Part shown: in pieces, positions 1-64,000 of the stretch | How the letters are laid out: each line of letters opens with the position of its first letter | Numbering within the stretch: position 1 is the stretch's first letter | Origin: Sphingomonas sp. EC-HK361 | Lineage (GTDB): Bacteria > Pseudomonadota > Alphaproteobacteria > Sphingomonadales > Sphingomonadaceae | DNA length: 64,000 nt | Direction: 5' to 3' | Assembly (NCBI RefSeq): GCF_902498785.1 | Contig: NZ_LR701494.1 | Location: 679,021 to 743,020 of the forward strand | The notes under the pieces: generated by a model | Told to the model about the DNA's origin: nothing | What the model saw: only the letters and a program-made list of their open reading frames with translations | Databases searched by the model: none | Translations under genes and position numbers: made by a program

Positions 1-1
1 C

Positions 2-754
2 GACGTCATCCGCCTGACCAACAATCCCTGGGTGATCCGCCAGTCGCTGATCCCCGAGCGGCTGGGCGCCGACATCTACACCGTCATCAACGATTTCGGC
101 GCGGTGGGCCATGCCGTCGCGCAGTTGCCGGTGGAGGATTTCGACCATCTCTGCGGCCCCGACACGCCGCTCCCGGTCGAGGGTGTGACGACCGTGTGCG
201 GCCCCGGCACGGGGCTTGGCGTCGCGCAGGTCTTCAAGACGCCGGACCGCTATTACGTCCTGCCGACCGAGGGGGGCCATGTCGATTTCGCCCCGCTCGA
301 CGGGATCGAGGACGCGATCCTCAAGCGGCTGCGCAAGACCTTCACCCGCGTCTCGACCGAGCGCGTCTGCGCCGGGCCGGCGATCGTCGCGATCTACGAA
401 ACGCTCGCCGAGCTCGAAGGGCGCGCCGTCCACAGCCGTGACGACAAGACGATCTGGGCCGAGGCGCTGGACGGCACCGATTCGATCGCGCTCGCCGCGC
501 TCGATCGCTTCTGCCTGACGCTCGGTGCCGCCGCGGGTGATCTCGCGCTCGCGCACGGCGCGAAGGGCGTTGTCATCGCGGGCGGCCTGGGCCTGCGCAT
601 CAAGCACAAGCTGCTGCGATCGGGCTTCGACCAGCGCTTCATCGCCAAGGGCCGCTTTCAGTCGCTGATGGCGTCGCTCCCGGTCAAGCTCATCACCCAT
701 CCCCAGCCCGGCCTGTTCGGCGCCGCGGCCGCCTTTGCGCAGGAACATAGCTGA
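2..754 (+). CDS. glk: Glucokinase, C-terminal part (5' end outside window)
   Basis: The frame is open to the left edge, so the first part of the gene is missing and about 250 codons are visible. The product should phosphorylate glucose to glucose 6-phosphate in the cytoplasm and feed the Entner-Doudoroff route. The visible part holds LTNNPWVI and INDFGAVGHAV (glucose-binding region), CGPGTGLGVAQVF (phosphate-loop glycines) and a late VIAGGLGLRIK segment, all typical of bacterial glucokinases of the Glk family. Its stop overlaps the eda start by one base (TGATG at 752-756), so the two genes are probably translationally coupled. In sphingomonads zwf and edd usually lie upstream; this cannot be seen here. 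Confidence 0.9.
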   Translation, partial: DVIRLTNNPWVIRQSLIPERLGADIYTVINDFGAVGHAVAQLPVEDFDHLCGPDTPLPVEGVTTVCGPGTGLGVAQVFKTPDRYYVLPTEGGHVDFAPLDGIEDAILKRLRKTFTRVSTERVCAGPAIVAIYETLAELEGRAVHSRDDKTIWAEALDGTDSIALAALDRFCLTLGAAAGDLALAHGAKGVVIAGGLGLRIKHKLLRSGFDQRFIAKGRFQSLMASLPVKLITHPQPGLFGAAAAFAQEHS

Positions 755-1365
755 TGCCCGATATCGAAACGATCATGCGGACAAGCGCGGTGATCCCGGT
801 CCTCGTCATCGACGACGCCGCGACCGCAAGGCCGCTCGCCGAAGCGCTCGTCGCGGGCGGTCTGCGCGTCCTAGAAGTCACGTTGCGCACCCCCGCCGCG
901 CTCGACGCCATCCGCGAGATGAAGCAGGTCCCCCGCGCGATCGTCGGCGCGGGCACGGTCGTCTCGACCGATCAGTTCGCGCAGGTCATGGACGCGGGCG
1001 CGGAGTTCATCGTCTCGCCCGGCCTGACCGATCGCCTCGCCGATCCGATCATCGCGAGCGGTGTGCCCTACCTCCCCGGCATCGCGACCGCGGGTGACAT
1101 CATGCGCGGGCTCGACCTGGGCCTGACGCACTTCAAGTTTTTTCCGGCGGAAACTTCTGGCGGGATCAAGGCGCTGAAGGCCCTCGCCGCGCCGTTCTAT
1201 CAATGTCGCTTTTGTCCAACCGGCGGCATCACCGAAACGTCGGCACCCGAGTGGCTAGCGTTCGAAAAGGTGCTGTGCGTCGGCGGCAGCTGGGCGACCC
1301 CCGCAGGCGCGTCGATGGCTGATGTGGAAGCGAAGGCGCGGGCTGCAAGCGCAATTCATAGGTAA
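754..1365 (+). CDS. eda: 2-dehydro-3-deoxyphosphogluconate aldolase (KDPG aldolase)
   Basis: A 203-residue class I aldolase that cleaves KDPG to pyruvate and glyceraldehyde 3-phosphate, the last specific step of the Entner-Doudoroff pathway. The Schiff-base lysine is K128 in HFKFFPAE, the catalytic glutamate is E41 in LEVTLRT, and the phosphate-binding segments VGAGTVVS and FCPTGGIT are present. Length and motifs match the E. coli Eda family throughout. The start codon overlaps the glk stop. A pair of GC-rich hairpins follows within 10 bases and probably ends the transcript. Confidence 0.96.
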   Translation: MPDIETIMRTSAVIPVLVIDDAATARPLAEALVAGGLRVLEVTLRTPAALDAIREMKQVPRAIVGAGTVVSTDQFAQVMDAGAEFIVSPGLTDRLADPIIASGVPYLPGIATAGDIMRGLDLGLTHFKFFPAETSGGIKALKALAAPFYQCRFCPTGGITETSAPEWLAFEKVLCVGGSWATPAGASMADVEAKARAASAIHR

Positions 1366-1370
1366 TATGT

Positions 1371-1418
1371 GTCCCCGCGAAGGCGGGGACCCAGTCTGGG
1401 CTCCCGCCTTCGCGGGAG
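1371..1418. repeat. Double palindrome of CCCGCGAAGGCGGG type
   Basis: Two perfect hairpins stand side by side: GTCCCCGC-GAAG-GCGGGGAC (1371-1390) and CTCCCGC-CTTC-GCGGGAG (1401-1418). The two units are also inverted copies of each other. This matches a dispersed intergenic palindrome commonly seen in sphingomonad genomes. It lies between the convergent eda and mltG genes, so it may act as a bidirectional transcription stop, although neither side has a clear T run. Confidence 0.7.
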
Positions 1419-1425
1419 CACGTCT

Positions 1426-2394
1426 CTACATCTCGCCGCGCGCATGGCGGATCGCATACCATTTCGCGACATTGGCATTATGCTCTTCCAGCGTGTCCGC
1501 GAACACATGCCCGCCCGTTCCGTCAGCGACGAAATACAGCGCCTTCGTGTCCGCCGGATCGAGCACCGCGTCGATCGATGCCTTGCCCGGGTTCGCGATC
1601 GGCCCGACCGGCAGGCCGGGGCTTGCATAGGTGTTGTAGCCGTTCTTCGCCTTCAGCTCCGATTCCAGGATGCGCCGCCCAAGCGGACGCCCCTTGGTGA
1701 TCGGATAGATGACGGTCGGGTCGGCCTGCAGCGGCATGCCGAGGCGCAGGCGGTTGCCATAGACGCCCGCGACCGTCCGCCGCTCGGACGGTTTGCCCGT
1801 CTCCTTCTCGACGATCGAGGCGAGCGTGATGGCCTCTTCGGGCGTCTTTACCGCGATATCGGCTTTGCGCTTCTTCCACGCCGCGGCGAGATAGTCGCGC
1901 ATCGCTTTCTGCATCCGCAACACCACCGAAATTCGCGTGTCACCACGCTCATAGGCATAGCTGTCGGGCAGTACCGACCCCTCACGCGGCACATCGACGC
2001 TGCCGACCAGCCCGTCCGCGCGCAGCAGCGCATCATGGACGATCACCGAAGGCAGCCCCTCCGGCACCACGACGAACCGCTGGCGGACCTTCCCCGCCTG
2101 AAGCAGGTTCAGAACCTCCGACTTGCTGGCGGACGGCGGCAGGGCATATTCGCCGGCACGAATCGACTTGTTGTTACCGAATACGCGAGCATAGGCGCGG
2201 AAACGGAACGCAGAATCGATCGCGCCCGCCTTTTCCAGCTCGGCCGCCGCCCGCGACAGCGTCGCTCCGCGCGGGATCTGGACGGTCAGCGCGCTGTTCG
2301 AGGGCCCCGCCCCGCGCCAGTCCTGCGCGATCAGAAACGCCGCGACGATCCCGAGCAGGCCAAGCAGCAGGCCGAAGCAGCCGAGCGGTCTCAT
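1426..2394 (-). CDS. mltG: Endolytic peptidoglycan transglycosylase MltG (YceG family)
   Basis: A 322-residue inner-membrane protein that cuts nascent glycan strands and is thought to set their length. It has one N-terminal membrane helix (about residues 4-23), a LysM-like segment (about 35-105) and the YceG catalytic domain, with the catalytic glutamate in LASIVEKETG (E196 region) and the conserved LQADPTVIYPITKG. The open frame runs upstream to 2499, but those codons read through an intergenic repeat, so the ATG at 2394 directly before the membrane helix is the better start. It is the last gene downstream of fabF, a common bacterial arrangement (acpP-fabF-mltG). Confidence 0.93.
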   Translation of the reverse strand: MRPLGCFGLLLGLLGIVAAFLIAQDWRGAGPSNSALTVQIPRGATLSRAAAELEKAGAIDSAFRFRAYARVFGNNKSIRAGEYALPPSASKSEVLNLLQAGKVRQRFVVVPEGLPSVIVHDALLRADGLVGSVDVPREGSVLPDSYAYERGDTRISVVLRMQKAMRDYLAAAWKKRKADIAVKTPEEAITLASIVEKETGKPSERRTVAGVYGNRLRLGMPLQADPTVIYPITKGRPLGRRILESELKAKNGYNTYASPGLPVGPIANPGKASIDAVLDPADTKALYFVADGTGGHVFADTLEEHNANVAKWYAIRHARGEM

Positions 2395-2406
2395 CGCGTC
2401 ATTCCC

Positions 2407-2475
2407 CGTTCGTGCTGAGCGCAGTCGAAGCACCTGACGAAGCGCATGGCCTTCGACTTCGCTCAGGCCGAACGG
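2407..2475. repeat. Inverted repeat of the TTCGxGCTGAGC...CTTCGAC family, copy 1
   Basis: The left arm (2408-2430, containing GTGCTGAGCGCAGTCGAAG) and right arm (2450-2475, containing CTTCGACTTCGCTCAGGC) are imperfect inverted copies. Four more copies of this family occur at 23460, 29934, 46155 and 48588. It sits between fabF and mltG inside the operon and could lower read-through into mltG. Confidence 0.75.
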
Positions 2476-2505
2476 CGCATTGGGCCAGGAAAATAGCAAG
2501 CCATA

Positions 2506-3765
2506 TCAGACCGCCTTCATCACGAGCGAGGCGTTGGTGCCGCCGAAGCCGAACGAGTTGTTGAGCACCGCGCGCACCTGCCGCTTCTTGGCGGTATGCG
2601 GCACCAGATCGACGCCGACGCAATTGTCGCTCGGATTGTCGAGATTGAGCGTCGGCGGGACGATCTGGTCGCGCATCGCCAGGATGCAGAAGATGCTCTC
2701 CACGGCGCCCGCGCCGCCCAGCAGATGGCCGATCGCCGATTTGGTCGAGGACATCGACACGCCGCCCAGCGCATCGCCGAACAGCCGCCTTACCGCGCCG
2801 AGTTCCAGTTCGTCGCCCAGCGGCGTCGAGGTGCCGTGCGCGTTGATGTAATCGATATCCTCGAGCGAAAGGCCCGACTTGCGCATCGCCATTTCCATCG
2901 ACCGGAACGCCCCGGAGCCTTCCGGATGCGGCGCCGTCACATGATAGGCGTCGCCGGACAGGCCGTAGCCGATGACCTCGGCGTAAATCTTCGCGCCGCG
3001 CGCCCTGGCGTGCTCATATTCCTCGAGGCAGACGACGCCGGCGCCCTCACCCATCACGAAGCCGTCGCGGTCCTTGTCATAGGGCCGGCTGGCACGCGTC
3101 GGATCGTCGCGAAAGCCGGTGGAAAGCGCGCGCGCCTGACCGAAGCCGGCGATCCCGATGGGGCAGATCGCGCTTTCCGCGCCCCCGGCGAGCATGACAT
3201 CGGCATCGTCCATCGCGATCATCCGCGCCGCGTCGCCGATCGAATGCGCGCCGGTCGAACAGGCGGTAACGACGGCGTGGTTCGGTCCCATCAGGCCGTA
3301 TTTGATCGAGACCTGCCCCGAAATGAGGTTGATGAGGCGTCCATGCACGAAATGCGGGCTGACCCGCTTCGGCCCCTTTTCAGCGAGGACGAGCGACTCG
3401 CTTTCGATCCCCGGCAGCCCGCCGATCCCCGATCCGATCGAACAGCCGGCGCGCAGGCGCTCCGCTTCGCTCATGTCGGTCAGGCCCGCATCCTCGAGCG
3501 CCTGGCCGGCGGCGTCGATGCCATAGACGATGAACGGATCGACCTGGCGCTGAATCTTGTGGTCGACACGCTTGCCGGCGTCGAACCCGAATTCATGGTC
3601 AGCGGGCTTCACCTCGCAGGCATAGTTGGTCTGGAAATCCGTCGCATCGAAACGGGTGATCGTCGCCGCGCCCGATTTGCTCGCGATGATGTTCGCCCAG
3701 GCCGTTTCCACATCCGCGCCCAGCGGCGTGACAAGCCCCAATCCGGTTACGACGACACGCCGCAT
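2506..3765 (-). CDS. fabF: 3-oxoacyl-ACP synthase II (beta-ketoacyl-ACP synthase)
   Basis: A 419-residue condensing enzyme that extends acyl-ACP with malonyl-ACP in fatty acid synthesis. The catalytic Cys-His-His triad is visible: C169 in TACSTGAHS, H310 in NAHGTSTPLGD and H347 in KSAIGHLLGG, with K342 also in place. The start at 3765 gives the canonical MRRVVVTGLG; a longer frame to 3834 would add unrelated residues read from the acpP-fabF spacer. acpP lies immediately upstream with a terminator-like hairpin in between, and mltG follows. Confidence 0.97.
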   Translation of the reverse strand: MRRVVVTGLGLVTPLGADVETAWANIIASKSGAATITRFDATDFQTNYACEVKPADHEFGFDAGKRVDHKIQRQVDPFIVYGIDAAGQALEDAGLTDMSEAERLRAGCSIGSGIGGLPGIESESLVLAEKGPKRVSPHFVHGRLINLISGQVSIKYGLMGPNHAVVTACSTGAHSIGDAARMIAMDDADVMLAGGAESAICPIGIAGFGQARALSTGFRDDPTRASRPYDKDRDGFVMGEGAGVVCLEEYEHARARGAKIYAEVIGYGLSGDAYHVTAPHPEGSGAFRSMEMAMRKSGLSLEDIDYINAHGTSTPLGDELELGAVRRLFGDALGGVSMSSTKSAIGHLLGGAGAVESIFCILAMRDQIVPPTLNLDNPSDNCVGVDLVPHTAKKRQVRAVLNNSFGFGGTNASLVMKAV

Positions 3766-3783
3766 GGCAACTCCAATCCTTGT

Positions 3784-3830
3784 CCAAAACGAAACGGCTC
3801 CCCGCCCTCTAGCCGGGGACGGGGAGCCGC
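3784..3830 (-). terminator. Terminator-like attenuator between acpP and fabF
   Basis: A perfect 10-bp stem (CGGCTCCCCG at 3795-3804 with CGGGGAGCCG at 3820-3829) is followed, reading along the minus strand, by TTTCGTTTT. This is an intrinsic-terminator shape placed after acpP and before fabF on the same strand. A plausible role, inferred only, is partial termination, giving more acpP than fabF mRNA. Confidence 0.6.
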
Positions 3831-3861
3831 TCAAATCCGGCCCGATGTGGGACGTGGGGGC

Positions 3862-4098
3862 TTAGCCCTTGTGCTCGTCGATATAGGTGATCGCGTCCTT
3901 GACGGTCGCGATCTTCTCCGCGGCATCATCGGGGATCTCGACGCCGAATTCCTCCTCGAACGCCATCACCAGTTCGACGATATCGAGGCTGTCCGCGCCC
4001 AGATCGTCGATGAAGCTCGCATCTTCGGTCACCTTGTCGGCTTCGACGCCGAGGTGCTCGACGACGATCTTCTTCACGCGGTCGGCGGTCTCGCTCAT
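3862..4098 (-). CDS. acpP: Acyl carrier protein
   Basis: A 78-residue acidic carrier protein that holds growing acyl chains on a 4'-phosphopantetheine arm. The attachment serine is S37 in [12 protein letters not shown], and the four-helix pattern with an acidic recognition helix ([15 protein letters not shown]) is complete. It lies between fabG and fabF in the fatty-acid operon, the usual order in proteobacteria. The hairpin downstream would help keep ACP in excess over the enzymes it serves. Confidence 0.98.
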
Positions 4099-4175
4099 AA
4101 CATTCCCTCTTCACGTTGGGGGGTTTTGGGTAATTCCTGAACGCACGTAGAACGCGTGACGCAGGGGCGCAAGTA

Positions 4176-4919
4176 TCAGATCATCGCCATCCCGCCGTTC
4201 ACATGCACGGTCTGCCCGGTGACGTATCCGGCTTCACGGCTGGCGAGATAGACGACCGCGGCGGCGATGTCCTCGCCCTCACCCAGCCGCCCGGCGGGAA
4301 TGCGGGAGGTGAGCGCGGTCTTCTGCGCATCGGGCAGCGCGTCGGTCATCGGCGAGGTGATGAACCCCGGCGCGACGCAGTTCACCGTGATGTTCCGGCT
4401 GGCGAGCTCCTGCGCGATCGCCTTCGACATGCCGACCAGCCCGGCCTTGGATGCGGCGTAATTGGCCTGCCCCGGATTGCCCGTCGCGCCGACGACCGAG
4501 GTGATCGAGACGATCCGCCCGAACCGCGCCTTCATCATCGGTTTGGCCGCGGCGCGAATCAGGCGGAAGGCAGCTTCCAGGTTGACGCGGATTACCTGAT
4601 CCCATTCCTCGTCCTTCATCCGCATCGTCAGATTGTCGCGGGTGACGCCGGCATTGTTGACCAGGATATCCAGCTTGCCGCCGAGCGCATCGACCGCGCG
4701 CGGCACAAGCCCGTCCACCGCCGCGGCATCCGAAAGGTCGCAGGCGAGTGCGACATGATCGCCACCAAGGCTGGCGCAGAACGCATCGAGCTTCGCCGCA
4801 TTCGAACCCGAAACCGCCAACCGCGCACCCTGCGCCGCAAGCCCCCTGGCGATCGACGAACCGATGCCCCCAGATGCGCCGGTCACCAGCGCGGTCATGC
4901 CTGTCAGGTCGAACATCAT
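4176..4919 (-). CDS. fabG: 3-oxoacyl-ACP reductase
   Basis: A 247-residue short-chain dehydrogenase that reduces 3-oxoacyl-ACP with NADPH. The nucleotide loop TGASGGIG is at residues 14-20, NNAG at 88-91, and the catalytic Ser-Tyr-Lys set is S141, Y154 and K158 in SVVGATGNPGQANYAASK. Two adjacent ATG codons (4919 and 4916) are possible starts; a Shine-Dalgarno AAGGA lies just upstream, inside the 3' end of the preceding GxxExxY gene. That gene's TGA overlaps the first fabG ATG (ATGA), so fabG is probably coupled to a gene that is not normally part of this operon. Confidence 0.96.
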   Translation of the reverse strand: MMFDLTGMTALVTGASGGIGSSIARGLAAQGARLAVSGSNAAKLDAFCASLGGDHVALACDLSDAAAVDGLVPRAVDALGGKLDILVNNAGVTRDNLTMRMKDEEWDQVIRVNLEAAFRLIRAAAKPMMKARFGRIVSITSVVGATGNPGQANYAASKAGLVGMSKAIAQELASRNITVNCVAPGFITSPMTDALPDAQKTALTSRIPAGRLGEGEDIAAAVVYLASREAGYVTGQTVHVNGGMAMI

Positions 4920-5350
4920 ATTTTCCTTGGAATTTTTTCGCGCAGAGACGCGGAGGACGCAGAGGGAGTGTAGTCATTGACCAGGCGACGGAGACCTTCC
5001 TTGAGCGTCGCGCCACCGAAATTGATTAGCAGCCCAACGGGCTGCTTGGTTAAACGGAGGTAGGTCAGCAACTGCTTGGCGTGCACCGCCGTCAGGCGCT
5101 CCACCGATTTGATTTCCACCAGCAATCGATCATCGATCAACAAATCGATACGAAAAGCGGCCTCAAAGCGTAACCCGTCAAATTCGATATCGATTGGCCG
5201 CTGCCTGACGACGGTGTAGCCCATCTGTGCCAATCTGGCCGCCAGAACCGTTTCATAAACGCTTTCGAGTAGCCCGGGGCCAAGATCGCGGTGAAGGCGC
5301 AGTGCAACATCGACGACATCACCGCTGATCTCATCAATATTCTTCACCAT
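4916..5350 (-). CDS. GxxExxY family protein (PD-(D/E)XK nuclease-like)
   Basis: A 144-residue protein with the family signature G26-L-L-E29-S-V-Y32 and a nuclease-like core D69 ... E79-I-K81. This family is widespread, erratically distributed and of unknown function; nuclease activity is inferred from the fold. It is placed between fabD and fabG on the same strand. Its GC by hand count is about 54 %, below the neighbours. It is flanked by 33-bp inverted repeats: the upstream arm ends in GGAGG and supplies the ribosome binding site, and the downstream arm encodes about residues 131-139. The stop overlaps the fabG start. A GTG one codon downstream (5347) has better spacing to GGAGG and could be the true start. 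A transferred gene cassette is likely. Confidence 0.85.
   Translation of the reverse strand: MVKNIDEISGDVVDVALRLHRDLGPGLLESVYETVLAARLAQMGYTVVRQRPIDIEFDGLRFEAAFRIDLLIDDRLLVEIKSVERLTAVHAKQLLTYLRLTKQPVGLLINFGGATLKEGLRRLVNDYTPSASSASLREKIPRKI
4933..4965. repeat. Inverted repeat arm, downstream side of the GxxExxY gene
   Basis: This 33-base arm (core TCGCGCAGAGACGCGGAG) matches the reverse complement of 5353-5385 at 28 of 33 positions. It lies inside the last codons of the GxxExxY gene, just before the fabG ribosome binding site. Together the arms bracket the gene like the ends of a small mobile cassette. Confidence 0.85.
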
Positions 5351-5352
5351 TT

Positions 5353-5385
5353 CCTCCGCGCTCTCCGCGTCTCCGCGCGAACAAA
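5353..5385. repeat. Inverted repeat arm, upstream side of the GxxExxY gene
   Basis: This is the partner arm of 4933-4965, lying between the fabD stop (5389) and the GxxExxY start (5350). Read on the minus strand it contains TTCGCGCGGAGACGCGGAG and ends in GGAGG, which sits at Shine-Dalgarno distance from the gene start. The repeat therefore doubles as a translation signal. Confidence 0.85.
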
Positions 5386-5388
5386 GTT

Positions 5389-6324
5389 CTAAATGACTCT
5401 CACCAGCGCCTCGATATCGTCCATCGACACCACGCTCGTTGCTGTCACGTCCGGCGCGATGCGCTTTACCATGGGACTGAGCACCTTGCCGCCGAACTCG
5501 ACGAAATCGTGCACCCCGGCCGCTTCCATCGCCAGCACCGATTCGCGCCAGCGGACCATGCCGGTCACCTGCTCGACCAGCAGCGCGCGGATCGTGTCGG
5601 GGTCGGCGACGGGGGCCGCGGTGACGTTCGCGTAGACCGGGACGAGCGGCGCGGAGATCCGCGCGTCGGCCAGCGCCGCTCCCATCGCCTCGGCGGCGGG
5701 CTGCATCAACGGGCAGTGGAACGGCGCCGACACCGGCAGCGCGATCGCCCGCTTGGCACCGTGATCCTTGGCGATGGCGATGGCGCGGTCGATCGCGCCC
5801 CTGTGCCCGGAGAGGACGACCTGCGACGGATCATTGTCGTTGGCGACGGTGCAGACCTCGCCCTCGGCCGCAGCATCGGCAATCACCTGCGCCTTGGCAA
5901 GATCGGCACCGAGCAACGCCGCCATCGCCCCGACGCCCACCGGCACCGCCGCCTGCATCGCCTGCCCGCGCAGCTTCAGCAGCGTCGCCGTCGTCGCAAG
6001 GTCGATCGCGCCGGCTGCGCACAGGGCCGTATACTCGCCCAGGCTGTGCCCGGCCACGAAGTCCGCCTTGTCGGCAAGGCGTATCCCGCCCTCCCGTTCC
6101 GCCACACGCAGCGTCGCGATGGCATTCGCCATGATCGCGGGCTGCGCGTTCTCGGTCAGCATCAGATCTTCGGACGGGCCATCCCACATCAGGCGCGAGA
6201 GCGACTGGCCGAGCGCTTCGTCGACCTCCTGAAACACCTCGCGAGCGACAGCGGAGGCATCGGCCAGGGCCTTGCCCATGCCGACCGACTGGCTTCCCTG
6301 CCCCGGGAACATGAAGGCGCGCAT
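5389..6324 (-). CDS. fabD: Malonyl-CoA:ACP transacylase
   Basis: A 311-residue enzyme that moves malonyl from CoA to ACP and starts fatty acid elongation. The nucleophile is S94 in AGHSLGEYTAL, the histidine is H203 in APFHCPLM, and the N-terminal FPGQGSQ motif is intact. The start at 6324 has GAGAGG six bases upstream; an ATG two codons earlier touches the Shine-Dalgarno, and the frame to 6381 adds non-family residues. It is the first gene of the minus-strand fab operon and is divergent from the RcnB-like gene, so the operon promoter should lie in 6325-6496. Confidence 0.96.
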   Translation of the reverse strand: MRAFMFPGQGSQSVGMGKALADASAVAREVFQEVDEALGQSLSRLMWDGPSEDLMLTENAQPAIMANAIATLRVAEREGGIRLADKADFVAGHSLGEYTALCAAGAIDLATTATLLKLRGQAMQAAVPVGVGAMAALLGADLAKAQVIADAAAEGEVCTVANDNDPSQVVLSGHRGAIDRAIAIAKDHGAKRAIALPVSAPFHCPLMQPAAEAMGAALADARISAPLVPVYANVTAAPVADPDTIRALLVEQVTGMVRWRESVLAMEAAGVHDFVEFGGKVLSPMVKRIAPDVTATSVVSMDDIEALVRVI

Positions 6325-6496
6325 CGTCATCCTCTCGTCAAAACAGGTCGTCCGCGTAGAAAGCTGAACGCCGTTTCGCAAGCTGCGACACCTGGTGACA
6401 CTTTCGTCATGTTGCCGGGACGGGGCTGATACACCCGCCTCCTATCTCTTCATTCGACGCCGGGGACATCCGGCGCCCGACATGAGGAGACAAGTC

Positions 6497-6865
6497 ATGA
6501 AGAAGCTTATTCTGAGCGCGGTCGCCGCCGCCGTTATCGCCAGCCCGATGGCCGCAGCCCCCGCGATGGCCGCGCCGCAGCGCCACGAAACCATCGTGCG
6601 CCACCAGCCCGGCCGGACCGTGGTCGTCAAGAAGACCGTGCGCAAGGCGCCGGCGCGCGTAACCTATCGCCACTGGGCGAAGGGCCAGCGCTTCGATCGC
6701 CGCTATGCGCAGAACTACCGCGAGATCGACTATCGCCAGTACCGGGACCGTCGCCTCTATGCGCCGCCCCGGGGCTATCACTGGGTGCGGTCGGGCAATG
6801 ACGCGGTGCTCGTCGCGGTTGCCAGCGGGCTGATCGGTGCGGTCATCGGCGGCGCGCTCAACTAA
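6497..6865 (+). CDS. RcnB-family periplasmic protein
   Basis: A 122-residue exported protein. A clear signal peptide ([25 protein letters not shown]) is followed by a basic, Arg/Tyr-rich stretch and a C-terminal segment [32 protein letters not shown] typical of the RcnB family, in which one E. coli member affects nickel/cobalt export. Metal specificity cannot be read from this sequence. The start at 6497 follows GAGGAGACAAGTC. The gene stands alone, divergent from fabD, with hairpins 3' of it. Confidence 0.8.
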
Positions 6866-6885
6866 GGCTGCTTTCGGGCCAGCCA

Positions 6886-6917
6886 TTCCGGGCGGAAGCC
6901 TTGCCTTTCGCCCGGAA
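6886..6917 (+). other. Hairpin between the rcnB-like gene and rpsF
   Basis: A perfect 9-bp stem, TTCCGGGCG (6886-6894) with CGCCCGGAA (6909-6917), lies 20 bases after the rcnB-like stop. It has no T run, so it may be a Rho-dependent 3' end or part of the rpsF leader. The 184-base spacer holds no convincing gene. Confidence 0.4.
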
Positions 6918-7049
6918 ACCGCTAAGGAACCGCCATCGGGGTGGGAAGCGTCTGCTTCTCGCCTCGATGTGCTTTTGCACGAGACGACAGCCGGAGGGGC
7001 GCATCGCATGGGGCGGGCGTCAGCGATCGGCCAAGACGAAGGACAAGAC

Positions 7050-7475
7050 ATGGCTCTTTACGAGCACGTGTTCCTTGCGCGCCAGGATCTGGCACAGGCG
7101 CAGGTGGACGCGCTGGCGGAAGCCGCCACCAAGATCGTTCAGGATCACAAGGGCAAGGTCGTCAAGACCGAGACCTGGGGCCTGCGCAGCCTCGCGTACA
7201 AGATCGCGAAGAACCGCAAGGCGCATTATGTGATGCTCGAAATCGACGCCCCCGGCGATGTGGTTGCCGAGCTGGAGCGCCAGACGTCGATCAACGAAGA
7301 CGTCATCCGCTACATGACCGTCCGCGTCGATGCGCTCGAAGAGGGGCCTACCGTGATGATGCGCAAGCAGGAGCGCGACCGTGAGCGCCGCGGCGACCGT
7401 GAAGGTGGGCGCGAGGGTCGTCCCGATCGTGGCGACCGCCCCGATCGTGGCTCGCGTCGTGAGGAGATGAACTGA
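7050..7475 (+). CDS. rpsF: 30S ribosomal protein S6
   Basis: A 141-residue S6 that pairs with S18 on the small subunit platform. The family core [14 protein letters not shown] ... [18 protein letters not shown] is intact. Residues from about 105 form a charged Arg/Asp/Glu/Gly-rich tail, longer than the E. coli tail but usual in alphaproteobacteria. The upstream frame extension to 6837 lacks homology. The order rpsF-rpsR-rplI is conserved, and the stop overlaps the rpsR start by one base (TGATG). Confidence 0.97.
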
Positions 7476-7699
7476 TGGCCCGCCCGTTTTTCCGTCGCCG
7501 CAAGAGCTGCCCCTTCTCCGCGAAGGACGCGCCCCGGATCGACTACAAGGACGTCCGCCTGCTGCAGGGCTTCGTGTCCGAGCGTGGCAAGATCGTGCCC
7601 AGCCGCATCACCTCGGTGAGCGCAAAGAAGCAGCGCGAACTCGCTCAGGCGATCAAGCGCGCCCGCCATCTGGGCCTGCTGCCCTATGTCGTTAAGTAA
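7475..7699 (+). CDS. rpsR: 30S ribosomal protein S18
   Basis: A 74-residue basic protein that binds S6 and 16S rRNA. The conserved [19 protein letters not shown] and [29 protein letters not shown] segments cover nearly the whole protein. It starts on the last base of the rpsF stop with AGGAG upstream inside rpsF, so it is translationally coupled. Confidence 0.98.
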
Positions 7700-7711
7700 G
7701 GAGTAGCAGAC

Positions 7712-8329
7712 ATGGATGTCATTCTGCTGGAACGCGTCGAAAAGCTCGGCAAGATCGGCGACGTCGTCACCGTGAAGGACGGGTTCGCCCGCAACTTCCT
7801 GCTGCCGAACAAGAAGGCGCTGCGCTCGAACGAAGCCAACCGCAAGGTGTTCGAGGCCAACCGCGCGCGCATCGAATCGGACAACGCCAATCGCCGTAGC
7901 GAGGCCGAGACGGAGGCAAAGACCTTCGACGATGCCAAGATCACGCTGATTCGCCAGGCATCGAACACCGGCCAGCTCTACGGCTCGGTCGCGGTGCGCG
8001 ATCTGGTCGAGGCGCTGAACGCCGATGGTCACAAGGTCGCCAAGTCGGCGATCGTGCTCGACAAGCCGATCAAGGCGATCGGCGTTTACGAGGTGAAGGT
8101 CGCGCTGCACCCCGAAGTGTCGGTGACGGTCAAGGTCAACGTCGCACGCTCGCCCGAAGAGGCCGAGATGCAGGCGTCGGGTGTCGACGTCATGGCGGCG
8201 ATGTTCGAGGAAAACCGCGACGAGAGCGGTTTCACCGAGGACTATGATCCCAATGCCGAGCCAGGCGCAACTGCCGAGACGCAGGCCTCCGAGGCACAGC
8301 CCGCCGCAGAGGACGACGCGCAGGGCTGA
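7712..8329 (+). CDS. rplI: 50S ribosomal protein L9
   Basis: A 205-residue L9 with N-terminal domain MDVILLERVEKLGKIGDVVTVKDGFARNFLLP, the long connecting helix (about 45-80) and the C-terminal domain. It is about 55 residues longer than E. coli L9 because of an acidic Glu/Ala/Gln-rich tail from about residue 150. Such tails occur in related alphaproteobacteria; their role is unknown. An AAGGAG precedes the start at good spacing. It ends the rpsF operon just ahead of a strong terminator. Confidence 0.97.
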   Translation: MDVILLERVEKLGKIGDVVTVKDGFARNFLLPNKKALRSNEANRKVFEANRARIESDNANRRSEAETEAKTFDDAKITLIRQASNTGQLYGSVAVRDLVEALNADGHKVAKSAIVLDKPIKAIGVYEVKVALHPEVSVTVKVNVARSPEEAEMQASGVDVMAAMFEENRDESGFTEDYDPNAEPGATAETQASEAQPAAEDDAQG

Positions 8330-8358
8330 CGCCCCGCGTCTTTCACGGCCAAACAGAA

Positions 8359-8398
8359 AGGGCCGCCCGGTTTTGCCGGGCGGCCCTTTTCTTTTTCG
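8359..8398 (+). terminator. Intrinsic terminator of the rpsF-rpsR-rplI operon
   Basis: A perfect 11-bp stem, GGGCCGCCCGG (8360-8370) with CCGGGCGGCCC (8376-8386), has a 5-base loop and is followed by TTTTCTTTTT. This is a textbook intrinsic terminator 30 bases after the rplI stop. Confidence 0.95.
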
Positions 8399-8414
8399 TC
8401 GGGCGTCGCGCCGC

Positions 8415-8492
8415 TCAGGGGCAGGCGACGCACGCGCCGATCACGGCGGCCAGCGGGATGAGAGCGAGGACGACGGGGAAGATCTGTTTCAC
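8415..8492 (-). CDS. Possible 25-residue hydrophobic peptide
   Basis: A GTG-started frame encodes 25 residues, MKQIFPVVLALIPLAAVIGACVACP if initiated with Met. It has a Lys near the N-terminus and one hydrophobic segment, like a tiny membrane peptide. It has no good Shine-Dalgarno and no recognised relative, so it may be chance. It lies between the rplI terminator and the end of guaA, a stretch otherwise free of signals. Confidence 0.2.
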   Translation of the reverse strand: MKQIFPVVLALIPLAAVIGACVACP

Positions 8493-8587
8493 GGGCTTTT
8501 GGCGATCTGCTGTTGGTTTCAGAAAGGCAGAATGCACCGGGCGCCAAATAGTTTCGAAATGCCTTTACCGCGCCTGAACGCGTCCGC

Positions 8588-10141
8588 TCACTCCCACTCG
8601 ATCGTGCCGGGCGGCTTCGACGTATAGTCGTAGGTTACGCGGTTGATGCCCTTCACCTCGTTGATGATCCGCGTGGTAACCCGCGACAGGAAGTCGCCGG
8701 GGAACTGGAATGCCTGCGCAGTCATCCCGTCCGTCGAGGTCACCGCCCGCAGCGCGAGCACCGAATCATATGTCCGGCCATCGCCCATCACCCCCACCGA
8801 TCGCACCGGCAGCAACACCGCGAACGCCTGCCAGATCGCATCGTAGAGCCCGGCGTTGCGGATCTCCTCCAGATAGACGGCATCGGCTTTGCGCAGGATA
8901 TCGCACCGCTCCTTGGTGACCTCGCCCGGAATACGGATCGCGAGACCGGGTCCGGGAAACGGATGGCGGCCGACGAAGATGTCGGGCAGCCCGAGTTCAC
9001 ACCCCAGATCGCGTACCTCGTCCTTGAACAGCTCGCGCAGCGGCTCGACGAGCTTCATGTTCATCCGTTCCGGCAGCCCGCCGACATTGTGATGGCTCTT
9101 GATCGTCACCGATGGCCCGCCGGTGAAGCTGACGCTTTCGATCACGTCCGGATACAGCGTGCCTTGCGCCAGGAATTCCGCGCCGCCGATCTTCTTCGCT
9201 TCGCTTTCAAAGACCTCGATGAAGGTCTTGCCGATGAACTTACGCTTTGCTTCCGGATCGGTGACGCCGGCGAGACCGTTCAGGAACAGCGTCTCCGCGC
9301 TCACATGGACGAGCGGGATGTTGTAATGTCCGCGGAACAGCGAAACGACCTGGTCCGCCTCGCCGGCGCGCAGCAGCCCGTGATCGACGAAGACGCAGGT
9401 CAGCTGGTCACCGATCGCTTCGTGGATCAGCACCGCTGCGACGGCCGAGTCCACGCCCCCCGATAACCCGCAGATCACCCTCCCCTTGCCGACCTGCTCG
9501 CGAATCTCCGCGATCTTGGTCTGGCGAAACTCCGCCATCGTCCAGTCACCGGAAAGCCCGCAAACATGGCGCGCAAAATTGGCGATCAGCTTGCTCCCAT
9601 CGGGGGTGTGGACGACCTCCGGATGGAACTGGAGCCCGTAATAGCGGCGATCCTCGTCGGCGGTGATCGCGAACGGCGCGCCCCTGGACGATGCGACGGG
9701 GCGAAAGCCGGGCGCGAGCTCCGCGACATGATCGCCGTGGCTCATCCACACTTGATGCCGGTCGCCTTCCTTCCAGAGCGCGTCGAACAGGGCACAGCGC
9801 CGATCGACCTCCACGAACGCCTCGCCGAACTCGCCCGACGCGCCCTTCTCGACCCGCCCGCCAAGCTGTTCTGTCATCACCTGCTGGCCGTAGCAGATGC
9901 CGAGCACGGGAACGCCGCTATCGAACACCGCCTGCGGCGCGCGGGGGCTGTCCGCGTCGGTCACCGATGCCGGCCCGCCCGAGAGGATGACCCCCTTGGG
10001 CTGCATCCGTTCGAAGGCGTCGGCGGCGGACTGGAAGGGCGCGATCTCGCTATAGACCCCCGCCTCGCGCACCCGGCGTGCGATCAGCTGGGTGACCTGG
10101 CTGCCGAAATCGATGATGAGAATGCTGTCGGGATGCTCCAT
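8588..10141 (-). CDS. guaA: GMP synthase (glutamine-hydrolysing)
   Basis: A 517-residue enzyme that aminates XMP to GMP. The N-terminal glutamine amidotransferase domain has nucleophile C83 in LGICYGQQ and the FHPEVVHT histidine/glutamate pair. The ATP-pyrophosphatase domain carries the P-loop [12 protein letters not shown], and the C-terminal dimerisation domain ends in the canonical PPGTIEWE. Full length, no anomaly. It lies downstream of rplQ, separated by an intrinsic terminator, so it is probably transcribed separately. Confidence 0.98.
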
Positions 10142-10209
10142 GGCGCAGGCCCTAGCGGCGTAGTCGGCTCAGGCCAAGCCTGTCGGCGGGGGCGGGGGCA
10201 GCACGTGAA

Positions 10210-10250
10210 GAAACGAAAAGGGGCTGCCCCGGCATAGGCGCAGCCCCTTC
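10210..10250 (-). terminator. Terminator of the rpsM-rpsK-rpoA-rplQ operon
   Basis: Read on the minus strand, the stem AAGGGGCTG (10249-10241) pairs with CAGCCCCTT (10226-10218), followed by TTCGTTTCTT. A second perfect hairpin, GACGAGGC-TTGA-GCCTCGTC, stands nearer the rplQ stop (10308-10327). The rest of the rplQ-guaA spacer shows nothing else. Confidence 0.85.
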
Positions 10251-10341
10251 GTGATTCGCCGCGGCAAAGCCGCGTCGTCGGTCGTCGCTTGAGCGCCGCC
10301 GGCTGGACGAGGCTTGAGCCTCGTCGCAACACGGCTGCGAC

Positions 10342-10764
10342 TTACGCCGCCTCGTCGAAATCCTCGTCCGACATCACCGGACCCGAATCCTGGCCCTTGG
10401 CCGAGAGGTCGCGGTCGACGAACTCGATGATCGCCATCGGCGACGCGTCCGACGCGCGGATGCCGGCCTTGATGATGCGGGTGTAGCCGCCGTTGCGGTC
10501 GGCATAGCGCGCGGCCAGCACATCGAAGAGCTTCACCAGCTGCGCATCGTCAAGCAGCCGCGAGTGCGCGAGGCGGCGGTTCGAAAGGCCGCCCTTCTTC
10601 GCGAGCGTGATCAGCTTTTCGATATACGGGCGGAGTTCCTTCGCCTTGGCGACGGTGGTCGTGATCTGCTCATGCTTGATGAGCGCTGCCGACATGTTGC
10701 GGAACAGCGCGATGCGGTGGGCCGAGGTCCGCTGAAGCTTACGGCCGCCAACACGGTGACGCAT
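10342..10764 (-). CDS. rplQ: 50S ribosomal protein L17
   Basis: A 140-residue L17 with the conserved [17 protein letters not shown] start and [31 protein letters not shown]. The last 20 residues are acidic. It is the final gene of the alpha operon. It is separated from rpoA by 227 bases that hold a dispersed palindrome, an unusually long gap for this pair. Confidence 0.97.
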
Positions 10765-10842
10765 GATCTATCCTTTTCGTTCGTCAGGGGGCCGTTTCAC
10801 GGAACCCCAAGGCAGGTCGGGACGGTGGCCGACCTTGTTTAC

Positions 10843-10909
10843 CGTCATCCCGGCGAAGGCCGGGATCCATGTCTCTACCGGCTCGATACGACGCGGGAGT
10901 AAATCCCGC
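10843..10909. repeat. Palindromic repeats (CCCGGCGAAGGCCGGG type) in the rpoA-rplQ spacer
   Basis: The segment 10843-10870 contains the near-perfect palindrome ATCCCGGCGAAGGCCGGGAT, of a type dispersed in sphingomonad intergenic DNA. It is followed by a second palindrome, GCGGGAGTAAATCCCGC. Both would form hairpins in the rpoA-rplQ mRNA and may protect or cut it. The rest of 10765-10991 shows no gene. Confidence 0.6.
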
Positions 10910-10991
10910 GTCGTCGGTCGGGTTCGGCGAGCCGACCCGCCGGCCGAGGCGATCGCCACGGCACGGATTAGCGTGCGCTAATCCGCTGCGA

Positions 10992-12062
10992 TCACCCCAT
11001 AATCTCCTGCTCGAGCTTCTTGGCCATTTCCTCGATATTCTCGGGCGGCCAGCCGGGGATTTCCATGCCCAGGCGCAAGCCCATCGAAGACAGCACTTCC
11101 TTGATCTCGTTCAGGGACTTGCGGCCGAAATTCGGGGTGCGCAGCATCTCGGCTTCGGTCTTGCCGACCAGGTCGCCGATATAGATGATGTTGTCGTTCT
11201 TCAGGCAGTTCGCCGAACGCACCGACAGCTCGAGCTCGTCCACCTTCTTGAGAAGGTAGCGGTTGATCTGCTGGGTGTCGCTAGCCGGCTCCGCGCCAGC
11301 AGCGGGTGCTGCATGGCCGATCGGGGCCGAGCGCGTGACCGCCGAATCATCGAAGTGGACGAAGAGCGCGAGCTGGTCCTGAAGGATACGGCCGGCATAG
11401 CCGATCGCGTCTTCCGGGGCGATCGTGCCGTCGGTCTCGACCGTCAGCGTCAGCTTGTCGTAATCGAGGTCCTGCCCGACGCGGGTCGGATCGACCTTGT
11501 ACGACACCTGGCGCACCGGCGAGTAGAGCGCATCGACCGGGATCAGCCCGATCGGCGCGTCGGCCGGGCGATTGGCGGTCGCGGGGACATAGCCCTTACC
11601 GATATCAGCGGTCAGCTCCATGTTGAGCGTCGCGCCTTCGTCGAGGTGGCAGATCACCAGATCGGCGTTCATCACCTCGATATCGCCCGACACCGCGATG
11701 TCGCCGGCCTTCACCGGGCCGGGGCCCGTCGCCGAAAGCTGGAGACGCTTCGGGCCTTCGCCCTGCATCTTCAGCGCGATCTGCTTCACGTTCAGCACGA
11801 TGTCGGTCACATCCTCACGGACGCCGGCCAGCGAACTGAACTCGTGTAGGACGTTCTCGATCTTGATCGAGGTGACGGCGGCGCCCTGCAGCGACGACAG
11901 CAGCACGCGGCGCAGCGCGTTGCCGAGCGTCAGGCCGAAGCCCCGCTCCAGCGGCTCGGCGACGAACGTCGCCTTGCGCTTGCCGTCACCGCTCGTCTTC
12001 TTTTCGAGGCCGGTGGGCTTCTTCAGTTCCTGCCAGTTCTTTGCATTGACAGACAAGCTCAT
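10992..12062 (-). CDS. rpoA: RNA polymerase alpha subunit
   Basis: A 356-residue alpha subunit. The N-terminal domain (to about 235) carries the dimer motif [20 protein letters not shown]. The C-terminal domain has [28 protein letters not shown], which holds the arginine used for UP-element contacts, and [14 protein letters not shown]. Full length and canonical for alphaproteobacteria. It lies between rpsK and rplQ in the alpha operon. Confidence 0.98.
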
Positions 12063-12144
12063 GTCCCCTGGTGTTGGGCGGGCGGGGGGAAGCGCCAGCC
12101 GTTGAGGAAAAACGCGCCGACTCGTCAGCCGGCGGTCGGAAAAA

Positions 12145-12534
12145 TCAGACCCGGCGACGCTTCGACGGACGAACGCCGTTGTGCGGGATCGAGGTCACGT
12201 CGCGGATCGACGTGATCTGGAAACCCACCGCCTGCAGCGCGCGCAGTGCCGATTCGCGGCCCGAACCCGGGCCCTTCACCTCGACCTCGAGGGTGCGGAC
12301 GCCGTGCTCGGCGGCCTTCTTGCCGGCGTCTTCCGCTGCGACCTGCGCGGCGTATGGCGTCGACTTGCGCGAACCCTTGAACCCCATCATCCCGGCCGAG
12401 GACCAGCTGATCGCATTGCCCTGCGCATCGGTGATGGTAATCATGGTGTTGTTGAAGCTGGCGTTCACATGCGCGACGCCACTGGTGATGTTCTTGCGTT
12501 CGCGACGGCGAATACGCTGCGGTTCACGTGCCAT
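12145..12534 (-). CDS. rpsK: 30S ribosomal protein S11
   Basis: A 129-residue platform protein with the conserved [43 protein letters not shown] segment (about 22-64) and C-terminus [21 protein letters not shown]. It follows rpsM and precedes rpoA in the standard order. Confidence 0.98.
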
Positions 12535-12600
12535 TTGGTGTTCCTGACCTGAATCTCAAGATACGCCGGTTCAGCGCCGGCGGAGAAGTAAGCGCGAGGC

Positions 12601-12969
12601 TTACTTCTTCTTGCCGGCGATCGGCTTGGCCTTGCCCTTGCGGGTGCGCGCATTGGTGTGCGTGCGCTGGCCGCGGACCGGCAGGCCCTTGCGGTGGCGA
12701 AGCCCACGGTAGCAGGCGAGGTCCATGAGACGCTTGATGTTCATCGCGGTCTCACGGCGCAGATCGCCCTCGACCGTGTGGTCGGCGTCGATCGTCTCGC
12801 GGATCTGCAGCACTTCCTGGTCGGTCAGGTCCTGCACGCGACGCTCGGACGTGATGCCCAGCTTCTCGGTGATGGCCTTCGCCTTGGTCGGGCCGATGCC
12901 GTGGATATAGGTCAGCGCGATGACGACGCGCTTGTTGGTCGGGATGTTGACACCCGCGATACGTGCCAT
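12601..12969 (-). CDS. rpsM: 30S ribosomal protein S13
   Basis: A 122-residue S13 starting [26 protein letters not shown], with the H2TH region and the basic C-terminal tail [23 protein letters not shown] that reaches the decoding site. The frame extends to 13032, but the added residues are not part of the family, so the ATG at 12969 is chosen. First gene of the alpha operon, with a promoter about 140 bases upstream. Confidence 0.97.
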
Positions 12970-13117
12970 GAAACTTGTTCTCCTTGCTCCACGGGGTGCG
13001 GCATGGCTGCCACGCATCCCATCTCGTCGCACTGCCCCGATTCGCCGGCACCTGAACGCAACAAACGCGGCGGGCGCACAAGCACGCCGCCGGGAGCCGG
13101 TCTATCGGAAGCCGCGT

Positions 13118-13146
13118 CCAATACGGCTGCCCGCCCGCACTGTCAA
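13118..13146 (-). promoter_or_regulatory. Sigma-70-type promoter of the rpsM operon
   Basis: On the minus strand a perfect TTGACA (-35, 13146-13141) is followed after exactly 17 bases by TATTGG (-10, 13123-13118). Transcription would begin near 13111, giving a leader of about 140 bases before rpsM. The leader is a place to look for ribosomal-protein feedback control; nothing specific is visible. Confidence 0.7.
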
Positions 13147-13159
13147 CCGACCGACGCGG

Positions 13160-13855
13160 TCAAAGATTGGCGCCGACCAGATGCCCGATGGCATAGGTCA
13201 CCGCCATCGCCGCCGCGCCCCAGAACGCGACGCGCAGCATCGGTTTCGCGAGGGGCGATCCCCCCGCCCGCGCCCCGACCGCGCCGAGCACCGCGAGGAG
13301 GACAAGGCTGGCGATCGAGACGATCAGGCCGATCCGCGCAACCGGCGCGAGGATCACGGTCAGCAACGGTATCGCCGCGCCGATCGCGAAGCTGGCCGCC
13401 GACGCCATCGCTGCCTGCACGGGGCGCGCCGCGCCGTGTTCGGTTATGCCCAGCTCGTCACGCATATGCGCGCCGATCGCGTCGTGCGCCATCAACTGCG
13501 TCGCGACCTGCCCCGCCAGTGCTGCATCTAGCCCGCGCGCACGGTAGATCGCGGCCAGTTCCTCATGCTCGCCGTCGGGATCGTTGACCAGTTCCTCGGT
13601 CTCGCGCGCATGGTCCGCCGCTTCGGCATCGGCCTGGCTACTGACCGAGACGAACTCGCCGGCGGCCATCGACATGGCGCCAGCGACCAGCCCGGCCGTT
13701 CCGCTCAGCAGGATCGCAGCGCGGTCAGGTCCGGCCGCTGCGACCCCGACGATGAGGCTTGCGGTGGAGACGATGCCGTCGTTCGCGCCCATCACCGCAG
13801 CCCGCAGCCACCCGATGCGCTCGACCCGGTGACCCTCTGCGTGCAGCCTGCTCAT
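13160..13855 (-). CDS. VIT1/CCC1-family metal transporter-like protein
   Basis: A 231-residue membrane protein of the VIT family, whose members move iron or manganese. It opens with HRVERIGWLRAAVMGANDGIVSTASLIVGV, a hallmark first helix, then GLVAGAMSMAAGEFVSVSSQADAE, a cytoplasmic acidic linker (about 85-140) and three C-terminal helices. The start at 13855 gives this canonical N-terminus. It lies 10 bases downstream of the SMP-30 gene on the same strand. The substrate cannot be told from sequence. Confidence 0.88.
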   Translation of the reverse strand: MSRLHAEGHRVERIGWLRAAVMGANDGIVSTASLIVGVAAAGPDRAAILLSGTAGLVAGAMSMAAGEFVSVSSQADAEAADHARETEELVNDPDGEHEELAAIYRARGLDAALAGQVATQLMAHDAIGAHMRDELGITEHGAARPVQAAMASAASFAIGAAIPLLTVILAPVARIGLIVSIASLVLLAVLGAVGARAGGSPLAKPMLRVAFWGAAAMAVTYAIGHLVGANL

Positions 13856-13865
13856 GCGCGCTGCC

Positions 13866-14789
13866 CTAACCGCTTCGATAACGCAGCGCGAGGCCCGGCC
13901 GCGCCCACCGCGTCTTCGCGAGCCGCCCGGTGCCCGACAAGGTGATATAGGCGTCCATCCGGTCCGCCCCGCCCCAGCAGATGTTGGTGGTGAAGATATC
14001 GTCCGTCGCCACGAACTCGACGAGCGCGCCATCGGGAGAAATAACGCTGATCCCGCATTCGCCGATCGTCGCGACGCAGACGTTGCCGCTTTCTTCCACG
14101 CCCAGCGAGTCGAAGAATTTATAGCCGGCAGGACGGTAGATCGGGATGCCCGGCCCGCCCGGACCAGCCGCATCGTCGACCTTGCCGGGCGCGATCACGT
14201 TGAACGCCATAAGCCGGCAGGTGTAGGTTTCCGCCGCGTACAGCCGCTTGCCGTCGGGCGAGAGGCCAATGCCGTTGGGATTTTCGCTCGGGAAGATCAC
14301 TTCCTCCAGATGGCTGCCATCGGCCTTTCCATAGAAGATGCCCGTAACGTCGCGTTCGCGCGGCCGGGTCTTGCCGTGGTCGGTGAACCAGAAACCGCCC
14401 GCATCGTCGAAGACGATGTCGTTCGGGCCACGCAGAGAGCAGCCGAAGTCACCGTCCTTGTAGAGCACCTCCACCTTGCCGCTGTCGGGATCGATCATCT
14501 CGATCCGCCCGCCCGAATAATCGTCCGCCTGGCCGTGCGGCGCGAGATACCCAGCGCCCTCGTTCCAGTTGAACCCGCCATTGTTGCAGCAGAAGAGCTT
14601 GCCGCCCGGCCCCATTGCGAGCCCATTGGGGCCGCCGCCGGGCTCGGCGACCGTGAGCTTGCGGCCGTCGGGCATGACGCGGGTAATCCGGCCCGCGGCG
14701 ATCTCGACAAGGATCACGCTGCCGTCCGGCATCGCCACCGGGCCTTCGGGAAACCGCAATCCGTCCGCCAGAATCGTGAAGTCGGCCAT
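13866..14789 (-). CDS. SMP-30/gluconolactonase/LRE family lactonase
   Basis: A 307-residue predicted six-bladed beta-propeller that would hydrolyse sugar or other lactones with a divalent metal. E15 in GLRFPEGP, the NPNGIGLSPDGKRLY segment and the aspartate in FFDSLGVEESGNV match the metal-binding positions of the family. The start at 14789 is preferred to an upstream ATG at 14867 that would overlap the divergent aldehyde dehydrogenase start. Adjacent oxidation genes suggest a shared catabolic role, which is inference. Confidence 0.88.
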   Translation of the reverse strand: MADFTILADGLRFPEGPVAMPDGSVILVEIAAGRITRVMPDGRKLTVAEPGGGPNGLAMGPGGKLFCCNNGGFNWNEGAGYLAPHGQADDYSGGRIEMIDPDSGKVEVLYKDGDFGCSLRGPNDIVFDDAGGFWFTDHGKTRPRERDVTGIFYGKADGSHLEEVIFPSENPNGIGLSPDGKRLYAAETYTCRLMAFNVIAPGKVDDAAGPGGPGIPIYRPAGYKFFDSLGVEESGNVCVATIGECGISVISPDGALVEFVATDDIFTTNICWGGADRMDAYITLSGTGRLAKTRWARPGLALRYRSG

Positions 14790-14865
14790 CCGCGCTGCCT
14801 CTCGCTTTGATCTCCTGCCGCCACTATCTGACGGCCATCCCCATTCGCCAAGGACCAAATCCGCC

Positions 14866-16305
14866 ATGACCGATACCGTCTATGATGCCGACCTCCGCCT
14901 GTTCGTCGACGGGGCATGGCAGTCCGGCGAAGGGCGCGACACGCAGGACGTGATGAACCCCGCGACGGGCGAGGCGATCGCACAGGTGCCGCTGGCGTCT
15001 GCCGCAGACCTCGACGCGGCGCTGGATGCGGCGGACAAGGGCTTCAAGCTGTGGCGCGCCACCGATGTCGAGACGCGCGCCGGCATCCTCCACAAGGCCG
15101 CGGCGCTCATGCGCGAACGCGCGGAGCGGATCGCGACGCTGCTGACCCGCGAACAGGGCAAGCCGATCGCCGAGGCGCGCGGCGAGGTCGCGGGATCGGC
15201 ACAGATGTTCGACTGGTATGCCGAAGAGGCCAAGCGTGCCTACGGTCGCGTGCTTGTGCGCCCCACCGGGCAACGCTCGATCGTGCTGCGCCAGCCGATC
15301 GGCCCGGTTGCCGCACTCTCGCCCTGGAACTTCCCGGTCTATCTGATGGCGAAGAAGCTTGCCCCGGCGCTCGCGGCGGGCTGCTCCGTCATCGCCAAGC
15401 CCCCTGAGGAAACGCCCGGCTGCACCGGGGCGCTGTTCGAATGCCTCGTCGATGCGGGCCTGCCAAAGGGCGTCGCGCAGCTGGTGTTCGGCGTGCCCGA
15501 CACGGTCAGCCGTCACCTCATCGCATCCGATGTGATCCGCAAGGTGAGCTTCACCGGGTCGGTCCCCGTCGGCAAACATCTGATGCGGCTGGCCGCGGAC
15601 GGCGTGAAGGTGACGACGATGGAGTTGGGCGGCCACGCGCCCGTCCTCATCTTCGCCGACTGCGACCTGGAAAAGACGCTCGACATGGTCGTGCCGCAGA
15701 AATTCCGGAACGCGGGTCAGGTCTGCGTCTCGCCGACGCGCTTCTATATCGAGGAGCCGATCTACGACGCCTTCATCGAAGGCTTCGCCGCACGCACCGC
15801 AAAGGTGCCGGTCGGTGACGGGCTTGATCCCGCGACCCGCATGGGGCCCCTCGCCAACCGCCGCCGCCCCGATGCGATCGCGGCGCTCGTCGACGATGCC
15901 GTTGCCAAGGGCGCCCGCGCAGCAGCCGGCGGCGCGCGTTCCGGAGACGGCGGTTTCTTCTTCCAGCCGACGCTGCTTGCCGATGTGCCGCTGGAGGCAG
16001 ACATCATGGCGAACGAGCCGTTCGGGCCGGTCGCGGTCTCGCGCTCGTTCAGGGATATGGACGAGGCGATCGAACAGGCGAACCGCCTCCCCTACGGCCT
16101 CGCCGCCTTCGCCTTCACCGAGAACGGTCGCCGCGCGAACCTGCTCGGTGACGCGATAGAGGCCGGCATGGTCGGCATCAACACCTTCGCGATCAGCGTG
16201 GCGGACGCGCCGTTCGGCGGGGTGAAGCAGTCGGGCTTCGGCAGCGAAGGCGGCAGCGAGGGGTTCGACAGCTTCACGGTGGTGAAGGCCATCCACCAGG
16301 CATGA
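14866..16305 (+). CDS. NAD(P)-dependent aldehyde dehydrogenase (succinate-semialdehyde dehydrogenase-like)
   Basis: A 479-residue aldehyde dehydrogenase. Catalytic C287 lies in RNAGQVCVSP and general base E253 in MELGGHAPVLIF; the cofactor loop FTGSVPVGKHLM and LSPWNFPVYLMAKKLAPALAAGC are present. The pattern is closest to succinate-semialdehyde dehydrogenases (GabD type), but the aldehyde substrate is not certain. The start at 14866 is chosen because the family N-terminus begins there. It is divergent from the lactonase gene and followed by a TPP enzyme on the same strand. Confidence 0.92.
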   Translation: MTDTVYDADLRLFVDGAWQSGEGRDTQDVMNPATGEAIAQVPLASAADLDAALDAADKGFKLWRATDVETRAGILHKAAALMRERAERIATLLTREQGKPIAEARGEVAGSAQMFDWYAEEAKRAYGRVLVRPTGQRSIVLRQPIGPVAALSPWNFPVYLMAKKLAPALAAGCSVIAKPPEETPGCTGALFECLVDAGLPKGVAQLVFGVPDTVSRHLIASDVIRKVSFTGSVPVGKHLMRLAADGVKVTTMELGGHAPVLIFADCDLEKTLDMVVPQKFRNAGQVCVSPTRFYIEEPIYDAFIEGFAARTAKVPVGDGLDPATRMGPLANRRRPDAIAALVDDAVAKGARAAAGGARSGDGGFFFQPTLLADVPLEADIMANEPFGPVAVSRSFRDMDEAIEQANRLPYGLAAFAFTENGRRANLLGDAIEAGMVGINTFAISVADAPFGGVKQSGFGSEGGSEGFDSFTVVKAIHQA

Positions 16306-16307
16306 CC

Positions 16308-16437
16308 CATTCCTCCCCGGCACGGGGAGGGGGACCATGCGAAACATGGTGGAGGGGGCCAGCCGCAATCGATTTCGCTTGCCGCACGCCCCCGCCGTCA
16401 GCGCTCCGCGCTGCCACCTCCTCTTGCAGGGGAGGAT
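16308..16437. repeat. Dispersed CTCCCC...GGGGAG palindromic repeat
   Basis: This stretch holds CTCCCCGGCACGGGGAG, the small palindrome CCATGCGAAACATGG and a closing GCAGGGGAGG. It resembles a composite intergenic repeat common in sphingomonads. It fills the spacer between the aldehyde dehydrogenase and the TPP enzyme; its reading frame adds spurious residues to the latter. Confidence 0.55.
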
Positions 16438-16474
16438 TTGTGTCGTGGTAATCCCCCCGCTAGATGCGCTCACC

Positions 16475-18127
16475 ATGACTCAAACTCGCACCGGCGGCCG
16501 CATCCTTGTCGACAACCTCGTGGCGCAGGGCTGCGACCGCATCTTCACCGTGCCGGGCGAAAGCTTCCTCGCCGTCCTCGATACGCTGCATGACACCCCC
16601 GCGATCGATCTCGTGGTGTGCCGGCAGGAGGGCGGCGTCGCGTTCATGGCGTGCGCGGACGGCACGCTGACCCACCGCCCAGGCATCGCCTTCGTCACCC
16701 GTGGCCCCGGCGCGACCAACGCCTCGATCGGCGTCCATGTCGCCATGCAGGACTCGCAGCCGATGATCCTCTTCATCGGCGATGTCGACCGCGGCACGCG
16801 TGACCGCGAAGCGTTCCAGGAGATCAATTTCGAGGCGATGTTCGCACCCATCGCCAAATGGGCCGCGCGGATCGACGACGCACGCCGCATCCCCGAATAT
16901 GTCGCGCGCGCCTATGCGACCGCCATGTCGGGACGCCCCGGCCCGGTCGTGCTTGCGCTGCCCGAGGACATGCTACTCGATGCCGTCGAGGCAATCGATC
17001 GCCCGCGCGTGGAGAAAGTCGCGCAGGCGCCCGATCCCGACGCGATGGCACAGCTCGCCGATCTGCTCGCTACTGCCGAGCGCCCGCTCGCGATCGTCGG
17101 CGGCGCCGGGTGGGACGGCATCGCCGCACAGGATGTCGCCGCCTGGGCCGATCGCACCGGCGTGCCGGTCGCCGCCGCCTTTCGCAGGCAGGATGCCATC
17201 CCCAACGATTGCCCCGCCTGGGCGGGCAATCTCGGCTATGGCCCGAACCCGAAGCTGGTCCAGCGGGTCAAAAGCGCCGATCTGCTCCTCATCGTCGGCC
17301 CGCGCTTGGGCGAGGCCACGACCGACGGTTACACACTCATCACCCCCGATCATCCCGGCCAGCGCCTCGTCCATGTCCATCCCGACGCGACCGAGCTCGG
17401 CATGACCTACCGGACCGATCTCGCCATCTGCGCGAGCATGGCCGAGTTTGCCGAGGTGCTGTCGCCTATCGACGGCCCGCCAGCCGCGGACGGCGGCGCC
17501 GCACACGCCGACTGGCGCGACTGGTCGACGCCCAAGCCCCGCGACGGCGTGGCGATGGATCTCGGCCCCTGCGTCGCCGCGATGCGCGATCAGCTTCCCG
17601 CAGATTCGATCATCTGCAACGGTGCGGGCAATTATTCGGGCTGGTGGCATCGTTACTGGCCCTATGCCGCGCCCGGCACGCAGCTCGCCCCGACCGCGGG
17701 CGCAATGGGCTACGGCGTCCCTGCCGCGGTCGCGGCGGCGCTGCGCCGACCCGGCCAGCAGGTCGTCGCGCTCGCCGGCGACGGCTGCTTCCTGATGAAC
17801 GGGCAGGAACTCGCGACCGCGGTCGCGCACGGTGCCGACATGCTCGTCATCGTCGTCGACAACGGCGCCTACGGCACGATCCGCATGCACCAGGAACGCG
17901 AGTTTCCCGGTCGCATATCCGGCACGCGCCTCGCCAACCCCGATTTCGCGGCGCTCGCGCGCGCTTATGGCTGTTGGGCCGAGACAATCGAGCGCACCGA
18001 GGATTTCGCGCCCGCCCTCATGCGCGCCCGGAATGTGAGCGGCGTCAGGTTGCTCCACATCAAGACCGACGTCGAGGTCATCACGAACGGCACGACGCTG
18101 AGCGCGATGCGCGCGCGCCGAAGCTGA
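16475..18127 (+). CDS. Thiamine-pyrophosphate enzyme, acetolactate-synthase-like
   Basis: A 550-residue TPP-dependent enzyme with the three expected domains. The catalytic glutamate is E52 in VCRQEGGVAFMACADG, the central FAD/nucleotide-like domain runs from about 190 to 330, and the TPP/Mg motif GDGCFLMNGQELATA leads to VVDNGAYGTI. It resembles the acetolactate synthase/benzoylformate decarboxylase group, but the true biosynthetic AHAS in this window is at 62215, so this copy probably has another 2-oxo acid substrate. The start at 16475 is chosen because upstream codons read through a repeat; no clear Shine-Dalgarno is seen. Confidence 0.85.
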   Translation: MTQTRTGGRILVDNLVAQGCDRIFTVPGESFLAVLDTLHDTPAIDLVVCRQEGGVAFMACADGTLTHRPGIAFVTRGPGATNASIGVHVAMQDSQPMILFIGDVDRGTRDREAFQEINFEAMFAPIAKWAARIDDARRIPEYVARAYATAMSGRPGPVVLALPEDMLLDAVEAIDRPRVEKVAQAPDPDAMAQLADLLATAERPLAIVGGAGWDGIAAQDVAAWADRTGVPVAAAFRRQDAIPNDCPAWAGNLGYGPNPKLVQRVKSADLLLIVGPRLGEATTDGYTLITPDHPGQRLVHVHPDATELGMTYRTDLAICASMAEFAEVLSPIDGPPAADGGAAHADWRDWSTPKPRDGVAMDLGPCVAAMRDQLPADSIICNGAGNYSGWWHRYWPYAAPGTQLAPTAGAMGYGVPAAVAAALRRPGQQVVALAGDGCFLMNGQELATAVAHGADMLVIVVDNGAYGTIRMHQEREFPGRISGTRLANPDFAALARAYGCWAETIERTEDFAPALMRARNVSGVRLLHIKTDVEVITNGTTLSAMRARRS

Positions 18128-18360
18128 CCAGTCGATCATAACGGATACGTCAGGAAGTGTGACGTTTCTGCTACAGGCTGAATCTAAGCAACTTCGGTTC
18201 GTCGCAGGCGGACTTTACAGGGTGAACGGTTCGGGCGCACCAGCCCACCCACGTCGTCGAGGATCGGCCCGAACAGGGGGGCCGGGGGCCCTCGATGTTG
18301 CGAGTGGAATTCGTGCCTGCCGGACGGCGGGGCGAAGAATTTTAGAAGGACAGGCCCCAA

Positions 18361-21276
18361 ATGATCGACATCGCCGTTACCTCGCGTTCCGCGCTTCTGC
18401 GCGGCGTGGCCCTGCCGCTCGTCCTGGCAGCAGGCGCGGGTCTTGCGCTGCCTGCCTATGCGCAGGACCAGACCGCCCCGACGACTGCTACGCCGACCGA
18501 TCAGACCGCCCAGACGGCGCAGCCGGCCCCCGCCGCAGACGCGGGCGATCAGTCCGACATCGTCGTCACCGGCACGCTGTTCCGCCGCACCGACACCGAA
18601 ACCCCTTCGCCCGTCACGGTGCTGACGTCGGACAACCTCGCGCGCGCCGGTATCACGACCGCCGCCGACGCGGTGCGTTCGATCTCGGCCGACAGCAGCG
18701 GCTCGATCCCGACCGCGTTCGGCAACGGCTTCGGCGCGGGTTCGTCGGGCGTGTCGCTGCGCGGCCTCAGCGTGAACTCGACGCTCACCCTCGTCGATGG
18801 TGTGCGCTCCGCTTATTATCCGCTCGCCGATGACGGCCAGCGCTCGTTCGTCGATCTGAACACCATTCCCAACGCGACGATCGATCGGGTCGAAGTGCTG
18901 AAGGACGGCGCGTCGTCCAGCTACGGCGCGGACGCGATCGGCGGCGTGGTGAACATCATCACCAAGAAGGAAATCATCGGCCTCGAAGGCACCGTCGAGG
19001 GCGGCATCACCGAGCGCGGCGACGGCGGCGAGCAACGCGCGACGCTGACCCTGGGTCACGGCAGCCTGCGCGACGACGGCTACAACATCTACATCAGCGG
19101 CGAATATCAGCACGACGACCCGATCTTCAACAAGGGTCGCGGCTTCCCCTACAACACCAACGACCTGAGCTCGATCGGCGGCGACAACAACAACGCCGGT
19201 TCGGTCGTCCCGGGCACGACGACCACCGCGATCGTCGCGCCGAGCAATCAGACCCAGCCGGGCAACCCGCTGTCGGGCACCGGGCTGACCAACGGCCCAT
19301 GGCAGATCCTCGGCGGCTCCTGCCCCGCCGGACAGGCAGTGCGGACGGGCGCGCAGGGCACCGGCTGCGAGCAGAACACCGCCTATGACTACGGTGTCCT
19401 CCAGCCGAAGCAGACCCGCTACGGCGGCACTGTCCACGGCACGCTTCAGGTCAGCCCGGATATCGAGGCGCACGCCGCGCTGTCCTATTTCCGCAACGAA
19501 GTGACCGTGAACGGCACGCCCAACGGCATCCGGTCGGCTAACCCGGTCAACACGCTAAGCATCGTGCTCCCCGCGGTGCTAGACAACGGCCAGCTTAACA
19601 TCACGAACAACCCGTTCGCCCAGACTGGCCAGTCGGCCGCGATCCGTTACCTCTTCGGCGATATCCCGCAGTCGTCGAACTACCGCAACGACGTCGCCCG
19701 TGCACAGGTCGGCGCATCGGGCAAGTTCGGTGATGGCTGGGGCTTCCAGGTCGATGCGACCGCCGCCAAGTCGTGGCTTAAGATCACGCAGGACGGGTAT
19801 ATCAACCTGCCCGCGCTCATCACCGCGATCAATACCGGCAGCTATAACTTCGCCAATCCGTCGCTCAACACCGACGCGGTGCGCAGCGCACTGTCGCCGA
19901 CCGTGGTGACGAACGCCACCAGCGATCTCGACATGATCCAGGGCGTCGTGACCAAGGAGCTGTTCGACCTCCCGGGTGGCCCGCTGCAGGTCGGCGTCGG
20001 CGGTTCGTTCCGCTACGAAGCGGTCAACGACCCGAACCAGAATGCCAATGCGCAGACGCTGAACCTGAACCAGTACAGCGCAGTCGGCCACCGCTATGTC
20101 ACCTCGGGCTATTTCGAGATCAACGCGCCCGTGCTGAACGTGCTCGAGATCAACGGGTCGGGCCGCTACGACCATTATTCCGACGGGTTCAGCAACTTCT
20201 CGCCAAAGATCGGCGCGAAGTTCACCCCGATCCGTCAGGTCGCGCTGCGCGGAACCTTCTCGAAGGGCTTCCGCGCACCGAGCTTCGCCGAACAGGGCGG
20301 TTCGGTGGTCGGGTTCACCAGCGGCCGTCCGCCTTGCTCGATCCAGGTCCAGCACGGCGCGACGCTGAATGCTGATGGCACCTGCTCGGGCGGCAGCTCG
20401 TACAATCAGTCCTACGGGTTCGGATTCAACACGATCGGCGATCCCAACCTGAAGCCGGAAAAGTCGACCAGCTTCACCGCCGGCGCAGTCTTCGAGCCGA
20501 CCCGCTGGCTGAGCTTCACCGCGGACTATTACAACATCAAGAAGACCGACATCATCACCGGCGCCCCGCTCGCGGGTCAGGCCCTGGCGGCCTATTATGC
20601 CGGCACGGCGCTGCCGACCGGTTATTCGGTCACGCCGGATGCGATCGATCCGGCCTTCCCGAACGCGCCGCGCCGTGCGCTCTTCATCAACGGCCCGTTC
20701 GCGAATGCGGCGGCGCTGAAGACGTCGGGCATCGACTTTGCCGCCCAGGTGAACTTCAAGGCGTCGGACGACCTGCGCTTCACCAGCCGCGCAGAGGCGA
20801 CCTACATCATCAACTACAAGTTCAAGCCTGACGCCGCGTCGCCCTATCAGGACTTCGTCGGCACCCAGTCGCCCTACGTGACGTCGTCGGGCGCCGGCAC
20901 GCCGCAGTGGCGCGGCAACTGGCAGAACACGGTGGAATACGGCCCCTACTCGCTCACCGCGACCGCCTATTACACGGATGGCTACAAGGCGGTCGGCATC
21001 GATCAGTTCGGCGACGATACGTGCGCGAACAGCAGCACCTATCAGGGCAGCAATCCGGACTTCAACTGCAAGGTGAAGTCGTTCATCAACGTCGATCTCG
21101 TCGGGCAGGTGAAGGTCAACGACAAGTTCACCTTCTACATCAATGCCCTGAACGTGCTAGACGCGCATGCTCCGCTCAACGCGGGCAACTATGCGGGCGT
21201 GAACTATAACCCGACCTACACCCAGTCGGGCGTGGTCGGCCGCGCCTTCCGGGCCGGCGCCAACTTCAAGTTCTAA
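18361..21276 (+). CDS. TonB-dependent outer membrane receptor
   Basis: A 971-residue outer-membrane receptor. A signal peptide ends near PAYAQ (about residue 35), followed by a Thr/Ala/Gln-rich linker and a TonB-box-like SDIVVTG (about 64-70). The plug domain contains GVSLRGLSVNSTLTLVDGVR and VEVLKDGASSSYGADAIGGVVNI. The beta-barrel ends in the canonical aromatic C-terminus ANFKF. Ligand is unknown; siderophores, sugars and plant compounds are all possible in sphingomonads. The 233-base leader (18128-18360) has an AAGGA Shine-Dalgarno and no other clear signal. Confidence 0.94.
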   Translation: MIDIAVTSRSALLRGVALPLVLAAGAGLALPAYAQDQTAPTTATPTDQTAQTAQPAPAADAGDQSDIVVTGTLFRRTDTETPSPVTVLTSDNLARAGITTAADAVRSISADSSGSIPTAFGNGFGAGSSGVSLRGLSVNSTLTLVDGVRSAYYPLADDGQRSFVDLNTIPNATIDRVEVLKDGASSSYGADAIGGVVNIITKKEIIGLEGTVEGGITERGDGGEQRATLTLGHGSLRDDGYNIYISGEYQHDDPIFNKGRGFPYNTNDLSSIGGDNNNAGSVVPGTTTTAIVAPSNQTQPGNPLSGTGLTNGPWQILGGSCPAGQAVRTGAQGTGCEQNTAYDYGVLQPKQTRYGGTVHGTLQVSPDIEAHAALSYFRNEVTVNGTPNGIRSANPVNTLSIVLPAVLDNGQLNITNNPFAQTGQSAAIRYLFGDIPQSSNYRNDVARAQVGASGKFGDGWGFQVDATAAKSWLKITQDGYINLPALITAINTGSYNFANPSLNTDAVRSALSPTVVTNATSDLDMIQGVVTKELFDLPGGPLQVGVGGSFRYEAVNDPNQNANAQTLNLNQYSAVGHRYVTSGYFEINAPVLNVLEINGSGRYDHYSDGFSNFSPKIGAKFTPIRQVALRGTFSKGFRAPSFAEQGGSVVGFTSGRPPCSIQVQHGATLNADGTCSGGSSYNQSYGFGFNTIGDPNLKPEKSTSFTAGAVFEPTRWLSFTADYYNIKKTDIITGAPLAGQALAAYYAGTALPTGYSVTPDAIDPAFPNAPRRALFINGPFANAAALKTSGIDFAAQVNFKASDDLRFTSRAEATYIINYKFKPDAASPYQDFVGTQSPYVTSSGAGTPQWRGNWQNTVEYGPYSLTATAYYTDGYKAVGIDQFGDDTCANSSTYQGSNPDFNCKVKSFINVDLVGQVKVNDKFTFYINALNVLDAHAPLNAGNYAGVNYNPTYTQSGVVGRAFRAGANFKF

Positions 21277-21297
21277 AGCTCGGGGAGAGGGGCGGAC

Positions 21298-21323
21298 GGG
21301 TTTTCGGACCCGTCCGAAAACCC
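21298..21323 (+). terminator. Perfect hairpin after the TonB receptor
   Basis: GGGTTTTCGGAC and GTCCGAAAACCC (12 bp each, 2-base centre) form a perfect palindrome 20 bases after the stop, followed by TTGTCT. It probably acts together with the next terminator. Confidence 0.6.
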
Positions 21324-21342
21324 TTGTCTGAAAGCACCTCAT

Positions 21343-21384
21343 AAAAAAGGCCGCCGCGGTTTCCCGCGACGGCCTTTTTCTTTG
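21343..21384. terminator. Bidirectional terminator between the TonB receptor and csbD
   Basis: The stem AAAAAGGCCG-CCGCGG pairs with CCGCG-CGGCCTTTTT around a TTTC loop with one mismatch. It has an A run before and a T run after, so it can stop transcription from both convergent genes. Confidence 0.9.
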
Positions 21385-21400
21385 TCATCCGGGTGAAGGC

Positions 21401-21571
21401 TCAGATATCGTCGCCGAGCGCACCCTTGACCTTGCCGCCCAGCTGCTGCGCCTTGCCCTTGGCTTCCTGCGCGGCGCCATCGGCCTTCGTATCGGGGTTG
21501 TCGGAATGCTGCTTGGCCTTGCCGATGGCCTCGTTCACATTGCCTTTGATCTTGTCGACGAGCTCGCCCAT
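21401..21571 (-). CDS. CsbD-family stress protein
   Basis: A 56-residue hydrophilic protein, MGELVDKIKGNVNEAIGKAKQ followed by TKADGAAQEAKGKAQQLGGKVKGALGDDI, typical of the CsbD-like family linked to general stress responses. The ATG at 21571 has GGAG eight bases upstream; a GTG eight codons earlier is less likely. Its molecular function is not known. It ends at the bidirectional terminator shared with the TonB receptor. Confidence 0.88.
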   Translation of the reverse strand: MGELVDKIKGNVNEAIGKAKQHSDNPDTKADGAAQEAKGKAQQLGGKVKGALGDDI

Positions 21572-21663
21572 GTTCGATCTCCGTTGCTGCGACACCCGGA
21601 ATTAGGCGCCGGTAATCACGAAGAATTGAACGGCCTTTCCCGCTCGAAAGTTCCGCCGCGGGC

Positions 21664-22422
21664 CTAGAGTGACAGCTTTTTCAGGAAACCCTCGACGGCC
21701 GTCCATTCGCTTGCCGCGCCAGCCGGATTCTTCGCGGCGATCAGCGTGGACGAGCCGTGGACGCCGTCCTTCGGCACGAACAGCGTCTTGTCCTTCGCCC
21801 CCACTGCGTCGAAGATCGGCTTGGCCTGAGCCTGCTCTTCTGCGGTCGGGGCAGCGGTTATAAACACGGGCACCGTTACCGCTTTCGCGGCCGCCGCGAT
21901 TGCCGGCCTCCCGTCGAAATACTCGCCCGGCGAGAAAGCGAGCACCGCCTTCACCTTGCCCGGATTGGCCGCCGCCACCGGAAAGGCGAGCGCCGCGGAA
22001 TAGCTGCTGCCCCACAATATCACCGGCCGCCCCTGCGCCGCGGCCCAATCGACCGCGCCCTGCAAGTCACGCTGCGCCAGCTTCATGTCGGTGGAGCGGC
22101 CGTTGCGCTGCACCGTCTCGTTCTCGCCGTACAGGCCCCCGCCCGATCGCGCATCGACAGCGACCGCGTCATAGCCGAGCGCGGTCAGCCGCGGCGCGAT
22201 CGTTGCATACTCGCCCTTCCCCGACCCGGCCTGATGAAACAGCAGGATCGTCGCACGCGGGTGCTCGGCCGAATATTTCCGCGCGATGAGCGGCATCTTG
22301 TCGGCGGCGGGCAGGCTCATCAAGCTGCCCTTCTCGTCCGGTTTGCCCGGTTGCGCCGCACCGCCGCTGCACGACACCAGCATCACGGCTGCCGCGATCG
22401 TCAGTCCCACCCGCATCCGCAT
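21664..22422 (-). CDS. Alpha/beta hydrolase lipoprotein
   Basis: A 252-residue predicted lipoprotein: N-terminal helix and lipobox LVSC with C18 as the lipidation site. The hydrolase domain has ILLFHQAGSGKGEYA near the oxyanion region, the nucleophile elbow G-S-S140-Y-S and a late histidine H222 in KDGVHGSS. The fold resembles dienelactone hydrolase relatives. The substrate is unknown. It lies six bases downstream of thiSG on the same strand, which suggests cotranscription but not shared function. Confidence 0.8.
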   Translation of the reverse strand: MRMRVGLTIAAAVMLVSCSGGAAQPGKPDEKGSLMSLPAADKMPLIARKYSAEHPRATILLFHQAGSGKGEYATIAPRLTALGYDAVAVDARSGGGLYGENETVQRNGRSTDMKLAQRDLQGAVDWAAAQGRPVILWGSSYSAALAFPVAAANPGKVKAVLAFSPGEYFDGRPAIAAAAKAVTVPVFITAAPTAEEQAQAKPIFDAVGAKDKTLFVPKDGVHGSSTLIAAKNPAGAASEWTAVEGFLKKLSL

Positions 22423-22427
22423 CTCCC

Positions 22428-23435
22428 TCAGATCAAACCGGCGAGCGGACTCGACGGGTCGGCATAGCGCCGCTTGCCCATCCGTCCCGCCAGATAAGAC
22501 ATCCGCCCCGCCTCTACCGCGGCCTTCATCGCCGACGCCATCAGGATCGGATCGCGCGCCTCGGCAATCGCGGTGTTCATCAGCACGCCGTCGCAGCCGA
22601 GTTCCATGGCGACCGCCGCATCGGATGCCTGGCCGACGCCCGCATCGACCAGCACCGGCACGCCCGCCCCTTCCACGATCAGCCGGATAGTGACCCGGTT
22701 CTGGATACCGAGTCCGGAGCCGATCGGCGCCCCCAGCGGCATGATCGCGACCGCGCCCGCATTCTCCAGCCGCTTCGCCGCGATCGGATCGTCGACGCAG
22801 TAGACCATCGGCTTGAAACCCTCGTTCGCCAGCACCTCTGTCGCGCGCAGCGTCTCCACCATGTCAGGGTAGAGCGTCTTCGCCTCGCCCAGCACCTCCA
22901 GTTTCACCAGGTCCCAGCCGCCGGCCTCGCGCGCCAGCCGCAGCGTACGGATGGCCGACTCCGCATCGAAGCAGCCGGCGGTGTTGGGTAAGTAGGTGAT
23001 CCGCTTGGGATCGATGAAATCGGTCAGCATCGGCGCGTTCGGATCGCTGACATTTACCCGCCGCACCGCGACGGTGACGATCTCCGCGCCAGACGCTTCC
23101 ACCGCGGCTGCGTTCTGCGCGAAGTCCTTGTACTTTCCGGTGCCGACGATGAGGCGCGACCGGAACGTCCGGCCCGCGACCGTCCAGCTATCGTCCGCGA
23201 TCGGTGCGGCGTGATCCCCCCCGCCGACGAAGTGGACGATCTCGAGCTCGTCGCCATCCTCGACGCAGACTTGCGCCAGCGTCGATCGCGGAACGACCTC
23301 CAGATTGCGCTCCACCGCGACCTTTTCGGGGACAAGCCCCATGTCTGTCGCAAGCTCAGCCAGGCTGAGTCCAGCGCGAACGCGGCGATGTTCGCCATTC
23401 ACGCTGATCGAGACGGTTCCGTCGGTGTGCGGCAT
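22428..23435 (-). CDS. thiG: Fused sulfur carrier ThiS - thiazole synthase ThiG
   Basis: A 335-residue fusion. Residues about 7-73 are a ThiS-like ubiquitin fold ([21 protein letters not shown] ... [12 protein letters not shown]). Residues about 85-335 are ThiG, with [34 protein letters not shown] and the lysine in [10 protein letters not shown] that forms the imine with deoxyxylulose 5-phosphate. The Gly-Gly that should end free ThiS lies inside the chain at 71-73. ATG 23435 is taken as start; a GTG at 23456 is in frame. The fusion is known in some alphaproteobacteria, but how the sulfur is loaded is unclear. Confidence 0.92.
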
Positions 23436-23459
23436 GATATCGGGGCAGACCCCCACTCC

Positions 23460-23550
23460 CGTTCGGGCTGAGCGTGTCGAAGCCCCGTCTTTCTCTTCCT
23501 CCCGAGAACGGAAAAGAAGGACGGCCCTTCGACAAGCTCAGGGCAAACGG
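23460..23550. repeat. Inverted repeat of the GGGCTGAGC...CTTCGACAAGCTCAGGGC family, copy 2
   Basis: The left arm 23460-23485 (GGGCTGAGCGTGTCGAAGCCC) and right arm 23526-23550 (CCCTTCGACAAGCTCAGGGC) surround an inner imperfect inverted pair (CTTTCTCTTCC / GGAAAAGAAGG). It separates the divergent thiSG and aroQ genes. Confidence 0.8.
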
Positions 23551-23607
23551 GCTAAGGACCTGCCAGCCAACTAGTCGTCCCGGACAGCCGGTTCAAGAAA
23601 GTCCCTC

Positions 23608-24042
23608 ATGCCCGCCACGATCTACGTTCTCAACGGTCCCAACCTGAACCTTCTCGGCCTGCGCGAGCCGGAGATCTACGGCGACGACACGCTCGACGAT
23701 ATCGCCGGCCACCTCGAAGACCGCGCCCGCGACCTCGATCTGATGATCGACATGCGCCAGTCGAACCACGAGGGGCACCTGGTCGACTGGCTGCACGAAG
23801 CGCAGGCGAACGATGCGAAGGCGGTGCTGCTGAACGCCGGCGCCTTCACCCACACCTCGATCGCGCTCTACGACGCGATCAAGGCGGTGAAGACGCCGGT
23901 GATCGAGGTGCATCTGTCGAACCCGCACACCCGCGAGGCGTTTCGCCACGTATCTTATGTCGGGCGTGCCGCAAAAGGCACAGTGGCGGGATTCGGCGCA
24001 CTGTCGTATCTCCTCGCGCTTGAAGCCGCCGCACGCATCTGA
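23608..24042 (+). CDS. aroQ: 3-dehydroquinate dehydratase, type II
   Basis: A 144-residue type II dehydroquinase of the shikimate pathway. Y24 in REPEIYG is the catalytic tyrosine and H102 in VIEVHLSNPHTRE the general acid; LNAGAFTHTS and RHVSYVGRAAKGTVAGFG line the active site. First gene of an aroQ-accB-accC cluster; the gap to accB is 12 bases, a conserved arrangement in many proteobacteria. Confidence 0.96.
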   Translation: MPATIYVLNGPNLNLLGLREPEIYGDDTLDDIAGHLEDRARDLDLMIDMRQSNHEGHLVDWLHEAQANDAKAVLLNAGAFTHTSIALYDAIKAVKTPVIEVHLSNPHTREAFRHVSYVGRAAKGTVAGFGALSYLLALEAAARI

Positions 24043-24054
24043 CAGAGGGCCGCG

Positions 24055-24543
24055 ATGACCGATCATTCTGATAAGGGCGCGATGAAGGTCGATGTCGATC
24101 TCGTCCGCCAGCTCGCCGAAATGCTGGACGCCACGCACCTGACCGAGATCGAGGTGGAGGATGGCGACCGCCGCATCCGTGTCGCGCGCAAGGCAGCGCC
24201 CGTCGCAGCCGCCGCCCCCGTCTATCACGCCGCGCCCGCGCCCGCGCCGATGGCAGCCGCCGCACCGGCTGCGACCGCCGAGGCCGGCGCGCCCGCACCG
24301 GCCAGCCACGCCGATGCGGTGAAGTCCCCGATGGTCGGCACCGCCTATCTGTCGGCCGAACCGGGCGGCAAGGCGTTCGTGTCCGTGGGCGACACCGTCG
24401 CCGCCGGCGCAACGCTGCTGATCGTCGAGGCGATGAAGGTGATGAACCCGATCGTCGCGCCGTCCGCGGGCAAGGTCACCGCGATCCTCGTCGACAACGG
24501 CCAGCCCGTCGAATTCGACCAGCCGCTCGTGGTCGTCGAGTAA
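24055..24543 (+). CDS. accB: Biotin carboxyl carrier protein of acetyl-CoA carboxylase
   Basis: A 162-residue BCCP. An N-terminal dimer/assembly region (about 1-45) leads to an Ala/Pro-rich flexible linker (about 46-88) and the biotinyl domain, with the biotin lysine K128 in [10 protein letters not shown]. It carries CO2 from AccC to the carboxyltransferase for malonyl-CoA synthesis, supplying the fab operon products seen at 2.5-6.3 kb. The gap to accC is two bases. Confidence 0.97.
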
Positions 24544-24545
24544 TC

Positions 24546-25904
24546 ATGCCCGCCATCAGGAAGCTGCTGATCGCCAACCGCGGCGAGATCGCGCTGCGCA
24601 TCCACCGCGCGTGCCATGAAATGGGGATCGAGACGGTGGCGGTGCACTCCACCGCCGATGCCGATGCGATGCACGTGCGCCTCGCCGATCAGGCGATCTG
24701 CATCGGCCCGCCGTCCGCGACCGACAGCTATCTCAACATACCGAACATCATCTCGGCCGCCGAAATCTCGGGCGCCGACGCGATCCACCCCGGCTACGGC
24801 TTCCTCAGCGAAAATGCCAAGTTCGCCGAGATCGTCGAGGCGCACGACCTGATCTTCGTCGGGCCAAAGCCCGAGCATATCCGCACGATGGGCGACAAGA
24901 TCGAGGCGAAACGCACTGCGGGTGCGCTGGGATTGCCGCTCGTCCCCGGCTCCGACGGTCCGATTTCGGACATCGAGGAAGCGAAGGCGATCGCGGCGAA
25001 AGCGGGCTATCCCGTCATCATCAAGGCGGCGTCGGGCGGCGGCGGGCGCGGCATGAAGGTCGTCAATGACGAAGCCAGCCTCGAAACCCAGATGCTGCAG
25101 GCCGGCACCGAGGCGAAGGCTGCGTTCGGCGACGCGACCGTCTATCTCGAAAAATATCTCGGCAATCCGCGCCACATCGAGTTCCAGATTTTCGGCGACG
25201 GCAACGGCAATGCGATTCACCTCGGCGAACGCGACTGCTCGCTCCAGCGTCGCCACCAGAAGGTGCTGGAAGAGGCGCCCTCCCCCGTCATCTCGTCGGA
25301 AGAGCGCGAGCGGATGGGCGGCATCGTCGCAAAGGCGATGGCCGATATGGGCTATCGCGGCGCGGGCACGATCGAATTCCTGTGGGAAGACGGCGAGTTC
25401 TACTTCATCGAGATGAACACGCGGCTACAGGTCGAGCATCCGGTGACCGAAGCGATCACCGGCCTCGATCTCGTGCGCGAGCAGATTCGTATCGCGGAAG
25501 GGCATCCGCTGACGCTGCGCCAGCAGGATGTCGTGTTTCGCGGCCATTCGATCGAGTGCCGTATCAACGCCGAGGACCCGCGCACCTTCGCGCCCTCGCC
25601 GGGCCTTGTGAAGATGTTCCACGCCCCCGGCGGCATGAACGTGCGCGTCGATAGCGGGCTGTATGCGGGCTACAAGGTGCCGCCCTATTACGACAGCATG
25701 ATCGCCAAGCTGATCGTCTACGGCACCACCCGCGCGGGTGCGATCCGCCGGTTGCGCCGCGCGCTGGAAGAGTTCGTGATCGAGGGGATGAAGACAACGA
25801 TCCCGCTTCACCGGGCGCTGATCGAGGACCCCGAATTCCAGGACGGCCAGTATACGATCAAGTGGCTGGAGGAATGGCTGGCCCGCGAGGAAAACGCGGG
25901 CTGA
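24546..25904 (+). CDS. accC: Biotin carboxylase subunit of acetyl-CoA carboxylase
   Basis: A 452-residue ATP-grasp enzyme that carboxylates biotin on AccB. Present are [16 protein letters not shown] at the N-terminus, the glycine loop [43 protein letters not shown] and the catalytic [14 protein letters not shown]. Full length. It ends ten bases from the convergent GGDEF gene with no visible terminator between. Confidence 0.98.
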
Positions 25905-25914
25905 ACCGCGCCGT

Positions 25915-27678
25915 TCACGACGCGAGCGCCAGCCGGTCGCGTCCTTCGCGCTTCGCGCGGTAGAGCGCGATATCGGCCTCGCGCAGCGTCTCCTGCCGGT
26001 CGGCCCCCGCTCCCCAGGGCGCGACGCCGCCGCTCACCGTCACCAGCAGCGTCACGCCGGCATAGGTGATCGGCGCGCTGCTGACCGCGGTGCGGATTCG
26101 GTCGCACACGACCTGCGCCTGGGCAAGCCCGGCGCCCGGCAGCAGCAACGCGAACTCCTCGCCGCCGATCCGCGCGAGCATGTCCCCGTCGCGCAGGCAT
26201 CCGCGCGCGACAAGGGCGAAGCGGCGCAGCACCTCATCACCAGCATCATGGCCATGCACGTCGTTGACCCGCTTGAAATGATCGAGGTCGAGCATCCCGA
26301 CGCAGCCATGGCCGCCATTCGCCGCACGCCGATCGAATTCGGCGAGAAAGGCGCGGCGGTTGGCCAGCCCGGTCAGCGCATCGGTATAGGCGGCAGCGGC
26401 CAGTTCGCCCTCGACGATCTTGCGATGTGCGATGTCGCGCACCGCGCTGACGACGCCGATGACCGCATTGGCTTCGTTCTGCACCGCGCGCGTGTGGCTC
26501 TCGTACCAGCGGATCTCGCCATTGGCGTGGATCGCCTGATATTCTACGATGACATTGCGGTCGGGGTTCGCGAGCACGTCGCGGTGCGCGCCGATGACAG
26601 CGTCATGATGCTCCGCCGCGACGAGTCTTATGGCCGGCGTGCCGACGACGTCGTCCGGGCTGTAGCCGCCCATCTGCCGGATCGATGGCGAGGCGACGCG
26701 GATGATTCCCTTCAGATCGACGTTCAGGATTATGTCTGACGAGTTGTCGGCGACGAGGCGATAGCGCGTCTCGCTCTCGCGCAGCTGGCGGAACAGCTCG
26801 CCGCGATAGGCCAGCTCGGCCGCGACGGGCAGGATCGTCATCACGGTCGCGGCCAGATAGAATTGCAGCACCTGCAGATGCATCCCCATCGATCCCGTCA
26901 CCAGGTTCAACGGACCGGTACCGTGGAGCGTCATCGTCGTCCCGATGACCGCAAGGATCACGATCGACGCGCTGGCGCCCAGCCGCCCGAGGCGGAACGT
27001 CACCAGGATCACCGGCAGCGTCGGCAGAAACAGCAGCGGCAGCTCGCTCTGCGCAAACACCCCGAACGACGTCGCGACGACCAGCAGCAGCAGCGCCGTC
27101 GCTTCGGGCGCACGCGCCTTGTTGACCGACGCGATCCATTCCTGCGGCGATGTACGAAACGCGAGGAGGAGAATGGGCGCAAAGGTTATCGTCCCCAGCG
27201 CATGCCCCAGAAACCAGCGCACGCCCATCACCACGACGTCCTGATCCGCGAGCAGCGCCACGATCACCGACGCCGCCACCGCCCCCAGCGCGGGCGCCAG
27301 AAGCCCCAGGGCCAGCAGGAAGCCGCCGACCCAGCGCAGCGATTTGAGCGGATCGAAGCTGCCGTTCAGGCGGCTGAGCAGCCACGCGCCGAACACGCCC
27401 TCGGTGATGTTCACCACCGCGATCGGCAAGGCGAGAGCCCAGCCGAAGCCGAAAAGCCCCGTCGCGAGCACGCTGCCGACGAAGCACGCGGCGATAGCGC
27501 GCGGCCAGATGACCCTCGGCAGGACGGAAAGCCGGCTGCTCAGGACCGCGGTCGCGACCCAGACGAACGCCACGCCGTGATCGAACCGCCCGACGAGAAT
27601 CGTGAGCGACGCCGCCGCAAAATACGCGACGCCGAGAATGAGGCAGGCAGTAAGGGGACGCAGCGCGGCAGCGGACAT
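25915..27678 (-). CDS. Membrane diguanylate cyclase: MASE1-PAS-GGDEF
   Basis: A 587-residue predicted c-di-GMP synthase. Residues about 1-300 form a MASE1-type membrane sensor with some eight helices. A PAS domain covers about 315-430 (RYRLVADNSSDIILNVDLKG ... EIRWYESHTRAV). The GGDEF domain has the intact active motif GGEEF at 505-509. An inhibitory-site RxxD (RDGD, 496-499) lies five residues before it, so feedback inhibition is likely. No EAL domain. Signal unknown. The PilZ protein at 41398 is a possible c-di-GMP receptor in the same region. Confidence 0.93.
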   Translation of the reverse strand: MSAAALRPLTACLILGVAYFAAASLTILVGRFDHGVAFVWVATAVLSSRLSVLPRVIWPRAIAACFVGSVLATGLFGFGWALALPIAVVNITEGVFGAWLLSRLNGSFDPLKSLRWVGGFLLALGLLAPALGAVAASVIVALLADQDVVVMGVRWFLGHALGTITFAPILLLAFRTSPQEWIASVNKARAPEATALLLLVVATSFGVFAQSELPLLFLPTLPVILVTFRLGRLGASASIVILAVIGTTMTLHGTGPLNLVTGSMGMHLQVLQFYLAATVMTILPVAAELAYRGELFRQLRESETRYRLVADNSSDIILNVDLKGIIRVASPSIRQMGGYSPDDVVGTPAIRLVAAEHHDAVIGAHRDVLANPDRNVIVEYQAIHANGEIRWYESHTRAVQNEANAVIGVVSAVRDIAHRKIVEGELAAAAYTDALTGLANRRAFLAEFDRRAANGGHGCVGMLDLDHFKRVNDVHGHDAGDEVLRRFALVARGCLRDGDMLARIGGEEFALLLPGAGLAQAQVVCDRIRTAVSSAPITYAGVTLLVTVSGGVAPWGAGADRQETLREADIALYRAKREGRDRLALAS

Positions 27679-27783
27679 GTGTCCGCCCTAGGCCGGGAGG
27701 GTAAAGGGGCGGTTTACTTCGCGGCCGGCAAGGAGCTTGGAAGCGCTTTCATTGCAAAAATATGGCGGCAGCCGCTTGGAAGT

Positions 27784-28542
27784 TCAGATGCCGTCGGTCA
27801 CCACCGCATAGCCTGCGCCTTCGAGCGCCTGCGACAGGTCGGCGATGCAGCCATCCACCTGCACCGCATCCGGCGAGCGCACGACGAAGTTGGCACCCGT
27901 GCGGCCTTCGCGAAAGAACGGGTAGCTGCCGATCGCGACGCCCTCATGCGCGCGCTCGACCGCGCCTAACAGGTCCGCGACCTCGCTCTCTGCAACCCAG
28001 CAGCCGATCGTCCGGCTGACGACCGGGCGACCGCCCTCCAGCGTCCCGGTCAGCGCGTCGAGCATGCCGGCGGTGATGTGCGGCACGCCCGCCATGATGA
28101 ACACGTTTCCGATGCGAATGCCCGGCGCGCCCGACACGCGATTCTCGATCAGGTCGGCGCCTTGGGGCACCCGCGCCATCCGCAGCCGCGCCTCGGTCGC
28201 GCCGCCGCGCGTTGCGTAGTAACGCTCGAGCACAGCGACCGCTTTCGGATGATGGACGACACCCACGCCCAGCGCCGCCGCAATCGCATCGACGGTTATG
28301 TCGTCGTGAGTCGGCCCGATGCCCCCCGTCGTGAACAGATAGTCGTTGCGGGCGCGCAGCGCGTTCACCGCCTCGACGATCGCATCCTCGCGGTCGGCGA
28401 CGACGCGCACTTCCGCCAGCCGGATTCCCTGGACGTTGAGCCACCGGGCGATCTGCGCGACGTTCTTGTCCTGGGTGCGACCGGACAGGATTTCGTCGCC
28501 GATCACGATCAACGCGGCCGTCCAGATGCGCTCGCTTGCCAT
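27784..28542 (-). CDS. Molybdopterin-binding (MoaB/CinA N-terminal-like) protein
   Basis: A 252-residue protein with a MoCF-type domain: AALIVIGDEILSGRTQDKN and FTTGGIGPTHDDITVDAIAAALG are the two hallmark loops. This matches the N-terminal half of CinA-type proteins without the C-terminal nicotinamide-deamidase part, so competence or pyridine-recycling function cannot be assumed. The start at 28542 is chosen; the frame runs on to 28734 but would overlap divergent map. It shares a 51-base divergent promoter region with map. Confidence 0.85.
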   Translation of the reverse strand: MASERIWTAALIVIGDEILSGRTQDKNVAQIARWLNVQGIRLAEVRVVADREDAIVEAVNALRARNDYLFTTGGIGPTHDDITVDAIAAALGVGVVHHPKAVAVLERYYATRGGATEARLRMARVPQGADLIENRVSGAPGIRIGNVFIMAGVPHITAGMLDALTGTLEGGRPVVSRTIGCWVAESEVADLLGAVERAHEGVAIGSYPFFREGRTGANFVVRSPDAVQVDGCIADLSQALEGAGYAVVTDGI

Positions 28543-28593
28543 GCCCGCGGCATAGCCTCGCAAAACCGCGCCCGCCACGCTATATCGCCCGCC

Positions 28594-29421
28594 ATGACCG
28601 AATATGTGACCGTCACCTCCGACGCGCCGGACGCGCGCACCGGCGCCATCAAGCTTCACGGGCCGGATGCCTTTGCCGGCATGCACCAGGCGGGGCGGCT
28701 GGCGGCCGAAACGCTCGACATGCTCGTGCCGCACATGGTGCCCGGCGTCTCGACCGCGGAGCTCGACCGGCTGATCTACGATTTCGTGACGGCCGCTGGC
28801 GGCGTGCCCGCGACGCTAGGCTATCGCGGCTACACGCACTCCACCTGCATCTCGATCAACCATGTCGTCTGCCACGGCATCCCCAGCGAGAAGACGCTGA
28901 AATCGGGCGACATCGTCAATGTCGACGTGACCCCGATCGTCGATGGCTGGCACGGTGATTCGAGCCGCATGTACCTGATCGGCGATGTGCCCCTGAAGGC
29001 GCGGCGGCTCGTCGAGGTCACCTATGAATGCCTGATGCTCGGCATCGAGCAGGCGAAGCCCGGCAACCACATGGGTGACGTCGCCAACGCGATCCAGCGC
29101 CATGCCGAGGGCAACCGCTACGGCGTCGTCCGCGACTTTTGCGGCCACGGGCTCGGCCGCTTGTTCCACGACGCGCCGGAGGTCGTCCATGTCGGCCGCC
29201 CCGGCACCGGACCCGAGCTGAAGCCCGGCATGATCTTCACCATCGAGCCGATGATCAACATCGGTCGCCCCGACGTGAAGCTGCTCGACGATGGCTGGAC
29301 CGCGGTGACGCGCGACCGCTCGCTGTCGGCGCAGTTCGAACACTCGATCGGCATCACCGAGACGGGCTGCGAAATCTTCACGACAAGCCCCGCGGGCTTC
29401 CACAAGCCGCCCTACGCCTGA
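28594..29421 (+). CDS. map: Methionine aminopeptidase, type I
   Basis: A 275-residue metalloenzyme that removes the N-terminal methionine. The metal ligands sit in NVDVTPIVDGWHGDSSRMY, CGHGLGRLFHDAPEV, MIFTIEPMINIG and SAQFEHSIGIT, with the substrate histidine in TCISINHVVCHGIP. It carries about 20 extra N-terminal residues compared with E. coli Map. The start at 28594 is favoured because upstream codons overlap the divergent molybdopterin-binding gene. A GC hairpin follows. Confidence 0.96.
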   Translation: MTEYVTVTSDAPDARTGAIKLHGPDAFAGMHQAGRLAAETLDMLVPHMVPGVSTAELDRLIYDFVTAAGGVPATLGYRGYTHSTCISINHVVCHGIPSEKTLKSGDIVNVDVTPIVDGWHGDSSRMYLIGDVPLKARRLVEVTYECLMLGIEQAKPGNHMGDVANAIQRHAEGNRYGVVRDFCGHGLGRLFHDAPEVVHVGRPGTGPELKPGMIFTIEPMINIGRPDVKLLDDGWTAVTRDRSLSAQFEHSIGITETGCEIFTTSPAGFHKPPYA

Positions 29422-29925
<504 letters not shown>

Positions 29926-29933
29926 GTAGTTTC

Positions 29934-30017
29934 CGTTCGGGCTGAGCCTGTCGAAGCCCCGTTCTTCTTTTCCAGACAAGAAAAAAGAACGACCCTTCGA
30001 CAAGCTCAGGGCAAACG
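29934..30017. repeat. Inverted repeat of the GGGCTGAGC...CTTCGACAAGCTCAGGGC family, copy 3, between glnB and glnA
   Basis: The left arm 29934-29960, right arm 29992-30017 and inner pair GTTCTT...AAGAAC form a long hairpin in the glnB-glnA spacer. In RNA it could reduce read-through from glnB or protect an mRNA end; which is unknown. The remaining 36 bases hold the glnA ribosome binding site (AGGGAACGAG). Confidence 0.8.
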
Positions 30018-30053
30018 GCTTTGCGTAAACATTGACTAGGGAACGAGATTATC

Positions 30054-31466
30054 ATGGCGAACAAGGCGTCCGACATCCTGAAGCGCATCAAGGACGACGA
30101 GATCGAGTGGGTCGATCTGCGCTTCACCGATCCCAAGGGGAAGTGGCAGCACCTGACGATGGTCGCCTCGATCCTCGGTGAGGACGAGTTCACCGACGGG
30201 CTGATGTTCGACGGATCGTCGATCGAGGGCTGGAAGGCGATCAACGAGAGCGACATGATCCTCAAGCCCGATCTGGACGCGGTCTATGACGATCCCTTCT
30301 CGGCCACGCCGATGCTGATCGTGTTCTGCGACATCGTCGAACCCTCGACCGGCGAGCTCTACAGCCGCGACCCGCGCTCCACCGCCAAGCGCGCCGAGGC
30401 GTATCTGAAGACCACGGGCATCGGGGACACCGTCTATGTCGGGCCGGAAGCCGAGTTCTTCATGTTCGACGACGTGCGGTTCGAGAACAGCTATTCGACA
30501 AGCTATTACAAGATCGACGATATCGAGCTGCCCGGCAATTCGGGCCGCGAATATGAAGGCGGCAACCTTGCGCATCGCCCGCGTGCCAAGGGCGGCTATT
30601 TCCCCGTCGCGCCGGTCGATTCCGCGGTCGATATCCGCGGCGAGATGGTTTCGACCATGCTCGAAATGGGGCTGCCCTGCGACAAGCATCACCACGAGGT
30701 CGCCGCCGCGCAGCATGAGCTCGGCCTAACCTTCGGCACGCTGACGACAACGGCGGACCGGATGCAGATCTACAAATATGTCGTCCATCAGGTCGCACAT
30801 GCGTACGGCAAGACCGCGACCTTCATGCCCAAGCCGATCAAGGAAGATAACGGCTCGGGGATGCACACCCACTTCTCGATCTGGGATGGTGGCAAGCCAC
30901 TCTTCGCGGGCAACGGCTATGCGGGCCTCAGCGACATGTGCCTCTATTTCATTGGCGGCATCATCAAGCACGCCAAGGCGATCAACGCCTTCACCAACCC
31001 GTCGACCAACAGCTACAAGCGACTGGTGCCGGGCTATGAGGCACCGGTGCTGCTCGCCTATTCCTCGCGCAACCGCTCCGCCTCGTGCCGCATTCCCTAT
31101 GGCACCGGCGCCAAGGCGAAGCGCGTCGAGGTGCGCTTCCCCGATGCGCTGGCGAACCCGTATCTCGCCTATGCGGCGCTGATGATGGCGGGATTGGACG
31201 GCATCCAGAACAAGCTCCACCCGGGCGAGGCGATGGACAAGAACCTCTACGACCTGCCAACCGCGGAGCTCGCCAACGTCCCCACCGTCTGCGCGTCGCT
31301 GCGCGAGGCGCTGGAGAGCCTCGAGGCCGACCACGACTTCCTCCTGCGCGGCGACGTGTTCGGCAAGGAACAGATCGAGGCTTATATCGAGCTGAAATAC
31401 CAGGAAGTCGCGCGCTGGGAGATGACGCCCAGCCCGGTGGAGTATGATATGTATTATAGCGGCTGA
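30054..31466 (+). CDS. glnA: Glutamine synthetase, type I
   Basis: A 470-residue GSI of the beta type. The active-site segments [31 protein letters not shown] and [10 protein letters not shown] are intact, along with [11 protein letters not shown]399 in MDKNLYDLP is the adenylylation site, so activity should be controlled by GlnE under PII (glnB just upstream). Full length and canonical. A GC hairpin without T run follows (31486-31507). Confidence 0.98.
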
Positions 31467-31485
31467 GGCGGGTCATGCCTTGCCT

Positions 31486-31572
31486 GCGGGGCGCGCTCGC
31501 GCCCCGCACCCGCGCCATAGCCGTCTGTTGACAGCATTGTGACCCCAGCATTGCGCTCGAAGCCAATGCTGG
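31486..31572. other. Hairpin-rich spacer between glnA and tRNA-Val
   Basis: GCGGGGCGCG (31486-31495) and CGCGCCCCGC (31498-31507) form a perfect palindrome just after glnA. A second perfect inverted repeat, CCAGCATTG (31545-31553) / CAATGCTGG (31564-31572), follows. Neither has a T run. A 44-codon frame on the minus strand here has no recognisable product. I see no supported gene in 31467-31631. Confidence 0.4.
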
Positions 31573-31631
31573 CGTTGCGCTTCCACATCCGCCACGGGTT
31601 TCAGACGCTCATCTGCGTGATCTCGGTGCGG

Positions 31632-31672
31632 AAACAGAAAAGCCCGCCAGGTCGGTGACCGGACGGGCTTTT
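31632..31672 (-). terminator. Terminator of the tRNA-Val transcript
   Basis: On the minus strand AAAAGCCCG pairs with CGGGCTTTT around an internal CCGGTCACCGACC hairpin, followed by CTGTTTC. It lies directly 3' of the tRNA. Confidence 0.8.
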
Positions 31673-31674
31673 CA

Positions 31675-31749
31675 TGGTGGGCGTGGCAAGGATTGAACTT
31701 GCGACCCCTGCGATGTCAACACAGTGCTCTACCACTGAGCTACACGCCC
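31675..31749 (-). tRNA. tRNA-Val (anticodon GAC)
   Basis: The cloverleaf is complete: acceptor GGGCGTG/CACGCCC, D arm GCTC-AGTGGTA-GAGC, anticodon arm CTGTG-TTGACAT-CGCAG with anticodon GAC, and T arm GCAAG-TTCAATC-CTTGC. The CCA end is encoded. On the minus strand TTGCCA (31791-31786), 17 bases and TAATGG (31768-31763) form a likely promoter. Confidence 0.96.
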
Positions 31750-31820
31750 ACGGGGAGGTGCGCCATTAGCCGCGCTGCAGACGGCTGGCAAGCGCTTCGC
31801 GCATCTTCGCTACGAATTTC

Positions 31821-32195
31821 TCAAAGACCGCTCGCGTCGCCCAGTTCGAACATGCGATCGACCTCCAGAACCAGATCGCGCAGGTGGAACGGCTTCGACA
31901 GGACGCGCGCCTGCGGCATTGCCTTTCCCGCCTTCAGGGTGACAGCTGCAAAGCCGGTGATGAACATCACCCGCAGGTCGGGGGCGATCTCGCCCGCCTT
32001 CTGCGCAAGCTCGATTCCGTCCATCTCGGGCATCACGATATCGGTGAGCAACAGATCGAAATGCTCGGTTTCGAGCAGCGGAATCGCGGCAGTGCCGCGA
32101 TCGACCGCGCTGACCGCATAGCCCGACCGTTCCAGCGCGCGCGTCAGATACTCGCGCATGATCTGGTCGTCCTCGGCCAGCAAAATCCTGATCAT
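31821..32195 (-). CDS. cpdR: CpdR-like single-domain response regulator
   Basis: A 124-residue stand-alone receiver domain. D9/D10 in LLAEDD bind metal, D52 in LLLTDIVMPEMDG is the phosphorylated residue, and VLSKPFHLRDLVLEVDRM holds the conserved lysine. The whole sequence closely follows Caulobacter CpdR, including MFITGFAAVTL. In Caulobacter the unphosphorylated protein delivers substrates to ClpXP; clpX and clpP lie at 43-45 kb here. ATG 32195 gives the family start MIRILLAEDD; a longer frame to 32291 is not supported. It is divergent from the N-formylglutamate amidohydrolase. Confidence 0.9.
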   Translation of the reverse strand: MIRILLAEDDQIMREYLTRALERSGYAVSAVDRGTAAIPLLETEHFDLLLTDIVMPEMDGIELAQKAGEIAPDLRVMFITGFAAVTLKAGKAMPQARVLSKPFHLRDLVLEVDRMFELGDASGL

Positions 32196-32294
32196 TCCAA
32201 TCCCCGCACGCTCACGCGAGAATCTATGCGCGAAGCCCTTAAGATTTTCCAGCACGCACCCGCGCGATTGCGACGGATCGATGCGTTCCATAGG

Positions 32295-33152
32295 ATGGCG
32301 ACCGTGAGCATGCGCACGCCGTCATTCGACCTTCACGGTCCCTGCCAGCCGGAAAGCCCGGTCGTGCTGTCCGTGCCGCATGCGGGCCGCGACTATCCGA
32401 TGGCCCTGCGCGCCGCGATCCGCGTTCCGCTAGAGGCGCTGGCCCCGCTGGAGGACCGGCATGTCGATGCGCTGGCGCATGCCGCTCGCGGCGACCATAC
32501 CACGATCGTCCAGCGGCTGCCCCGAGCCTGGATCGATCTCAACCGCGCAGAGCATGAGCGCGACCCGGCGATCGATTCGGGGGCGGACCGCCGACGCCAA
32601 TCCGCGCCGTCGCTCAAGCTGCGCAGCGGGCTTGGTCTCGTGCCACGGCGCACGCCCGGAGCCGGCGACATCTGGCGAGGCAAGCTGAGCAGCGACGAGG
32701 TGGTCGCGCGGATCGAATGCGATCACCGCCCCTATCACGCCGCGCTCGGCGACCTCCTCGACGCGGCGCGCGCGCGGTTCGGCATCGCTATCCTGCTCGA
32801 CATCCATTCGATGCCGCCACTCGCCAGCGGGGCGCGGATCGTACTGGGCGACCGCTTCGGCAAAAGCGCCGGCGCGCGCTTCGTCTACCGGCTGGAGGCG
32901 GAAGCGCGCGCCCACCGCATCCCGTGCGCGCTCAACACGCCCTATGCCGGTGGCCACATCCTCGAACGCCACGCCCGCACACAGGACAATATCCACGCGG
33001 TGCAGCTGGAAATCGACCGGACGCTCTATCTCGATCCGCGGATGGATGGTCCCGGGCCCGGCTTTGCCGGCACCGCCGCGCTGCTCGCCCGGATGATCGC
33101 GGCGCTGGCCGACGAGGCCGAGGGTACGCCCTTCGCCACCGCAGCGGAATAG
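32295..33152 (+). CDS. N-formylglutamate amidohydrolase family protein
   Basis: A 285-residue protein of the FGase family, related to HutG-type deformylases. VVLSVPHAGRDYP, the WIDLNRAEHERDP segment and ILLDIHSMPP carry the expected His/Asp/Glu positions for a zinc-dependent amidohydrolase, and NTPYAGGHILERHARTQDNIHAVQLEIDRTLY is characteristic. The substrate is not proven, and no hut genes are nearby. The start is uncertain: ATG at 32226, 32295 and 32310 are in frame; 32295 is taken. The gene stands divergent to cpdR. Confidence 0.85.
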   Translation: MATVSMRTPSFDLHGPCQPESPVVLSVPHAGRDYPMALRAAIRVPLEALAPLEDRHVDALAHAARGDHTTIVQRLPRAWIDLNRAEHERDPAIDSGADRRRQSAPSLKLRSGLGLVPRRTPGAGDIWRGKLSSDEVVARIECDHRPYHAALGDLLDAARARFGIAILLDIHSMPPLASGARIVLGDRFGKSAGARFVYRLEAEARAHRIPCALNTPYAGGHILERHARTQDNIHAVQLEIDRTLYLDPRMDGPGPGFAGTAALLARMIAALADEAEGTPFATAAE

Positions 33153-33164
33153 CCGCGGCGTTCG

Positions 33165-33277
33165 ATAAAAAACCGCCCCGGATGCAAGCATCCGAGGCGG
33201 CCAAGGTTCAGGGAGGAGACACATCCGAAGATGTGTCATACGGCGCCGCGAAAGGGGGGGACACGCCACCGTATGCT
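33165..33277 (-). ncRNA. Candidate small RNA with anti-Shine-Dalgarno motif
   Basis: Transcription predicted from about 33277 on the minus strand would give an RNA of about 110 bases. Its 5' hairpin has CATACGG/CCGTATG arms around a loop with seven C. A second perfect hairpin, GACACATC-TTCG-GATGTGTC, is followed by single-stranded CTCCTCCC (33218-33211), complementary to Shine-Dalgarno GGGAGGAG. A strong intrinsic terminator ends it. It could instead be the 3' UTR of the cytochrome b561 gene (stop at 33358), or both. No reading frame with a ribosome binding site is seen. I do not recognise it as a known family. Confidence 0.6.
33167..33201 (-). terminator. Intrinsic terminator of the candidate sRNA / cytochrome b561 3' UTR
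   Basis: On the minus strand CCGCC-T-CGGATGC, a TT loop and GCATCCG-G-GGCGG are followed by TTTTTT. The stem is 12 base pairs with one mismatch. Confidence 0.93.
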
Positions 33278-33281
33278 TTCG

Positions 33282-33309
33282 AATATAGGCGCATGATCAG
33301 GGCGTTCAA
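33282..33309 (-). promoter_or_regulatory. Promoter of the candidate small RNA
   Basis: TTGAAC (-35, 33309-33304) and TATATT (-10, 33287-33282) are separated by 16 bases; both are preceded by C, matching the alphaproteobacterial form CTTGA...CTATAT. It lies 50 bases downstream of the cytochrome b561 stop, so it would drive an independent transcript. Confidence 0.65.
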
Positions 33310-33357
33310 GCCCATCTGATCAACGATTTTGTCGCAATCTGTCGCAACCGGATTCGA

Positions 33358-33906
33358 TCAGTGACGCGCGGCCGAGGGCAGCATGCGCGCAAGCACGCGG
33401 TCGCGCAGGAGGAAATGATGCCGCAGCGCAGCGGCGACATGAATGACGACGAGCCCCGCCATCAGGAAGCCGAGCACCTCATGCGCCTCGTGGCTGAAGC
33501 CCGCGGTGCCAGCCGAAACCGGCAGATAGGGGATATCGAACAGCCCGAACCAGGTCAGCGGATAGCGCTTCGGCCCCGAACTCATCGCCCAGCCGGTCAG
33601 CGGCATGATGAACAGCAGCGCGTAGAGCGCCCAATGCGCCGCGTGCGCCGCACCCCGCTCCCACCCGGCGACGTTCGCCGGCAGCGTGGGCGGACGGTGT
33701 GCGAGCCGCCACAGAATCCGCCCCGCGGTCAGCACGAGCACGGTGATGCCGACCGCCTTGTGGATCCCGATCGATCCCTTCCATCCCGCCAGCAGCGATT
33801 CATGGAAAAGGCCGATCACGAGATTGAGGATCACCATTGCTGCGATGGCCCAGTGGAACCAGATCGCGACGATCGAATAGCGTTCGTCGCGGGGCAAGGT
33901 GGCCAT
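33358..33906 (-). CDS. Cytochrome b561 family protein
   Basis: A 182-residue four-helix diheme membrane cytochrome. Histidines in the helices FHWAIAAMVILNLVIGLFHE, GIHKAVGITVLVL, AAHAAHWALYALLFIMPLTGWAMSS and HEVLGFLMAGLVVIHVAAALRHH fit heme ligation. It probably moves electrons between quinol and a periplasmic partner. The start at 33906 fits the family; the longer frame to 34341 is antisense to the SapC gene. It lies 20 bases downstream of that gene. Confidence 0.9.
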   Translation of the reverse strand: MATLPRDERYSIVAIWFHWAIAAMVILNLVIGLFHESLLAGWKGSIGIHKAVGITVLVLTAGRILWRLAHRPPTLPANVAGWERGAAHAAHWALYALLFIMPLTGWAMSSGPKRYPLTWFGLFDIPYLPVSAGTAGFSHEAHEVLGFLMAGLVVIHVAAALRHHFLLRDRVLARMLPSAARH

Positions 33907-33926
33907 TGGCGATCCCTTCTCGGCAG

Positions 33927-34691
33927 TTACAGCGTGAGCTGCGGCTGCGGCATCTTGCCCAGTTTCACCTGCTTGGCAAAGAGTTCGCGCATGAGCGACA
34001 GCGAGAACAGGTGTGCATAGAGCAGCGGCAGCATGCCCGACTGGGTCATCTTGCGCAGCTGATCGCCGCGCAGGTTCGTCAGCTTCTCTTCGTTCACCAT
34101 CTGGAAGCCGCGGTAGATGAACGGCTGCTCGACGCCGTCCTGCTGGATCGAGACTTCGCCGTCCATCAGCAGCTCCAGCTCCTTCAGCTCGTTCATGAAC
34201 TGCTGAGTGCGGGCACCGGCCTGCTCGAAGCTTTCGTTGAAGGCGAGGATGTTCTTGGTCAGATCGGTCGGCTGCCCATCGGCGAACAGCGCGTCGCCGT
34301 CGTCGAACGCGCCGATCGAATCCGAGGTGGGATCGAAGCACAGCGACAGCTCTTCCGCGTCGGGGCGAAGCCGGGCGAGCATATAGGGGTAACGGCGCAC
34401 ATAGGCGGGGACGTAGACGTTGTCGTCGATCAGCTTGCCTTCGTCGTCGAGGAAGACGTTGACGCCCTCGTTCAGGCCCATCAGCGCGATCGGAATCGCG
34501 TCGTCACCGATCGAGAACACGATCGGCAGATACCGCTGCGCCAGCGGGAACTCGTCGATCGTCACCGGCACCGCGTGGGTGGTCGCGAGGAACGGCGCGC
34601 GATCCTGCTGACGCACCTTGTAATTGGCGTGGGTTTCGCTCGAAAGCGGCTCGAGGCCGTTGTAGAAAAGCGGAAGCGGCGCACTGGCCAT
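33927..34691 (-). CDS. SapC family protein
   Basis: A 254-residue cytoplasmic-looking protein with LPLFYNGLEPLSSETHANYKV at the start and FIYRGFQMVNEEKLTNLRGDQLRKM near the end, matching the SapC family first named from S-layer operons and common in sphingomonads. Function is not established. Shine-Dalgarno GGAGAG stands five bases before the ATG. It is the first of a likely two-gene unit with the cytochrome b561 gene. Confidence 0.85.
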   Translation of the reverse strand: MASAPLPLFYNGLEPLSSETHANYKVRQQDRAPFLATTHAVPVTIDEFPLAQRYLPIVFSIGDDAIPIALMGLNEGVNVFLDDEGKLIDDNVYVPAYVRRYPYMLARLRPDAEELSLCFDPTSDSIGAFDDGDALFADGQPTDLTKNILAFNESFEQAGARTQQFMNELKELELLMDGEVSIQQDGVEQPFIYRGFQMVNEEKLTNLRGDQLRKMTQSGMLPLLYAHLFSLSLMRELFAKQVKLGKMPQPQLTL

Positions 34692-34753
34692 CGGAACTCT
34701 CCAGACAGATATGGCGTTACGCCCGCCACGCGGGCGAGCGGACTGGCGCGGCC

Positions 34754-36217
34754 CTATTGCCCCGGGCGCGCGGGCGCAAGCGCCACGAGCTTGCCGGGGT
34801 TCAGGATGTTGAGCGGATCGAGCGCCTGCTTGATCGCGCGCAGCGCCATCATCCGGGCCGGCGACGCGAGCCGGGCAAGCTCCTCCCGCTTCATCTGGCC
34901 GATACCATGCTCGGCGGAAATCGAGCCCCCTGCCCCGGTCACGAGATCGTGAACGAACCGGCTGATGTCCGGCGCATCCTCCGCATACCAGCGCGCCGGG
35001 TCGACACCGGCGGGCGCGCGGACGTGGAAGTGGACGTTGCCGTCACCCAGATGACCGAAGCCTGAGGCGTGCGTGCCGCGAAAGCGCGCCTCGCACGCCT
35101 TCGCCGCATCGATCATGAACGTCGGCATGGCCGACACGGGCACGGAAATGTCGTGCTGGACCGCCGGCCCCAGCGCGCGTTCGGATTCGGAGATCGAATC
35201 GCGGATGCGCCAGAAGGCCGCGCCCTGGGCCTCGCTCGCCGCGATCGTGGCGTCGGCGATGATTTCGTCCGCGGCAGCGGATGCAAGCACACCCTCGACC
35301 ATCTCCGTCGGTGCCGTGCCATCAAGCCTCCCCGATACCGCCTCGATCAGGACGTGCCAGGGATGGGCGCCGGTCAGCGGCGCGCGCGTGCCGGGGATGT
35401 GCGCGAGAACCGCGGCCAGCGATTCGGCGGGCAGCAGCTCGAAACTTTCCACCATATCGCTCTCGCCCTCGAACCGGCGGAGCAGTCGCAGCCCATCTGC
35501 CGGCGTCGCCACCGCCGCCCAGGCCACCGCGCGCTGTCGGATCGCGGGCGCGAGGCGCAGTGTCGCTGCGGTGACGATGCCCAGCGTCCCTTCCGCGCCG
35601 ATCAGCAACTGGTCGAGGCTGTAGCCGCGATTGTCCTTCTTGAGCGCGGTCGTGCCGTCATGGATCGATCCGTCCGCCATGACTGCCTCCACCCCGGCGA
35701 CAAGGCCGCGCATCGTCCCCCAGCGCAGTACCTGCGTACCGCCGGCATTGGTCGAGACGAGCCCGCCGATCGTCGCCGATCCGCGCGCACCAAGGGTCAG
35801 CGGAAAGCGCCGGTCCACCGCCTCGGCCGCCGCCTGCAGATCGGCGAGGATGACCCCGGCCTCCGCCACGGCCAGTCCGGCCTCGGGATCGAGATGTCGC
35901 ACCCGGTTCATCCGGCGCAGTGACAGGATCACCGCGCTTCCATCCGGAGGCGGGGTGGCGCCGCCCACCATCGATGTGTTGCCCCCTTGCGGTACCAAGG
36001 CGACGCGCGTGGCGGCCGCCGCCTTCACGATCGCCGCCACCTCATCGGTCGATCGCGGGGCAAGGATTGCTGCCGCCGCACCGTGCCATCGCCCGCGCCA
36101 GTCGTCGAGCCAGGGCGCGATCGCCTCCGCATCTGTGATGATGCCCCTGGGATCGAGCACGCCGCCCACCCGTTCGAGCAGGCCGGCGACGTCGAGACCG
36201 ATGGAAGTGTTGCGCAT
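34754..36217 (-). CDS. FAD-linked oxidase (D-lactate / D-2-hydroxyacid dehydrogenase type)
   Basis: A 487-residue flavoenzyme of the GlcD/DLD group. The FAD-binding PCMH domain shows VPQGGNTSMVGGATPP, LTLGARGSATIGGLVSTNAGG and LIGAEGTLGIVTAATLRLAP. The C-terminal cap has HLGDGNVHFHVR and SAEHGIGQMKREEL, the metal/substrate histidines of D-2-hydroxyacid dehydrogenases. The exact hydroxyacid (lactate or 2-hydroxyglutarate) is not certain. The start at 36217 is chosen over 36274. It is divergent from the next hypothetical gene. Confidence 0.9.
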   Translation of the reverse strand: MRNTSIGLDVAGLLERVGGVLDPRGIITDAEAIAPWLDDWRGRWHGAAAAILAPRSTDEVAAIVKAAAATRVALVPQGGNTSMVGGATPPPDGSAVILSLRRMNRVRHLDPEAGLAVAEAGVILADLQAAAEAVDRRFPLTLGARGSATIGGLVSTNAGGTQVLRWGTMRGLVAGVEAVMADGSIHDGTTALKKDNRGYSLDQLLIGAEGTLGIVTAATLRLAPAIRQRAVAWAAVATPADGLRLLRRFEGESDMVESFELLPAESLAAVLAHIPGTRAPLTGAHPWHVLIEAVSGRLDGTAPTEMVEGVLASAAADEIIADATIAASEAQGAAFWRIRDSISESERALGPAVQHDISVPVSAMPTFMIDAAKACEARFRGTHASGFGHLGDGNVHFHVRAPAGVDPARWYAEDAPDISRFVHDLVTGAGGSISAEHGIGQMKREELARLASPARMMALRAIKQALDPLNILNPGKLVALAPARPGQ

Positions 36218-36312
36218 CGGCAACGCTCTTAGGCGATCTGTTGCCGAGTCCCAAGCATCGCCACGGAAATTCATGGACCATTCAACCCACAGACCTACGA
36301 TCGCGCTCTTCC

Positions 36313-36789
36313 ATGATCGCGCGCCTCATTCCTGCAATCGGCCTGCTCGCCGCTGCCCCGCTCATGGCGGGCGTGCGCGATTCGGCCGGCGCCGCACAGG
36401 ATCTCGACGGGACGCAGTGGGCGCAACTGACGGTGCGCGAACGCATCGTCATCCGGGTGCCGCGGCTCGATCCGCGTGCCGGGCGCGATACGCCCGCCGC
36501 CGTCGCGCCGATCGAGTGGAAGGAGAAGAAGGGGCCGAAATGCGTGCCGATCGCCGCGCTGCGCGGCGCGGCCTTCGGCGGCGACGACGGGGTCGATTTC
36601 GTGCTGGCGGGCAACAAGCGGGTCCGGGCGAAGCTCGAGGATGACTGTCCGGCGCTCGACTTCTACTCCGGCTTCTACCTCAAGCCGACGGCGGACGGGC
36701 AAATGTGCGCAGACCGTGATGCCATCCGGTCGCGATCGGGGGCGGTGTGCCCGATCGACCGGTTCCGCTCTCTCGTTCCCAAGCACTGA
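36313..36789 (+). CDS. Exported hypothetical protein
   Basis: A 158-residue protein with a signal peptide (MIARLIPAIGLLAAAPLMAG) and no domain that I recognise by name. The mature part has a conserved-looking IVIRVPRL, GPKCVPIAALRGA, DGVDFVLAGNKRVRAKLEDDCPALDFYSGFYLKP and three later cysteines (CPAL, MCAD, VCPI), so disulfides in the periplasm are likely. It resembles small exported proteins frequent in sphingomonads. Start 36313 is chosen for the signal peptide; an upstream ATG at 36241 is in frame. Confidence 0.75.
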   Translation: MIARLIPAIGLLAAAPLMAGVRDSAGAAQDLDGTQWAQLTVRERIVIRVPRLDPRAGRDTPAAVAPIEWKEKKGPKCVPIAALRGAAFGGDDGVDFVLAGNKRVRAKLEDDCPALDFYSGFYLKPTADGQMCADRDAIRSRSGAVCPIDRFRSLVPKH

Positions 36790-36916
36790 TCCGACCGCTC
36801 TTGCAGGGCCAGCGAGGCCGCGCCAACGCGCATTTTCTTGACTTTTGGCGCGTGATGGGGAAGCGCGCAGAGGCAGCGGACCGACCTGTGCGTCCGCGCT
36901 ATTTTCGGACATTTCC

Positions 36917-38311
36917 ATGAACTTTGCCGATCTCGGCCTTTCCGACGAACTGCTCCGCGCGATCGAGGATTCGGGCTACACCGAACCCACGCCGATCCAG
37001 GCGTCGGCGATTCCGTCCGTCCTGATGATGCGCGACATGATCGGCATCGCGCAGACCGGCACGGGCAAGACCGCGTCGTTCGTGCTGCCGATGATCGATA
37101 TCCTCGCGCACGGCCGCAGCCGGGCGCGCATGCCGCGCAGCCTGATCCTGGAGCCGACCCGCGAGCTCGCCGCCCAGGTGGCGGAGAATTTCGAGAAATA
37201 CGGCAAGTATCACAAGCTATCGATGGCGCTGCTCATCGGCGGCGTGCAGATGGGCGATCAGGTCAAGGCGCTGGAAAAGGGCGTCGATGTCCTCATCGCG
37301 ACCCCCGGCCGCCTCATGGACCTGTTCCAGCGCGGCAAGATCCTGCTGACCGGGTGCAGCCTGCTCGTCATCGACGAGGCCGACCGGATGCTCGACATGG
37401 GGTTCATCCCCGATATCGAGGAAATCTGCACCAAGCTGCCGACGACGCGCCAGACGCTGCTGTTCTCGGCCACCATGCCGCCGCCGATCAAGAAGCTGGC
37501 GGACAAGTTCCTGTCGAACCCCAAGACGATCGAGGTCGCGCGGCCGGCGAGCACCAACACCAACATCACGCAGTGGATCGTTCCCGTCACCGGACCGGCC
37601 TTCAAGAAGCGGGATACGCTGCGCCGCCTGCTGGCGGCCGAGGATGTGACGACCGCGATCATCTTCTGCAACCGCAAGACCACGGTGCGCGAGCTCAACA
37701 AGAGCCTGAAGAGCCATGGCTTCCGCTCCAGCGAAATCCACGGCGACATGGACCAGCCCGCGCGCATCGCCGAGCTGGACCGGTTCAAGGCGGGCACGGT
37801 CAACATCCTCGTCGCCTCCGACGTCGCCGCACGCGGCCTCGACGTGAAGGGTGTGAGCCACGTCTTCAACTTCGATGCGCCGTGGCATCCCGACGATTAC
37901 GTCCACCGCATCGGCCGCACCGGCCGTGCCGGCGCGACCGGGGTCGCCTACACGCTGGTCGGCGCCGACGATGCCGAGAACATCGCCAATATCGAGAAGC
38001 TGACCGGCCACAAGATCAAGCGCTTCGACATGGCCGAGCCTGCAGTGGAAGAGGATGCCGGGGAACGCCCCCGCCGCGGTCGGCGCGCGCGGGCCGACAG
38101 CGCGGAACAGGCGTCAGCGAAGCCCGCACGGGAAGCCGTCGACGCCCCCGCACGCGAGCGCGCACCGCGCCGCGAACGGGCGGGCACGAGCGAGCGCAAC
38201 TTTGCAGAGCGCGCCCAGCCTGCGCGGCAGCGCGCGCCCCAGGACGACGGCCCGGACGAAGGCTGGAACGGGCCGATCCCGGATTTCCTGAACGCGACCT
38301 TCGGCCTCTGA
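36917..38311 (+). CDS. DEAD-box RNA helicase (RhlE-like)
   Basis: A 464-residue ATP-dependent RNA helicase. Q motif around Q28, Walker A AQTGTGKTAS (45-54), PTRELA, DEAD at 153-156, SAT (184-186), then HGDM and HRIGRTGRAGATG in the second RecA domain. From about residue 375 a long Arg/Ala/Glu-rich tail, which may bind RNA, ends at FLNATFGL. It could act in ribosome assembly or mRNA decay; the exact paralogue is uncertain. Start 36917 (MNFADLGLSDELL) is the family start. A small DUF1289 gene follows closely. Confidence 0.93.
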   Translation: MNFADLGLSDELLRAIEDSGYTEPTPIQASAIPSVLMMRDMIGIAQTGTGKTASFVLPMIDILAHGRSRARMPRSLILEPTRELAAQVAENFEKYGKYHKLSMALLIGGVQMGDQVKALEKGVDVLIATPGRLMDLFQRGKILLTGCSLLVIDEADRMLDMGFIPDIEEICTKLPTTRQTLLFSATMPPPIKKLADKFLSNPKTIEVARPASTNTNITQWIVPVTGPAFKKRDTLRRLLAAEDVTTAIIFCNRKTTVRELNKSLKSHGFRSSEIHGDMDQPARIAELDRFKAGTVNILVASDVAARGLDVKGVSHVFNFDAPWHPDDYVHRIGRTGRAGATGVAYTLVGADDAENIANIEKLTGHKIKRFDMAEPAVEEDAGERPRRGRRARADSAEQASAKPAREAVDAPARERAPRRERAGTSERNFAERAQPARQRAPQDDGPDEGWNGPIPDFLNATFGL

Positions 38312-38321
38312 GGCCCCGGCC

Positions 38322-38492
38322 CTGACAGCCGTCCCCTCGCCGTGCACCGGGGTGTGCCGCCTCGACGCGGCACGGCGGCAGTGCCTCGGCTGCCTGCGCA
38401 CCCTCGCCGAGATCACGGCATGGCCCGACGCCGGCGACCGCGAGCGACGGGACATTCTCGCCGCGATCGAGAAACGCAAGCGAACGGCTTGA
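38322..38492 (+). CDS. DUF1289 cysteine-motif protein (non-ATG start)
   Basis: A 56-codon frame encodes SPCTGVCRLDAARRQCLGC followed by LRTLAEITAWPDAGDRERRDIL, a clear DUF1289 domain with its Cx3C...Cx2C pattern. No ATG, GTG or TTG exists between the in-frame stop at 38289 and the first cysteine; CTG at 38322 is the only common alternative start, so the exact start is uncertain. It begins 10 bases after the helicase stop and is probably translated by coupling. Many DUF1289 genes are this short. Function unknown. Confidence 0.65.
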   Translation: MTAVPSPCTGVCRLDAARRQCLGCLRTLAEITAWPDAGDRERRDILAAIEKRKRTA

Positions 38493-38522
38493 GCAGGCGG
38501 CGGAATCCGGCCACACAAGGCC

Positions 38523-39824
38523 ATGCGCCTGTTCACGCCCCTCACCCTCGCCTCGCTGATCCTCGCCGCCCCCGTCGCTGCGCGGGAGGCACCCTCGCCC
38601 GCCAGGCTGAAGGACAGCGTCACCACGCTCGCGGCCTTCGGCACGCGCCATTCGCTCTCGACCACGACCGATCCCAAGCGTGGCATCGGCGCGGCGCGCA
38701 ACTGGGCGGCGTCGCGGTTCGCAGCGATTGGGCGCGACTGCGGCGGCTGCCTTACGGTCGAACGAATCTCACGCCGCTTCGTCGGTCCGCGCGCGCCCAA
38801 CGGCGTCGTGATCGAGGATGTGCTCGGCATCCAGAAGGGGACCGACCCGAACCGCTACGTGATCGTCGGCGGGCATATCGACAGCATGCGCAGCGACGTG
38901 ATGGACTCGGTCGGCGATGCGCCCGGCGCGAACGACGATGCCTCGGGCGTGTCGCTCGTGCTGGAAGCCGCGCGCATCCTGTCGAAGGAGAAGTTCGCCG
39001 CGACGATCGTCTACGCGGTCTTTTCCGGCGAAGAGCAGGGTCTTTGGGGCGGCACCTTGCTCGCACAGACCGCGAAGGCGCGCGGGTGGCAGGTCGATGC
39101 GATGCTCAACAACGATATCGTCGGCAATTCGATCGGCCAGGGCGGCCTGAAGGTCGCCGACCGGGTGCGCGTTTTCTCCGAAGGCATCCGCGCCGACGAA
39201 AGCCTTGCCGAGGCGATGGAACGCCGCGCGATCGGCGGCGAGGATGACGGCCCCAGCCGCGCGCTCGCCAAGGCGATCGACGGCGTCGCGCAAGCGCTTC
39301 CCGGCAAGTTCGACGCCTTTGTCGACAGGCGCCCCGACCGCTTCGGTCGCGGCGGCGACCACGAGCCGTTTCTCGCCGAAGGCTATCCCGCCGTCCGCTT
39401 CACCTCCGCGGTGGAAAATTGGGACCGCCAGCATCAGGATGTCCGCACCGAGGGCGGTAGGCCGTACGGCGACCTGCCCGAGGCGATGGATTTCGACTAT
39501 CTGGCGCACGTGACCGCGATCAACGTGGGGACGCTCGCTCGCCTCGCCGCGGCACCTGCCGCGCCGGTCGCAGTCAGCGTGTCGGGCGCCCTGTCACGCG
39601 ACACGACCGTTGCGTGGAAACCGGTACCCGGCGCGACGGCCTACAAGGTCTATTGGCGACGAACCGACAGGCAGGACTGGGCCGACAGCCGCACCGTCAC
39701 GGGCGCGACCGAAACGCTGCTGAAGGAAGTGCCCGTCGACGACAATTTCGTCGGCGTCTCAGCACTTTCCGCCGGCGGAGCGGAGAGCCTCGTGACCTTC
39801 GCCGGGCGCGCGCCGCGCCGCTGA
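38523..39824 (+). CDS. M28-family zinc aminopeptidase, exported, with C-terminal Fn3-like domain
   Basis: A 433-residue secreted peptidase. Signal peptide to about AREA (residue 22). Zinc ligands follow the M28 pattern: H in VGGHIDS, D in GANDDASG, the Glu pair in FSGEEQGLWG, D in NNDIVGN and H in late FGRGGDHEPF. Residues about 345-433 look like a fibronectin type III domain (TTVAWKPVPGATAYKVYWRR). Peptide specificity unknown. It follows the DUF1289 gene by 30 bases on the same strand. Confidence 0.9.
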   Translation: MRLFTPLTLASLILAAPVAAREAPSPARLKDSVTTLAAFGTRHSLSTTTDPKRGIGAARNWAASRFAAIGRDCGGCLTVERISRRFVGPRAPNGVVIEDVLGIQKGTDPNRYVIVGGHIDSMRSDVMDSVGDAPGANDDASGVSLVLEAARILSKEKFAATIVYAVFSGEEQGLWGGTLLAQTAKARGWQVDAMLNNDIVGNSIGQGGLKVADRVRVFSEGIRADESLAEAMERRAIGGEDDGPSRALAKAIDGVAQALPGKFDAFVDRRPDRFGRGGDHEPFLAEGYPAVRFTSAVENWDRQHQDVRTEGGRPYGDLPEAMDFDYLAHVTAINVGTLARLAAAPAAPVAVSVSGALSRDTTVAWKPVPGATAYKVYWRRTDRQDWADSRTVTGATETLLKEVPVDDNFVGVSALSAGGAESLVTFAGRAPRR

Positions 39825-39929
39825 GCCGCGACGCTACGGCATTGCGGGGTCAACAAATCGCCGCTTGGCGGTTGATCGCTGCGTGGGAGCGGTTACAGCG
39901 ACGCGCGCAGACGCGAAGGACCAAGACGA

Positions 39930-41390
39930 ATGACCAAGGCCATCGGCCCCCGCGCGCGCAAGGTGCGCGTCCTCGCGACGCTCGGCCCTGCCAGCAGCAG
40001 CCATGACATGATCGCCACGCTGTTTCAGGCGGGCGCGGACGCGTTCCGCATCAACATGAGCCATGGCGACCAGCAGTCCAAGGTCGCGGTCATCGCAGCG
40101 ATCCGCGCGCTGGAGAAGGAATTTGGCCGCCCGACGACGATCCTTGCCGATCTGCAGGGGCCCAAGCTGCGCGTCGGGCGCTTCGCCGAAGGCCGCGTGA
40201 TGCTCGAGCACGGCGCGACCTTTACGTTCGACCGCGATCCCACCCCCGGCGACGCGACGCGCGTCGAGCTCCCCCACCGCGAAATCTTCGCCGCGATCGA
40301 ACCGGGCGCGCGTCTGCTGCTCGACGACGGCAAGCTCGTCGTGCGCGTCACCGATCACTCGCTCGACCGGATCGATACAATGGTCGAGGTCGGCGGCGTG
40401 CTGTCGAACAACAAGGGGCTGAACGTCCCCGACGTCGTCGTACCGATGGCCGCGCTGACCGAAAAGGACCGCAGCGATCTCGCCTTTGCGTGCGAACAGA
40501 ATGTCGATTGGATCGCGCTGAGTTTCGTCCAGCGCCCGGAAGACTTGGCCGAGGCGCGGCGCCTGATCCAGGGGCGCGCGGCGCTGCTCGCCAAGATCGA
40601 AAAGCCGGCGGCGATCGAACGCCTCGATGAGATCGTCGAGATGTGCGACGGCGTCATGGTCGCGCGTGGCGATCTGGGGGTCGAACTGCCGCCGCAATCG
40701 GTGCCGCCGCTGCAGAAGCGGATCGTCGAAACCTCGCGCCGCATGGGTCGCCCGGTCGTCGTCGCGACGCAGATGCTCGAATCGATGATCAAGTCCCCCT
40801 CGCCCACCCGCGCCGAGGTGTCGGACGTCGCGACCGCGATCTACGACGGCGCCGACGCGATCATGCTGTCGGCGGAAAGCGCCGCGGGCGACTGGCCGGT
40901 CGAATCGGTCGCGATGATGAACGCGATCGGTGAAGCGGTGGAGCGCGATCCCGCCCACGGCGACCGCATCCATTTCACCGTCACCCGTCCCGATCCGACG
41001 ACCGCGGACGCCCTGTCGGAAGCGGCGAAGAACATCGCGCGCACCGTGTCGGCGTCGGCGATCATCTGCTTCACGACCTCGGGTTCGACCGCCCGCCGCG
41101 TCGCGCGCGAGCGCCCGGCGGTGCCGCTCCTCGTGCTGACCCCCAATATCGACACCGCGCGCCGGCTCGGACTGCTCTGGGGCACCTATGCGGTCCACAC
41201 CCGCGACGTCGATTCGTTCGAGGAGATGGTCGCCAAGGCCAAGCGCATGGCGCTGCGCCACGGCATCGCCAAGGCCGGCGACCGCGTGGTCGTGATGGCC
41301 GGGGTGCCCTTCAAGACGCCGGGATCCACCAACGTGCTGCACGTCGTCAGCATCCTTGGCGACGAGTTGAAGGGTCACAAGGGCGCCTGA
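39930..41390 (+). CDS. pyk: Pyruvate kinase
   Basis: A 486-residue enzyme that makes pyruvate and ATP from phosphoenolpyruvate. RKVRVLATLGPASSS, FRINMSHGD, the catalytic KIEKPAAIERLDEIV, MVARGDLGVELP and VATQMLESMI are intact, followed by the allosteric C-terminal domain with ARRVARERPAVPLLVLTP. It completes the lower Entner-Doudoroff/glycolysis branch with eda. Full length; single clear start. Confidence 0.97.
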   Translation: MTKAIGPRARKVRVLATLGPASSSHDMIATLFQAGADAFRINMSHGDQQSKVAVIAAIRALEKEFGRPTTILADLQGPKLRVGRFAEGRVMLEHGATFTFDRDPTPGDATRVELPHREIFAAIEPGARLLLDDGKLVVRVTDHSLDRIDTMVEVGGVLSNNKGLNVPDVVVPMAALTEKDRSDLAFACEQNVDWIALSFVQRPEDLAEARRLIQGRAALLAKIEKPAAIERLDEIVEMCDGVMVARGDLGVELPPQSVPPLQKRIVETSRRMGRPVVVATQMLESMIKSPSPTRAEVSDVATAIYDGADAIMLSAESAAGDWPVESVAMMNAIGEAVERDPAHGDRIHFTVTRPDPTTADALSEAAKNIARTVSASAIICFTTSGSTARRVARERPAVPLLVLTPNIDTARRLGLLWGTYAVHTRDVDSFEEMVAKAKRMALRHGIAKAGDRVVVMAGVPFKTPGSTNVLHVVSILGDELKGHKGA

Positions 41391-41397
41391 AGCGCGC

Positions 41398-41730
41398 CTA
41401 GCAGATCACCAGTGTCAGCCGGCGCATCAGCGCGCGGTCGATCGGGTCGTCGAAACGGCACCCGGTAAAGCCATCGACGCTCCACACGATCGTCGCGGCG
41501 ATCGGCATCCCGCCCTCGAATCGCAGCCACAGCCGCTCGCCCTCGGCGAACGGCAAGTCTCCCGCAACGCGACAACCGTAGATCGACACGTCGTGCAGTT
41601 CGGCCTCGACGGGTTGCCCACCATGCCGTCGCACCGTCGCGCGCGACAAGGTGAGCCGGTGCCGCACTGCGCCGCGCTGATCGATCGATGCCGGCTGGAC
41701 CGGCCGATATTGCGTGGCCCGCGATGCCAT
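41398..41730 (-). CDS. PilZ-domain c-di-GMP-binding protein
   Basis: A 110-residue single PilZ domain. Both nucleotide-binding motifs are visible: RxxxR in RGAVRHR (about 19-25) and DxSxxG in DVSIYGCRV (about 47-55). It should bind cyclic di-GMP and act as a small effector, partner unknown. It is convergent with pyk, with seven bases between, and has no operon partner. Confidence 0.88.
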   Translation of the reverse strand: MASRATQYRPVQPASIDQRGAVRHRLTLSRATVRRHGGQPVEAELHDVSIYGCRVAGDLPFAEGERLWLRFEGGMPIAATIVWSVDGFTGCRFDDPIDRALMRRLTLVIC

Positions 41731-41843
41731 TCCCCACCCCTTTGCGGGAAAAGCTTATGCACCGTTGATTAACTTTGTCTAAATCGTTTCCGTAACGATC
41801 ACTGAGCCAGTCAAAGCGGCTTGGCCGAGGACCTGCACACCGG

Positions 41844-42968
41844 TCACGGGATGACGGTGGTGAACAGATAGGCGGCGAAGATGACGAGATGCACGACGCC
41901 CCCCAGGATCGTCGTCCGTCCCGTTCCTAGCGACAGCGTGATGGTGAAGAGCGAGAGGACGAGCAGCGTGATGCCCTTCGGTCCGATCCCCATCGCCAGC
42001 GGCAGGTCGAGCAGCAGCGAGACGACCGCGACGGCCGGAATCGTCAGCCCGATCGTCGCCAGCGCCGACCCCAGCGCGAGATTGAGGCTGGTCTGCAACC
42101 GGTCGCGCCGCGCCGCGCGGTAAGCGGCCAGGCTTTCCGGCGCGAGGACGAGCGCGGCGATCACGATGCCGACGACCGCAAGCGGCAGCCCGGCATCGAC
42201 GACCGCTGTCTCGACGATCGACGACAGGCCCTTTGCGAGGAGGACGACACCGACGAGCGCGACGAGCAGCGCCCCGAATGCCATCCATGCCATCCGGTTG
42301 GACGGCGGCGGCGCATGCGCATCCTTGGCCGCCTCATCGTCCGCGGGCAGGAAATAGTCGCGGTGGCGCACCGTCTGGACCATCACGAAGGTCGCGTAGA
42401 GGATCAGCGACACGACCGCGACGAACACCAGTTGCGACGGCGCATAGGTCGGCCCCGGCGCGCTCGACACGTAATTGGGCAGGACGAGCGATAGCACCAC
42501 CATGGCGGTCAGAACGCAGAGCGTCGCGCTGACGCCGCGCAGGGTGAAGCGCTGCTCGCCGTGATGCAGCCCGCCCGCCAGCAGGCAGAGCCCGACGATG
42601 CCGTTCAGGATAATCATGATCGCCGCGAACACCGTATCGCGGGCGAGCGCGGTGGTGTCGCCGCCCGGCGCCAGCATCAGGCTGACGATCAGCGACACCT
42701 CGATCACCGTCACCGCGACCGCGAGCACCAGCGTGCCGAACGGCTCGCCGACACGGTGCGCGACGACCTCCGCATGGTGAACCGCGGCGAGCACGGCGCC
42801 GATCAGGATTACCGCCGCGCCGGTCGCGCCGAGGGTGCCCATGGTGTAAAGCGACACCGCGACCGCGAGAATGCCGAGGAGGGGGAAAACGAGCGACCAG
42901 AGCGGCAGGCGCTCATGGGCCTTCGGCGCAGAATTCAGGTCGGGTTTCGCGGTCATCGGCTGCGGCAT
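41844..42968 (-). CDS. chaA: Ca2+(cation):proton antiporter, ChaA-like
   Basis: A 374-residue inner-membrane exchanger of the CaCA superfamily with about 11 helices in two inverted halves. The first repeat motif is AVTVIEVSLIVSLML, the second LVLAPESLAAYRAARRDRLQTSLNLALGSALATIGLTIP, each with the key acidic residue. A cytoplasmic acidic linker (about 205-230) separates the halves. Start 42968 has GAGGAG six bases upstream; the frame to 43022 is not supported. It is separated from clpX by a terminator. Confidence 0.9.
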   Translation of the reverse strand: MPQPMTAKPDLNSAPKAHERLPLWSLVFPLLGILAVAVSLYTMGTLGATGAAVILIGAVLAAVHHAEVVAHRVGEPFGTLVLAVAVTVIEVSLIVSLMLAPGGDTTALARDTVFAAIMIILNGIVGLCLLAGGLHHGEQRFTLRGVSATLCVLTAMVVLSLVLPNYVSSAPGPTYAPSQLVFVAVVSLILYATFVMVQTVRHRDYFLPADDEAAKDAHAPPPSNRMAWMAFGALLVALVGVVLLAKGLSSIVETAVVDAGLPLAVVGIVIAALVLAPESLAAYRAARRDRLQTSLNLALGSALATIGLTIPAVAVVSLLLDLPLAMGIGPKGITLLVLSLFTITLSLGTGRTTILGGVVHLVIFAAYLFTTVIP

Positions 42969-43021
42969 TCTGTCTCCTCGGTGATCACCAACCGATGGTG
43001 GGCGAAGCCGTTCACGGTGCA

Positions 43022-43056
43022 CAAGAAAAAACGGGCGCCGATCGCTCGACGCCCGC
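43022..43056 (-). terminator. Intrinsic terminator of clpX
   Basis: On the minus strand CGGGCG (43055-43050) pairs with CGCCCG (43037-43032), followed by TTTTTTCTTG. Confidence 0.85.
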
Positions 43057-43083
43057 TTCGGTCGTTAGGCCAACCGCCGAGAA

Positions 43084-44349
<1,266 letters not shown>

Positions 44350-44458
44350 TCAAACCTTCCCTGGCGCGGCATGCGCGCGCCGTTATTGGCCGGGCAACGT
44401 AACCCGGCCGTCACACACTGCACAATGCCGTATTTCGGCCTGCCGTCCTTGAAACGCC

Positions 44459-45148
44459 TCAAGCCGCCGCCGCGACGTCATCAGCCGGCGCGGGGCGCTT
44501 GTCGAACACCTCGTCGATCAGGCCGAATGCCTTCGCCTCGTCCGACGAGAGGAACTTGTCGCGGTCCATCGCGCTTTCGATCGCCTCGATCGGCTGGCCG
44601 GTATATTTCGAATACAGCTCGTTCAGCCGGTGGCGGATGCGCAGGATTTCCTTCGCCTGGATCTCGATATCGGCCGCCATGCCCTGCGCCCCGCCCGAAG
44701 GCTGGTGGATCATGATCCGGCTGTTGGTGGTCGCGACGCGCATGCCGGGCTCGCCCGCCGAAAGCAGGAAGCTGCCCATCGACGCCGCCTGGCCGATGCA
44801 CAGCGTGCCGACGCGCGGGCGGATATACTGCATCGTGTCATGGATCGCCATGCCCGCCGTGACGACTCCGCCCGGCGAGTTGATGTACATGTAGATGTCC
44901 TTCTTCGGATTTTCCGATTCAAGGAACAGCAGCTGCGCACAGATGAGCGAAGCCATGCCATCCTCGACTCCACCGGTCACGAAGATGATGCGCTCGCGCA
45001 GCAGGCGCGAGAAGATGTCGAACGAGCGCTCGCCGCGGTTCGACTGCTCGATGACGATCGGCACCAGCCCCGCCTGGGTCTGCTGCAGCCCGACGCCGGC
45101 CTGTGCCAGCGGGCTCGCGAAATCGCCGGTCTCGAACGGATTGTGCAT
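44459..45148 (-). CDS. clpP: ATP-dependent Clp protease proteolytic subunit ClpP
   Basis: A 229-residue serine protease. The triad is S123 in [13 protein letters not shown]148 in MIHQPSGG and D197 in MDRDKFLS. The N-terminus has a propeptide-like stretch of about 25 residues before [23 protein letters not shown]. The C-terminal tail ends in PADDVAAAA. It partners clpX, next on the same strand. Confidence 0.97.
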
Positions 45149-45204
45149 GAAACTCTCTCTTATGCCCGATTAGAGCGCCAACATCGGCGCTTCGGCGAAG
45201 GACT

Positions 45205-46146
45205 TCAAGTGTCCGCGCCGGGCGCCTTGTGGGTCAGATAGGCGAGGCGCCGCACCTCGCGCCGCCCGCGCACGACGGTGTCGAGAATCAGCCCGGCAAA
45301 GACATTGAGCGCGGCCAGAATCATGAGCCCGGTCACGAGGATCGCGGTCGGAAAGCGCGGCACCAGATGCGTCTGCATATAGGTGATCGCCAGCGGCACC
45401 GCGAGGATGATCGCGATCAGCGCCAGCACACCGCCGATCGCGCCGAAGAACCACAGCGGCCGCTCGATCCGGTAAAGCGTCGCGATCGTCCGCAGGATAC
45501 GCCAGCCGTCGCCATAGGTGCTGAGCTTCGACACCGATCCCTCGGGCCGCGCATAATAGGGCGTCTCGACCTCGCCGGTCGGCATCTTCAGCTCGAGCGC
45601 GTGGACGCTGATCTCGGTCTCGATCTCGAATCCGACCGACAGCACGGGAAAGCTCTTCACGAAGCGCCGCGAGAAAACGCGGTATCCGCTCAGGATATCG
45701 GTGAAGCTGCGCCCGAACAGCCGCGCCAGCATGCCGGTGAGCATCGCATTGCCGAGCCGGTGACCGCGCCGATACGCCTCGACCGCTTCGCCGATGCGGC
45801 TGCCGACCACCATGTCGAGCTGCTCGTCAACGAGCCGGCGGACCAGCGCGGGGGCCGACGCCGCGTCATAGGTCGCGTCACCGTCGGCCATCACATAGAT
45901 GTCGGCATCGACATCGGCGAACATCCGCCGGACGACCGCGCCCTTGCCCTGGATCCGCTCGCGCCGGACGATAGCGCCCGCGGCGGCCGCAACCTCGCAG
46001 GTCCGGTCGCGGCTGTTGTTGTCGTAGACGTAGATGCGCGCGTCGGGCAGCGCCGCACGGAACCCCGCGACCGTCTGCGCGATCGCGGCCTCCTCGTTGT
46101 AACAGGGCAGCAGGACTGCGATCGTCGGTCGATGTGAGCGTTCCAC
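45205..46146 (-). CDS. Family 2 glycosyltransferase with C-terminal membrane helices
   Basis: A 313-residue GT2 enzyme of the polyprenyl-phosphate sugar synthase type. The nucleotide-sugar motifs AVLLPCYNEEAAI, VYDNNSRDRT and MADGDATYD (DxD-like) are followed by LSGYRVFSRRFV. Two hydrophobic helices (about 228-250 and 265-290) anchor it. It probably makes a lipid-linked sugar for surface glycans; the sugar is unknown. It lies 56 bases upstream of clpP on the same strand, without functional link. Confidence 0.88.
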   Translation of the reverse strand: MERSHRPTIAVLLPCYNEEAAIAQTVAGFRAALPDARIYVYDNNSRDRTCEVAAAAGAIVRRERIQGKGAVVRRMFADVDADIYVMADGDATYDAASAPALVRRLVDEQLDMVVGSRIGEAVEAYRRGHRLGNAMLTGMLARLFGRSFTDILSGYRVFSRRFVKSFPVLSVGFEIETEISVHALELKMPTGEVETPYYARPEGSVSKLSTYGDGWRILRTIATLYRIERPLWFFGAIGGVLALIAIILAVPLAITYMQTHLVPRFPTAILVTGLMILAALNVFAGLILDTVVRGRREVRRLAYLTHKAPGADT

Positions 46147-46154
46147 CCCAACTC

Positions 46155-46268
46155 CGTTCGGGCTGAGCCTGAGAGGGCGCCCATCAAAGTACTACTTTGA
46201 TGGGTCCCGCCGGAGCCCTGCCCTTCCTAAAGAGAAAGACAGCCCTTCGACAAGCTCAGGGCGAACGG
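46155..46268. repeat. Composite repeat: family copy 4 with inserted CATCAAAGTA palindrome
   Basis: The left arm (46155-46172, CGTTCGGGCTGAGCCTGA) is cut short and the right arm (46243-46268) is complete. Between them lies the perfect palindrome CCCATCAAAGTA-C-TACTTTGATGGG (46180-46204). It separates tig and the glycosyltransferase gene. Confidence 0.75.
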
Positions 46269-46281
46269 ACGCCGGGGTTGC

Positions 46282-47946
46282 CTACCCCTCGGCCTTCGCG
46301 GTCTTCTTTGCCGCGGGCTTTTTGGCCGGGGCCTTCTTGGGAGCCGCTTCCGACTCAGCGGCTTCCGCCTTGGCCGGTGCCGCCTTCTTCGCAGAAGCCT
46401 TCTTCGCCGGAGCCGGCTCGTCCGTCACAACCGCCGAATCGTCGTCCTTTGCCACAGGCTTGGCCGCCGCCTTCTTCGGAGCCGCCTTTTTCGGCGCCTC
46501 TACAGCGTCCTCAACCGGAGCGTCAGCCTTTGCGGCAGCCTTCTTCGCAGCCGGCTTCTTCTTCGGCTTGTGGTCGTGATCGTGATCGTGGGTGTGCGTG
46601 CCGGTCGCGAAGCCGTCCTCGCTCTCGATCGCGGCTTCCAGTTCCTCGCGGGTCGCGTCACGGTCGGTGATCGCGGCCTTTTCGAACAGGAAATCGACGA
46701 CCTTGTCCTCATAGAGCGGTGCGCGCAGCTGGGCTGCCGCCATCGGCTCTTGCTGCACATACTGGATGAAGCGCTGGCGATCCTCCGGGCCGTATTGCTG
46801 CGCTGCCTGCGCGATCAACCGGTTCATCTCCTGCGCGGAGACCTCGACGCCGTTCGCCTGGCCGATTTCCGAAAGGAGCAGGCCAAGGCGCACGCGGCGC
46901 TCGGCGATCTTGCGGTAATCGTCGCGCTCGGCTTCCATTTCCTTGATCGCGGCGTCCGGATCGGCCTCGTGCGTCGCCTCATGCTCCAGCTGCGCCCAGA
47001 TCTGGTTGAACTCGGCCTCGACCATCGACGGCGGCACGTCGAAGTCATGCCCCTCGGCCAGCTGGTCGAGCAGCTTGCGCTTCATATGGGTGCGCGTGAG
47101 GCCGTTATGCTCCTGCTCGATCTGGCCCTTCACCAGCCCACGCAGCTGCTCCAGGCTCTCGAGCCCGAGATTCTTCGCCAGCTGCTCGTCGATCCTGCTT
47201 TCGCCGGCGGTCTTCACCGACTTGACCGTCAGGTCGAACGTCGCGTCCTTGCCGGCCAGTTCCTTCGCCTGATAGTCGGCCGGGAACGTCACCTTGATCT
47301 GGCGCTCCTCGCCGGCCTTTACACCGATGATCTGGTCCTCGAAGCCGGGGATGAGACGGCCCGAGCCGATCTCGACCGCCATGTCCTCGCCGGTGCCGCC
47401 GTCGAACGCCACGCCGTCCAGCGTCTTGCCGACGAAATCGACGGTCACGAGATCGCCGCTCTTCGCCTTGTAGGTCGCCTTGGTATCGTCCCAAGCCTTC
47501 GACTGGTCGGCAAACTTCTGGAGCTGCGCATCGACCGCGGCGTCATCGACGGGCACCGAAAGCCGCTCGAGCGTCAGCGTGTCGATCGCCGGGGCGGGAA
47601 CCTGCGGGAGCACTTCCAGCTCGACCTTCAGTTCGGCGTCCTTGCCGATCTCATACCCTTCGTCGAGTTCGACCGACGGCTGCATCGCCGGACGCAGCTG
47701 CTTCTCGGCGATCAGCGTCTGGATGCCTTCCTGGATCGCGGTGTTCAGCGCATCCTGGGTCAGCGCGGGGCCGTGCATCTTGCGAACGAGGTTCGCGGGC
47801 ACCTTGCCGGGGCGGAAGCCGGGCATCTTGATCTGCGGCGCGACGCGCTTCAGCTCGGCATCGACCTTCTTGTCGATATCCTTTGCGGTGATGGTGAGCG
47901 TGTAGGCGCGCTTGAGGCCTTCGTTCAACGTCTCGACAGTCTGCAT
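46282..47946 (-). CDS. tig: Trigger factor with long Lys/Ala-rich C-terminal tail
   Basis: A 554-residue ribosome-associated chaperone. The ribosome-binding domain has MPGFRPGKVPANLV (about 42-55). The PPIase domain (about 150-245) includes GDLVTVDFVGKTLDGVAFDGG. The C-terminal chaperone domain runs to about 440. It is some 120 residues longer than E. coli Tig: residues 450-459 are alternating His/Asp/Thr, then about 95 residues of Lys/Ala/Pro repeats (AKKAAPKK type) resembling histone H1 tails. Start 47946 is the family start; the longer frame to 48042 reads into the tRNA region. Confidence 0.95.
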   Translation of the reverse strand: MQTVETLNEGLKRAYTLTITAKDIDKKVDAELKRVAPQIKMPGFRPGKVPANLVRKMHGPALTQDALNTAIQEGIQTLIAEKQLRPAMQPSVELDEGYEIGKDAELKVELEVLPQVPAPAIDTLTLERLSVPVDDAAVDAQLQKFADQSKAWDDTKATYKAKSGDLVTVDFVGKTLDGVAFDGGTGEDMAVEIGSGRLIPGFEDQIIGVKAGEERQIKVTFPADYQAKELAGKDATFDLTVKSVKTAGESRIDEQLAKNLGLESLEQLRGLVKGQIEQEHNGLTRTHMKRKLLDQLAEGHDFDVPPSMVEAEFNQIWAQLEHEATHEADPDAAIKEMEAERDDYRKIAERRVRLGLLLSEIGQANGVEVSAQEMNRLIAQAAQQYGPEDRQRFIQYVQQEPMAAAQLRAPLYEDKVVDFLFEKAAITDRDATREELEAAIESEDGFATGTHTHDHDHDHKPKKKPAAKKAAAKADAPVEDAVEAPKKAAPKKAAAKPVAKDDDSAVVTDEPAPAKKASAKKAAPAKAEAAESEAAPKKAPAKKPAAKKTAKAEG

Positions 47947-48012
47947 GCGGAACCTTCTAGCTCGAAAGAATCTCTTGGGATCGGTGCCGCCCCGCATGCG
48001 CTTTGCGGGGAC

Positions 48013-48097
48013 TGGTGCGGGCGAAGGGACTCGAACCCCCACATCTTGCGATGGCAGGACCTAAACCTGCTGCGTCTACCAGTTCCGCCACGCCCGC
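48013..48097 (-). tRNA. tRNA-Leu (anticodon TAG)
   Basis: The acceptor stem GCGGGCG/CGCCCGC, anticodon arm GCAGG-TTTAGGT-CCTGC (anticodon TAG), long variable arm and T arm GGGGG-TTCGAGT-CCCTT are clear, and CCA is encoded. A promoter-like TTGCGA ... TATAGG (-10 at 48128-48123) lies upstream. It stands just ahead of tig on the same strand. Confidence 0.95.
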
Positions 48098-48212
48098 TTG
48101 GGACACCGCCGGTCGGCGCGTCCCTATACCGCACAGCCGCTTGTCGCAAGCGCCCCGCGAAACCGTGCGCCTAGCGCGCGCGTTACAGGTTGCCAACCCC
48201 AGGAGAAGAACA

Positions 48213-48356
48213 ATGGCGACCCAGCCCGGCCAACCGACCACGCCGCCGCAGCCCGACGCGCCACCGCCGGAATTTCCGGCTCCCATTCCCGATACCGACT
48301 TCCCCGCCCCCGGTGTCCCCGCCGAAGATCCCGCGCCCTCCAATCCGAGTATCTGA
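48213..48356 (+). CDS. Small proline-rich hypothetical protein
   Basis: A 47-residue protein, MATQPGQPTTPPQPDAPPPE and onward, about one third proline with scattered acidic residues. A strong AGGAG lies eight bases before the ATG, which argues that it is translated. No domain is recognised; the composition suggests an unfolded peptide. The next small gene starts two bases after its stop, forming a two-gene unit divergent from the tRNA-Leu. Confidence 0.6.
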   Translation: MATQPGQPTTPPQPDAPPPEFPAPIPDTDFPAPGVPAEDPAPSNPSI

Positions 48357-48357
48357 T

Positions 48358-48564
48358 ATGGCCGACCCCAACACTGTCGAGCATCCGGATTCCGAACGGG
48401 ACGACGATCGCAGCGACCTGGAACAGATCGTCGAGGCGCGCAGCGACGCCGTGAAGCGAGGCGAAGGCGGCGAGGAACCCGCAACCCTCAAAGACCCGGG
48501 CATGCCGGACGGCGTCGGCGGGACTGGCGGCGTGACGCGCAATCAGGACGACGACGCGCAATAA
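48358..48564 (+). CDS. Small acidic hypothetical protein
   Basis: A 68-residue acidic, hydrophilic protein (MADPNTVEHPDSERDDDRSD ... GGTGGVTRNQDDDAQ) with no cysteine or hydrophobic segment. It begins two bases after the stop of the proline-rich gene and is probably coupled to it. Function unknown; it looks like a short intrinsically disordered protein, similar in style to small stress-related proteins of sphingomonads. Confidence 0.6.
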   Translation: MADPNTVEHPDSERDDDRSDLEQIVEARSDAVKRGEGGEEPATLKDPGMPDGVGGTGGVTRNQDDDAQ

Positions 48565-48587
48565 GCTCGCCCTGTCGTTCGTGCCGT

Positions 48588-48652
48588 CGTTCGTGCTGAG
48601 CGAAGTCGAAGCACCGCGTTGCCGGCCCTTCGACTTCGCTCAGGGCGAACGG
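48588..48652. repeat. Inverted repeat of the GTGCTGAGC...CTTCGACTTCGCTCAGGGC family, copy 5
   Basis: The left arm 48588-48614 and right arm 48626-48652 are near-perfect inverted copies with an 11-base centre. It lies between the convergent small-gene pair and gatB, where it may end both transcripts. Confidence 0.8.
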
Positions 48653-48662
48653 GTAACGGTTG

Positions 48663-50114
48663 TCAGCCCAGCGCCTTCTTAAGCAGATCGTTGACGACGC
48701 CCGGGTTCGCCTTGCCGCCCATCGCCTTCATCGTCTGCCCGACGAAGAATCCGAACAGCGCGACCTTGCCACCGCGATACTGTTCAAGCTGCCCCGGATT
48801 TTTCGCGAGCACATCGGCGATCACCGCCTCGATCGCGCCCGTATCGCTCGTCTGCTTGAGGCCGCGCTCCTCGACGATGGCGCTGGCATCCTGCCCGGTT
48901 TCGAGCATCACCTCGAACACCTGCTTGGCGAGGCTGCCGGACAGCGTGCCATCCGCGACCAATCGCAATAACTCGGCCGCTTGTGAAGGATTTACCGGCG
49001 ATTCCTCAATGTTCTTGTCAAGCCGGTTGAGCGCGCCGAACAGCTCCGCGCCGACCCAGTTCGCGGCCTGTGTGGGTGGTGCGCCGGCGTCTAGCAACGC
49101 ATCAAACCAGCGCGCCGTCTCGACGTCCGCAGTCAGGACGTCGGCGTTGTAGCCACTGATCCCCAGACCCTCATACCGCTTGCGCTTGGCGTCGGGCAGC
49201 TCGGGCAGGCTCGCGCGGCATTCGTCGAGGAACGCCTCGTCGAGCTCGAGCGGCAGCAGATCGGGATCGGGGAAGTAGCGATAGTCGTGCGCGTCTTCCT
49301 TCGACCGCATCGACCGCGTCTCGTTGCGGTCGGGATCGTAGAGCCGCGTTTCCTGCACGATCGTGCCGCCATCCTCGATCACCGCGACCTGGCGCTTCGC
49401 TTCCTGCTCGACGACAGCCATGACGAAGCGCACCGAGTTGACGTTCTTCGTCTCGGTCCGCGTCCCGAATTCGGCCCCCGGCCTGCGCACGCTGACATTG
49501 ACGTCGGCGCGCATCGATCCCTGGTCCATATTGCCGTCGCAGCTGCCGACATAGCGCAGGATCGCGCGCAGCTTCGACAGATAGGCTCCGGCCTCCGCCG
49601 GCGACCGCATATCGGGCTTCGACACGATTTCCATCAGCGCGACGCCCGACCGGTTGAGGTCCACGTAGCTGCGCGTCGGATGCTGATCGTGCATCAGCTT
49701 GCCCGCATCCTGCTCGACGTGAATGCGCTCGACACCAATCGTCTTGGTCGCGCCGTCGATCTCGACATCGACGGAGCCTTCGCCGACAAGCGGATGATAG
49801 AGCTGCGAAATCTGGTATCCCTGCGGCAGATCGGCGTAGAAGTAATTCTTGCGGTCGAACCGCGACCAGCGATTAATCTGCGCGTCGATCGCCATGCCTG
49901 TGCGCACAGCCTGGCGGATGCACTCGCGGTTCGGCACCGGCAGCATCCCCGGCATCGCCGCGTCGATCAAACTGACCTGCGTATTCGGCTCCGCCCCGAA
50001 TGCGGTCGCCGCGCCAGAGAACAGCTTGGCGTTCGACGTGACCTGCGCATGGACCTCAAGGCCGATCACGACCTCCCATTCGCCGGTTTCGCCCTGGATG
50101 CGGTAATCGGTCAT
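48663..50114 (-). CDS. gatB: Aspartyl/glutamyl-tRNA(Asn/Gln) amidotransferase subunit B
   Basis: A 483-residue subunit that binds and activates mischarged tRNA in Gat[57 protein letters not shown] and [14 protein letters not shown] are typical, with a C-terminal YqeY-like helical domain. The start codon overlaps the stop of a foreign-looking small gene (ATGA), so gatB translation is coupled to it rather than directly to gatA. Confidence 0.97.
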
Positions 50115-50419
50115 ACGACACCTCGACTCGAATAATCGATAGCCCGCTTGCTGATCGCCATGTCTCGACCAACCTCAAACGTTATCTTGCTTACGCTCTC
50201 ATTTTGAGCGGACATCTTTGCCCCTGCGCTCGCGATGTGTAGGCGCAAGCCGCCACCTGCTTCGGATTCGTTCGTAACAGTAATGGCGACATCAAACTTT
50301 ACGTTAGACGCTAGATGAAAAGAGGCACCGTGGGCGCTATGCGCGACCCCATCGGTAATCGCCGAAAGCGTAGAAGTGATGAAATCTCGCAATTCTTCGC
50401 TTTTCACAGGGTCATTCAC
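50111..50419 (-). CDS. Trypco2-like domain protein inserted between gatA and gatB
   Basis: A 102-residue protein starting at GTG. An N-terminal helix ([14 protein letters not shown]) is followed by a beta-rich core [21 protein letters not shown] and [23 protein letters not shown], the pattern of the trypco2 domain that often accompanies trypsin-like proteases and NTPases in predicted conflict systems. Hand-counted GC is about 51 %, against about 68 % in a sampled stretch of gatB. It overlaps gatA by four bases (GTGA, with GGAGG seven bases upstream inside gatA) and gatB by four bases (ATGA). No partner protease is nearby. The domain call is by eye. Confidence 0.7.
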
Positions 50420-51897
50420 CACCAAGCCTCCGGCCGCGCCGTGAACCCTGCGCGCTGTTCGATCGCGAGGCTCGCGTTGAGCACGCCCTGCTCGTCGAGC
50501 GGCTTGCCGATGATCTGGAGGCCCAGCGGCAACCCGCCCGCGTCCAACCCGCCCGGTACGCTCATCGCGGGCAGGCCGGCGAGCGACGACGGCACGGTGA
50601 AGACGTCGTTCAGATACATTGCCAGCGGATCGGCCATCTTCTCGCCGAGCGCGAACGCGGCGGACGGCGCGGTCGGCGTCAGCAGTACGTCGCACGTTTC
50701 CCACGCCCGCTCGAAGTCACGAGCGATAAGCGCCCGCACCTTCGAAGCCTGCGTGAAATACGCATCGTAAAACCCTGCTGATAAAACATATGTGCCGATC
50801 AGGATACGCCGCTTCACCTCGTCACCGAAGCCAGCCGCACGGGTCGCTGCATACATGTCCTGCAACCCGGCGCCGTCCGGCAGATCGCGCACGCCATATC
50901 GCACGCCGTCATAGCGTGCGAGGTTGGACGAGGCTTCGGCCGGCGCGATGATGTAATAGGCCGGCAGCGCGTATCTGGTGTGCGGTAACGAGACTTCGAC
51001 GATCTCGGCGCCCGCATCGCGCATCCAGGCGATGCCCTGCTGCCACAGCGCCTCGATCTCGGCGGGCATGCCGTCGACGCGATATTCCCTGGGAATGCCG
51101 ACGCGCTTGCCCTTCATATCGCTCGACAATCCCGCTTCCCACTGCGGCACGGCGAGATCGAGCGAGGTCGCGTCCTTCGCGTCGAAGCCCGCCATCTGCT
51201 CGAGCATGATCGCGCAATCGGTGACGTCGCGCGCCATCGGTCCGGCCTGATCGAGGCTGGACGCGAATGCCACCACGCCCCAGCGCGAGCAGCGGCCATA
51301 GGTCGGCTTGATCCCGGCAATCCCGGTAAAGGCCGCGGGCTGGCGGATCGACCCGCCGGTGTCGGTGCCCGTCGCCCCCGGCACGATCCGCGCCGAGACT
51401 GCGGCGGAGGATCCGCCTGACGATCCCCCCGGCGCCAGCGCCGCGTTGCCGCCGTCGCTGCGCCGCCAGGGAGAAATCACGTTGCCGAACGCGCTTGTCT
51501 CGTTCGACGATCCCATCGCGAACTGGTCCATGTTGAGCTTGCCCAACATGCCGGCGCCCGCATCCCACAGCTTCTGCGTGATGCTCGATTCATATTGCGG
51601 CTTGAAGCCTTCAAGAATGTGGCTCGCCGCGGTCGCTTCTACGCCCTTGGTGCAGAACAGGTCCTTGATGCCCAGCGGCACGCCCGCGAGCGGCTTCGGC
51701 GCCTCGCCCGCCGCACGCGCGGCGTCGGCGGCATCGGCGGCGGCCAGCGCATGATCGGGGGTTTCGACGAGAAATGCGTTGAGCGGCTTCGCCTTGGCCA
51801 CGGCCGCGACGAAGTCATTCGCCACTTCGCGCGCGGAGAAGGTGCCCGCGCGCACGCCGTCGCGGATGTCGCGAATGCCGAGATCGGTGAGCGTCAT
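50416..51897 (-). CDS. gatA: Aspartyl/glutamyl-tRNA(Asn/Gln) amidotransferase subunit A
   Basis: A 493-residue amidase-signature enzyme that releases ammonia from glutamine. The Ser-cisSer-Lys triad lies in GIKDLFC (lysine) and [33 protein letters not shown] (serines). Full length. Its start overlaps the gatC stop by one base (TAATG). The end overlaps the small trypco2-like gene, which separates it from gatB; its last codons contain that gene's Shine-Dalgarno. Confidence 0.98.
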
Positions 51898-52199
51898 TAT
51901 TCGATCACCTTCGGCACGGTGAAGAAGCCGTGTTCGGCCTGCGGCGCATTGGCGAGCACCGCATCGCGCATCCCGCCGCCGGTCAGCGGATCGGCACCCG
52001 CGACATCATCGCGCAACCGCAGATGATTGGGGATGACGGCGGTCATCGGCTCGACCCCGGCCGTATCGACCTCGCCGAGCTGCTCGATCCAGCCGAGGAT
52101 ATTGTTGAGTTCGGGCACGAGGCGCGTCGCATCGGCATCGCTGATCGCGATCCGGGCAAGGCTCGCGACCTTCTTCACGGTTGCTGTGTCTACGGACAT
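51897..52199 (-). CDS. gatC: Aspartyl/glutamyl-tRNA(Asn/Gln) amidotransferase subunit C
   Basis: A 100-residue subunit that wraps around GatA and Gat[35 protein letters not shown] and the C-terminal RDDV ... [17 protein letters not shown] are family hallmarks. First gene of the minus-strand gat operon. Its presence with gatA and gatB indicates that Asn-tRNA and/or Gln-tRNA is made indirectly. Confidence 0.97.
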
Positions 52200-52274
52200 G
52201 AGGCGCCGCTACCACCGCACCCGCGCCGGATGCAATGGTTGCGCGCTCCCGGACGATGAGGCACGGGGCCGCGC

Positions 52275-53381
52275 ATGGCGCGCAAGTTCCTTTATGTCAT
52301 GGCCGGGCTCATCGCGATCGTGATCGCCGCAGCCTTCGCCTATCGCATCTGGGGCAACGATCTCGTCCGCATGGCGATGGTGCCGGGCGAGGCGTTCGAG
52401 GCGCAGGCGGCAACGCCCGAGAGTGCCTACGCCGACAAACGGATGTGGCTCGCCCGGCCGGACATCGCGAACAACCCCGCGCAGTGGCTGCCCACGGGCG
52501 TGCAGCGCACGGAGCCGGGCGCGGCGGCGGTCTTCTTCATCCACCCGACCTCCTACCTTGTCCGCAATCACTGGAACGCGCCGCTCGACGATGCGGAGGC
52601 GAACGCCCGCGCGGCGCTGTTCCTGCGCGGGCAGGCAAGCGCGTTCAACGCGGTGGGCGAGATCTGGGCGCCGCACTACCGCCAGGCGACGTTCGGCGCG
52701 TTCCTGACGACGAAGGCCGATGCACAGCGCGCGCTCGATCTCGCTTATGGCGACGTGACCGCCGCCTTCGACGCGTTCCTCGCGCAGATCGGCCCCGACC
52801 GGCCGATCATTCTCGCCGGCCACAGCCAGGGCGCGCTTCATCTCGAGCGGCTGCTGCGCGACCGGATCGCGAAGGACCCCGCGCTCGGCAGGCGCATCGT
52901 CGCCGCCTATATCGTCGGCTGGCCCGTATCGCGCACCACCGACCTGCCCTTGCTGGGTCTGCCCGAATGCACCCGCGCCGACCAGGCCGGCTGCATCCTG
53001 TCTTGGGAGAGCTTCGCCGAACCCGCCGACCCCTCGCTGATCCTCGACACCTACGATGCCTCGACCGGGTTCAATGGACAGCCCCGCAAGGGCACGCCGA
53101 TCGTCTGCACCAACCCGCTGACCGGCACCGCCAATGCCTCCGCACCGGCCGGCGCGAACGCGGGCACGCTGTTCCCGGACAAGGACCTGACGACCGCCGC
53201 GATCACCGCCAGCCGCGTGCCTGCCCGCTGCGATTCGCGCGGGTTGCTGCTGATCGGCACCCCGCCCGATGTCGGGCCCTATGTGCTCCCCGGCAACAAC
53301 TACCACGTCTACGACTACAGCCTGTTCTGGGCGAATGTCCGCACAGATGCGGCCCGCCGCCTCGCGGCGTTCGAGCCGTGA
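52275..53381 (+). CDS. DUF3089 alpha/beta-hydrolase-like protein
   Basis: A 368-residue protein with one N-terminal membrane helix (about 5-24). Its DUF3089 domain carries [19 protein letters not shown], the nucleophile elbow [10 protein letters not shown] and [30 protein letters not shown] lipase or esterase role is inferred from the fold; substrate unknown. Its stop overlaps the ruvX start by one base (TGATG), so the pair is coupled. It is divergent from gatC. Confidence 0.87.
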
Positions 53382-53860
53382 TGATCACGCTCGACCGCAC
53401 CGTCTTCCGCGAGGCCCTGCCGGAGGGCGGGCGGCTGCTCGGGCTCGACGTCGGCACGAAGACGGTGGGCACTGCGCTCTGCGACGCCGGCTGGAGCTTC
53501 GCCAGCCCCGCCACGCTCATCCGCCGCACGAAGTTCACCAAAGACAAGGCGGCTCTCGCCGAACTCGCATCGGCGCAGGCGGTGCGCGGCCTCGTCATCG
53601 GCCTGCCGCTGAACCTCGACGGCAGCGAAAGCCCGCGCAGCCAGTCGACCCGCGCCTTTGCCCGCAACCTCCTCGACCTCGGCTATCCGATCCTGCTCTG
53701 GGACGAACGCTGGTCCACCGTCGCGGTCGAGCGCACGATGATCGAACAGGACATGAGCCGCGCGAAACGCGCCGAACGCATCGACAACCTCGCCGCCGCG
53801 CACATCCTTCAGGCCGCCATCGATGCGTTGATTGCGGTGGATTCCTCCAAAACCGCGTAA
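53381..53860 (+). CDS. ruvX: RuvX/YqgF-family putative Holliday junction resolvase
   Basis: A 159-residue RNase H-fold protein. [20 protein letters not shown] carries the first catalytic aspartate, [23 protein letters not shown] the middle motif, and [14 protein letters not shown] ... [17 protein letters not shown] the last acidic residues. The family acts in 16S rRNA 5'-end processing and possibly recombination. Translationally coupled to the DUF3089 gene. Confidence 0.93.
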
Positions 53861-53915
53861 CCCCGATGCAGGCGCCCCCGCGCTACGCCTCCGACAATCG
53901 AAGGGGGGAGCATCG

Positions 53916-54323
53916 ATGACATTCAAGGCCGCATTGTCGCAGGAACATGCAGAGCTCGACCGACTGGCGGTGCGGCTGCTGGAGATCCTTCGCACCGAAT
54001 CCGCTCCGCCGGAGGACTTTTCCACCGTGCGCTGGCGGATGACGCATGTGCTGACCGTTCATCTCGCGAAGGAGGACAAGCACCTCTACCCCGTGCTGCT
54101 GCGCTCGCCGGATATCGTGACGCGTGAACTGGCCACCACCTTCTCCCGCGAGATGGGTGGCCTGGCAGAGGCGTATCGCAGCCACACGATGCGCTGGCCG
54201 CTCGAAAAAGTGCGGGCCGACTGGGCGGGCTATCAGGTCGAGGCGTGGCGGATCATGATGACCCTGCGCCAGCGTATCCGGCGCGAGGAAAGCCAGCTCT
54301 ACGTCCGCCTGCGCGCCGCCTGA
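53916..54323 (+). CDS. Hemerythrin HHE-domain protein
   Basis: A 135-residue four-helix protein with H11 in QEHAELD, H44 and H49 in THVLTVHLAKEDKHLYP, H56 and H90 as candidate diiron ligands. The last helix lacks a histidine, so the site may be incomplete or use glutamate. Such proteins respond to oxygen, NO or iron. AAGGGGGGAG stands ahead of the start at 53916. Small gaps place it between ruvX and pyrB on the same strand. Confidence 0.85.
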   Translation: MTFKAALSQEHAELDRLAVRLLEILRTESAPPEDFSTVRWRMTHVLTVHLAKEDKHLYPVLLRSPDIVTRELATTFSREMGGLAEAYRSHTMRWPLEKVRADWAGYQVEAWRIMMTLRQRIRREESQLYVRLRAA

Positions 54324-54376
54324 CGCCGCCTCACGCCCCGCTTGCCTCGAACGACTGCCGCGCGTAACCGGCGGCT

Positions 54377-55365
<989 letters not shown>

Positions 55366-55369
<4 letters not shown>

Positions 55370-56583
55370 GCCGCGCGCTTCTGTTCACGGGCGCGCGGAT
55401 CGTCTGCCCCGTGGCTGGCGAGCGAACCGGCGATCTGGCGATCGTGGACGGCGTCATCGCGGAAGGATGCGCCCCGGCGGACGCGACCGTCATCGATTGC
55501 GCCGGCAAGCTGCTCGCCCCCGGCATCGTCGATATCGGCGCCTTCGCGATCGACCGCGCGGCGTGCCGCGTCGGCGGCATCGTCCGCGTGGCACCGATGC
55601 CCGATCAGTCCCCCGCACTCGACGATCCCGGTATCGTCCAGCGCGCCGCCCTCATCGGCAAGCCGGACCTGTGGATTCACCCGATCGCTGGCGCGACCAA
55701 GGGGCTGGCCGGACGCGAAATGGCGGAAATGGCGATCCTGGGGTCCGCCGGGGCGCGCGCGATCGGAACAGGGCGGCGCTGGATCGCCGATTCGGGGCTG
55801 ATGCACCGTGTCCTGACCTATGCGCGCGATCTCGACCTCGTCGTGATCTCCGAGGCGCAGGACGACGGACTCGTCGGTGACGCAGTCGCCACCGCCGGCG
55901 AAACCGCGACCCGTCACGGGTTGGCCGCAGCGCCAGCGATCGCCGAGGCGTTGGCCGTCGCGCGCGACATCATGCTCGCCGAGGATACCGGCGCGCGGCT
56001 GCATCTGCGACTGGTGACGACCGCCGCCGGACTCGACCTCGTCCGCGCCGCAAAGCGCCGCGGCGTGCGCGTCACCTGCGGCATCGATCCGGCGCATCTG
56101 CTGCTCTCCGACAACGCGATGAGCGATTTCCGCACCTTCGCGCACCTCTCGCCCCCGCTGCGTGAAGAGCCGGATCGCCAGGCGGCGCTCGCCGCGCTGG
56201 CGGACGGCACGATCGATATCCTGTGCTCCGCCCACGACCCGCGCGGGCCGGAGGACAAGCGCCTGCCCTTCGCCGATTCGCTTCCCGGCGCGGCAGGTGC
56301 GGCAACGCTGCTCGCACTGTCTCTCGGTCTCGTCCGCGACGATCGGCTGAGCCTGCCCGCGCTCTTCGATCGCCTCGCGCGGCAACCTGCGGGATTGCTG
56401 GGAATCGATAGCGGCACGCTCGCTCCGGGCAAGCCGGGCGACGTCATCCTCGTCGATCCGGACGCGCCGTGGCAGATCGATGCGGAAGCGACGCCGGGAA
56501 TCGCCGGCAACACGCCGTTCGACGGGCTGCCGGTTCAGGGCCGCGTCTTGCGGGTCTTCAAGGGTGGCCGCGAAGTTCTTTAA
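55366..56583 (+). CDS. Dihydroorotase-like protein lacking catalytic residues (PyrC')
   Basis: A 405-residue amidohydrolase-fold protein whose general pattern is dihydroorotase. The metal HxH motif is replaced (G58 and F60 in VDIGAF). The usual catalytic DHxPH is CSAHDPRG here, so the aspartate position is A289. The second-metal histidine in HLRLVTT is also gone. It is therefore probably inactive and serves as a structural partner of PyrB, as established for Pseudomonas pyrC'. A true dihydroorotase must be elsewhere. It overlaps pyrB by four bases. Confidence 0.88.
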
Positions 56584-57878
56584 CGCGCCGCCATCTGGAC
56601 ACCGCCGGCGCCCGGCCTGATCCACTGCGCCATCGCGTCGCCGGCGCCTGCCCGCACGAAGCAGCTGCCGCCGCGCTTGCGATACTGGCGGCACACCGAC
56701 ACCGCATCGGCGCGGGTATAGCCGCCCACCGAGAGGCGATAGTAGTTCGCCCCCTGATGCGCGAACGCCATGCCGGTGGGCGATTGCTGGCGGAACGCGG
56801 CGAAGCGGCGCTGCGCGCGACCCCAGGCGTCCTTCGCGACGCCCGCACTGTCGAACGCGCCGAGCTGGACGTAGAAATTGCCGCTGGCGAGTTCACGCGG
56901 TTGCGGTTTCGCCTTGGCAACAGCAGCGACCTTCATCGATTTCGCCCTCACCGGCGCCGCCACCTTGAACGCGCCCTCTGCCGCGATCGTCGCGATCGGG
57001 GCGTTCGCGACAGCGACCTGCACGGTCGCCGCGGGAACCGGCACGGGGCTGACCGCCGCGACCTCGATCGCAGGCGCCGCACGGGCTGGCACGACCGCAT
57101 CGGCAGCAGCGACACCCACCGAGGTCGGCGCATTGAGCGCAAGCGCGACGGGCTGGCCGGGATCGGCAACCGGCACGACGCCCAGCAGCGCCGCGACCTG
57201 ATCGGACGCGGCCTCCGGCTGCGCGAAGGCGGCCCACTGAACCATCCGCTTGTCGAGATCGGCCGGCGCGAGATCGAGCGCCGCGACGACGCGCGAGTCG
57301 GCCCAGCGACCCGACAGCGCCAAAGCGAGGGCGAGGTTCTGGCGCGTCTTCACGGTCGCATCAGGGCTGCGGACGACGTCCATCAATACCTGCACGCCCG
57401 TTGCCGGATCGCCGGCCAGCGCGAGCGCGAGCCCGCGGTCGGTGGCGGACATCACATTCGCGTGATTGTCGAGCGTCGTCCGCGCCTCGTGCCACTTGCC
57501 CTCGCCGATCTGGGCGAGCGCAAGGTTCAGCGCGACATGACCGTCAGCGCTGCCGAGCGTCATCGCATCGCTCAGCGACTGGCTGGCAGAGGCAAAGCGC
57601 CCTGCCTTCAGATACGCCTCGCCCAGCACCGCGCGATACGCGGCGGTCTGCGGCCGAAGCGCGACGGCTGCCTCTGCGAACTGGACGGCCTGCGCGTGGT
57701 TGCCGGCGACAAGGAACTTGTCCGCCATCTTCGCGTCCTTCGCCGCGACCTTTTCCGCGTTGCGCACGCTGCGGCTGCTCGCGGTGCCGAGATCGCCGCC
57801 GCCCGCGGTGCAGCCGACCATCGTGCCGCCCATGACGAGGGCGGACAGCCCCAGGCTCAGAACAAGGCGCATCTTCAT
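56580..57878 (-). CDS. TPR-SPOR lipoprotein
   Basis: A 432-residue exported protein. An N-terminal helix and lipobox ending in C23 (MVGC) suggest lipidation. TPR-like helices cover about 45-215 (FAEAAVALRPQTAAYRAVLGEAYLKAGRFASA and repeats), then an Ala/Val/Pro-rich linker, then a C-terminal SPOR domain (FYVQLGAFDSAGVAKDAWGR ... YRLSVGGYTRADAVSVCRQYRKRG). SPOR domains bind denuded septal peptidoglycan. It lies three bases downstream of the RHH gene, so it shares the parA transcript. The stop overlaps convergent pyrC' by four bases. Confidence 0.88.
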   Translation of the reverse strand: MKMRLVLSLGLSALVMGGTMVGCTAGGGDLGTASSRSVRNAEKVAAKDAKMADKFLVAGNHAQAVQFAEAAVALRPQTAAYRAVLGEAYLKAGRFASASQSLSDAMTLGSADGHVALNLALAQIGEGKWHEARTTLDNHANVMSATDRGLALALAGDPATGVQVLMDVVRSPDATVKTRQNLALALALSGRWADSRVVAALDLAPADLDKRMVQWAAFAQPEAASDQVAALLGVVPVADPGQPVALALNAPTSVGVAAADAVVPARAAPAIEVAAVSPVPVPAATVQVAVANAPIATIAAEGAFKVAAPVRAKSMKVAAVAKAKPQPRELASGNFYVQLGAFDSAGVAKDAWGRAQRRFAAFRQQSPTGMAFAHQGANYYRLSVGGYTRADAVSVCRQYRKRGGSCFVRAGAGDAMAQWIRPGAGGVQMAAR

Positions 57879-57881
57879 CGG

Positions 57882-58442
57882 TTATTCCCCGGTCGATCGG
57901 CGCCCGACAGGCGGCAGCTGGCTGGCCAGCGCCTCGACCTCGGGCAGGGTCTTCAAAAAGGCGTCGAGCGCCTCGGTGACGAGCTGTTGTGCGGAACGAT
58001 GGCGCGTCGCCGTCGCAAGCCGGAGCCGCAAATGACGATCGGCGTCGAGTCGCAGCGTGAACGCTGCCTTGCCCGCATCCTTCACCTTCGCCCGCGTTTC
58101 GCGCTGGAGCCGCTTTGCGGTCAGCACGGAAACCGGACGAACCGCCGCGTCGAATACGGGCACCGTCGGCGCTTCAACCACCACCGGCTCGACCACGGGC
58201 GCCGTAAATTCTTCCTTCAGCGCCTCGCGCTCGACAAGCACCGGCGGCAGCGCCTCGACCGGTTCGGGCGAAGCGACATCATGCCCCATGTCGTTCCAGC
58301 CGAGCTGGTCGCCGGCATGCGAGAGCGAGGTGAAGCCGAAACCCTGCGGCCGCATCGCCGGCCGCGCCTGCCCCTTACGGGCGAGCAGCCCCGACGACAG
58401 CGACGCCAGCGGCTTGGGCTGGCTGCCGAGCAGCGCGGCCAT
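57882..58442 (-). CDS. Ribbon-helix-helix protein paired with ParA-like ATPase
   Basis: A 186-residue protein. The first 110 residues are low-complexity, Pro/Val-rich and probably disordered. Residues about 125-165 (KAAFTLRLDADRHLRL and RSAQQLVTEALDAFLKTL) resemble a ribbon-helix-helix DNA-binding domain. Its start overlaps the parA-like stop (TGATG). The ParA-RHH pairing recalls plasmid ParF-ParG and cargo-positioning systems with small ParB-like partners. No centromere-like repeat array is visible nearby. Confidence 0.75.
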   Translation of the reverse strand: MAALLGSQPKPLASLSSGLLARKGQARPAMRPQGFGFTSLSHAGDQLGWNDMGHDVASPEPVEALPPVLVEREALKEEFTAPVVEPVVVEAPTVPVFDAAVRPVSVLTAKRLQRETRAKVKDAGKAAFTLRLDADRHLRLRLATATRHRSAQQLVTEALDAFLKTLPEVEALASQLPPVGRRSTGE

Positions 58443-59158
58443 CAGCCCACCACCCGGCGGCCGAAGCCGCCAGCAGCGGGACGCATGCCCGCGACGGGAT
58501 TGATCGCATGCGGCACCGCGAAGACGGTGCGGCGGAAATTCTTTTCGAGCCGGTCGGCGATATAGCCCCACAGCGCGGTCACTTCCGCGGCCGACTTGCC
58601 CTTGGGATCGGTTTCCATGACGGTGCGGCCGTCGATCATCGACGCCGCGAAATCGGTGCGCTGGTGAAGCGTGATCGGCGCGACGGTGCCGTGCTGCGAC
58701 AGCGCGACAGCGGCTTCCGAGGTGATCCGCGCCTTCGGGGTCGCGGCGTTGACAACGAAGATCAACGGCTTGCCCGCCCGGTCGCACAGATCGACCGTGG
58801 CGCCGACCGCGCGCAGATCATGCGGCGAAGGCCGTGTCGGGATCACGATGAGCTCGGCGACCTGGATGACGCTCTGGATCGCCATGGTGATGGCGGGCGG
58901 CGTGTCGATGACCGCGAGCTTGAAGCCCTGCTGACGCAGCACCTCCAGATCGGCGGCAAGCCGTGCGACCGTGGTCTGCGCGAAGGCGGGATATTCCACG
59001 TCACGCTCGTTCCACCAGTCGGCGAGCGAGCCCTGCGGGTCGATGTCGATGAGCACGACCGGGCCGGCGCCGGCGATCTGAGCCTGGACGGCCAGATGCC
59101 CCGACAGCGTGGTCTTGCCCGACCCACCCTTTTGCGATGCCATTGCGAGAACGCGCAT
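58442..59158 (-). CDS. ParA/MinD-family ATPase
   Basis: A 238-residue ATPase with the deviant Walker A KGGSGKTT (residues 10-17), a second motif in VLIDIDPQGSLADWW and LAVIDTPPAI (Walker B). The length is that of small ParA or McdA-like positioning ATPases, without the N-terminal helix-turn-helix of plasmid ParA. First gene of a unit with an RHH partner and a TPR-SPOR lipoprotein. It is not next to parB or an origin, so chromosome segregation by itself is unlikely; cargo or division-site positioning is inferred. Confidence 0.88.
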   Translation of the reverse strand: MRVLAMASQKGGSGKTTLSGHLAVQAQIAGAGPVVLIDIDPQGSLADWWNERDVEYPAFAQTTVARLAADLEVLRQQGFKLAVIDTPPAITMAIQSVIQVAELIVIPTRPSPHDLRAVGATVDLCDRAGKPLIFVVNAATPKARITSEAAVALSQHGTVAPITLHQRTDFAASMIDGRTVMETDPKGKSAAEVTALWGYIADRLEKNFRRTVFAVPHAINPVAGMRPAAGGFGRRVVG

Positions 59159-59309
59159 AGGTCCCCTGAAAGCCCCGTTGATCCAGCGTCAGGGATGCCA
59201 TGCGCGCCTCTAAGGAAGGGTTAACGCCCTTGGCGTATCAGCGCAGGTGACACGGCGCCGATGGTTAAGGCATGATGCGCCATAAGGTTCGGGGCTTGGA
59301 GGGTTCGCT

Positions 59310-60335
59310 ATGGTCAGGCATCTCGGTTGGACGGTCTGGGCGTCGCTGGCGTTGGTGGCAGCGCCGGCATTCGCCGACGTGAAGGCGGGCGTCGATCTAT
59401 GGGCGAAGGGCGACTGGAAGGGCGCGATCGACCAGTGGCGCCAGCCTGCCATCGCCGGCGACGCCGATGCGCAGTTCAACATGGGCAAGGCCTATCAGCT
59501 CGGTCGCGGCGTGCCGCTCGACCCTTCGATCGCGGAAGGATGGTTCAAAAAGGCGGCGATGCAGGGCCACCCGCAGGCAGAGGCCAATCTCGGCCTCGCG
59601 CTGTTTCAGGACGGCAAGACCGACGCCGCCCTGCCCTGGCTGGACAAGGCCGCGAAACGCGACGAGCGGCGCGCGCAGCTCGTCCTCGGCACGATGCTGT
59701 TCAACGGCGATGGCGTGCCGAAGGATTATCCGCGCGCCTATGCGCTGGTGACGCGGTCGTCGCAGCAGGGGCTGCCGCAGGCCGCGGGAACGCTGGCGCA
59801 GATGGACCGGTTCATCCCCGCCGATCAGCGCGCGCGCGGCACGGAAATGGCGAAGCAGATCGAAAGCGACGCGAAGTTCGCAGCCCTCGGCAGCGCACCG
59901 ATCGTCCCCAACGCGCCCGACGAAGCGCTGGGCACGAAGCCGCTCGCGGGAGTCGCCCCGGTCAAGACCGCTACTCCCGCCAAGACACCGCCCGCCGTCA
60001 AGGCGGCTGCGAAGTCCGCGCAAGCGAAGCCGGTTTCCGCCACCACGGCAAAAGCCGAGGCCAAGCCCGCACCGAAACCCGAAACACCCAAGCCGGCAAT
60101 CCTCGCCTCCGGCGGCAAATGGCGTATCCAGCTCGGCGCGTTCAAAGCCGATGGCGCGGCGCAGGCGCAGTGGAAAAAGCTAGCCGGCCGGATGTCGGGC
60201 GCCTCTCCCTCCTACGAGAAGGCCGGTCCCGTCACCCGCCTTGTCGCCACCGGCTTCGCCTCAAGCACACAAGCCAATCAGGCATGTGCTGCCGCGAAAA
60301 AGGCGGGCGCCGCGTGTTTGGTTATCGCCCCCTGA
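59310..60335 (+). CDS. SEL1-repeat SPOR-domain protein, exported
   Basis: A 341-residue periplasmic protein. Signal peptide to AFA (about residue 22). SEL1-like repeats cover about 30-170 (DAQFNMGKAYQLGRGVPLDPSIAEGWFKKAAMQGHPQAEANLG). A Lys/Ala/Pro linker (about 210-265) leads to a C-terminal SPOR domain (WRIQLGAFKADGAAQAQWKKL). It is divergent from parA and, like the TPR-SPOR lipoprotein downstream of parA, should bind septal glycan. Confidence 0.88.
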   Translation: MVRHLGWTVWASLALVAAPAFADVKAGVDLWAKGDWKGAIDQWRQPAIAGDADAQFNMGKAYQLGRGVPLDPSIAEGWFKKAAMQGHPQAEANLGLALFQDGKTDAALPWLDKAAKRDERRAQLVLGTMLFNGDGVPKDYPRAYALVTRSSQQGLPQAAGTLAQMDRFIPADQRARGTEMAKQIESDAKFAALGSAPIVPNAPDEALGTKPLAGVAPVKTATPAKTPPAVKAAAKSAQAKPVSATTAKAEAKPAPKPETPKPAILASGGKWRIQLGAFKADGAAQAQWKKLAGRMSGASPSYEKAGPVTRLVATGFASSTQANQACAAAKKAGAACLVIAP

Positions 60336-60368
60336 AATCCTGTTCGAAGCCATTGGACCGCCTCTATC

Positions 60369-61247
60369 TCAGGCGGCGCTGATCCAGTCCTTGCGCGCGA
60401 TCCCCTGCGCCCACAGCAGCGCGGTCAGGTCGTTGTGGTCGATCCGCGCCGCCGCTTCGGCCGCGACGATCGGCTTGGCGTGATAGGCGACACCCAGCCC
60501 CGCCGCGCGGATCATCGGCAGGTCGTTGGCGCCGTCCCCCACCGCGATCACCGCCAATCGCAGCAGGGTCGCCGCTTCGCTCTCGAGCGTCTCCAGCTTC
60601 GTCGCGGCGCCCACGATTGGCCGCGTGACGGTTCCCGCGAGCATGCCGCCCTCGATCTCCAGCACGTTGGCGATCGCGCGGTCGAAGCCGATCTCCGCCG
60701 CGACGGGTTCGGCGAAGCGGGTGAAGCCCCCCGACACCAGCACCGCACGGCCGCCCCGCGCCGTCATCGTGCGGACGAGCGTCTTCGCGCCAGCCATGAT
60801 CGTCACGCGCTCGGCAAGGCAGCGATCGATGACGCTCGCATCGAGTCCCTTGAGCAGCGCCACGCGCGCGTCGAGCGCGCCCTCGAAATCCAGCTCACCG
60901 CGCATCGCCGCCTCGGTGATCGCCGCGATCTGCGGTTTCAGCCCGGCATAGTCGGCAAGCTCGTCGATGCATTCGACGGTAATCATCGTCGAATCCATGT
61001 CGGCGATCAGTAGCCGCTTCTCGCGCCCCTCCATCGCCTGAACGACGATATCGACGCAGTCGAGCGCGCCTTCCAGCGCACCCCGCGCCGCATCGGGCGC
61101 CATCCCGAAATGCAGGTCCGCGGCATCGCCCTCGTCGAGCCAGCCGTCGGCCACCGGCGCGCAACCCGCCCCTGCCAGCAGGTCACGCGCGCGCGAAATA
61201 TCCGTGCCGCGCAGGCGACCCACCGCTATCAGCGTTGCCGTGAACAT
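60369..61247 (-). CDS. serB: Phosphoserine phosphatase
   Basis: A 292-residue HAD phosphatase making serine from phosphoserine. [17 protein letters not shown] carries the nucleophilic aspartate, [13 protein letters not shown] the serine motif and [12 protein letters not shown] the metal-binding aspartates. An N-terminal regulatory-like domain of about 75 residues precedes it. Start 61247 (MFTATLIAV) has GGGAGG six bases upstream, which lies within miaA codons: the serB and miaA starts overlap head to head (CATG). Confidence 0.95.
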
Positions 61248-62160
61248 GCAGACCTCCCGACCACCGCTGGCGCTCATCGCAGGGCCGACCGCCAGCGGCA
61301 AGTCCGCGATCGCGCTGCGGCTGGCAGAGGAAACCGGCGGGGTCGTGATCAACGCCGACTCCGCGCAGGTGTATCGCGACCTCCGCGTCGTCACCGCGCG
61401 TCCGTCCGCCGACGAGGAGGCGCGCGCCGAGCACCGCCTCTACGGCTATATTGACGGTGCCGAGGCCTGTTCGGCCGCCCGCTGGGCGATCGACGCGGGC
61501 GCCGTGATCGCTGAAACCCACGCGGCCGGACGCCTGCCGATCCTCGTCGGTGGCACCGGCCTCTACATCCGCACCCTGCTGGACGGCATCGCGCCGGTGC
61601 CGGAGATCGACCCCGCTATTCGGGCGGAGGTGCGCAACCTACCTGTCGCCGACGCGCATCGCGCCCTCGCCAATGCCGATCCCGCCGCCGCCGCGCGACT
61701 GGCGCCCGCCGACACCACCCGCGTCGCCCGCGCCCTGGAGGTCGTGCGATCGACCGGGCAACCACTCGCCGTCTGGCAGGCGCAGCGCGCGGGTGGGATC
61801 GGACGCGACATCATGCTCAGCCCCGTGCTGCTGCTCCCCGAACGGACATGGTTGTTCGATCGCATCGATCGCCGCGCCGCCGTGATGCTGGAAGACGGCG
61901 CGATCGATGAAGTCCGCCGCATCGCGGCTCGCGCGCTCCTCGCTGACGCGCCGATCCGCCGCGCGATCGGCGTCCCGGAAATCGAACGACTGCTCAATGG
62001 CACGGCCACGCACGAGGAAACCACCAGCGCCCTCGCCCTCGTCACCCGCCAATACGCCAAACGCCAATATACCTGGTTTCGCAACCAGACCCCGCCCGAC
62101 TGGCGCCGACTGACCGAACCACCCTCGAACTTGAAAGAATATTTCCGTTTTGGTGGTTGA
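61246..62160 (+). CDS. miaA: tRNA dimethylallyltransferase
   Basis: A 304-residue enzyme that prenylates A37 of tRNAs reading UNN codons. The P-loop AGPTASGKS is at about residues 11-19, followed by [22 protein letters not shown] and the C-terminal [15 protein letters not shown]. The start at 61246 is favoured because serB begins on the opposite strand two bases away; an ATG at 61204 is also in frame. No Shine-Dalgarno is visible before 61246, so a leaderless or very short leader mRNA is possible. Confidence 0.95.
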
Positions 62161-62214
62161 CGCGCATATTTCGTTACTTTAGCGCCGCACCGCAACATCG
62201 AAAGGAAACCCGAC

Positions 62215-63960
62215 GTGGCCGAGAAGAGCGGAGCAGACATCCTGATCGAGGCGCTGTGCGATCTCGGTGTGGAGGTCGTGTTCGGCTATCCCGGCGGTGC
62301 GGTGTTGCCGATCTACGATGCGATGTTCCGGTCCAAGCGTATCCGGCACATCCTCGTCCGCCACGAACAGGCGGCGACCCACGCGGCGGAGGGCTATGCG
62401 CGCTCCACCGGCAAACCCGGCGTCGTCCTGGTCACCTCCGGCCCCGGCGCGACCAACGCCGTCACCGGCATTACCGATGCGCTGATGGATTCGATCCCGA
62501 TGGTCGTCATCACCGGGCAGGTCCCGACCGCGCTGATCGGCACAGATGCGTTTCAGGAAGCCGACACCGTCGGCATCACCCGTCACTGCACCAAGCACAA
62601 TTATCTGGTTAAGGACCCCGCCGTTCTCGGCTCAATCATCCACGAGGCGTTCCATATCGCGACCTCGGGCCGCCCGGGGCCGGTCGTCGTCGATATCCCC
62701 AAGGACGTCCAGGTCGCGACCGCGCGCTACCAGAAGCCCGGCCCGATCCAGCACAAGACCTATCGCCCGCAGGTGAAGCCCGACAAGACCGCGATCGAGC
62801 AGGTCGTCGACATGCTCGCCGCCGCCGAGCGCCCGATCCTCTACACCGGCGGCGGCATCATCAACGCCGGCCCCGGCGCGTCGCAACTGCTGGCTGAACT
62901 GGCGCGGATTTCCGGCGCGCCCGTAACCTCGACGCTGATGGGTCTCGGCTGCTTCCCCGCCTCCAGCCCGCAATTCCTCGGCATGCTCGGGATGCACGGC
63001 ACCTACGAAGCGAACATGGCGATGAACCAGGCCGATCTGGTCATCGCGATCGGCGCGCGCTTCGACGACCGCGTGACGGGGCGGCTCGACGCGTTCAGCC
63101 CGAACAGCCGTAAGGTCCATATCGATATCGACCGGTCGAGCGTGAACAAGAACGTCCGCGTCGATCTCCCCATCATCGCCGATGCCGGCCGCGCGCTGGA
63201 GGACATGGTGCGCGTCTGGAAATCGCGCCAGCATCCCAAACCCGACACCAACGAATGGTGGCGCCGCATCGCCGGCTGGCGCGCCGTCGCCTGCCTGTCC
63301 TTCCCCGAGGACGGCGACGCGATCATGCCGCAACGCGCGATCCGCGCGCTGTGGGAGGCGACGCATGCGCGCGAGCCGATCATCACGACCGAAGTCGGCC
63401 AGCACCAGATGTGGGCAGCCCAGCATTTCGGCTTCGAAAAGCCCAACAAGTGGCTGACCTCGGGCGGGCTCGGCACGATGGGCTACGGCCTGCCCGCCGC
63501 GATCGGCGCGCAGCTCGGCAACCCGAACGCGCTCGTCATCGACATCGCCGGCGAGGCGTCGATCCAGATGAACATCCAGGAACTGGCGACCGCGACGCAA
63601 TACCGGCTGCCGGTGAAGGTCTTCATCCTCAACAACGAATATATGGGGATGGTCCGCCAGTGGCAGGAACTGACCTATGAGAGCCGCTATGCCGAAAGCT
63701 ATTCGGACTCGCTCCCCGACTTCGTGAAGCTGGGCGAGGCTTACGGCTGGAAGGGCATCCGCATCGACGCGCGCGGTGAACTCGACGACGGCATCGCCGC
63801 GATGCTCGCGCATGACGGCCCGGTGATCGTCGATTGCCGGGTGGCGAAGCTCGCCAACTGCTTCCCGATGATCCCGAGCGGCGCGGCGCATACCGACATG
63901 ATCCTCCAGGCCAACGAAGTCTCCGGCACGATGGACGACGAAGCGAAGGCGCTGGTTTAG
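62215..63960 (+). CDS. ilvB: Acetolactate synthase large subunit
   Basis: A 581-residue catalytic subunit for branched-chain amino acid synthesis, starting at GTG with AAAGGA eight bases upstream. The catalytic glutamate is E51 in VRHEQAATHAAEG. The middle FAD domain and the C-terminal TPP domain (VFILNNEYMGMVRQW) are complete. The Mg-binding motif, usually GDG or GDA, reads AGEAS here (E447), a conservative change. A regulatory ilvH would be expected just past the window end. A palindromic repeat begins after the stop. Confidence 0.95.
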   Translation: MAEKSGADILIEALCDLGVEVVFGYPGGAVLPIYDAMFRSKRIRHILVRHEQAATHAAEGYARSTGKPGVVLVTSGPGATNAVTGITDALMDSIPMVVITGQVPTALIGTDAFQEADTVGITRHCTKHNYLVKDPAVLGSIIHEAFHIATSGRPGPVVVDIPKDVQVATARYQKPGPIQHKTYRPQVKPDKTAIEQVVDMLAAAERPILYTGGGIINAGPGASQLLAELARISGAPVTSTLMGLGCFPASSPQFLGMLGMHGTYEANMAMNQADLVIAIGARFDDRVTGRLDAFSPNSRKVHIDIDRSSVNKNVRVDLPIIADAGRALEDMVRVWKSRQHPKPDTNEWWRRIAGWRAVACLSFPEDGDAIMPQRAIRALWEATHAREPIITTEVGQHQMWAAQHFGFEKPNKWLTSGGLGTMGYGLPAAIGAQLGNPNALVIDIAGEASIQMNIQELATATQYRLPVKVFILNNEYMGMVRQWQELTYESRYAESYSDSLPDFVKLGEAYGWKGIRIDARGELDDGIAAMLAHDGPVIVDCRVAKLANCFPMIPSGAAHTDMILQANEVSGTMDDEAKALV

Positions 63961-63963
63961 CAC

Positions 63964-64000
63964 ATCTCCCCTCTCTGAAAGGGAGGGGTCGGGGGTGGGT
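63964..64000. repeat. Start of a dispersed CTCCCCTCTCTGAAAGGGAGGGG repeat
   Basis: CCCCTCTCTGAAAGGGAGGGG after the ilvB stop forms a small hairpin and is followed by GGGTGGG. It resembles an intergenic repeat of related bacteria and is cut by the window edge. Confidence 0.45.

Follow-up and report, generated by a model that had tools for sequence, protein, structure and literature searches.

The question raised by this locus is whether a short segment between two genes of Sphingomonas sp. EC-HK361 encodes a small RNA (sRNA) of its own and, if so, whether that RNA belongs to a named family. The segment lies in the 64,000-nucleotide stretch of DNA that was analysed, hereafter the window. A sequence-only reading had proposed a small-RNA gene on the minus strand, with a consensus-like promoter, two hairpins, an exposed anti-Shine-Dalgarno (anti-SD) segment and a terminator, and had assigned it to no named family. 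The relevant features are as follows:

31821 to 32291, minus strand: response-regulator (RR) receiver gene, beyond FGase
32274 to 33152, plus strand: predicted reading frame of FGase (N-formylglutamate amidohydrolase, PF05013, E 1.4e-58), convergent with the sRNA
33167 to 33276, minus strand: predicted sRNA of about 110 nt, with a putative 5' end set by the -10 box and by where hairpin 1 starts
UCCUCCCUGAACCUUGG, minus strand: stretch of the predicted sRNA
33167 to 33202, minus strand: predicted intrinsic terminator, stem 33202-33171 and six U at 33172-33167
33203 to 33217, minus strand: UCCUCCCUGAACCUU, unpaired in the MFE fold, predicted anti-SD seed and linker
33218 to 33237, minus strand: hairpin 2 of the MFE fold, 8 bp, GACACAUC-UUCG-GAUGUGUC
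33238 to 33274, minus strand: hairpin 1 of the MFE fold, with the C-rich loop UCCCCCCCUUU at 33261-33251
33282 to 33287, minus strand: -10-like hexamer TATATT, spacer of 16 from TTGAAC
33304 to 33309, minus strand: promoter-like -35 hexamer TTGAAC
33358 to 33786, minus strand: predicted reading frame of cytochrome b561 (PF01292), upstream neighbour between SapC and the sRNA
33927 to 34691, minus strand: SapC gene, upstream, in the same orientation as the sRNA

The promoter named in the sequence-only reading, TTGAAC-16-TATATT (33309-33282, minus strand), is the sole promoter-like site in a 1-kb search region, where shuffled sequences lead one to expect 0.1, and a terminator-like site occurs in the same region on the minus strand only. 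An imperfect dyad, TGATCA-GAT-GGGC...GCCC-TGATCA, is visible by eye around the -35 hexamer (33294-33322, minus strand). The MFE fold consists of three hairpins with an energy of -55.9 kcal/mol, compared with -36.55 kcal/mol (sd 3.65) for shuffled sequences (z -5.3), none of the 200 shuffles being as stable. The C7-loop hairpin and the UUCG hairpin described earlier are both recovered, as hairpin 1 and hairpin 2 (33237-33218), respectively, and the C-rich loop of the former is a possible second pairing site. The anti-SD segment is unpaired, as had been stated, except that the first C of CUCCUCCC belongs to the closing pair of hairpin 2, which leaves UCCUCCCUGAACCUU as the unpaired stretch. The terminator and its six U are likewise present, but its stem, given as 12 bp, amounts to 14 pairs when the G-U pairs at the foot are included.

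Relatives were collected by a pattern scan of genome contigs with TCTCCTCCCTGAACNTTGGC, which returned at least 120 loci. The 114 that carry the RNA represent Sphingomonas, Sphingobium, Stakelama, Erythrobacter and Qipengyuania, among other genera, and nearly all are from named Sphingomonadales. A first filter on the 120 listed loci retained 111 and put 9 aside, of which three (L018, L056, L080) proved to be the RNA and six (L006, L015, L046, L079, L087, L097) chance matches elsewhere. Among the matches listed, 114 of the 120 score at least 83 bits against the covariance model, 48 of these being themselves rows of the model and one (L056) being clipped by the end of its locus; the model gives no match to five of the chance loci and 21.3 bits (E 0.0099) for L015. 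Later counts use 113 loci, with the clipped L056 excluded, and the promoter count uses 112, one locus being too near its end. The alignment and model, R1, contain 49 rows, namely 48 of the 113 loci, no pair of which is more than 90% alike by a simple ratio, and the window. On the window, the model matches 33282-33167 with 105.8 bits, the window itself being among the 49 model rows.

Compensatory changes occur in 21 of the 28 predicted pairs of these 49 sequences. The number of double-change cells is 195, against 54.7 in shuffles, and 95.8% of cells are paired, compared with 83.0% in shuffles and 33.7-52.1% when the partners are slid. Changes on both sides are seen in all 9 pairs of hairpin 1 (helices 1 and 2), in 4 of the 6 modelled pairs of hairpin 2 and in 8 of the 13 pairs of the terminator, whose helix is 99.2% paired. 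Because the scan motif forces TCTCCTCCCTGAAC, seed conservation was judged solely from 40 loci found with the model. These were picked by hand at roughly regular intervals from the listed ranking beneath its first 30 entries, a set from which weaker, unlisted matches are absent. The seed and loop counts were read from the aligned rows; by regular expression, L350 matched on the wrong strand and L360 and L363 gave no match. In these 40 relatives, 97.5% of cells are paired, 22 of the 28 pairs show both-side changes and double-change cells number 219, compared with 55.8 for shuffles, in an alignment that is fitted to the model and leans towards it. A covariance search across Sphingomonadales, a check set beforehand, gave matches at E <= 0.01 in 240 of the 297 genomes searched, leaving 57 with no model match under the strict filters used; across the class, 76 of 289 genomes matched at the same threshold, in both cases with rough E-values and strict filters.

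Upstream of the RNA, TTGAA is present in 101 of 112 loci, compared with 3.4% of random windows from the same loci, and clusters about 86-90 nt before the seed. A promoter-like pair with at least 9 of 12 matches is found in 48 of the 112, compared with 0.18% of random windows. This enrichment of both elements suggests a promoter belonging to the sRNA itself. The earlier proposal of a small-RNA gene finds support by comparison, through conserved hairpins, a promoter-like sequence of its own and a conserved, predicted-unpaired anti-SD segment; the covarying pairs and the CUCCCUGAACCU seed, present in 36 of the 40 model-found relatives, agree with the conservation of hairpins and C-rich seed that had been anticipated. 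As judged from these alignments, the arrangement in the window is more than a chance one, being conserved and covarying among sphingomonads.

The gene neighbourhood is conserved as well. FGase lies convergent and downstream in 95 of the 113 sphingomonad loci, 93 of them within 300 bp, and SapC lies upstream in 96 (54 under 300 bp and a further 42 under 3 kb). A response-regulator gene is present in 84 of the 113 loci, and FGase was found in 38 of the 40 model-found loci. From the class search, 30 loci were examined, and for 4 of them the genome had been sampled in the order search too. The remaining 26 (L161-L186) are taken to lie outside the sphingomonad clade because the order search did not include their genomes and they have no SapC neighbour (0/26). 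FGase adjoins the RNA in 20 of these 26, 5 of which also carry the same response regulator, and of the 26, 20 were scanned with Rfam, all 20 passing the RF00519 cut-off. Among weaker matches within the order (27 genomes), FGase is present in 16 of 30 loci and is not found within the flanks in 14, and the sequences grade from the canonical GGGCGUUUCCUCCCUAAACUUGGGCC to the form seen in the window. A tRNA search covering 60 of the loci placed tRNA-Glu(CTC) directly downstream of the RNA in Sphingobium L008, L017, L023, L026, L031, L034 and L039. In the two of these that were inspected for it, L008 and L017, FGase was not found in the locus, with SapC still upstream.

A search of the whole window at the Rfam gathering threshold returned two tRNAs only, RF00519 being absent. 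In a small-region search, RF00519 (suhB, alias mmgR) was the best family, with 25.1 bits against a cut-off of 41 and E 0.0034, and its alignment spans hairpin 2, CUCCUCCCU and the terminator. Eight Rfam matches to the region have E up to 10, a list that excludes one overlapping lower-scoring match to a shared-clan family; Spot 42, ar7, anti-hemB and the other named matches all fall below their cut-offs. According to the available part of PMC12559287, alpha-r8 RNAs occur in all Alphaproteobacteria except Rickettsiales, with a single FGase-adjacent copy in most species. Of the alpha-r8 traits, the window sRNA has the Rho-independent 3' terminator and the adjacency to FGase, ending 14 bp beyond the stop codon of this oppositely directed gene. 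In place of the unpaired UUUCCUCCCU after a weak hairpin, it carries UCUCCUCCCU (9/10) after a stable 8-bp hairpin. Because both the published 10-mer and the Rfam cut-off are missed, it is filed as a diverged alpha-r8 variant rather than a strict member. The view that the sequence matches no named family nevertheless finds no support, since position, architecture and core sequence are all those of alpha-r8 (MmgR/SisA, RF00519). We therefore consider it likely that the window sRNA is the sphingomonad positional ortholog of alpha-r8, i.e. a stand-alone Hfq-type sRNA gene. The case for the gene, its structure, its conservation, its homology and its synteny is a comparative one. The 2016 alpha-r8 family paper (Lagares, Roux, Valverde) may already list sphingomonad members. 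In the open-access literature, apart from the likeliest papers of 2016, 2017 and 2018, no description of the sphingomonad variant was found, and the available portions of the literature on Zymomonas sRNAs yielded no link to it.

The likeness to MmgR, the alpha-r8 RNA of Sinorhizobium meliloti, includes the FGase neighbour and the order of elements, from a hairpin through an unpaired CCUCCCU to a Rho-independent terminator. Outside the order, too, model R1 picks up members of RF00519 in the class. The two RNAs differ in that MmgR has the seed UUUCCUCCCU and a reported length of 77 nt, whereas the window sRNA has UCUCCUCCCU, a stable hairpin 2, a conserved linker GAACCUUGGCC and a C-rich 5' hairpin, a predicted length of about 110 nt and a score below the Rfam cut-off. 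Among the 40 model-found relatives, UUUCCUCCCU occurs once, CUCCCU in 39 and CUCCCUGAACCUUGGCC in 31. The rarity of UUUCCUCCCU beside the frequency of CUCCCUGAACCU and CUCCCUGAACCUUGGCC indicates that the conserved unpaired element has shifted in the 3' direction. The hairpin-1 loop is C-rich in all 113 motif loci, taking the form of four or more C followed by UUUC in 105, CCCCUCAU in 6 and CCCUCAU in 2; in the model-found loci, CCCUCAU is present in 28 of 40. The replacement of CCCCCCUUUCG by CCCUCAU in this loop was noted in L018, L047, L060, L085 and many of L324-L363, and CCCCUCAUGGGC, which is similar to CCCUCAU, was seen at hairpin 2 of L161-L164. In L165, an alpha-r8 relative from the class search, the loop of the 5' hairpin contains 11 consecutive C, and loops of this C-rich kind may therefore extend beyond the sphingomonads.

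Exposed CU-rich anti-SD stretches also characterise the alpha-r14 and CcsR RNAs. The same likeness to the window sRNA holds for AbcR/alpha-r15, as described in the available text of PMC7143759. None of AbcR, alpha-r14 and CcsR is named among the eight Rfam matches (E up to 10) to the region, and alpha-r8 is preferred over other anti-SD sRNAs because of the FGase linkage. SisA of Caulobacter crescentus, with its kin SisB-D, shares an anti-SD seed and a terminator with the window sRNA, SisA itself being FGase-linked (PMC12559287, in the part available). The window sRNA differs from it in its clade-specific seed and 5' hairpin and in that no perfect-complement sponge site was found in the 41 genomes searched. 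By analogy, SisA would be the best guide to the mechanism of the window sRNA.

RF00519 also covers a second kind of sphingomonad RNA. Each of 15 sphingomonad genomes has one or more RF00519 matches that pass the cut-off, and the copy at the FGase/SapC locus, recognised by matching positions, lies below the cut-off in 14 of them and above it in one (a Sphingobium MAG, 44.3 bits). The 25 other copies examined are of a short type whose core, GCCUUUCAGGCAUCCUCUC, is absent from the window sRNA, and none of the 25 has FGase, SapC or RR within its flanks. Model R1 matched none of 8 such short SuhB-type loci. One genome, G698, has seven RF00519 copies in addition to the one at the locus, and six of the seven pass the cut-off. 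The available part of PMC6563040 describes SuhB of Sphingopyxis granuli TFA as a 61-nt, Hfq-dependent RNA that represses thnR, acting at a 5' UTR, in carbon catabolite repression. It resembles the window sRNA in coming from the same order and, by name, in belonging to the same Rfam family. Most likely, TFA SuhB is of the short type with AUCCUCUCC and has no FGase link.

Other readings of the locus have to be weighed against a diverged alpha-r8 RNA. The window sRNA could be the same RNA as TFA SuhB, which would then lie next to FGase and carry CUCCCUGAACC; both RNAs are sphingomonad and RF00519 covers both types. This identity is quite improbable, since the two kinds of RF00519 match coexist in the 15 tested genomes, the 25 short copies have their own core and none of the locus neighbours, model R1 passes over all 8 short-type loci, and the 61-nt length suits the short type. 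Instead of being a gene of its own, the RNA might also belong to SapC or b561 upstream, as part of the 3' UTR or as the terminator, a reading that draws on the same-strand position of SapC in 96 of 113 loci and that is very unlikely in view of the TTGAA element, enriched and held at its distance of about 86-90 nt from the seed (101 of 112 loci against 3.4%). Moreover, b561 sits between SapC and the RNA in the window, SapC-RNA distances vary across loci, and the 26 further class-search loci keep FGase in 20 and SapC in none.

The 14-bp gap to the FGase stop codon could suggest an element acting in cis at the 3' end of the FGase mRNA, or else the arrangement could be fortuitous. Either is barely credible given the base-pair covariation in both the 49-sequence and the 40-relative sets, the retention of the RNA in Sphingobium L008 and L017, where FGase is absent from the locus, and the sole terminator-like site being on the minus strand. 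Finally, the main partner of the window sRNA could be another sRNA or sponge instead of mRNAs, as CrfA is for SisA; Caulobacter SisA is under the control of this sponge (PMC12559287, in the part available). Searches with TTCAGGGAGGAG found it in 38 of 41 genomes, 32 of which have a single occurrence. Of 30 TTCAGGGAGGAG loci examined, 28 are the sRNA gene itself, with no second conserved perfect-complement site in the 41 genomes. A sponge as main partner is thus unlikely, by an argument that applies to perfect and not to imperfect sponges.

For a diverged alpha-r8 RNA, Hfq-assisted anti-SD repression is the most likely mode of action, by analogy with its relatives. The sRNA would be transcribed from its own housekeeping-type promoter and ended by the intrinsic terminator, leaving UCCUCCCUGAACCUU exposed between hairpin 2 and the terminator. 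Because of the homology to SisA/MmgR, this segment is expected to pair, probably with the help of Hfq, with ribosome-binding sites of the GGGAGGA type, and the pairing would block translation of a set of mRNAs. As in Caulobacter and Sinorhizobium, the likeliest targets would be metabolic genes, including those for nutrient use and carbon storage. In the available part of PMC12559287, SisA represses a broad set of mRNAs under nutrient-rich conditions through pairing of its anti-SD seed, and CrfA sequesters it on carbon starvation. MmgR limits polyhydroxybutyrate (PHB) storage, according to the accessible sections of PMC7143759 and PMC8401924.

The target search with the seed, proposed by the sequence-only reading, gave no conserved target among exact complements in 121 genomes. 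The seed complement TTCAGGGAGGA-N4-10-ATG had 19 matches in 17 of the 121 genomes, and the backward control was commoner, occurring in most. The frames after the seed-complement sites encode mostly unrelated proteins, several being too short for genes, and no conserved target appears among them; a small exported-looking protein recurs after such sites in L188 and L191. The backward control, GTA-N4-10-AGGAGGGACTT, is found in most of the 121 genomes of the G001-centred genus search, usually once, and this recurrence indicates that it marks some conserved sequence. For the complement of loop 1, GAAAGGGGGGA-N0-25-ATG, the 33 matches are spread over 23 of 61 genomes, compared with 1 match for its backward control. 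Among the 30 loop-1-complement loci examined (L206-L235), the sRNA gene accounts for at least 8 distinct sites, and the remaining sites precede unrelated or very short frames, with no recurring target gene. The excess over the backward control persists when the sites within the sRNA gene are set aside, and one site common to two genomes (L220, L224) stands before no convincing gene. The lack of exact-complement targets is compatible with a short seed that tolerates wobble pairs, though it is no proof.

It is tentatively possible, though on balance we doubt it, that alpha-r8 has become a two-site RNA in sphingomonads, with its seed changed from UUUCCUCCCU to CUCCCUGAACCUUGG and its C-rich loop in the forms CCCCCCUUUCG and CCCCUCAUGG, the multi-copy short SuhB types having taken over part of the old role. 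If this is true, the FGase-linked type and the short SuhB type would govern different regulons. The only characterised sphingomonad relative met in the literature searched is SuhB of Sphingopyxis, and the diverged sphingomonad form tends to be missed by the standard RNA library (Rfam). Since the cut-off caught the locus copy in 1 of 15 genomes and other copies in all 15, Rfam annotation may steer experiments to the wrong RNA. An alignment, a model and a seed are now at hand for the direct testing of the sphingomonad alpha-r8 RNA. The finding would extend a class-wide carbon and nutrient regulator to the sphingomonads, a group important for pollutant degradation.
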